In this document: piece after piece, positions 1-26,159 of the stretch
Layout of the letters: every line of letters begins with the position of its first letter
How positions within the stretch are numbered: position 1 is the stretch's first letter
Origin: a virus
Strand: one strand, 5' to 3'
DNA: 26,159 nucleotides
Virus record (IMG/VR): IMGVR_UViG_3300021375_000139
Coordinates: 1-26,159 of that record
Made by a program: the position numbers and the translations under genes
Notes under the pieces: generated by a model
What the model saw: only the letters and a program-made list of their open reading frames with translations
Databases searched by the model: none
What the model was told of the DNA's origin: nothing

Positions 1-41
1 CCCTTGAGGGCGGTCGTGTCGATAAGAAGGATCATGCCTGA
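1..41 (+). CDS. 3' end of an upstream gene (partial)
   Basis: The frame starting at base 3 is open from the window edge and encodes the tail LEGGRVDKKDHA before a TGA at 39-41. That stop overlaps the ATG of the next gene as TGATG, the same coupling used repeatedly in this window, so I read it as the end of a real upstream gene in the same operon. Twelve residues are too few to assign a family. Confidence 0.6.
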   Translation, partial: LEGGRVDKKDHA

Positions 42-562
42 TGTCCGGTTGTTGCGATCATGGTGCCGGTCTACGCGCAGGCGCGCCCAGCGTGTTGGGC
101 AAGTTGCCCCGTCTCACACAGAATTCTTATCGCGAGGCCGTGAGCCGGACGGTCGCAGCCCAGCAGGCGAGCGATGACCTGACCGATCAGGACATGGCCG
201 ACCTGCTGGGCACATCGGCCGCGACGGTCGGCAATGCCCGCAACAAGAAAGGCGACCTGGGCGCCATCGCCATGCTGTCGATCGGCAAGGCGTTCGGCCC
301 GGAAGCGCTCAACACCATTCTGGCGCTGATCGGCGCCAAGGCCGTGCCCGCCGATGCGCTGTGCTGCGACCACGTCGGCAACATCCCGCTCAAGATCGCG
401 GAGGCCCTGCCCCTGCTGATCACGCTGCTGTCGGATGGCGTCTGCTGCGATGACGATGTCCGCAAGCTCGAAGGCGCGGGCGTGATCGATGAATTCATTC
501 GCGCTGCCAGCGTGCTGGAGCGCCGACGCAACGAAGTGCGGCTGAGAGCCGTGGGGAACTGA
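41..562 (+). CDS. Helix-turn-helix DNA-binding protein
   Basis: This 173-residue protein has a likely helix-turn-helix of the XRE/Cro kind at about residues 47-75 (LTDQDMADLLGTSAATVGNA), with the usual acidic first helix and a T/S-rich recognition helix. The C-terminal half is helical and has two Cys-Cys pairs of unknown meaning. The start at 41 is supported by the TGATG overlap and an AAGAAGGA sequence just upstream. A GTG at 92 would still keep the whole DNA-binding part. Its place at the head of the replication genes fits a phage regulator or an origin-binding accessory protein, but the target is unknown. Family assignment is by motif only. Confidence 0.7.
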   Translation: MSGCCDHGAGLRAGAPSVLGKLPRLTQNSYREAVSRTVAAQQASDDLTDQDMADLLGTSAATVGNARNKKGDLGAIAMLSIGKAFGPEALNTILALIGAKAVPADALCCDHVGNIPLKIAEALPLLITLLSDGVCCDDDVRKLEGAGVIDEFIRAASVLERRRNEVRLRAVGN

Positions 563-597
563 ACCTAGCCGGCGGCTGACCGCCCAGGAGTGAGAAC

Positions 598-2043
598 ATG
601 GATAGCGCGAACAGCGCGGCGCCGGTCGATGCCGGTTCCGCGAACGGTATCTCTTTGCCTCGGCGATCCTATGCCGAGTTCCTTGCCAGCAAGGCGATCG
701 ACGATCCGATGACCGGTCTGACCGACATCCCGGATCTGCCCGCCGCGCTGTTCCCGTTCCAGCGCGACATCGTCGCCTGGGCGCTGCGCCGCGGTCGCGC
801 CGCGCTGCTGGCCGGCACTGGCCTGGGCAAGTCGCTGATGGAGCTGGCTTGGGGTCAGGCGATCTGCGACGCGACCGGCGGCATGGTGCTGCTGTTCGCG
901 CCGCTCGCCGTCGCGGCCCAGATGCTCCGCGAAGCCGAGAAGTTCGGCATCCCCGCCCGTGTCGTCTCCTGCCAGGCCGAATGCGCACCCGGCATCAACA
1001 TCACCAACTATCAGAAGCTGTCGTACTTCGACCTGTCGCTGTTCATCGGCGTCATCCTGGACGAAAGCAGCATCCTCAAGTCGACGACCGGTCACTATCG
1101 CACGGCGCTGATCGAAGCCTGCCGCCAGATCCCGTTCCGGCTGGCCGCAACCGCGACCCCCGCGCCGAACGACTTCATGGAGCTGGGCAATCACGCCGAG
1201 TTCCTGGGCGCCATGTCCTACACGGATATGCTCGCCACCTTCTTCTCGCACGACGGCGGCTCGACCCAGAAATGGCGCCTAAAGGGACATGCCGAGGATG
1301 CGTTCTGGGCGTGGATGGCAAGCTGGGCAGTGATGCTGCGCAAACCCAGCGACCTGGGATATAGCGACGACGGATACGAGCTGCCGCCGCTTCACTATCA
1401 CCAACATGACGTTGCGGTCGACGCGACGCCGGCCGAGGGTCAGCTGTTCGCCCTGCCCGCCGTGACGCTGTCGGAGCGCATCACCGCGCGCAAGGATAGC
1501 ATCGAAGAGCGCGTCGCCCACGCCATTTCCGTCACCCCGGCCACCGGCCCGTTCGTCTGGTGGTGCAACCTGAACGCCGAGGCCGATGCCCTGTCGCGCG
1601 GTCTCGGCGCAGTCAACCTGCACGGCTCGCTCGACGACGATCGCAAGGAACAGATCCTGGTCGACTTCAGCGAGGGCCGGATCGAGCGGCTGGTGACCAA
1701 GCCCGCGATCGCAGGCTTCGGCATGAACTGGCAGCACTGCGCCGACACCGGATTCGTCGGTCTCAATGACAGCTGGGAGCAGTTCTACCAGGCGGTGCGC
1801 CGGTTCTGGCGCTTCGGCCAGCCCCGCGCCGTCAACTGCCACATGATCGCCGCCGAGACGGAAGGCGCCACCGTCGCCAACCTGCGGCGAAAGGAAGCGG
1901 ACGCCGATCGGATGGCCGCCGCCATGATCCGCCACATGGCCGACCTGTCGAGCGCCAATGTCCGCGGCGCCAGCCGCACCGTCGCCACCTATGCGCCCAG
2001 CCAGCGCATCATCCTCCCCTCGTTTCTGAAGGACGCCGCATGA
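598..2043 (+). CDS. SNF2-like DEAD/DEAH-box helicase
   Basis: This 481-residue superfamily 2 ATPase has a Q-motif-like FPFQ at 52-55, Walker A AGTGLGKS at 72-79, a DESS box at 155-158 and motif III TATPAPND at 185-192. The second RecA lobe carries HGSLDDDRKEQIL and an arginine-finger motif QAVRRFWRFGQ at 398-408. All core motifs are intact, so it should be an active ATP-dependent DNA translocase or helicase. AGGAGTGAGAAC precedes the ATG. The gene overlaps the methyltransferase start by ATGA, so the two are probably translated together. Helicases of this type are common in phage replication modules. A role in remodelling DNA for the neighbouring methyltransferase is an inference. Confidence 0.9.
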   Translation: MDSANSAAPVDAGSANGISLPRRSYAEFLASKAIDDPMTGLTDIPDLPAALFPFQRDIVAWALRRGRAALLAGTGLGKSLMELAWGQAICDATGGMVLLFAPLAVAAQMLREAEKFGIPARVVSCQAECAPGINITNYQKLSYFDLSLFIGVILDESSILKSTTGHYRTALIEACRQIPFRLAATATPAPNDFMELGNHAEFLGAMSYTDMLATFFSHDGGSTQKWRLKGHAEDAFWAWMASWAVMLRKPSDLGYSDDGYELPPLHYHQHDVAVDATPAEGQLFALPAVTLSERITARKDSIEERVAHAISVTPATGPFVWWCNLNAEADALSRGLGAVNLHGSLDDDRKEQILVDFSEGRIERLVTKPAIAGFGMNWQHCADTGFVGLNDSWEQFYQAVRRFWRFGQPRAVNCHMIAAETEGATVANLRRKEADADRMAAAMIRHMADLSSANVRGASRTVATYAPSQRIILPSFLKDAA

Positions 2044-3002
2044 GCGCGCTCGACATCCAGGCCGTCGATCAGGTCGTCACCGATCGCTATGCCATCTACC
2101 AGGGTGACTGCTGCGAACTGATCGCCGCAATCCCCGACAACAGCATCCATTTCGGCATCCACAGTCCGCCGTTCGAAGGCCTGTACAAGTTCAGCAACTT
2201 CGACCGGGACATCTCCAACAATGAGGGCGATGCGTTCTGGGAGCATTATCGCTTCCTGATCGCCGAACTGCTGCGCGTCGCGATGCCCGGCCGCCTGCAC
2301 AGCGTCCATGTGATGCAGCTGCCGACCAGCAAGATCCGCAATGGCTATATCGGCATGCGTGATTTCCGCGGCGAGGTCATCCGTGCCTATGAAGATGCCG
2401 GCTGGATCTTCCACAGCGAGGTCTGCATCTGGAAAGACCCGGTCGTTGCCCAGCAACGCACCAAGTCAATCCGCCTGCTGCACAAGCAGATCGTGAAGGA
2501 CAGCGCCCTGAGCGGTCAGGGTCTGGCCGACTTCATCGTCACCTTCCGCAAGCCCGGCGACAACCCCGACCCCGTCGGCGGATGCTTCGACATGTGGATC
2601 GGCGAAGGCGAAGGCCCTGATCCTTCGAAGTTCACGACCGCAACCGATGGCCGAAATTGGTACTCGATCGAGGTCTGGCAGCGCTACGCGTCGCCGGTGT
2701 GGATGGATATCCGCCAGACCCGCACCCTGCAGTACCGCGCCGGCCGGGATGAAAAGGACGAGCTTCACATCTCGCCGCTGCAGCTGGACGTGATCGAGCG
2801 CTGCATCGACCTGTGGACCAACCCTGGCGAAACGGTGCTGACCCCGTTCCTGGGGATCGGCAGCGAGGTCTACAGCGCGGTGAAGATGGGCCGGCTGGGC
2901 ATCGGGATGGAGCTCAAGCCCTCCTACTTCGCCCAGGCTCGCGCGAACATCGATGAGCTCGATGACAAGAATGTCGGCCTTTTCCCCGAAGAGGCGGCCT
3001 GA
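2040..3002 (+). CDS. DNA methyltransferase (N4-cytosine/N6-adenine class)
   Basis: This 320-residue enzyme has its catalytic motif IV SPPF at 42-45 before the AdoMet-binding motif I TPFLGIGS at 268-275, the beta-class order. SPLQLDVIERCI at 245-256 matches motif X, and GIGMELKPSYF at 287-297 follows motif I. The SPP[YF] form is more common in N4-cytosine enzymes, while DPPY/NPPY is typical of N6-adenine enzymes, so cytosine is slightly favoured. The target sequence cannot be read from the protein. No restriction endonuclease gene is next to it, so it looks like a solitary phage methyltransferase that would protect phage DNA from host restriction or mark it. It is coupled to the helicase by ATGA. 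The C-terminus ends with NVGLFPEEAA, which resembles a weak clamp-binding motif. Confidence 0.9.
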   Translation: MSALDIQAVDQVVTDRYAIYQGDCCELIAAIPDNSIHFGIHSPPFEGLYKFSNFDRDISNNEGDAFWEHYRFLIAELLRVAMPGRLHSVHVMQLPTSKIRNGYIGMRDFRGEVIRAYEDAGWIFHSEVCIWKDPVVAQQRTKSIRLLHKQIVKDSALSGQGLADFIVTFRKPGDNPDPVGGCFDMWIGEGEGPDPSKFTTATDGRNWYSIEVWQRYASPVWMDIRQTRTLQYRAGRDEKDELHISPLQLDVIERCIDLWTNPGETVLTPFLGIGSEVYSAVKMGRLGIGMELKPSYFAQARANIDELDDKNVGLFPEEAA

Positions 3003-3004
3003 CC

Positions 3005-3175
3005 ATGCCCCGCATGACCGACGCTCGCCGCGCCCGCCGCGATGCAGCCTTCGCCGAAGTCCTGGCTGAGACCGGCGACATCGACGCGGCGGGCCGTGCG
3101 GTCGGCGTCGGGCACGACGGCTCCAAGAAGATTTTCGTCCAGATCCGCCGCCAGCTCGGCTGGCAGGCCCAATAG
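3005..3175 (+). CDS. Small basic protein, unknown
   Basis: A 56-residue reading frame fills the gap between the methyltransferase and the clamp, starting MPRMTDARRARRDAAF and ending in TAG. It starts two bases after the preceding stop. It is rich in Arg and Ala, and the middle (TGDIDAAGRAVGVGHDGSKK) resembles a short helix-turn-helix like those in phage DNA-binding proteins. I do not recognise the family. The tight spacing and operon-like packing argue that it is translated. ATG 3014 is an alternative start. Confidence 0.6.
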   Translation: MPRMTDARRARRDAAFAEVLAETGDIDAAGRAVGVGHDGSKKIFVQIRRQLGWQAQ

Positions 3176-3188
3176 CAGGAACGCGACC

Positions 3189-4286
3189 ATGACCCATTCC
3201 TTCATCACCGAACGTGCCGCCATCTCTCGCGCTGCCGCCGCCGTCCGCACCGTCGTATCGGCGAACAAGGCAATCCCCGTGCTGAACAATGTGCGCATCG
3301 AGGCGCGCGATGGGCGGGTCGGACTGCTGACCACCAACCAGGACTGCTGGGCGGAGGTGACAATCGCGGCAGCCGTCAACGATCCGTTCGCAATCACCGT
3401 GCCCGCAGCTCTACTGGAGGACATCGCCCGCACCGCGCCGGAGGGCGCGCAGATCGAACTGCTGCTGACTGATACCGGCGCCGCAGCCAAGAGCGGCCGC
3501 GCCCGCTTCCGCCTGCCGACGCTGCCCAGTGATCAGTTCCCGCCGCTAAACGATCACGGCATCGAGCCGCAGCTGCGCATGAAGCTTCCCGACCTGATCG
3601 CTGCGATCTCCGCTGTCGACCATGTGAAGGCTGGCGACCACATGTCCAGCCATCAGGGCGTCCTGCTGCGCGCTATCCCGGGCGGGATCGAATGCGCCGC
3701 CTTCGACGGGAACCGCCTGTCGATCTGCCCGGCCGACGCGGCCATCGATGGCGAGTTCGCGCCGATGACGATCCCCATGCCCGTCGTCGGCAAGATCAAA
3801 TCCGCCATGGCTGTCGGCGTCGATGAAATCACGATCGGCCACAACGGTCGACTGGCCTTGATCCATGGCGGAAACGCCCGCTTCCTCACCCGCCTAGTCG
3901 AGGGCAAGTTCACCGAATATTGGAAAAAGCTGCCCGACACCGTCGGCGAGCCCGTCCTGTTCTCTGCTCGCGACCTGTCCGCTGCCATGGCGCGCGTCGG
4001 CCTCGCTCAAGACCAATTTAACAGCGGCGTGGCCGTCGAGCTCGCGACTGACAGCCTGACGCTCAGCGTGGCCAGCCAGTCGGCTGGCGCGGCCACCGAC
4101 ACCGTCATGGTCGGATATTCCGGCGAAGGGCGCAAAACCGGCTTCTCCCTCCAGTTCCTGCGCGACGCCGTCGGCAAGTGCCCTGGCGACGAGGCTGAAC
4201 TGCATTTCGACGGACTGGGCAACGCCCACGTCTTTGCCCGCTCCCCCAATGCACCGCGGCACATGGTGTGCCCGATGAACGTCTGA
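3189..4286 (+). CDS. dnaN: DNA polymerase III beta subunit (sliding clamp)
   Basis: The 365-residue product matches the normal length of bacterial beta clamps (about 366). It begins MTHSFITERAAISRAAAAV and shows the three-domain pattern, including an early VLNNVRIEA segment, domain-II LPSDQFPPL and the clamp-like C-terminus CPMNV. The clamp rings DNA and tethers polymerase and other partners. The start at 3189 is preferred because AGGA lies before it and the length then fits the family. The longer frame back to 3042 would overlap the small gene at 3005-3175. The sequence differs from typical host clamps, so this is a phage copy rather than the chromosomal gene. It could recruit host polymerase to phage DNA. 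Confidence 0.88.
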   Translation: MTHSFITERAAISRAAAAVRTVVSANKAIPVLNNVRIEARDGRVGLLTTNQDCWAEVTIAAAVNDPFAITVPAALLEDIARTAPEGAQIELLLTDTGAAAKSGRARFRLPTLPSDQFPPLNDHGIEPQLRMKLPDLIAAISAVDHVKAGDHMSSHQGVLLRAIPGGIECAAFDGNRLSICPADAAIDGEFAPMTIPMPVVGKIKSAMAVGVDEITIGHNGRLALIHGGNARFLTRLVEGKFTEYWKKLPDTVGEPVLFSARDLSAAMARVGLAQDQFNSGVAVELATDSLTLSVASQSAGAATDTVMVGYSGEGRKTGFSLQFLRDAVGKCPGDEAELHFDGLGNAHVFARSPNAPRHMVCPMNV

Positions 4287-4298
4287 AGGAGGTCACCA

Positions 4299-4535
4299 AT
4301 GAACGACGAAGCCAAGCTCGTCGCCGCGGTTCTGCTCGGCGACATGTCATGGGCCCAGATGGCGGTCGAGGATCTGCGTCTCAGTTCGGAGAAGTGGCGC
4401 CAGATTTATTCCAAAGGCCACGCCATCGCCTTTCCTCCCGAGCCTCTCCCGCCGCTCACGGAGGCTCTCACGCTGCCCGTGCCTGACCATCTTCCCGGCT
4501 CGACCATGGGCGCCCCGCGCAAGCGCGCGGCCTGA
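4299..4535 (+). CDS. Small hypothetical protein
   Basis: This 78-residue protein begins MNDEAKLVAAVLLGDMSWAQ and has an excellent Shine-Dalgarno sequence, AAGGAGGT, six bases before the ATG. The N-terminal half is predicted helical. The C-terminal half is rich in proline and ends in the basic tail APRKRAA, so it is probably flexible and may touch nucleic acid. I do not recognise a family. It lies between the clamp and GapR genes in the replication operon, so a DNA-metabolism role is plausible but unproven. Confidence 0.65.
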   Translation: MNDEAKLVAAVLLGDMSWAQMAVEDLRLSSEKWRQIYSKGHAIAFPPEPLPPLTEALTLPVPDHLPGSTMGAPRKRAA

Positions 4536-4563
4536 CCATCACCCCACGAAAGGAAACTGACCA

Positions 4564-4806
4564 ATGTCCGAAGGAAATGTCACCTCCGAACAGCTGCGCC
4601 TGCTGATCGAACGCATCGAGCGGCTGGAAGACGAGAAGAAGGGCATCAGCGAAGACATCTCCGATGTCTATCTGGAGGCCAAGGCCAACGGCTACGACCC
4701 GAAGATCATGCGCCAGATCGTCCGCCTGCGGAAGATGCAGCCGCACGACCGGCAGGAGATGGAGGCGATCCTCCAGACCTATCTCGCCGCCCTGGGCATG
4801 GAATGA
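4564..4806 (+). CDS. gapR: GapR-family (DUF2312) DNA-binding protein
   Basis: This 80-residue protein matches the GapR/DUF2312 family almost end to end: [20 protein letters not shown], then [20 protein letters not shown], then a short C-terminal helix. In Caulobacter, GapR (about 89 residues) forms a clamp-like oligomer around overtwisted DNA ahead of replication forks and stimulates gyrase and topoisomerase IV. The basic and coiled-coil segments needed for this are present. AAAGGAAA precedes the ATG. A phage copy next to a phage clamp suggests control of DNA topology during phage replication, or competition with host GapR. The role in the phage is inferred; the family call is strong. Confidence 0.9.
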
Positions 4807-4808
4807 TC

Positions 4809-4961
4809 ATGCGCGCCCGGCTGATCAACGCCTGGCGCCGCCTGTTCCCCCACCCCGTCGCCATCGCGCGGCGGGACCGGGAACGGGCCGCCACGGAAGG
4901 TCGCATCAAGCGTGACCGAGCGATCCGCCGGGCCGCGCTCCAGAAATTCGGGAAGATCTGA
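4809..4961 (+). CDS. Very small, strongly basic protein, unknown
   Basis: A 50-residue frame starts two bases after the gapR stop and ends in TGA overlapping the next ATG (TGATG), so both ends fit the operon exactly. The product (MRARLINAWRRLFPHPVAIA, then a run rich in Arg and Lys) is highly basic and probably helical. It may bind nucleic acid or be a small accessory peptide. It has no obvious Shine-Dalgarno sequence and would depend on translational coupling. No family recognised. Confidence 0.55.
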   Translation: MRARLINAWRRLFPHPVAIARRDRERAATEGRIKRDRAIRRAALQKFGKI

Positions 4962-5569
4962 TGACCTGCACATTCGAGTGCGAAGGCGGCTGTGGCCGTG
5001 AACTGAAGGAATTCAAGCGTCGCAAGACCCGGCTGTGTCGCAACTGCTGCGCCGCCGTGATCGCGCGCGACCCGGCAAAGGCGGCGAAAGCCAGCGCCAC
5101 TATCAAGCTTCTGTATCAGGATCCCGTCTTCCGGTCGCGCCAGCAGCGCGCTTGCAAGGCCGGTGTTCAGGCGTCCATCGCCAACAATCCCGCCGAGCGT
5201 GAGCGCCGCCGCCTATCCGGGCAGGCTTTGGCAGCCACCGGACTGGGCCACGCTGCGCAGACGCCCGGGTCTGAACCCAGGATCCGCGCCGGGAAGTCGC
5301 ATACCGAGACAGTGCTCGGCTGGTGCCCGCCGCACCTCCGGGACGAGTATCGCAAGATCCTTGGCCGGCAGGGCATGCGGAAGGAAGACGCCCGTCGCAA
5401 GATCGAAGAGATGATGGCTGCCGAGGTCGCATCGCGACGCAATGGCCGCATGTCGTTTGAAGAGCAGCTTCGCCGCGCAAATGCCGGCGTCGCCGTCGTG
5501 CGCAAGTTCGAGCCTCGCAAGCCTGACCACGATTTCACGCTCGGCGGCGTCGCCACGGGGATGATCTGA
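4961..5569 (+). CDS. Hypothetical protein with cysteine-rich N-terminus
   Basis: This 202-residue protein has cysteines at 3, 7, 11, 26, 29 and 30 (CTFECEGGC and LCRNCC), suggesting a small zinc-binding fold. The middle is basic and the C-terminal half contains WCPPHLRDEYRKI and a helical region with many Arg/Lys and Glu residues. A conserved-looking WCPP...EYR segment of this kind is familiar from uncharacterised phage proteins, but I cannot name a function. It overlaps its neighbours by TGATG at both ends and directly precedes the RusA-type resolvase, so a role in recombination or replication is likely. Confidence 0.7.
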   Translation: MTCTFECEGGCGRELKEFKRRKTRLCRNCCAAVIARDPAKAAKASATIKLLYQDPVFRSRQQRACKAGVQASIANNPAERERRRLSGQALAATGLGHAAQTPGSEPRIRAGKSHTETVLGWCPPHLRDEYRKILGRQGMRKEDARRKIEEMMAAEVASRRNGRMSFEEQLRRANAGVAVVRKFEPRKPDHDFTLGGVATGMI

Positions 5570-5919
5570 TGCACAGCGTCCGCCTCCCCTGGCCGCCGAA
5601 GGAACTGTCGCCGAACTTCCATGGGAAGCGGCGCGACAAGATGCGCGCCACGAAAGCCTATCGCACGACATGCTGGGCCGAAGCCCTGGCGGCAAAGCTC
5701 CGCGCGCCGGACAGCGAGAAGATCGCCCTCAAGGTCGAATTCTTCCCGCCCGATCGCCGATCGCGTGACGATGACAATCTCGTTTCCAGCTTCAAGCACG
5801 GCCGCGACGGCATCGCCCTAGCCCTGCGAATCGATGACAAACGGTTCCGGACCGTCCCCACATTCCATGATGAGGTCGTCCCCGGCGGCGAGATCATCGT
5901 CACGCTGGAGCCGCTATGA
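5569..5919 (+). CDS. rusA: RusA-family Holliday junction resolvase
   Basis: The 116-residue product has the usual RusA length and pattern: N-terminal LPWPPKELSPN, then the metal-binding acidic cluster DRRSRDDDNLVSSFKHGRDG at about 62-81, and IDDKRF at 88-93. In E. coli RusA the equivalent aspartates and a lysine are catalytic. The enzyme cuts four-way DNA junctions, resolving branched phage DNA before packaging. It overlaps the next gene by ATGA. The call rests on the motif pattern and length and is quite secure. Confidence 0.85.
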   Translation: MHSVRLPWPPKELSPNFHGKRRDKMRATKAYRTTCWAEALAAKLRAPDSEKIALKVEFFPPDRRSRDDDNLVSSFKHGRDGIALALRIDDKRFRTVPTFHDEVVPGGEIIVTLEPL

Positions 5920-6893
5920 CCGCGCCCCTCACCCTGCCCGACTGCGACCTGCAGGACTTCCCTTTCATGCCGCTGCATGTCGCCCGCCTGCGCGATAGCG
6001 ATCTTGCCGCGACCGTCGATCCAGAGGCGGCATGGTTCGCCGTCATGCTGTGGGCGGCATCCTGGCACCAGATCCCGGCCGGCAGCCTGCCCGATGATGA
6101 GATGGTGCTGACCCGCCTGTGCGGGCTGGGCCGGGACGTGAAGACGTTCCGCAAGCGCCGCGCTGGCGCCATGCATGGCTTCATCCAGTGCGATGATGGC
6201 CGCTGGTATCACCCTGTCGTCGCCGAGCAGGCCAACGCCGCCTGGCGCGCCAAGCAGGAGCAGCGTCACCGCACCGAGTGCGCCCGCATCAAGAAGCACA
6301 ATCAGCGCCATGGCGCTAACATCGCCTATCCCTCGCTTGACGATTTCATTGCCGGTGGGTGCGAGCCTGTCCCGCTGACAGCGCCGTCCAAGTCCCCTGA
6401 CTGTCCCGAGGGACAGGGATGCGATGTCCCTCGGGAAAACACATCCAAGAGACAGGGAGAGGGACAGGGACAGGGACAGGGAGAATATATAGATGTTGAT
6501 GATGATGGAGCGCGAGCGCGCGTCGCCCTCGTCATCGACAACGACCCGATCGATCATGCCGACCTGGCTGACCGCGCAGCCCGCGCTGCCGGTGTCCGCC
6601 ACATCGAGCCCAAGCGCATCGCCGCCAACATCGACCTGATCCGCGATTGGCTGACCGGAGGGGCCACCCCCGACGAGATCATCGAAACGATCAAGGCTGT
6701 GACCGCCAGCTCCAGCGAGCCGAGCCATTCGCTCCAGCGCTTTTCCGCCCACATCCGCCAAACCGTTGCCCGCAGGGAGAATAACCATGGGACAGGAACT
6801 ATCGATCCAGCAGGGCGGCCAAGTGTCGCCCAAGCTATCCGTACCGCGCGCGATCGCGTCGGTGCTGTCGGACAACCAGTTCAGCCTGCGTGA
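5916..6893 (+). CDS. DUF1376 replication protein
   Basis: The 325-residue protein opens with the DUF1376 signature (LPDCDLQDFPFMPLHVARLR, then AAWFAVMLWAASWHQIPAGS). DUF1376 is a winged-helix-like N-terminal domain found in phage replication initiators and primosome proteins. A low-complexity link with QGEGQGQGQGE at about 180-190 joins it to a helical C-terminal part, where DLIRDWLTGGATPDEII resembles the C-terminal part of phage initiators. It overlaps its upstream neighbour by ATGA and the downstream gene by 107 bases. The DNA for the linker is itself a repeat cluster, reported separately as a candidate origin. By position it matches lambda O, but the sequences are not claimed to be related. 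Confidence 0.8.
   Translation: MTAPLTLPDCDLQDFPFMPLHVARLRDSDLAATVDPEAAWFAVMLWAASWHQIPAGSLPDDEMVLTRLCGLGRDVKTFRKRRAGAMHGFIQCDDGRWYHPVVAEQANAAWRAKQEQRHRTECARIKKHNQRHGANIAYPSLDDFIAGGCEPVPLTAPSKSPDCPEGQGCDVPRENTSKRQGEGQGQGQGEYIDVDDDGARARVALVIDNDPIDHADLADRAARAAGVRHIEPKRIAANIDLIRDWLTGGATPDEIIETIKAVTASSSEPSHSLQRFSAHIRQTVARRENNHGTGTIDPAGRPSVAQAIRTARDRVGAVGQPVQPA
6402..6510 (+). repeat. GGGACA repeat cluster and AT-rich stretch, candidate origin
   Basis: Copies of GGGACA or its complement TGTCCC occur at 6402-6407, 6410-6415 and 6425-6430. Six tandem hexamers follow at 6449-6484: GAGACA, GGGAGA, three GGGACA and GGGAGA. Bases 6404-6415 and 6425-6436 form a 12-base inverted repeat with a 9-base loop. 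A run rich in A/T (GAATATATAGATGTTGATG) follows at once in an otherwise GC-rich region. Repeats beside an AT-rich stretch inside the replication gene is the plan of the lambda origin. Function is inferred. Confidence 0.45.
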
Positions 6894-7494
6894 GTGGACG
6901 GCCGCTGACGCTGTGTCGCGGCTCGCTGAGATGGACCGGGCCCGCCTTGCGGGCCTTGCCGCCCAGGCCGCGACAACCCTGCAACCGGCCAACCCGCAAT
7001 GGCTGAATGACCGCCTGTCCACGATGTATCTGGCCATGTCGCACGACACCAATCCGGACAAGGCGACGGCCTGGCTGCACGAGACCATCCGCCTGCTGGC
7101 CGACATTCCGCAGGATATCGTCGGCCCGGCGATCGATGAGGCGGTGAAGCGGTCTGAGCGCGGCTTCCTGCCCAGCGTGGGCGCCATCAGGGCAATCGCC
7201 GATCCCCAGCTGGACGAGCGCCGGCAGAAGGTCGCCCGACTGCGCAAGATGGCGGATGCGGCCGTCAATGCCAGCGCGCCGCGGGTGACCGCCGAGCCGT
7301 TCGTGCCGTGCAGCCCGGAGGATGCCGCGTCGATCATGCGGGAATATGGGATCGGGCGGATGACTGCCGAGAAGGTCCGCACGATCGACCCGACCAGACT
7401 GCGCGGAACCAAGTCGATCACCGTCGAGGACTATGTCGCACTGGGCCTCAGCCGGGAAGATGCTGAGCGCGCGATTGCTGGATTCCAGCGCTGA
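6787..7494 (+). CDS. Putative replication accessory protein (helicase-loader-like position)
   Basis: This 235-residue mostly helical protein starts MGQELSIQQGGQVSPKL after AGGGAGA. It overlaps the end of the DUF1376 gene by 107 bases in another frame. The middle (WLHETIRLLADIPQDIVGPA, then RGFLPSVGAIRAIADPQLDE) resembles phage proteins that follow initiators and act with lambda P or DnaT-type loaders. The C-terminus has a possible small helical motif ending SREDAERAIAGFQR. I do not see a Walker A motif, so it is not a DnaC-type ATPase. Its role is inferred from position; it could equally be an uncharacterised replication partner. Confidence 0.65.
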   Translation: MGQELSIQQGGQVSPKLSVPRAIASVLSDNQFSLREWTAADAVSRLAEMDRARLAGLAAQAATTLQPANPQWLNDRLSTMYLAMSHDTNPDKATAWLHETIRLLADIPQDIVGPAIDEAVKRSERGFLPSVGAIRAIADPQLDERRQKVARLRKMADAAVNASAPRVTAEPFVPCSPEDAASIMREYGIGRMTAEKVRTIDPTRLRGTKSITVEDYVALGLSREDAERAIAGFQR

Positions 7495-7531
7495 GATTGC
7501 TGGATCGAGCAGGCGATCAGGGGTAGAACGA

Positions 7532-8128
7532 ATGGCGAACGGAGTGGTGAATATGGGCGGGCGGCGAGGTCAGGTCAGTGATAGCGATTGGTGCATCGTT
7601 CGCACCTCGGCAGCGGGGACGATGGCCGTTCATGCCGCCTTGGCAGATGCTGGGATTGAGGCATGGACGCCTATCGGCCTGGAGAAGAAGCTGGTCGGCA
7701 AGACGCGCAAGCCGGTTCAGCGCCGCGTGGCATTGCTGCCCACATTCGCCTTCGCCCGCTATGGCGCGCTGCCCGAACTTCTCCGCCTGTCGCGCTCGCC
7801 GTCCCCATCCTATCAGTGCTGGGATCCTGACGAGAAGCGCATGGTCATGCGCGGCTGCCCGACCTTCTCCATCTTCCGCCATGGATCGATCTATCCAGCC
7901 GTCACCGATCGTGAATTGGACCGCCTGCGCGTGATCGAACAGAAGGGGCGACCGGTTGCGGCGGTGCGAATGATCGAGGCTGGTGAGGCTGTCCGGTATC
8001 CCGATGCGGGCTTCGACGGCCTGACCGGCGTCGTGCAGACGGTGCAGGGCCGCTGGGCATTCGTGCTGTTCGAGGGGTTTGGCCAAAGCGCCAAGGTTGA
8101 TCGCACTCGCCTGCTTTCAGCCGCTTGA
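7532..8128 (+). CDS. NusG/RfaH-like transcription elongation protein
   Basis: The 198-residue protein has the two-part NusG plan. The N-terminal NGN-like domain (about 19-78) includes WCIVRTSAAGTMAVHAALAD and RRVALLPTFAFARY. A KOW-like C-terminal domain (about 148-192) has VRYPDAGFDGLTGVVQTVQG and ends KVDRTRL. NusG paralogues bind RNA polymerase and change pausing or termination. The longer-than-usual link between the domains has two short cysteine-containing segments. The start at 7532 follows AGGGG; ATG 7553 is an alternative. It sits after the replication genes and before the late genes, where a late antiterminator is expected. An antitermination role is inferred. Confidence 0.8.
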   Translation: MANGVVNMGGRRGQVSDSDWCIVRTSAAGTMAVHAALADAGIEAWTPIGLEKKLVGKTRKPVQRRVALLPTFAFARYGALPELLRLSRSPSPSYQCWDPDEKRMVMRGCPTFSIFRHGSIYPAVTDRELDRLRVIEQKGRPVAAVRMIEAGEAVRYPDAGFDGLTGVVQTVQGRWAFVLFEGFGQSAKVDRTRLLSAA

Positions 8129-8309
8129 CGCAATGAGAACGTTTCGGGTACATCGAGATATCGGCTGCAACGGATGCGGCTTCAGGCGTGACCGATATTC
8201 GAGTGTTCCCCTTGATTGGGAACTGCGGTTGCCGACGTACCGGAGCCAGTGCGCTTCGGGCGGTGTGCAACGCAATGGCGCCTGTCTTCCCGAAGAAATG
8301 GAGATCACG
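8129..8309 (+). promoter_or_regulatory. Gene-free leader before the late genes, with imperfect hairpin
   Basis: No convincing gene lies here. An open frame from ATG 8133 continues into the next gene but lacks a ribosome binding site. Bases 8153-8164 (TCGAGATATCGG) pair with 8192-8202 (CCGATATTCGA): 11 pairs with one bulged G and a 27-base loop. TTGACG at 8125-8130 could be a -35 element, but no good -10 element is visible. A promoter plus an RNA site for the NusG-like protein is possible but unproven. Confidence 0.35.
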
Positions 8310-8504
8310 ATGATCAAGAGCATCTTCGCCCTTGTGGCGCTCACCTGCCTGTCTGTCCTGTCCTTCGCATCCAGCGTGGTCGATCGCATCGCCACCGTCG
8401 CGTTCAGCCTCATCCCCACGATGATCAGCACCAAGTCGGCCTTCATCCTGGACAACGGCCACCCACGTTCGCCGCTTGCCTCGCTGCGCGCCGGCGTCGC
8501 CTGA
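8310..8504 (+). CDS. Small membrane or exported protein
   Basis: The 64-residue product starts MIKSIFALVALTCLSVLSFA, a basic residue followed by a long hydrophobic stretch, so it is either a signal peptide or a membrane anchor. A second, weaker hydrophobic segment (IATVAFSLIPTMI) follows at about 27-39, and the tail is polar. ATGGAG at 8298-8303 gives a GGAG before the ATG. ATG 8298 in the same frame is an alternative start. It is the first gene after the gene-free leader. Size and hydrophobicity would also suit a holin or an envelope-acting peptide, but nothing specific supports that. Confidence 0.55.
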   Translation: MIKSIFALVALTCLSVLSFASSVVDRIATVAFSLIPTMISTKSAFILDNGHPRSPLASLRAGVA

Positions 8505-8554
8505 CCCAATAACCAGCGCGCGGGCGTATATCGTCCGGCGATACCGGAGGCGAC

Positions 8555-8782
8555 ATGATCAAGGCGAGTGACGATCTGATCGTTAACCCCGTCCATGTCG
8601 CCTCCATCTCGTGGGATCGCGGCCACACCTATACCGCGATGATCATCACCATGGCCGACGGCACGAAGCATCGCGTTCGGCATGATCCATGCTCGCTCGG
8701 TGGCACCGACTGCTACAACGCTGAGGCTCTGATCTTGGCTGGATATGAGAAGGCCATGGAAGCGGCGGAGCGGTTGGCATGA
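8555..8782 (+). CDS. Small hypothetical phage protein
   Basis: A 75-residue protein with a clear GGAGG seven bases before ATG, starting MIKASDDLIVNPVHVASISW. Alternating hydrophobic residues in the first 45 positions (VHVASISWDR, YTAMIITMADGTKHRV) suggest a small beta-rich fold with a helix at the C-terminus. I do not recognise the family. It is linked by ATGA to the next gene, so the two are probably made together. Confidence 0.65.
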   Translation: MIKASDDLIVNPVHVASISWDRGHTYTAMIITMADGTKHRVRHDPCSLGGTDCYNAEALILAGYEKAMEAAERLA

Positions 8783-8955
8783 GCCAGCACCCCTGCCCCG
8801 CGGATCAAATGGAGCGCCTTGCCGGCGAGCTTCACAGCCTGGCCTTCGACATGCGTGAGCCATCCCGGTCGATTGGCCGCGTCGAGCGCATCATCGCAGA
8901 GGGCGAGCGGATCAGCGCCGAGGTTCGCGCGATAGTGCGCGGTCGGTCTGGCTAA
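8779..8955 (+). CDS. Very small helical hypothetical protein
   Basis: A 58-residue frame beginning MSQHPCPADQMERLAGELHS and ending in TAA, joined to the preceding gene by ATGA. The sequence is amphipathic and probably helical throughout, with charged heptad-like spacing (RVERIIAEGERISAEVRAIV). No family recognised. Support comes from the exact overlap and from following the same small-gene pattern as its neighbours. Confidence 0.55.
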   Translation: MSQHPCPADQMERLAGELHSLAFDMREPSRSIGRVERIIAEGERISAEVRAIVRGRSG

Positions 8956-8969
8956 CCTGAGGTGATGCG

Positions 8970-9209
8970 ATGATCCGCTGGCTCAAAGCATTCTTCGCAT
9001 GGCGCTTCACTCATGAATGCGGTGTCTGGATCTACTCGGAGAACGCTATCACAGGCCGCCGCGCCGCGCACCGTGCCAACTCTGGCGGACATTCTCCATT
9101 GGATTGGGAATGGCTTCTGTCCGGCGAAGGTATGCCCAAGATCGACGGCATTCCCGCATGGCGAAGCGGCTATCGCGATAGCCTTCCTGATGGATGGTTC
9201 TGGTCATGA
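8970..9209 (+). CDS. Small Trp-rich hypothetical protein
   Basis: This 79-residue protein starts MIRWLKAFFAWRFTHECGVW after GAGGTGATGCG. It holds eight tryptophans, several aromatic residues and the ending PDGWFWS. The N-terminus is basic and aromatic and could lie on a membrane surface, though it has no clean membrane span. The family is unknown. It overlaps the next gene by ATGA. Confidence 0.6.
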   Translation: MIRWLKAFFAWRFTHECGVWIYSENAITGRRAAHRANSGGHSPLDWEWLLSGEGMPKIDGIPAWRSGYRDSLPDGWFWS

Positions 9210-9433
9210 CCGCGGTTGGGTTTGCGCTGGTAGTCGCCCCGATTTTGGCCGGCATCATCGCTCTGGCCTATAATCTCATCTTTTGGCGCACCTATGATGA
9301 GACATGGGCATGGATACACCAGCGCCACAGGCTAACAGGCGACGTCAGACACATCCAAAAGGTTCGCGGCGTGCCAATGGTGCCGCCGCCACCGCCCGCA
9401 GGTTCGCCTCCCCCGCCGCGCCCGCGCAGCTGA
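9206..9433 (+). CDS. Small membrane protein with proline-rich tail
   Basis: The 75-residue product starts MTAVGFALVVAPILAGIIAL, one strong membrane span, followed by a Trp- and Arg-rich segment and a tail with PPPPP and PPPPRPRS. A start at 9206 (ATGA overlap with the previous gene) is preferred over ATG 9194, which would lie inside that gene. One span plus a polyproline tail suggests anchoring and a partner-binding tail. Function unknown; a lysis-related or envelope role cannot be excluded. Confidence 0.55.
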   Translation: MTAVGFALVVAPILAGIIALAYNLIFWRTYDETWAWIHQRHRLTGDVRHIQKVRGVPMVPPPPPAGSPPPPRPRS

Positions 9434-9456
9434 TGGGCGCTTGAAGGAAGTTTGTG

Positions 9457-9663
9457 ATGTCCGATAGTTCGACACCCCTGACCATAAGCATTAAGCCGCC
9501 TCGCTGGGATGGCGGCTTGCCCATGCTGATGATGTGCGACCAGAACGGCGAGCCCCTGCCCGGCCAGGTGTCGTGCCAGGTGACCACCCATGCCGACGGC
9601 ACGTCGCGCGCTGTTGTGACCTTCGAGATCAATAGTCACGACGTCGTGCTATCGAGAACCTGA
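9457..9663 (+). CDS. Small hypothetical protein
   Basis: A 68-residue protein starting MSDSSTPLTISIKPPRWDGG, with GAAGGAAG before ATG 9457. A GTG three bases upstream would add only one residue. The sequence alternates hydrophobic and polar residues (SCQVTTHADG, AVVTFEINSH) and is likely beta-rich. Its stop overlaps the HNH gene start as TGATG, tying it to the packaging-end genes. No family recognised. Confidence 0.6.
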   Translation: MSDSSTPLTISIKPPRWDGGLPMLMMCDQNGEPLPGQVSCQVTTHADGTSRAVVTFEINSHDVVLSRT

Positions 9664-10016
9664 TGGGCAAGCTCAAGGCTCTCGGCTCTCATATCCCGAC
9701 GCTAAAGCCCACCGTCGGGTTCTTTCGACAGGAGCCGAAGGGCGAGACTGCTACGCGCGAGACGTACTCGCCTTGGCGAAAGTGGTACAAGACGGCGAGA
9801 TGGAAGGACCTGCGCCTCAAGATCTTCGCTCGCGACCTATTCACATGCCAGCGACCAGGATGCGGCCGCGTTGAAGGCAACACGTCCCTGCTAGTCGCTG
9901 ACCATCGTGAGCCCCATCGCGGCAATGAGCGCATGTTCTGGGACGAACACAACCTTTGGACTCTCTGCAAGCCCTGTCACGACCAGTGGAAGCAGAAGGT
10001 CGAGCAGGGTCGCTGA
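9663..10016 (+). CDS. HNH endonuclease (HK97 gp74-like position)
   Basis: The 117-residue protein has the zinc-binding pairs C62/C67 and C102/C105 and the HNH core: DH at 80-81, HN at 96-97 and H106 in LCKPCHDQWK. HNH nucleases next to the terminase are needed in HK97-like phages for efficient cutting of cos or of DNA for packaging. A TGATG overlap links it to the preceding gene. In HK97 the HNH gene is last on the genome and cos follows it, so the gap downstream is the place to look for the end site. The family call is secure; a specific packaging role is by analogy. Confidence 0.88.
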   Translation: MGKLKALGSHIPTLKPTVGFFRQEPKGETATRETYSPWRKWYKTARWKDLRLKIFARDLFTCQRPGCGRVEGNTSLLVADHREPHRGNERMFWDEHNLWTLCKPCHDQWKQKVEQGR

Positions 10017-10165
10017 CCCGACCACCCCACCCCTGACCTGCCCCCCCCGGGGGGTATCCCAAAGTCTGGAACCTCGCCTGCCTGGGGACCGGTGCTGCTC
10101 CCACGCAGAGATTTTTTCTTGCTGGAGTGTTGGGGGTGCGAACTTTCGCCGGAGGATGACCGCCG
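10017..10165 (+). other. Candidate cos/packaging region between HNH and terminase
   Basis: This 149-base gap contains no gene. It holds eight C and six G in a row (10041-10054), giving a perfect 12-base palindrome CCCCCCGGGGGG at 10043-10054. A T6 tract lies at 10112-10117, and a GGAGG for the next gene at 10151. HK97 has cos between its HNH gene and small terminase gene. The position and palindrome fit, but the cut site and overhang cannot be read from sequence alone. Confidence 0.45.
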
Positions 10166-10720
10166 ATGGCGACCCGAAAATCAACTATCGATTGGGCTCG
10201 CATCGAGCTCGAATACTTGGCAGGCGAAGATTCGATCAGAGAAATAGCTGATCGACATGAGATTTCAGACACCGCTATTCGTAAGCGGGCAAAGGCCGAA
10301 GGGTGGAAAAGACAGGTTCGCACCGAGAACCGCCGCGAACCAGAGCGATCCCCACCCCCTCCGCCTGCCTCGCACCCGGATAAGCCGCTCAGCCCAGCCG
10401 ATATCGCTGATAACGGGCGGTCGCTGGTTGGTCGCATGCTGGATGAGCTTGACGTGGTCACCAGCCGCCGCGGCGAGCTGGAAGACATCATCATCGAGGC
10501 CACTGACGGCGATGACGATGACGCCAAGCGCACTGCGATGATGCGGGCCGTCAGCCTCTCCGGCCGCGCTAACACGCTCAAGACCCTCGCTCTGGCGCTC
10601 AAGACCATCAACGAGGCTTCGGCGCCTCAGGGCAAGAAGGCAGCAGCGCAGGAAAAGGCAAACGAAGTCGGCCGGCGGTTCGCACCTATCGGCCCGCCGA
10701 CGCTGAAGGCTGTGAAGTAA
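10166..10720 (+). CDS. Terminase small subunit
   Basis: The 184-residue protein starts with a helix-turn-helix ([20 protein letters not shown], then [17 protein letters not shown]), the DNA-binding part of small terminases. A proline-rich linker ([12 protein letters not shown]) and a helical C-terminal part (about 85-150) for oligomer assembly follow. Small terminases recognise the packaging site and guide the large subunit to it. GGAGG at 10151-10155 precedes the ATG. It is followed one base later by the large terminase gene. The order HNH, TerS, TerL supports the call. Confidence 0.85.
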
Positions 10721-10721
10721 C

Positions 10722-12428
10722 GTGCCGACCTGGACGACGGCGTGCCCTGACTGGGAACGCCGGATCGTGGCCAGAGAGCCGCTGATAGCATTCCCGCCGC
10801 TGTTCCCGGAGGTGGCGGCAGCGAAGATGGCAGTGTTCGAGGCGCTCAGCGTCGTCGATCTCGGCATCAATCCGGCGACCGATCGCTATTGGACGATCGG
10901 GGAATCTGCAGATCAATGGCTCCTCGATTTTGCCCGAGCGATCTTCGGGGCATACGACGCCGAAACCGGCCAACAGTTGATCCGCCAGGGCATGCTGTTG
11001 GTGTCAAAGAAGAACACCAAGTCGACGATCGCGGCCGGCATCATGCTGACCGAGTTGATCTGTGGCTGGCGCCCCTCCGATGAGAACCTGATCCTGGCGC
11101 CGACGATCGAGGTCGCCGGCAACAGCTTTAAGCCGGCCTGCGACATGATCCGCGCCGATGAAGAGCTGGACGCGCTTCTGCATATTCAGGAGCATATCCG
11201 CCTCATCACGAACCGCGCGACGAAGGCGACGCTAAAAGTCGTTGCCGCCGACAGCGCGACTGTCTCGGGCAAGAAGGCGAGCCGGGTCCTGGTCGATGAG
11301 CTCTGGCTCTTTGGCGAGAAGAACAATGCCGACGCAATGTTTCGGGAAGCGACCGGCGGCCAGGCATCGCGACCGGAGGGTTACACCCTCTTCCTGACGA
11401 CACAATCGGACAAGCCGCCGGCGGGCGTGTTTAAGTCCAAACTGGAATATGCCCGCGACGTTCGGGACGGCAAGATCGCAAACCCGAAATTCTTGCCGGT
11501 CCTATATGAATTCCCGCAGGATATGATCGCTGCTGAAAAGCACCATGATCCTGCCAACTGGTACGTCACCAATCCGAACCTTGGACGGTCGGTCAGTCTC
11601 GACTTCCTCAAGGATGAATATTCCGAGGTCGAGAACTCGGAGGACGGAACCAAGCAGGTCTTCTTTGCGAAGCATCTCAATATCGAGATCGGCGTCGGGC
11701 TTCGATATGATGCTTGGGTCGGCGCACTGTACTGGGAATCTGCCCAAGCGCCGGTCGAGATTTGGGACGGAACGCTAGAGCAGTTTCTTGAGATTATTGA
11801 GGTCGCTACCGCTGGAATTGACGGCGGTGGGCTCGACGACCTTCTCGGGCTAGCGCTGCTCGGCCGGCACAAGGTCACCAAGCAATGGCTGCTTTATTGC
11901 CGGGCATGGGCCCAGGCTGATGTTTTCGAGCGGCGCAAGGATATCGTCAGCCGCCTCAATGATTTCATTGCCGAGGGCACGCTCCGCAGGTGCGATAACC
12001 CCACGCAAGATCTGGTCGAAATCGCCGACCTTCTTGAGGCCGTCAAGGATGCGGGGTTGTTCCCCGAACAGGCAGCGATCGGACTGGATCCGCAGGGGGT
12101 GACCACCCTCGTAGACGAGTTGACCGGTCGCGGATTTACGCTCGAACAGATGTTGGCCGTACCGCAGGGCTTCCGTTTGTCGGGGGCGATATGGGGATCT
12201 GAGCGGAAGCTGAAGGATGGCACGCTCATCCACGCCGGACAGAAGCTCATGGATTGGTGCGCGGGCAATGCGAAGGCGGAGCAGCGCGGCAATGCTGTCC
12301 TCATAACGAAGCAGGTCGCCGGCAAGGCCAAGATCGACCCGCTGATAGCCGCATTCAACGCCGTGATGCTCATGAGCCGCAACCCAGAGGCCCAGGGCGA
12401 AAAGTCTTATCAGATGCTGATCCTGTGA
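10722..12428 (+). CDS. terL: Terminase large subunit
   Basis: A 568-residue packaging motor with an N-terminal ATPase and a C-terminal nuclease. The Walker A-like segment is SKKNTKST at 95-102, Walker B RVLVDELW at 188-195 and a coupling motif LFLTTQS at 223-229. Nuclease acids are likely D367 (GIDGGG), D456 (GLDPQG) and D539 (IDPL), the usual RNase H-like trio. It starts with GTG at 10722, one base after the TerS stop. The Walker A has T where many large terminases have G before the K; the motif otherwise fits HK97-type enzymes. It uses ATP to pump DNA into the prohead and cuts it at the end. The call is strong. Confidence 0.93.
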
Positions 12429-12457
12429 TCGGCGCACCTTCCACATAGGAGATTGCC

Positions 12458-13078
12458 ATGAGCAATCTGGCTCGCGCCTATTCTTTCATCGAGATCAAGT
12501 CAGCCGACGATGATCGCCGGATCATCGAGGGCGTGGCGACCACGCCGACGCCTGACCGTTCGCAGGACATTGTTCGCCCGATGGGCGCCAAGTTCAGCCT
12601 GCCCCTGCCCTTCCTGTGGCAGCACCGTCATGATGAGCCGATCGGCCATGTCATCGATGCCGATCCGAAGCCCAGCGGCATCAAGTTCAAGGCCCAGATC
12701 CAGAAGACCGATGAACCCGGAAAGCTCAAGGATCGGCTGGATGAAGCCTGGCTCAGCCTGAAGCTGAAGCTGGTTCGCGCGACGTCGATCGGTTTCCGCC
12801 CGCTCAAATATTCGTTCATCGAAAATGGCGGCATCGACTTCGAAGAATGGGACTGGCTGGAGCTGTCCGGCGTCACCATCCCCGCAAACCCCGATGCCGC
12901 CATCACGGCGGTCAAGCAGTTCGACCGCATCTTCCGGGAAGCCCAAGGCATCCCCGACCTCGAAATTCTGCCTCCCGAAGCGCCTGCCCCGTCGGGCAAA
13001 ACGCGCGTCGTGAAGCTGGATGACCCCGCCCGCGTCCGGGCAAAACCCTTCGTCATCAACCGCATCTTGCGGCCCTGA
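12458..13078 (+). CDS. HK97-family prohead protease
   Basis: The 206-residue protein carries the herpes-type serine protease pattern of HK97 gp4. It has the His-containing LWQHRHDEPIGHV (H56/H58), the active-site Ser in RATSIGFRP (S110), and ELSGVTIPANPDA at 135-147 with a likely third residue. The protease is packaged with capsid proteins and removes the capsid scaffold domain during head maturation. TAGGAG precedes the ATG. It sits directly after the large terminase with no portal gene in between, which is unusual. All the key residues look present. Confidence 0.9.
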   Translation: MSNLARAYSFIEIKSADDDRRIIEGVATTPTPDRSQDIVRPMGAKFSLPLPFLWQHRHDEPIGHVIDADPKPSGIKFKAQIQKTDEPGKLKDRLDEAWLSLKLKLVRATSIGFRPLKYSFIENGGIDFEEWDWLELSGVTIPANPDAAITAVKQFDRIFREAQGIPDLEILPPEAPAPSGKTRVVKLDDPARVRAKPFVINRILRP

Positions 13079-13116
13079 CCCCCACCCGGGGTCTTACCCA
13101 CAGAAAGGAACGCGCA

Positions 13117-14496
13117 ATGGCCACCATTGCCGAGCAGATCGCCGCATTTGAGGCGAAGCGGGCGACCCTGGTCACCGCCAACGAGAACATCATGAGCAAG
13201 GCGGCCGACGCCGGCTCGACGCTCGACGCCGAACAGGAAGAGCAGTTCGACGGCAACCAGGCCGATATCGACGCCATCGATAAGCATCTGGTGCGCCTGC
13301 GCGCCATGGAAAAGTCGCAGGCCGAAAAGGCTGCCCCGATCAAGGGCAAGTCGCAGGAAGAGGGTAGTCAGTCGCGTGCCCCGGGCGCTCCGACCATCAT
13401 CGGCACGATCGACAAGGGCGAGAAGTTCGAGGGCCAGAACTATACCCGCCTCGTCATCGCCAAGACCCTGGCCCGCCTGGACGGCGTTTCGGCGGTCGGC
13501 ATCGCGCAGCAGCGCTGGGGCAAGAGCGATCCGAACCTCGTGCAGGTCGTTCGCGCTGCCGTCGCCGGCGGTGGCACCGAGACCGGTGAATGGGGCGCCG
13601 AGCTGGTCCATATCGACCGCTACACCGGCGACTTCATCGATTTCCTGTACGGCCAGACCGTGTTCGACCAGCTTCCGCTCCGCGAAGTGCCGGCGAACAT
13701 CAACATCGCCGGGTCGGACGGTGCGGCAACCGCCTACTGGGTCGGCCAGTCGAAGTCGATCCCGGTCACCAAGGCCGACTTCTTCGATGTCAACCTGACC
13801 CCGTTGAAGGTCGCCGCCCTGGCTGTCGTGTCGAAGGAGCTGCTGCGGGATTCGTCGCCGTCGGCGGAAATGCTGGTACGTGACGCGCTCGTCAGTGCGT
13901 CCGCTCAGCGCGTCGATCAGACGTTCTTCAGCGCATCTCCGGCGGTCGCGAACGTCGCTCCGGCGGGCATCCTGAACGGCGTCACCGCAATCGACAGCGC
14001 CGGCCCCGACGTCGAAGGCGTGATTGCGGACGTGAAGGCGCTTTATGCACCCTTCATCGCCGCCAAGAATGCCGCCGGCCTGCAGTTCGCCACCACCCAG
14101 TCGCTCTCGAAGGCCCTGGGCCTGATGCAGAACGTCATGGGCAACTTCGCCTTCCCGGGTCTGTCGGCGAATGGCGGCGCGCTGCTGGGCGACAAGTTGA
14201 CCGCGGGCGACAATATCGGCGCGGGCGACCTCATTCTGCTGAAGCCGTCGGACATCTACAAGATCGGCGATCGTGGGGTGGAAGTCTCCCTGTCGACCGA
14301 GGCCGCGATCCAGATGGATAGCGCGCCCGACGGCGCCAGCGACACGCCGACGCCGAATGCCAATGTGGTGTCGATGTTCCAGACGGAATCGGTGGCGATC
14401 AAGGTTGTGCGTCCGCTCAACTTCGCCAAGCGCCGCGCCAGCGCCGTCGCCTACATCGGAGACGCCGATTACGGCACTCCCGTCGTCACCCCCTAA
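13117..14496 (+). CDS. Major capsid protein (HK97 fold)
   Basis: The 459-residue product has the HK97-family plan. The first about 90 residues are charged and helical (QIAAFEAKRATLVTANENIM and similar) and probably form the scaffold domain cut off by the protease. The rest shows the core fold signatures, including AVVSKELLRDSSPSAEMLVR, the loop GILNGVTAI and the end FAKRRASAVAYIGDADY. It is longer than HK97 gp5 (385). AAAGGAA precedes the ATG. A strong hairpin follows the gene. It forms the shell of the head. The cut site lies near 90-110, but this is inferred. Confidence 0.92.
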   Translation: MATIAEQIAAFEAKRATLVTANENIMSKAADAGSTLDAEQEEQFDGNQADIDAIDKHLVRLRAMEKSQAEKAAPIKGKSQEEGSQSRAPGAPTIIGTIDKGEKFEGQNYTRLVIAKTLARLDGVSAVGIAQQRWGKSDPNLVQVVRAAVAGGGTETGEWGAELVHIDRYTGDFIDFLYGQTVFDQLPLREVPANINIAGSDGAATAYWVGQSKSIPVTKADFFDVNLTPLKVAALAVVSKELLRDSSPSAEMLVRDALVSASAQRVDQTFFSASPAVANVAPAGILNGVTAIDSAGPDVEGVIADVKALYAPFIAAKNAAGLQFATTQSLSKALGLMQNVMGNFAFPGLSANGGALLGDKLTAGDNIGAGDLILLKPSDIYKIGDRGVEVSLSTEAAIQMDSAPDGASDTPTPNANVVSMFQTESVAIKVVRPLNFAKRRASAVAYIGDADYGTPVVTP

Positions 14497-14501
14497 TGAC
14501 C

Positions 14502-14534
14502 GGCGGGGCGGGGTCATTGATCCCGCCCCGCCCC
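14502..14534 (+). terminator. GC-rich hairpin after the capsid gene
   Basis: GGCGGGGCGGG at 14502-14512 pairs with CCCGCCCCGCC at 14522-14532, an 11-base perfect stem with a 9-base loop. No run of T follows, so it is not a classical intrinsic terminator. It may slow transcription or protect the 3' end of capsid mRNA, helping capsid to be made in excess over downstream proteins. Confidence 0.5.
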
Positions 14535-14553
14535 ATCTTGCTGGAGTAGAGCC

Positions 14554-14838
14554 ATGCAGTTGATCGCCTCGCGGCCGTTCACCTACGCCACTCGTCGCCT
14601 CAAAGCTGGGGACTATTTTGTTGCCCGGACCATGGCCGATCATCGAGTGCTCGTCGCTACCGGCCGGGCCAAGCTTGCCAATGCCGATGGCACGCTGAAC
14701 GAGAGCCCTGACGCGCTGCCCGATGCCCTCGAAAAGCTGCGCGCCGAATATACCCAAGTCCTCGGGAAGCGCCCCTATCACGGCTGGGATGCGCAGATGC
14801 TCGCCGCCAAGATCTCGGAAGCGCGCGCGGCCGACTGA
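14554..14838 (+). CDS. Small head-region protein, unknown
   Basis: This 94-residue protein begins MQLIASRPFTYATRRLKAGD. A compact N-terminal part (GDYFVARTMADHRVLVATGR) may form a small beta barrel. The C-terminal helix pair (LRAEYTQVLGKRPYHGWDAQ) ends with LAAKISEARAAD, a pattern seen in small head or connector proteins of related phages. GGAG precedes the ATG. TGATG overlap ties it to the portal gene. I cannot assign a definite role; a head decoration or accessory protein is possible. Confidence 0.7.
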   Translation: MQLIASRPFTYATRRLKAGDYFVARTMADHRVLVATGRAKLANADGTLNESPDALPDALEKLRAEYTQVLGKRPYHGWDAQMLAAKISEARAAD

Positions 14839-16205
14839 TGAACGTTTTTGGCCTTTCCATCACGCGCGCCAAGGCGGCGACGTCGTTGTCGCCTGTCGAC
14901 AACCGCGGCGGCTGGTGGCCGATCTTATCGGAAGCGTTTGTCGGCGCCTTCCAGCGAGACATCAAAGTCAATCAGGCAGCGGTCGTCGCCAACCATGCCG
15001 TGTTCGCCTGCCAGACGCTGATCGCCAGCGACGTGGCGAAGCTGCGTGTGAAGCTCGTCGCACAGGACAGCGATGGTATCTGGTCAGAGACGAAAAACCC
15101 GGCATATAGCCCGGTCCTGCGCAAGCCGAACCATTTTCAGAACCGCATCCAGTTTTACGAAACTTGGGTGCTGTCAAAACTGCAGCGCGGCAACACCTAT
15201 GTGTTGAAGCAGCGCGACGGGCGCAACGCCGTGACCGCGCTCTATGTCCTCAATCCGGATCGGGTCACCCCGCTCGTCGCGCCCGACGGCAGCGTTTTCT
15301 ATGATCTCCAGCTCGATGATCTGGCTGGCGTCACCGAAAACGTGATCGTGCCCGCGCGCGAGATCATCCACGACCGATTCAATTGCCTTTTCCACCCACT
15401 GGTGGGCCTGTCCCCAATCTTCGCCAACGGCCTGGCCGCGACCCAAGGGCTTGCAGTCCAGACTGCCAGCACTCGCCTGTTTCAGAACGGCGCGCGCCCC
15501 GGTGGCATCCTCACGGCGCCCGGCAACATCAGCGACATCACCGCCCAGCGGCTCAAGGCGCACTGGGACAAGGAATATTCCGGCGAGAATTCGGGCAAGG
15601 TCGCCGTCCTGGGTGACGGGCTGAAGTTCGAAGCCATGGCGATGAAGGCCACCGACGCCCAGCTGGTCGAGCAGTTGAAATGGTCAGCCGAAGTCGTTTG
15701 CTCGACCTACCATGTCCCGCCGTACAAGGTCGGGGTTGGCGCGCAGCCGACTTACAACAACGTCCAGGCCCTCAATGTCGAATATTTCGGCCAATGCCTG
15801 CAGGTGCTGATCGAGGCGATCGAGCTTTGCCTAGACGAGGGCTTGGCCACGGGCGAGGGTCTGGGTACGGAATTCGACACCGAAAACCTACTGCGCATGG
15901 ACGCGGCGACACAGATGGATGTGCTTGAAAAGAGCAAGGGCATCTTGTCGCCGAACGAGCAGCGCGCCAAGCTCGACAAGAAGCCGAAGCCTGGTGGCGA
16001 CAGTCCGATGCTTCAGCAGCAGAATTACAGCCTTGAAGCCCTAGCCAAGCGCGACGCGAAAGATGACCCCTTCACCAGCGGCCGGGCAACCGCTGTTGGT
16101 GAGCCAAAAGCGGTCAACGACAATCAACAGGCGCGCGACAAAACCTTCGCTCTGTCGGGCAAGGTGCGTCAAGTGCTTCGCGAGCAAAGGAAGTCAGATG
16201 CTTGA
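14838..16205 (+). CDS. Portal protein
   Basis: The 455-residue product matches the HK97-type portal. It has ANHAVFACQTLIASDVAKLR near the start, the long helical wing region with GNTYVLKQRDGR, VLNPDRVTPLVAPDG and an IIHDRF motif, and a stem-like helix (STYHVPPYKVGVGAQPTYNN) followed by the VEYFGQCLQVLIEAIE crown region. The portal forms the dodecameric ring at the head vertex through which DNA enters and leaves. The disordered charged C-terminus (RQVLREQRKSDA) is common. TGATG overlap with the previous gene and an 8-base overlap with the next. It is downstream of the capsid gene rather than upstream of the protease. Confidence 0.93.
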   Translation: MNVFGLSITRAKAATSLSPVDNRGGWWPILSEAFVGAFQRDIKVNQAAVVANHAVFACQTLIASDVAKLRVKLVAQDSDGIWSETKNPAYSPVLRKPNHFQNRIQFYETWVLSKLQRGNTYVLKQRDGRNAVTALYVLNPDRVTPLVAPDGSVFYDLQLDDLAGVTENVIVPAREIIHDRFNCLFHPLVGLSPIFANGLAATQGLAVQTASTRLFQNGARPGGILTAPGNISDITAQRLKAHWDKEYSGENSGKVAVLGDGLKFEAMAMKATDAQLVEQLKWSAEVVCSTYHVPPYKVGVGAQPTYNNVQALNVEYFGQCLQVLIEAIELCLDEGLATGEGLGTEFDTENLLRMDAATQMDVLEKSKGILSPNEQRAKLDKKPKPGGDSPMLQQQNYSLEALAKRDAKDDPFTSGRATAVGEPKAVNDNQQARDKTFALSGKVRQVLREQRKSDA

Positions 16206-17085
16206 TATGGAGGTTCTGGCTTCGGAGATCGCCGCGATTGTTTCCGAGGAGGTGGAGCGCAGCACCGCACCGATCATCGCTGAGAACAAGGCGCTGCGTG
16301 AACGTATGGCCGCGCTTGAGGCTCGGTCGGCCGAAGCGGGCCCCGCCGGCGCTGACGGTCAGGACGGTCGCGACGGTGCTGACGGCAAGGATGGCCAGGA
16401 TGGTCGCGACGGTAAGGACCTCGACCCGGTCACGCTCCGCGGGATTGTGTCTGAGATCGTGCAGGCCGAAGTGTCGAAACAGGTGCCGGAAGCCATTGCC
16501 GCCCTGCCCGCACCCGAGCGCGGCGAGAAGGGTGAGGATGGCGAACCCGGCGCCGATGGCGATGCTGGAGCCGATGGCCAGGACGGTCGCGATGGTGCCG
16601 ACGGCAAGGATGGCGTCGACGGGCAGGACGGGAAAGACGGCCGCGACGGCGTCGACGGCAAGGATGGCGCCGGCATCGCTGATCTCGTCATCGACCGCGA
16701 CGGCAACCTGATCGCGTCCTTCACCGATGGGCGGATGAAGCATCTTGGCCAGGTCGTCGGCAAAGACGGCCGCGATGGCGGCGACGGCAAGGACGGCATC
16801 CCCTTCGGCGTCGACGATCTCGACATGACCCTGATGGAGGACGGTCGCACCCTGCGAATGTCCTTCACCAAGGGTGATACCGAATATGCGTTCCAGATCC
16901 CCTTCCCCGTCGTGATCGACCGTGGCGTGTTCGCCGACGGTAAGTCTTACGAGGAGGGCGACGGTGTCACCTGGGGTGGTAGCTTCTGGATCGCGCAGCG
17001 CGCGACCGGATCGAAGCCGGACAGTGCTGACAGCGGCTGGCGGCTTGCTGTGAAGCGCGGCCGTGACGGGAAGGACAAGGCCTGA
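16198..17085 (+). CDS. Collagen-like protein with possible carbohydrate-binding C-terminus
   Basis: A 295-residue protein with a coiled-coil N-terminus (about 1-45) and Gly-X-Y collagen tracts at about 48-73, 109-158 and 188-200. The tracts are mainly of GADGQDGRDG and GKDGVDGQDG types. The C-terminus (YEEGDGVTWGGSFWIAQRAT, then GWRLAVKRGRDGK) looks like a chitin-binding or CBM5/12-like module. Collagen-like proteins form trimeric fibres and occur on phage heads and tails. The start at 16198 follows AAAGGAAG and overlaps the portal end by 8 bases. The frame open further upstream is shadow of the portal. Between portal and connector genes, it is probably a head or neck fibre that touches the host surface or its polysaccharide. 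The exact site is inferred. Confidence 0.8.
   Translation: MLDMEVLASEIAAIVSEEVERSTAPIIAENKALRERMAALEARSAEAGPAGADGQDGRDGADGKDGQDGRDGKDLDPVTLRGIVSEIVQAEVSKQVPEAIAALPAPERGEKGEDGEPGADGDAGADGQDGRDGADGKDGVDGQDGKDGRDGVDGKDGAGIADLVIDRDGNLIASFTDGRMKHLGQVVGKDGRDGGDGKDGIPFGVDDLDMTLMEDGRTLRMSFTKGDTEYAFQIPFPVVIDRGVFADGKSYEEGDGVTWGGSFWIAQRATGSKPDSADSGWRLAVKRGRDGKDKA
16350..16800 (+). repeat. Imperfect 9-base-unit repeats encoding collagen tracts
   Basis: The collagen tracts are built from 9-base units such as GACGGTCAG, GACGGTCGC and GATGGTGCC, and longer blocks are repeated: part of 16353-16413 recurs, with silent changes, near 16567-16650. Such arrays can gain or lose units by slippage or recombination, so the number of Gly-X-Y triplets may vary between related phages. 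The array is coding throughout. Confidence 0.7.
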
Positions 17086-17372
17086 TGGCGGCGCTTGTCG
17101 ATCTTGCTGAAATGAAGGTCCAGCTGCGCATGCTGTCCGCCGATTTCGATGCCGAGATCGGCACCTGGATCACGACCGCGCACGCGCGCATCGTTCGGCA
17201 CATCAAGGCAACCGATGAAGCCATCGCCGAAATGAGCGAAATCGACCGCGCCGCCTTGAAGGTCGCCGAGATCCTTGCGGTGAAGGCCTTGTTCGAGGGC
17301 GACAAGGATGCCCCCATGACTGGAGCCGTCATGACCGTCCTGCATGACTTTCGCGATCCGAGCATGGCATGA
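17085..17372 (+). CDS. Head-tail connector protein (gp6-like)
   Basis: A 95-residue mainly helical protein starting MAALVDLAEMKVQLRMLSAD, with the pattern of small phage adaptor proteins: an N-terminal hook, LRMLSADFDAEIGTWITTAH and the AALKVAEILAVKALFEG helix. In HK97-like phages gp6-type proteins bind under the portal and start the connector. It overlaps its upstream neighbour as TGATG and the next gene by ATGA, so the neck genes are translated as a chain. The family call rests on size, pattern and position. Confidence 0.8.
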   Translation: MAALVDLAEMKVQLRMLSADFDAEIGTWITTAHARIVRHIKATDEAIAEMSEIDRAALKVAEILAVKALFEGDKDAPMTGAVMTVLHDFRDPSMA

Positions 17373-17698
17373 AGACAGCCCCGCGAAATAGGCTCATAAT
17401 TATCGAATTCCGTACGGTGGCCGAAGACGGCTACGGCGGAGAGATTGAAGTTTGGGCGGAATATTGTCGCGCCTATGCCGCCGTCTATTACGGTTCCGGG
17501 AAAGAGCAGCGCGAGGCGGCTCAGGTCGCTGGATCGCAGGTCGCGTCACTCGAGATTCTCAGCGACAGCAAGTCTCGCGCCATTAGCGTAATCGATCACC
17601 GTGTTTCTTTCGACGGCGGCACTTGGAACATCACCGCCAAGCAGGATCTGGGTCTGAATGACGGAGTGCGGGTGACCGCCATCCGAGAGGCCGCGTGA
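17369..17698 (+). CDS. Head closure / head-tail adaptor protein
   Basis: The 109-residue protein is beta-rich: RLIIIEFRTVAEDGYGGEIE, a middle segment YAAVYYGSGKEQREAAQVAG and the C-terminal half SVIDHRVSFDGGTWNITAKQ. Phage head-closure proteins of the SPP1 gp16 / HK97 gp7 type show this size and a conserved DxxYGG-like turn, here DGYGG. It plugs the neck and prepares the tail joining site. It overlaps by ATGA upstream and GTGA downstream. Confidence 0.78.
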   Translation: MKTAPRNRLIIIEFRTVAEDGYGGEIEVWAEYCRAYAAVYYGSGKEQREAAQVAGSQVASLEILSDSKSRAISVIDHRVSFDGGTWNITAKQDLGLNDGVRVTAIREAA

Positions 17699-18093
17699 AA
17701 CTCGTAGGCTTTGACGCCCTCGATCGAAAACTGGTGAAAATCCGCGATGCTGTGTCGCCGCAGGCCCGCGAAAAGTCGCTGATGGCCGGCGCGTTAATCA
17801 TCCAGGCCGAGGCACAGCGCCTTGCCCCCGTGCTCACCGGTAATTTGCGCGACAGCATTATTATCAGCTTTGACGGGGGATTGAACTCTTCAGCTGTATC
17901 CCAACGCCGTTTCTTCACTGCGGTCTACATCGGACCATCGAGAGGCAAGGGCTTTTACGGTCACATGGTGGAGTTTGGCACATCGCACTCCGCCCCCCAT
18001 CCATTCATGCGGCCTGCGCTCGATAATACCCGCGATGATGTCAAGCGAGCGATGGGCAATTCGCTTTGGATCGATATCAAAAAGGCGGCCTAA
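17695..18093 (+). CDS. HK97 gp10-family tail completion protein
   Basis: The 132-residue protein carries the HK97 gp10 features: an N-terminal start MKLVGFDALDRKLVKIRDAV, the TGNLRDSI motif near 48-55, and a conserved HMVEFGTSHSAPHPFMRPAL segment. It begins with GTG overlapping the previous stop (GTGA). Tail completion proteins cap the tail tube so that it can join the head. The C-terminus ends IDIKKAA. Position and motifs agree, so this is a confident call. Confidence 0.87.
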   Translation: MKLVGFDALDRKLVKIRDAVSPQAREKSLMAGALIIQAEAQRLAPVLTGNLRDSIIISFDGGLNSSAVSQRRFFTAVYIGPSRGKGFYGHMVEFGTSHSAPHPFMRPALDNTRDDVKRAMGNSLWIDIKKAA

Positions 18094-18096
18094 TAG

Positions 18097-18492
18097 ATGG
18101 ATATGCAGCAAGCACTGCGCGCCAGGCTGCTCGCTGACGGTCCGGTCAGCGCGCTAGCTTCAGGTCGCGTTTTTTGGGGAATTCGCCCGCCAAAATCACT
18201 GCTGCCGGCCATCACGCTGAACGTCATACCAGGCGTTCTCGCCGAGCATATGAAGGGCCAGCAGTCCCTTCAGTTTTTCCGCGTGCAAATGGATTGCTGG
18301 GGAGATTCATATGCGGCTGCCCAGGCCCTAGTCGCCGCCGCCTTGGCATGCCTTCTGCCTCGCTCGAAGACCGACGATTATTATTTCCGACCGGCGTCGT
18401 CGACCTCGCCGCGCGACCTCTCCGAAGAGAACACGGCCGGCACCATCCACCGTAAGCAAACGGATCTAACGATCCGCTTTTCCCTGGCCTGA
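18097..18492 (+). CDS. DUF3168 tail terminator protein
   Basis: This 131-residue protein has the DUF3168 layout: a helical start MDMQQALRARLLADGPVSAL, then ITLNVIPGVLAEHMKGQQ, then the RVQMDCWGDSYAAAQALVAA helix and the final TDLTIRFSLA strand. Lambda gpU-like tail terminators stop tube growth and link the tail to the head. The ATG is at 18097, with a second in-frame ATG two codons later. It lies just before the tail tube gene, as expected. Confidence 0.85.
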   Translation: MDMQQALRARLLADGPVSALASGRVFWGIRPPKSLLPAITLNVIPGVLAEHMKGQQSLQFFRVQMDCWGDSYAAAQALVAAALACLLPRSKTDDYYFRPASSTSPRDLSEENTAGTIHRKQTDLTIRFSLA

Positions 18493-18506
18493 AGGAGGCT
18501 CCTGAC

Positions 18507-18944
18507 ATGAGTGACGTTGAAACCGGTCATTTGACCGAATTCTGGCTGTGGGATCCGACGCTCGGCACCCCGGCTCTCGTTGAATTGGGCGAACTGACCG
18601 AGGTTCCGCTGCCCGAGGGCACGGCCGATCTGGTCGAAACCAGTCACATGAAGACGATCGGCTACAAGAGCTACATCAATGCTCCGCTGAAGGACGGCGA
18701 GGAAGCCGACCTGGTGATGAACTACATCCCCGGCTCCCCCACCGATATCCTTTGCCGCAAGGCGAAATCCTACGGCCGCCCACTGCAATACAAGATCGTG
18801 CTGGTGAACGGCGACGGCACCTGGGAAATTTCCGGCGAGCTGATCGTGCGCAACTATGTGCGCTCGAACCCGATGCTCGATCGCCGCACCGGCACTCTGC
18901 GGGTGAAATGGTCGAGCGAGGAAACGGAGGCGGCCGGTGCATAA
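18507..18944 (+). CDS. Major tail tube protein
   Basis: A 145-residue beta-rich protein with a strong AAGGAGG before the ATG, suiting high expression. ELTEVPLPEGTADLVETSHM is the kind of N-terminal loop seen in tube proteins, and the end (LRVKWSSEETEAAGA) is flexible. It should stack in rings to form the tail tube. Its position between the tail terminator and the assembly chaperone supports the call. It overlaps the chaperone start by eight bases. Confidence 0.85.
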   Translation: MSDVETGHLTEFWLWDPTLGTPALVELGELTEVPLPEGTADLVETSHMKTIGYKSYINAPLKDGEEADLVMNYIPGSPTDILCRKAKSYGRPLQYKIVLVNGDGTWEISGELIVRNYVRSNPMLDRRTGTLRVKWSSEETEAAGA

Positions 18945-19305
18945 CCCGCTGCGCGGGGAGGCGTCGTTCAAGGCCGGCGCCTCCACCTTCACCCTCGTCT
19001 TCGACGTCAACGCCTTCTGTGAGTTGGAAGACGAAACCGGCTTCGGCGTTGCCGAACTGATCGAGCAGATCCAGGACAAGCCCAGCTTTCGCTTGCTCCG
19101 CTCGATCTTTTGCGCGGGTCTCCAGACTCATCATCCCAAAACCTCACTTGCCGAAGCCGGAGAGATCATGTCCGACGCCGGTTTAGAGGGCATCAAGAAC
19201 GCGCTCCGCGCAGCCCTTCAGGCGGCCATGCCCAGTAAAGAAGACGCTGCAGAAGACGAGAGTGCGGGGGGAAAGGCTCGGAGGAAAAAGGCTGGGACTG
19301 GATAA
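18937..19305 (+). CDS. Tail assembly chaperone, short form (GTA-type)
   Basis: The 122-residue product starts with GTG at 18937, read as MHNPLRGEASFKAGASTFTL, and matches the GTA-type tail chaperone: strand-rich N-terminus, FDVNAFCELEDETGFGVAEL and the SFRLLRSIFCAGLQTHH helix. It should coat the tape measure protein while the tail tube assembles. The basic C-terminal tail (KARRKKAGTG) is read only by ribosomes that do not shift frame. A GGAGG lies before the start. The -1 frameshift extension is listed separately. By analogy with lambda G, the short form is the abundant one. Confidence 0.82.
   Translation: MHNPLRGEASFKAGASTFTLVFDVNAFCELEDETGFGVAELIEQIQDKPSFRLLRSIFCAGLQTHHPKTSLAEAGEIMSDAGLEGIKNALRAALQAAMPSKEDAAEDESAGGKARRKKAGTG
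19269..19275 (+). promoter_or_regulatory. -1 ribosomal frameshift site GGGAAAG
   Basis: In the chaperone frame the codons here are GGG GGA AAG. The heptamer GGGAAAG (G GGA AAG) is the slippery sequence of the lambda G/GT frameshift. An overlapping GGGGGGA at 19266-19272 could also slip. A -1 step lets translation go on for 112 codons in frame with the downstream reading frame, which has no start codon of its own in a suitable place. Confidence 0.75.
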
Positions 19306-19613
19306 AGCTCCTGACCCTATGGACGCAATCGGGGCGCGACCCCGATGCGTTCTGGCGCCAGACACCTCGTATCTTGGCGGCGACGCTTCGCGGATATCGC
19401 GCAGCGTGCCGCCGGGAACATGATGTAGCAACGTTCCAGGCCCGATTGACAGCTGCCCTGCACCGCTACCCCAAAAACAAGCCGCTGCCTTCGCTCGACG
19501 AGCTGACGAAGCCGGCGCGCTCCAACAAAAAACAGTCGACCGACGAGATGCTCGCCGCCTTCCAAGCGATGAAGGCAGCGGGGGCGCCGATCACTATACG
19601 CAAGATTGCCTGA
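19275..19613 (+). CDS. Tail assembly chaperone -1 frameshift extension (T-like part)
   Basis: From base 19275 the -1 frame encodes 112 residues before TGA at 19611-19613. It includes WIKLLTLWTQSGRDPDAFWR and a helical part PRILAATLRGYRAACRREHD. The DPDAFW...P pattern is like the second tail chaperone (phage TAC_6 / rcc01693) of GTA-related phages. The earliest start codons in this frame are weak: TTG at 19374 would skip much of the conserved part, and no ATG precedes the DPDAFW segment. The 225-residue fusion of short form and extension therefore fits better than a separate gene. It should recruit the tube protein to the tape measure. Frameshifting is inferred from sequence. Confidence 0.72.
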   Translation, partial: GSEEKGWDWIKLLTLWTQSGRDPDAFWRQTPRILAATLRGYRAACRREHDVATFQARLTAALHRYPKNKPLPSLDELTKPARSNKKQSTDEMLAAFQAMKAAGAPITIRKIA

Positions 19614-19625
19614 GCGAGGGTCTGA

Positions 19626-22600
19626 ATGAGCGACGATCTTAAAATCGGCGGCATGCATGGCGAGCTTGGGCTCGACGTGCGCGGCTGGTTTGATGGCTTT
19701 GAGGATGCCCGTGAAGTTCTGGCCGATTTCGCCAAAGAGGTGATGTCGCAATTTAAGGAACTGGAGGGCAGTATTCGCAACGCTGCGATCGGCATGACGG
19801 CGACGATCAGCGCATCGTTTGCCGGCATGACCGTCGTTACCAAGCGCGGTGCCGGGGCGTTCGAAAAGTCCATGAATAATGTGCATGCGGCGTTGCGAGG
19901 TATCAGCGGCGAGCAACTGGATGCGCTTTCCAAGGCGGCTCGCAAACTGGGGCCCGAAGTCGGGCGCGGTGCCAAAGAGGCGGCAGACGGCATCGAAACA
20001 CTTGCTCTTGCCGGCATGTCGGCGAAGGATATTCTCGGCGGCGGGCTCGAACAGACCTTGCGTCTTGCCGCCGCCAACGCCGCTGAGCTGGGTTCCTCGG
20101 CCGCGCTGGTTACGGACGTGATGGCCCAGTTCAACAAGTCGACGTCTGATCTTGAGGCCGTCGTCAACCAGGTGACCGGTTCGCTCGATGCGTCCAAGCT
20201 GGGCTTCAATGATTTCAAAGATGCGATCGCGCAGGGTGGCGGCGTGGCCGGCGCGGCAGGGGTCAGTTTCGAGGACTTCAATACGGCGCTGGCCGGCACT
20301 GCTGCCCTGTTCGGCAGCGGTTCCGACGCGGGGACCAGTTTCAAGACGTTCATCACTACGCTGACGCCCAAGTCCAAGGAAGCGGCGGCGATGATGGAAA
20401 AGCTGGGCCTCGACTTCTACGATGCAACCGGGAAGATGAAGGGGCTCGCCGATATCTCGGACATGCTCCGCGAAAAGCTGGGTAATCTTTCCGACCGTTC
20501 GCGCACCAACGTTCTGAACGAGATTTTTGGCGCTGACGCCATGCGCACGGCAATCGGCCTGATGCGACTGGGCGGCCAGGCTTTTGATGATCTGCAACGT
20601 TCGATCGGCGAGACAGACGCGGGTGAAAAACTGGCAATCCAGCTGCAAGGCGTCGAGGAATCGTCCAACCGGCTGAGCGATGCCTTCAACGAACTCAAGA
20701 TCGCCATGGGCGAAACCGGGATCCTCGCCGTCTTTACGTCGGTACAAAACGCGCTGACCAGCATCACACGTTGGTTTGCGGAGCTTCCGCTGGCCGTCCG
20801 GCAGGTCATCGTCGCGATCTGGGGGCTGACAGCAGCGGTAGGACCGATGATCCTGGCCCTGATGGGCATCGGCAAGATTCTCGCCCCGATCATCTTGCTG
20901 CGCGGAGGTTTTGGCCTGTTCGGGGCGGTGCTGGCCGGCCTCATCAATCCGATCGGCACGTTGGTGGCGCTTTTGGGACGTTTGGCTATTGCGCTGTCCG
21001 GTGTCAGTGTCGCCCTGCGAACCGTCGGGCTGGCTATGACGGTGTGGGCCGGCTGGATCGGCCTTGTCGTCACCGCCCTTACTCTGCTCGTGCTTTGGTC
21101 TACGCGATCGGTGACCGCGAATAATGCAGCCAAACTGGCGGCCGAACGGGCCAGCGCGGCCTATGAAAAACAGCAGGCCGCCACGTTGCAGCTGGTGTCG
21201 GCAACGGGTGCCGCCCGTAAGGCTCTGATCGACAAGATGAAAGCGGACCGGGCGGCTGAGCTTCAGGCTATGGCGACTGCCAAGGCTGATGTCGTTGCTG
21301 CGCGCGCCGCGCTTGAGCGCGCAAAGTCGAACCTCTCCAAGTCGAAATCCGAAGTGAAGATGGGCGCGCGGGGCGATCTGATCAGTCCCAAGGTGGCTCC
21401 CAACATCAAGGCTGTCGATCAGGCGGAGGCCGATCTCCTTTCGCGCGCCAAAACGCTCGAAACCATCGCCAAGACCGTGGAAGGCTATAGTCGTTCGATC
21501 AACACGCCCGAGTTCGGAACAGTGGACCTTGACCTTGGCGAAGACGACAAAAAGACCAAAGGCGCGAAGGGGCCGTCCGCGCAGGATCTGGCAAATCGCC
21601 GCGAGCAGATGCAGCTCGAACAGCAGATGGCCGTGGCCCGCGCTCGCGATGACAAAGATGAAATGCGGCGGCTTCAGGACAGGATGGACGTCTTCCAGCG
21701 CCAGAAAGATTATGAAGATGCGGGCCTGAGCACCAGCGCTGCCAAACTGGCGGCCGAAAAGGACATTGCCGAAATCAAAGCGGCGGAGGCGGAATATGAT
21801 GCGAGGGAGGTCGCTCGCGCCGAAAACGCACTCGACCAGCAATTGGCTGAGATTCGCGGCGATGAGCAGATGTCCCGCCTCGCTTCCGACAGGGCCTATC
21901 TAGAAGAGCGCACAGCCTTCTGGCAGGACAAGGGACTGACGCTTTTGCAAGCTCAAAGGCGAGCGGCTGAGGATCTTGTCCAGGTCGATATCACCCGTGC
22001 GGATGCGGCTGCCAGACTGGCAAAATCGCAGGCCCTTGATAGGGAGGCTGAGCTCTCGCGCTTGCGCAATGATAGCGCTGAGCAGCAGCGGGCGGCCACT
22101 CGGGCGGCGGAGCTTCAGCGCCGGACCGAACAATATTACCGGGACGGCGAAGGTAAAGTCGGTGAAGATGAGGCGCGGGATCGCGCTTCGCGTGAACTCG
22201 ATGAGGAAGAGCTCGCCCGTCAGCAGGGGCAGTGGCGGGAAGTGTTCAGGGGCGGCATCCGCGCGGCGATGGATGGCGATCTGGGGAGCTTCGCGAAAAA
22301 TTGGTGGAAGGACCATGTCGCAAAGGGCATGGAAGAAGCGCTCAACAGCCTGTCCGACGTGCTGTTTAACCTTTTCAAGCAGGCCCTCGGGCAAGGTAGT
22401 GCCGGCGCCGGCAGCGGGGGTGGATTGCTAGGGTCCATCCTTAGCGGTGTCACCACCGTGTTTGGTGGCAAGGTAAACACGGGCAGCAGCGATATTGTTC
22501 TCAACAGCAATGCGGTCTCCAGCGCCTTCGCTGGTCTGCCTGGTTTCGCGACGGGCGGTAGTTTCGAGGTCGGCGGTAAGCCGGGCATCGATACCAACCT

Positions 22601-22805
22601 AGTGCAGTTTTGGGGTACAGCTGGAGAAACGGTGAACATCCGTCGGGGCAACGATGACAGCCAGGGCGATGTTCATATCAGCCAATCCATCAGCTTCAGC
22701 GGCGGCCTCGACCTTGCCACTAAAACCGAAGCTGCGCGCTTCGCAGAAGCTGCGCGACAGGCCGCGATCAAAGGTGTGATGGAGGCAAATCGTCGTCGTG
22801 CCTGA
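19626..22805 (+). CDS. Tail tape measure protein
   Basis: The 1059-residue protein is the longest gene, the usual place and size for a siphovirus tape measure. Residues 1-385 are helical, with TP901-type features such as ISGEQLDALSKAARKLGPEV and GAAGVSFEDFNTALAGTAAL. A hydrophobic zone at about 388-495 has several likely membrane-active segments (RQVIVAIWGLTAAVGPMILA). Long charged coiled coils follow to about 870, and the C-terminus is glycine-rich. At about 0.15 nm per residue the tail would be about 160 nm long. A GTG start of the next gene overlaps its end. Confidence 0.93.
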   Translation: MSDDLKIGGMHGELGLDVRGWFDGFEDAREVLADFAKEVMSQFKELEGSIRNAAIGMTATISASFAGMTVVTKRGAGAFEKSMNNVHAALRGISGEQLDALSKAARKLGPEVGRGAKEAADGIETLALAGMSAKDILGGGLEQTLRLAAANAAELGSSAALVTDVMAQFNKSTSDLEAVVNQVTGSLDASKLGFNDFKDAIAQGGGVAGAAGVSFEDFNTALAGTAALFGSGSDAGTSFKTFITTLTPKSKEAAAMMEKLGLDFYDATGKMKGLADISDMLREKLGNLSDRSRTNVLNEIFGADAMRTAIGLMRLGGQAFDDLQRSIGETDAGEKLAIQLQGVEESSNRLSDAFNELKIAMGETGILAVFTSVQNALTSITRWFAELPLAVRQVIVAIWGLTAAVGPMILALMGIGKILAPIILLRGGFGLFGAVLAGLINPIGTLVALLGRLAIALSGVSVALRTVGLAMTVWAGWIGLVVTALTLLVLWSTRSVTANNAAKLAAERASAAYEKQQAATLQLVSATGAARKALIDKMKADRAAELQAMATAKADVVAARAALERAKSNLSKSKSEVKMGARGDLISPKVAPNIKAVDQAEADLLSRAKTLETIAKTVEGYSRSINTPEFGTVDLDLGEDDKKTKGAKGPSAQDLANRREQMQLEQQMAVARARDDKDEMRRLQDRMDVFQRQKDYEDAGLSTSAAKLAAEKDIAEIKAAEAEYDAREVARAENALDQQLAEIRGDEQMSRLASDRAYLEERTAFWQDKGLTLLQAQRRAAEDLVQVDITRADAAARLAKSQALDREAELSRLRNDSAEQQRAATRAAELQRRTEQYYRDGEGKVGEDEARDRASRELDEEELARQQGQWREVFRGGIRAAMDGDLGSFAKNWWKDHVAKGMEEALNSLSDVLFNLFKQALGQGSAGAGSGGGLLGSILSGVTTVFGGKVNTGSSDIVLNSNAVSSAFAGLPGFATGGSFEVGGKPGIDTNLVQFWGTAGETVNIRRGNDDSQGDVHISQSISFSGGLDLATKTEAARFAEAARQAAIKGVMEANRRRA

Positions 22806-23484
22806 TCTTCTGTGGCCTAAGGGACTGGTCCCGTACAAGGTGATGTTCTACCTTCGTCCGCATGTCGGGGGGCAGCAAAGCCCGCTTACCCGCACGCGCA
22901 AAGTCTACGGTCTGTCCGCCCCCATATGGGTGGCCAGGCTGACCTTTCGCGCCGGGCATGGCTATGATGATCAGGGACTTGAATATCGCTTTGGACCATC
23001 CGCTAATGACGTTCGCTTCCAAGCGGCATTGCTGGATGCGCTTATAGCTGAGATGGAAGGCGGACTGACGGCGGTTCGATTTCATGATTTTCGGCGTCCA
23101 CGGCCGCAAAGCTATCTGACCCGTAACTCCCCTGCAATGACGGTAGATGCGGCCCCTGCTGGATCGACTGAGATTACCATCAATCGCGCTCACGGTCTCA
23201 TTGGGCCGTCGATCGGCGACTATATCGGTGGTGATGGCCGTCCGCACATCGTTACCGACGTGTCTCCCAAGTCTGGCAGCATGATGTCGGCCGCCGGACC
23301 GGATGGCAAGATACAGGTCAAGTTCAAGCCGCCTCTCTCCACAGCCATCGCTCAGGACGCCGTGCTTGAAATGGACGAGGTTACCGCCCCATTCCAGCTG
23401 ATAACCGAAGATGCTGGTGGCAATGAGGCTGAGGCGGGACAGCTGGCCGACTATGTTCTGGAGTTCGAGGAGAAGCTGCCATGA
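22798..23484 (+). CDS. Distal tail protein (putative)
   Basis: The 228-residue product starts at GTG 22798 inside the end of the tape measure gene and begins MPDLLWPKGLVPYKVMFYLR. It is beta-rich, with a loop PRPQSYLTRNSPAMTVDAAP and VLEFEEKLP at the end. Its place after the tape measure is that of the distal tail (Dit-like) or lambda gpM proteins that start the tip. No diagnostic motif is present, so the family is inferred from position. The next gene overlaps it by ATGA. Confidence 0.65.
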   Translation: MPDLLWPKGLVPYKVMFYLRPHVGGQQSPLTRTRKVYGLSAPIWVARLTFRAGHGYDDQGLEYRFGPSANDVRFQAALLDALIAEMEGGLTAVRFHDFRRPRPQSYLTRNSPAMTVDAAPAGSTEITINRAHGLIGPSIGDYIGGDGRPHIVTDVSPKSGSMMSAAGPDGKIQVKFKPPLSTAIAQDAVLEMDEVTAPFQLITEDAGGNEAEAGQLADYVLEFEEKLP

Positions 23485-24062
23485 CGGGGTTGCGCGATCT
23501 TGATCCTGGGCTCCAGGATGAAATCGAGAAGAGCGAGCTTCGGCCGTTTCTTGGCGTCCACATCGATCTTCCCGACCCGGTTCATGCCGTGACCGGCAAT
23601 GCTACCATCACCTATGGCGGGGAGACGTGGAGCGCGATCGGCGGCCTTGGGCAGATCGACACGATCGGCGAAGGCACGGACGGCTCATCGGTGGGCGTGA
23701 GCGCCACCCTCTATCAGGTTCCGTCGGAGTTCCGCGACGATGTCGCCGACCAGGCGACGCGCGGCTGCCTTTACGAGCTGTTCGTCGGCGCGCTCGACGC
23801 CGGCTACAAGAATGTCATCGGGTTCAAGAATATCTGGAAGGGTCGGCTCGACACCTATGAAATCGTTGATGCCGGCGAGACCATCACCGTCACAGCCGGC
23901 GGGGAAAGCCGCATGCGCGATCAGCGCCGGCCAGCGATCAAGCGCTTCACCGACTGGTGGCAGCAGCGCAAATATCCGGGGGACCGGTGCTTCCAATATG
24001 TCTCGCTGATGGCGGAGGTGCCGATCATGTGGGCCAAAGCCCGGCAGACGCCGCCGCTATGA
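23481..24062 (+). CDS. Minor tail protein (gpL-like position)
   Basis: This 193-residue protein follows the distal tail protein, in the position of lambda gpL or GTA gp13. It has a beta-rich middle (VTGNATITYGGETWSAIGGL, then YEIVDAGETITVTAGGESRM), a conserved-looking block RRPAIKRFTDWWQQRKYPGD and a CFQYV motif. No cysteine cluster like the one in gpL is seen. It is likely to join the distal tail with the tip. It overlaps the next gene by ATGA. Confidence 0.65.
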   Translation: MTGLRDLDPGLQDEIEKSELRPFLGVHIDLPDPVHAVTGNATITYGGETWSAIGGLGQIDTIGEGTDGSSVGVSATLYQVPSEFRDDVADQATRGCLYELFVGALDAGYKNVIGFKNIWKGRLDTYEIVDAGETITVTAGGESRMRDQRRPAIKRFTDWWQQRKYPGDRCFQYVSLMAEVPIMWAKARQTPPL

Positions 24063-24439
24063 GCGATCCGGCCTGGCAATCCCATTGCGGCGATCGGTGG
24101 CGGGCGCATGTCATCGCAGCGACCGGACGCGACATATGCGACATTGTCGGCCCCTCTCCACGCCGGCCGCGCGACTGGGCGGCGATGATGCGACGGCTGG
24201 CAGTGCGGGACATGGCAGGCGTCATCAGCGCAGTGCATGGGGCGCCCATCCCGTTTCGCCAGGCGATGCGCGGAGACATTGTCCAGCGCGGCTGGGCTAT
24301 CGGCATCTGCCGTGGCGATCAGGCAGAGTTCTTCGGCGGTGACATGGTGCCGATGCGTGATGTTGACGGGGTGTGGCCGGTCAGCCGATTTCGCGCTTCA
24401 AGGCGGCGATCGCATTCTTTGGCTTCGGTTTGCAACTGA
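24059..24439 (+). CDS. DUF6950-like tail assembly protein (gpK position)
   Basis: A 126-residue protein starting MSDPAWQSHCGDRWRAHVIA. The pattern ATGRD...RGDIV...IGICRGDQAEFFG...GVWPV is that of the DUF6950 family, found where lambda-like phages have the gpK/NlpC-like protein. The family normally has a DC or DCC near the start; here it is HCGD, so a catalytic role is doubtful. The family-like part ends at V108 (bases 24380-24382). The last 18 residues are encoded opposite the stop end of the reverse-strand gene and look like an accidental extension. The longer open frame upstream would lie inside the previous gene. Confidence 0.7.
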   Translation: MSDPAWQSHCGDRWRAHVIAATGRDICDIVGPSPRRPRDWAAMMRRLAVRDMAGVISAVHGAPIPFRQAMRGDIVQRGWAIGICRGDQAEFFGGDMVPMRDVDGVWPVSRFRASRRRSHSLASVCN

Positions 24440-24737
24440 TCACGTTGCCGCACCAGGCTCTCGCCGCGATGTCGGTCGTGCCGTCAGGCTTCGGACGCTT
24501 GACCAGCACATAAGAAAGGTCGGGGTTGGCGTAGATGGCGCCATAGGTCGCGAGCAGATCAGGTTTATCTACAGCGATCTGGAACCTGGTATTTTTTCTG
24601 ATCCAGTCGCTCGCTCGTTTCCACTTCTCCTCGCACTCAACCGCGCTCGCGCATGTGGCAATTGGTTCGGCCTTCTCTGCCCATCCTTCGGCTCGCATGG
24701 CGACATCCGCCTGCAGTGCAACAGCGAGTAGAATCAT
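24381..24737 (-). CDS. Reverse-strand moron, small cysteine-containing protein
   Basis: The 118-residue product runs against all other genes and has an excellent AAGGAGG seven bases before its ATG. It starts with a short hydrophobic stretch (MILLAVALQA) that may be a weak signal peptide, then has two cysteine pairs (CASAVEC and CGNVISC). The body has WKRASDWIRKNTRFQIAVDK, DLLATYGAIY and VKRPKPDGTTDIA. The layout, with Trp, an FQI core, TYG and a C-G-N...C end, resembles small prophage proteins of unknown role that I have seen elsewhere; this is recall, not proof. Base composition is lower in GC than its neighbours. It is a typical moron: a cargo gene read from its own promoter, possibly affecting the host envelope. 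No promoter was convincing. Confidence 0.75.
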   Translation of the reverse strand: MILLAVALQADVAMRAEGWAEKAEPIATCASAVECEEKWKRASDWIRKNTRFQIAVDKPDLLATYGAIYANPDLSYVLVKRPKPDGTTDIAARAWCGNVISCKPKPKNAIAALKREIG

Positions 24738-24779
24738 TGGCGCCTCCTTGGTGCCTTCCATTTCGTAGATCGGGGACGC

Positions 24780-26159
24780 ATGGGCAAGGTGGTAAAGGCA
24801 GTTGCGGTGATCGCTGTCGCCGTCGCCATTGCGTATTTCGCGCCGCAAATTTCGGCCGCAATTTTGGCGTCAACGGCTTCGGCGGCCGCTGTTGCGGCCA
24901 CCACCGCGGCGGTGACCGCTGCTCTATCAATGGCGGCAGCGGCTGGTTTCGCCCTACTCGCGACGCGGCCGTCCACCTCCAACACGCCCACGATGTTCCG
25001 CCAGTCGCTGTCGAACAGCTTCATCATCTACGGCAAGCGGCGTGTCGGCGGGCTTCTGATCTTCTTCCACCCGCGCGGCAAGCGGGAGCGTTATTTCGTG
25101 ATCGCGGTCGCCGGGCATCGATGCAAGGGCGTGACCCGCTGGTGGCTCGGCGATGAGCAGGTAACCGTCAGCGGATCCGGGTTGGTCACCAGCGGCAAAT
25201 ATGCCGGCAACGCTTGGCTGTGGTTCTATCGCGGCACAGAGGATCAGGTCGCGCATCCGACCTTCGTCGCGGAGACGAGCGGCAAATGGTCATCTGCGCA
25301 TCGCGGGCGCGGCGTCGCGCTCATCTATGCCAAGTTCTACCTGGATGACGATGCTGTCCAAGCGGGCATGCCCAACATCACGGCGGAGATCGAGGGGAAG
25401 GACGACATCTATGATCCCCGCACCGACACGACCGGATATACCCGCAATGCCGCGCTGGTGTTCTACGACTGGATGAAGCTGCCGCGCGAGGAAGGCGGCT
25501 TTGGCTGCTATGACGACGAGATCGATGACGACTGGGTCGCGGCGCAGGCCAATGTCTGCGATGAGGTGGTGACGACGCCGGCTGGCACGGAAAAGCGCTA
25601 CGAGTTCGATAGCTACATCCAGACCGGCGCAGCGCCGAGCGAGGTTCGCGACACGTTCGTGACCTGCTGCGCGGGCAGCTTCACCTATAGCAATGGCAAG
25701 ATGATGCTACGGCCGGGCTACTATGTCCCACCGTCAGCGACCCTGCACGAGCAGGATCTGGCGAGCGCATTCACAGTGCCGGTGCTTCGGACCGGCGACG
25801 AGATCGCGACGGAAGTCACGGGCACATACATCAACCCGAATGATAAATATCAGGGCGCCGACATTCCGACCCGCGCCGTGTCGTCCAGCGACATTCGCCA
25901 GGCCTCCTATGATCTGGCGCACATCACCTCGATCTATCGCGGGCAACGGATCCTCGAAATCTACCTGCGCAAGTCGCAGGCTGAACGGCGCGTCACCTGG
26001 CCGATGAACATCATGGGTATCGCCATCTCGACGCTCGACACCGTGCAACTGGCGACCGCAAAATATGGCCTGAGCAATTACGCCTTTCAGGTCACCAGCT
26101 GGGGGCTGAGCCAGGACTTTTCCGTCAGCCTGCAGCTGGAAGAGCATAATGCCGATATC
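24780..26159 (+). CDS. Tail tip / host specificity protein, 5' part
   Basis: The frame is open for 460 codons from ATG 24780 to the window end, so the gene is incomplete. It begins with a hydrophobic, Ala-rich region (MGKVVKAVAVIAVAVAIAYF and on to about residue 65), then carries a beta-rich tail-hub-like region. This includes NSFIIYGKRRVGGLLIFFHP, WWLGDEQVTVSG, YDWMKLPREEGGFGCYDDEI and SFTYSNGKMMLRPGYYVPPS. The last genes in siphovirus tail modules encode the J-like tip that binds the host. GGGGACGC precedes the ATG. The 42-base gap to the reverse gene contains both ribosome binding sites. The receptor cannot be deduced from this part. Confidence 0.8.
   Translation, partial: MGKVVKAVAVIAVAVAIAYFAPQISAAILASTASAAAVAATTAAVTAALSMAAAAGFALLATRPSTSNTPTMFRQSLSNSFIIYGKRRVGGLLIFFHPRGKRERYFVIAVAGHRCKGVTRWWLGDEQVTVSGSGLVTSGKYAGNAWLWFYRGTEDQVAHPTFVAETSGKWSSAHRGRGVALIYAKFYLDDDAVQAGMPNITAEIEGKDDIYDPRTDTTGYTRNAALVFYDWMKLPREEGGFGCYDDEIDDDWVAAQANVCDEVVTTPAGTEKRYEFDSYIQTGAAPSEVRDTFVTCCAGSFTYSNGKMMLRPGYYVPPSATLHEQDLASAFTVPVLRTGDEIATEVTGTYINPNDKYQGADIPTRAVSSSDIRQASYDLAHITSIYRGQRILEIYLRKSQAERRVTWPMNIMGIAISTLDTVQLATAKYGLSNYAFQVTSWGLSQDFSVSLQLEEHNADI

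Follow-up and report, generated by a model that had tools for sequence, protein, structure and literature searches.

Genes and features of the locus

The window, that is, the whole stretch of DNA that was analyzed, is a 26,159-base virus record of IMG/VR. It contains a NusG-like gene followed by a leader and then by a late block. The features of the locus, all on the plus strand and numbered by position in the window, are as follows.

7532 to 8128 (+): gene of a NusG paralogue of 198 aa, stop codon included (phrog_6386, AlphaFold, and PDB matches)
7580 to 7945 (+): predicted NGN domain of the RNA-polymerase-binding type, residues 17-138 (VIA-align on RfaH NGN)
7973 to 8125 (+): predicted KOW domain, residues 148-198 (VIA-align on Spt5 KOW)
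8125 to 8154 (+): putative late promoter, with -35 TTGACG (8125-8130) on the nusG stop codon, an 18-base spacer, and -10 TACATC (8149-8154)
8164 to 8278 (+): conserved structured RNA element with four helices, P0-P1-P2-P3 (covariance model R2)
8164 to 8180 (+): P0, GCTGC (8164-8168), loop AACGGAT, GCGGC (8176-8180)
8205 to 8223 (+): P1, apical part, GTTCCC (8205-8210) with GGGAAC (8218-8223), read from the sequence
8240 to 8259 (+): P2, hypervariable, CCGGAGC (8240-8246) with GCTTCGG (8253-8259)
8266 to 8274 (+): P3, mini-hairpin, TGC-AAC-GCA
8310 to 8504 (+): first late-block gene, encoding a 64-residue predicted membrane-type peptide, with an in-frame ATG at 8298
10166 to 12428 (+): terminase small and large subunits (PHROG matches), the gene-order anchors in relatives, in the downstream block

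The original prediction had described the product of the gene at 7532-8128 as a NusG/RfaH-like protein with NGN and KOW parts, and our analyses confirmed this. The protein matched phrog_6386, "transcription antiterminator," with an E value of 1e-39, residues 10 to 196 aligning with positions 5 to 175 of the 179 positions of the profile. No Pfam NusG model was significant for it. The NCBIfam models for UpxY (27.5 bits, 2.7e-6) and RfaH (12.6 bits) scored under their cutoffs of 100 bits and of 144.5 bits, the latter being an equivalog cutoff. We built an AlphaFold model using 21 relatives (mean pLDDT of 85), and the best PDB matches found for it by Foldseek were NusG, RfaH, and Spt5. VIA-align superposed residues 17 to 138 on the NGN domain of RfaH (Z of 10.0, rmsd of 2.3 over 99 residues) and residues 148 to 198 on the KOW domain of Spt5 (Z of 10.0, rmsd of 0.9 over 51 residues). 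The modeled protein hence combines an NGN fold with a C-terminal KOW beta-barrel, as expected of the NusG/Spt5 family. Judging by these superpositions and by the PHROG match, it is a NusG paralogue in which both standard domains are present. Membership of the lambda Q family was not found, as the PHROGs search returned phrog_6386 only no antitermination-Q model of Pfam matched at an E value of ≤1, and the fold is that of NusG.

Judged by their large terminases, the nearest relatives of the window are phages and prophages of Sphingomonas and its relatives. Direct queries of the phage and plasmid collections with the NusG-like protein gave no matches, and the sole match in a single-protein viral scan was a relative, L003, whose NusG-like protein is 97% identical to that of the window. 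Searching through the large terminase revealed NusG-like genes at the same place in diverged phages, with 30 to 43% identity, and a wider terminase-locus search yielded further ones across the Alphaproteobacteria. In the viral relatives, the gene lies approximately 2 to 3 kb upstream of the large terminase gene. With a profile search, 45 genomes carrying it were identified among the 295 of one Sphingomonas genus group, and 10 among 396 sampled across the order.

Three other features were noted in the window. A phage-encoded protein resembling DNA polymerase sliding clamps is found at 3042-4286 (phrog_947, E value of 2e-55), and an open reading frame among the structural genes, at 16063-17085, contains a long collagen-like Gly-X-Y repeat (DGKDGQDGRDG). 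A perfect 12-base inverted repeat, GGAGGCGACATG / CATGTCGCCTCC, surrounds the start of a 75-residue gene at 8555 (window positions 8546-8605) and could hide the ribosome-binding site of that gene.

Structured RNA in the leader

The leader comprises 181 bases between the nusG stop codon (8126-8128) and the ATG at 8310. It is gene free as originally described, except for the earlier in-frame ATG at 8298. An 11-pair hairpin had been proposed in this leader, and the stem is indeed present, with TCGA[G]ATATCGG (8153-8164) facing CCGATATTCGA (8192-8202). Nevertheless, stems of at least 11 pairs arose in 131 of 200 dinucleotide shuffles of the leader, so that a hairpin as good is expected by chance. 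The stem was kept only in the near relative L003 and was not seen in L013, L176, or L177. We thus rejected it as a conserved feature. The left arm of the stem and the putative -10 element overlap. Folding of the single leader sequence was likewise discarded as evidence for structure, since the leader folded alone is no more stable than shuffled sequences (minimum free energy z-score of -0.39). Low-score Rfam matches near the leader fell under the gathering scores and were taken as chance.

What is conserved in the leader is a different element. Alignment of the leaders after the nusG stop codon across 78 loci revealed a recurring pattern of four parts: P0 is a hairpin of five pairs around the stop codon, P1 a further stem, P2 a stem of hypervariable sequence, and P3 a mini-hairpin whose short loop contains A. 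P0 was assessed without alignment by anchoring the sequences on the stop codon. All five positions paired in 24 of 60 loci, whereas 5000 permutations gave 11 on average and never more than 19; GCCGC/GCGGC and GCTGC/GCAGC were the most frequent forms. As RNAalifold run on a mixed MAFFT alignment retained P0 alone, the structure was given by hand on eight sequences and then extended.

The covariance model R1 was made from those eight sequences in a MAFFT alignment (A4) that was not fitted to the structure. In A4, 90.4% of the cells were paired, compared with 82.7% after shuffling and at most 47% with slid partners, and none of 500 shuffles reached its covariation score. Run on both strands of 73 loci (586 kb), R1 gave 44 matches at an E value of ≤1, at least 36 of them outside the seed, and all 44 were located at the 3' end of a NusG-like gene on the gene's own strand. 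In alignment A5, which was fitted to the structure, pairing reached 92.7% of cells versus 72.5% shuffled and at most 55% slid, and 20 of the 21 pairs had changed on both sides somewhere. Overall, 20 to 21 of the 21 pairs covary. For instance, at pair 3-21 of P0, U-A replaces C-G in 16 sequences, P2 positions show both-sided changes in up to 28 of 57 sequences, and the outer pair of P3 is C-G in 39 sequences and G-C in 14. The P3 sequence TGTGCAACGCA is identical in L197.

A second model, R2, extended the element to about 55 loci in Sphingomonas prophages and viral contigs, where it comes immediately after the NusG-like gene. Alignment-guided scans were unsuccessful, as conserved words are lacking. 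R2 placed the element at 8164-8278 of the window with a modest score of 27.6 bits, its training set including the near relative L003; the next best match scored 0.9 bits. The P1 helix of the model matched P1 of the window weakly. R1, which had been trained without L003, nevertheless matched the expected position in L003 (18.9 bits), L176, and L177. By this covariation, the element at 8164-8278 is shown to fold as an RNA structure. The prediction of a structure in the leader ahead of the late operon is thus supported, although the conserved part is this covarying element and not the hairpin that had been named. None of the 4227 models of Rfam 15 matched the element of the window or that of L173 at an E value of ≤5, and 12 loci gave tRNAs only.

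The nature of the conserved feature bears on two readings in which DNA is the active form. Location approximately 2 kb ahead of the gene for the small terminase subunit might suggest a DNA site for packaging or recombination; the compensatory changes with many G-U pairs and the fixed strand next to the gene make this extremely improbable. Alternatively, recruitment of the paralogue might resemble that of RfaH and depend on the nontemplate DNA strand at an ops-like pause, with the RNA serving, for example, for pause shaping or transcript protection. RfaH with ops is the best-known precedent (PMC7819879), and the NGN domain is structurally closest to that of RfaH. What is conserved here, however, is base pairing that includes wobble pairs rather than a fixed word, and the stem sequences vary freely, so that we regard recruitment by DNA as unlikely and favor the RNA as the site.

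Link between RNA and gene, and exchange of a putative regulator slot

We searched the same 295 Sphingomonas genomes with R2 and obtained 37 matches in 34 genomes. Thirty-five of the 37 adjoin a NusG-like gene, a count that speaks for specificity and not for sensitivity since most of these 35 belonged to the training set. In 78 terminase loci devoid of a NusG-like gene (1.27 Mb), R2 gave two marginal matches, which is about the chance level. These genomic distributions show that the RNA is linked to the gene. The two genome matches without an intact NusG-like gene are in L227, where a weak fragment match to the NusG-like protein is found elsewhere in the locus, and in L252 (6205-6311, minus strand). 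The L252 contig, in which no NusG-like gene was found, also carries an OLD-family nuclease, a UvrD-like helicase, and a fragment of an IS110-like transposase; the nuclease and helicase were judged by eye from their translations to be a Gabija-like pair.

The relative L015 is 90% identical to the window over 8313-8942 and 87% identical over 9394-10659, and it has no match over nusG and the leader. Its slot contains instead an unrelated protein (L015:4344-5531) together with a leader whose intrinsic terminator, GAAGGCCCG...CGGGCCTTT TTCTTT, lies just before the first late gene. As L015 shares the late operon and lacks both nusG and the element, these two seem to be swapped together as a single module. 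The L015-type protein was also found in terminase relatives without nusG (L014, L017, L025, L029/L085, and L091), and a second unrelated protein occupies the slot in L007 (5990-6637), L022/L088, and L027. None of the close terminase relatives was found to contain both slot proteins, and neither of these could be named by searches of Pfam and PHROGs. The slot thus looks like one in which late regulators can replace one another, each bringing a leader of its own, and the two unnamed families are candidate late regulators.

These observations also bear on the possibility that the RNA alone acts on the polymerase against pausing and termination, the NusG paralogue being a general elongation factor. 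The put RNA of phage HK022 does modify the polymerase without a phage protein (PMC9378689). A self-sufficient RNA needs no link to a gene, and here 35 of the 37 genome matches adjoin one and L015 lacks gene and leader together, which makes such an RNA very unlikely. A protein and RNA acting as a pair is the reading that we retain.

A putative late promoter and a proposed antitermination model

Between the nusG stop codon and the element lies a promoter-like sequence, TTGACG-N18-TACATC, the activity of which we infer from its sequence and conservation. L003 has a promoter-like sequence at the same position and with the same spacing, as do L013 (TTGACG-N18-TACTGT), L176 (TTGACC-N18-TATTGT), and L177 (TTGACG-N18-TATTGA), and in all five the TTGAC overlaps the stop codon of the NusG-like gene. 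A simple sigma-70 scan missed it, as that scan accepts only -10 hexamers whose second base is A and whose sixth base is T. The predicted start, at approximately 8160-8162 in the window, is about 3 to 4 bases before the element, whose P0 begins at 8164. With such a start, the late transcripts of the window's clade would carry the element at their extreme 5' end. Most other relatives showed no promoter between the nusG stop codon and the element, and their P0 spans the stop codon; in these, the element would be cotranscribed with nusG by read-through from upstream.

The position of P0 across the stop codon in most relatives could also indicate a noncoding RNA or a structure of the nusG messenger 3' end, with a role in stability, processing, or NusG feedback. 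In agreement with this, tRNA genes directly follow the element in two phages (L006:5691-5748 and L018:6635-6708). In the window's clade, nonetheless, the conserved promoter-like sequence between stop codon and element would put the element at the head of the downstream transcript, and a 3'-end role therefore appears improbable to us.

We propose that the NusG paralogue and its own cis-acting RNA probably form a late-gene module that makes late transcription processive in a LoaP-like manner. The NusG-like gene would be expressed with the early and replication genes upstream of it. In the window's clade, the late transcript would then start at the promoter overlapping the nusG stop codon, and the nascent RNA would fold into P0-P1-P2-P3 at its head. 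The paralogue would be recruited at the folded RNA, and its NGN domain would keep it on the host polymerase, where it would take the position of host NusG. The polymerase could thereby transcribe the long late block processively, most likely by exclusion of NusG/Rho-dependent termination. In the 400 bases downstream of the element, intrinsic terminators were not enriched (5 of 57 loci versus 3.6 expected), and for this reason Rho appears to be the likelier target. Joint action of a phage NusG paralogue and a structured leader ahead of the late operon, as the original prediction had it, is strongly supported by a covarying RNA tied to the gene, by the slot just upstream of the terminase genes, and by the exchange in L015, even though the hairpin it named is not the conserved structure; antitermination would be the probable outcome.

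Control of phage late genes is known mainly from the enterobacterial lambda-type N, Q, and put systems. The lambda Q protein is not a relative of NusG and works through a DNA site at the promoter, and lambda N is a short disordered peptide that relies on the NusG of the host. The present locus resembles that of lambda Q with pR' in its gene order, with a regulator gene, a promoter-like sequence at the nusG stop codon, a leader, and late genes; it differs from it in having a NusG paralogue as the phage protein and RNA as the conserved site. Similar to HK022 put and to lambda N with nut, it would achieve phage antitermination through a structured nascent RNA, but unlike put, which involves no phage protein, and unlike N, the phage supplies its own NusG-type protein. 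With RfaH it shares a specialized NusG paralogue with a structurally close NGN domain; RfaH, however, is recruited by the ops DNA element in the nontemplate strand, whereas the phage system has a covarying RNA element. The closest likeness is to LoaP of Bacillus velezensis, a NusG paralogue that needs an RNA hairpin in the dfn leader for antitermination (PMC12691694). Both combine a NusG paralogue with a structured RNA in the 5' leader that precedes a long operon. LoaP acts in bacterial antibiotic operons through one small UNCG hairpin and on an intrinsic terminator, whereas here the gene belongs to a phage, the element has four helices over about 100 to 115 bases, the site directly follows the gene, and the leader has no conserved intrinsic terminator after the element.

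The phrog_6386 entry provides a name only, with no RNA partner or target recorded, and our search of open-access papers found no phage NusG factor with an RNA site. We lean toward a new class of late regulator, in which a NusG paralogue would work with a dedicated four-helix RNA antitermination site absent from Rfam, occur in about one in seven Sphingomonas genomes, and be module-swapped with unrelated late regulators. If so, a NusG paralogue that has an RNA of its own is at work in alphaproteobacterial phages, and LoaP-like RNA-guided NusG factors extend to phages and to Gram-negative bacteria. The pair is compact, with one protein and approximately 115 bases of RNA, and its dozens of natural variants could serve to probe the site specificity of NusG factors. 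Its RNA is, moreover, a structured element that Rfam 15 does not include.

The NusG-like genes found in other Alphaproteobacteria did not have the R2 element. The leaders of three of these genes from outside Sphingomonas (L099, L101, and L072) contain strong intrinsic-terminator-like sequences, and these genes may use another RNA site. In two Methylobacterium loci (L104 and L120), a common word, AGTTTGAAAT-TGAT, is found shortly after the nusG stop codon.
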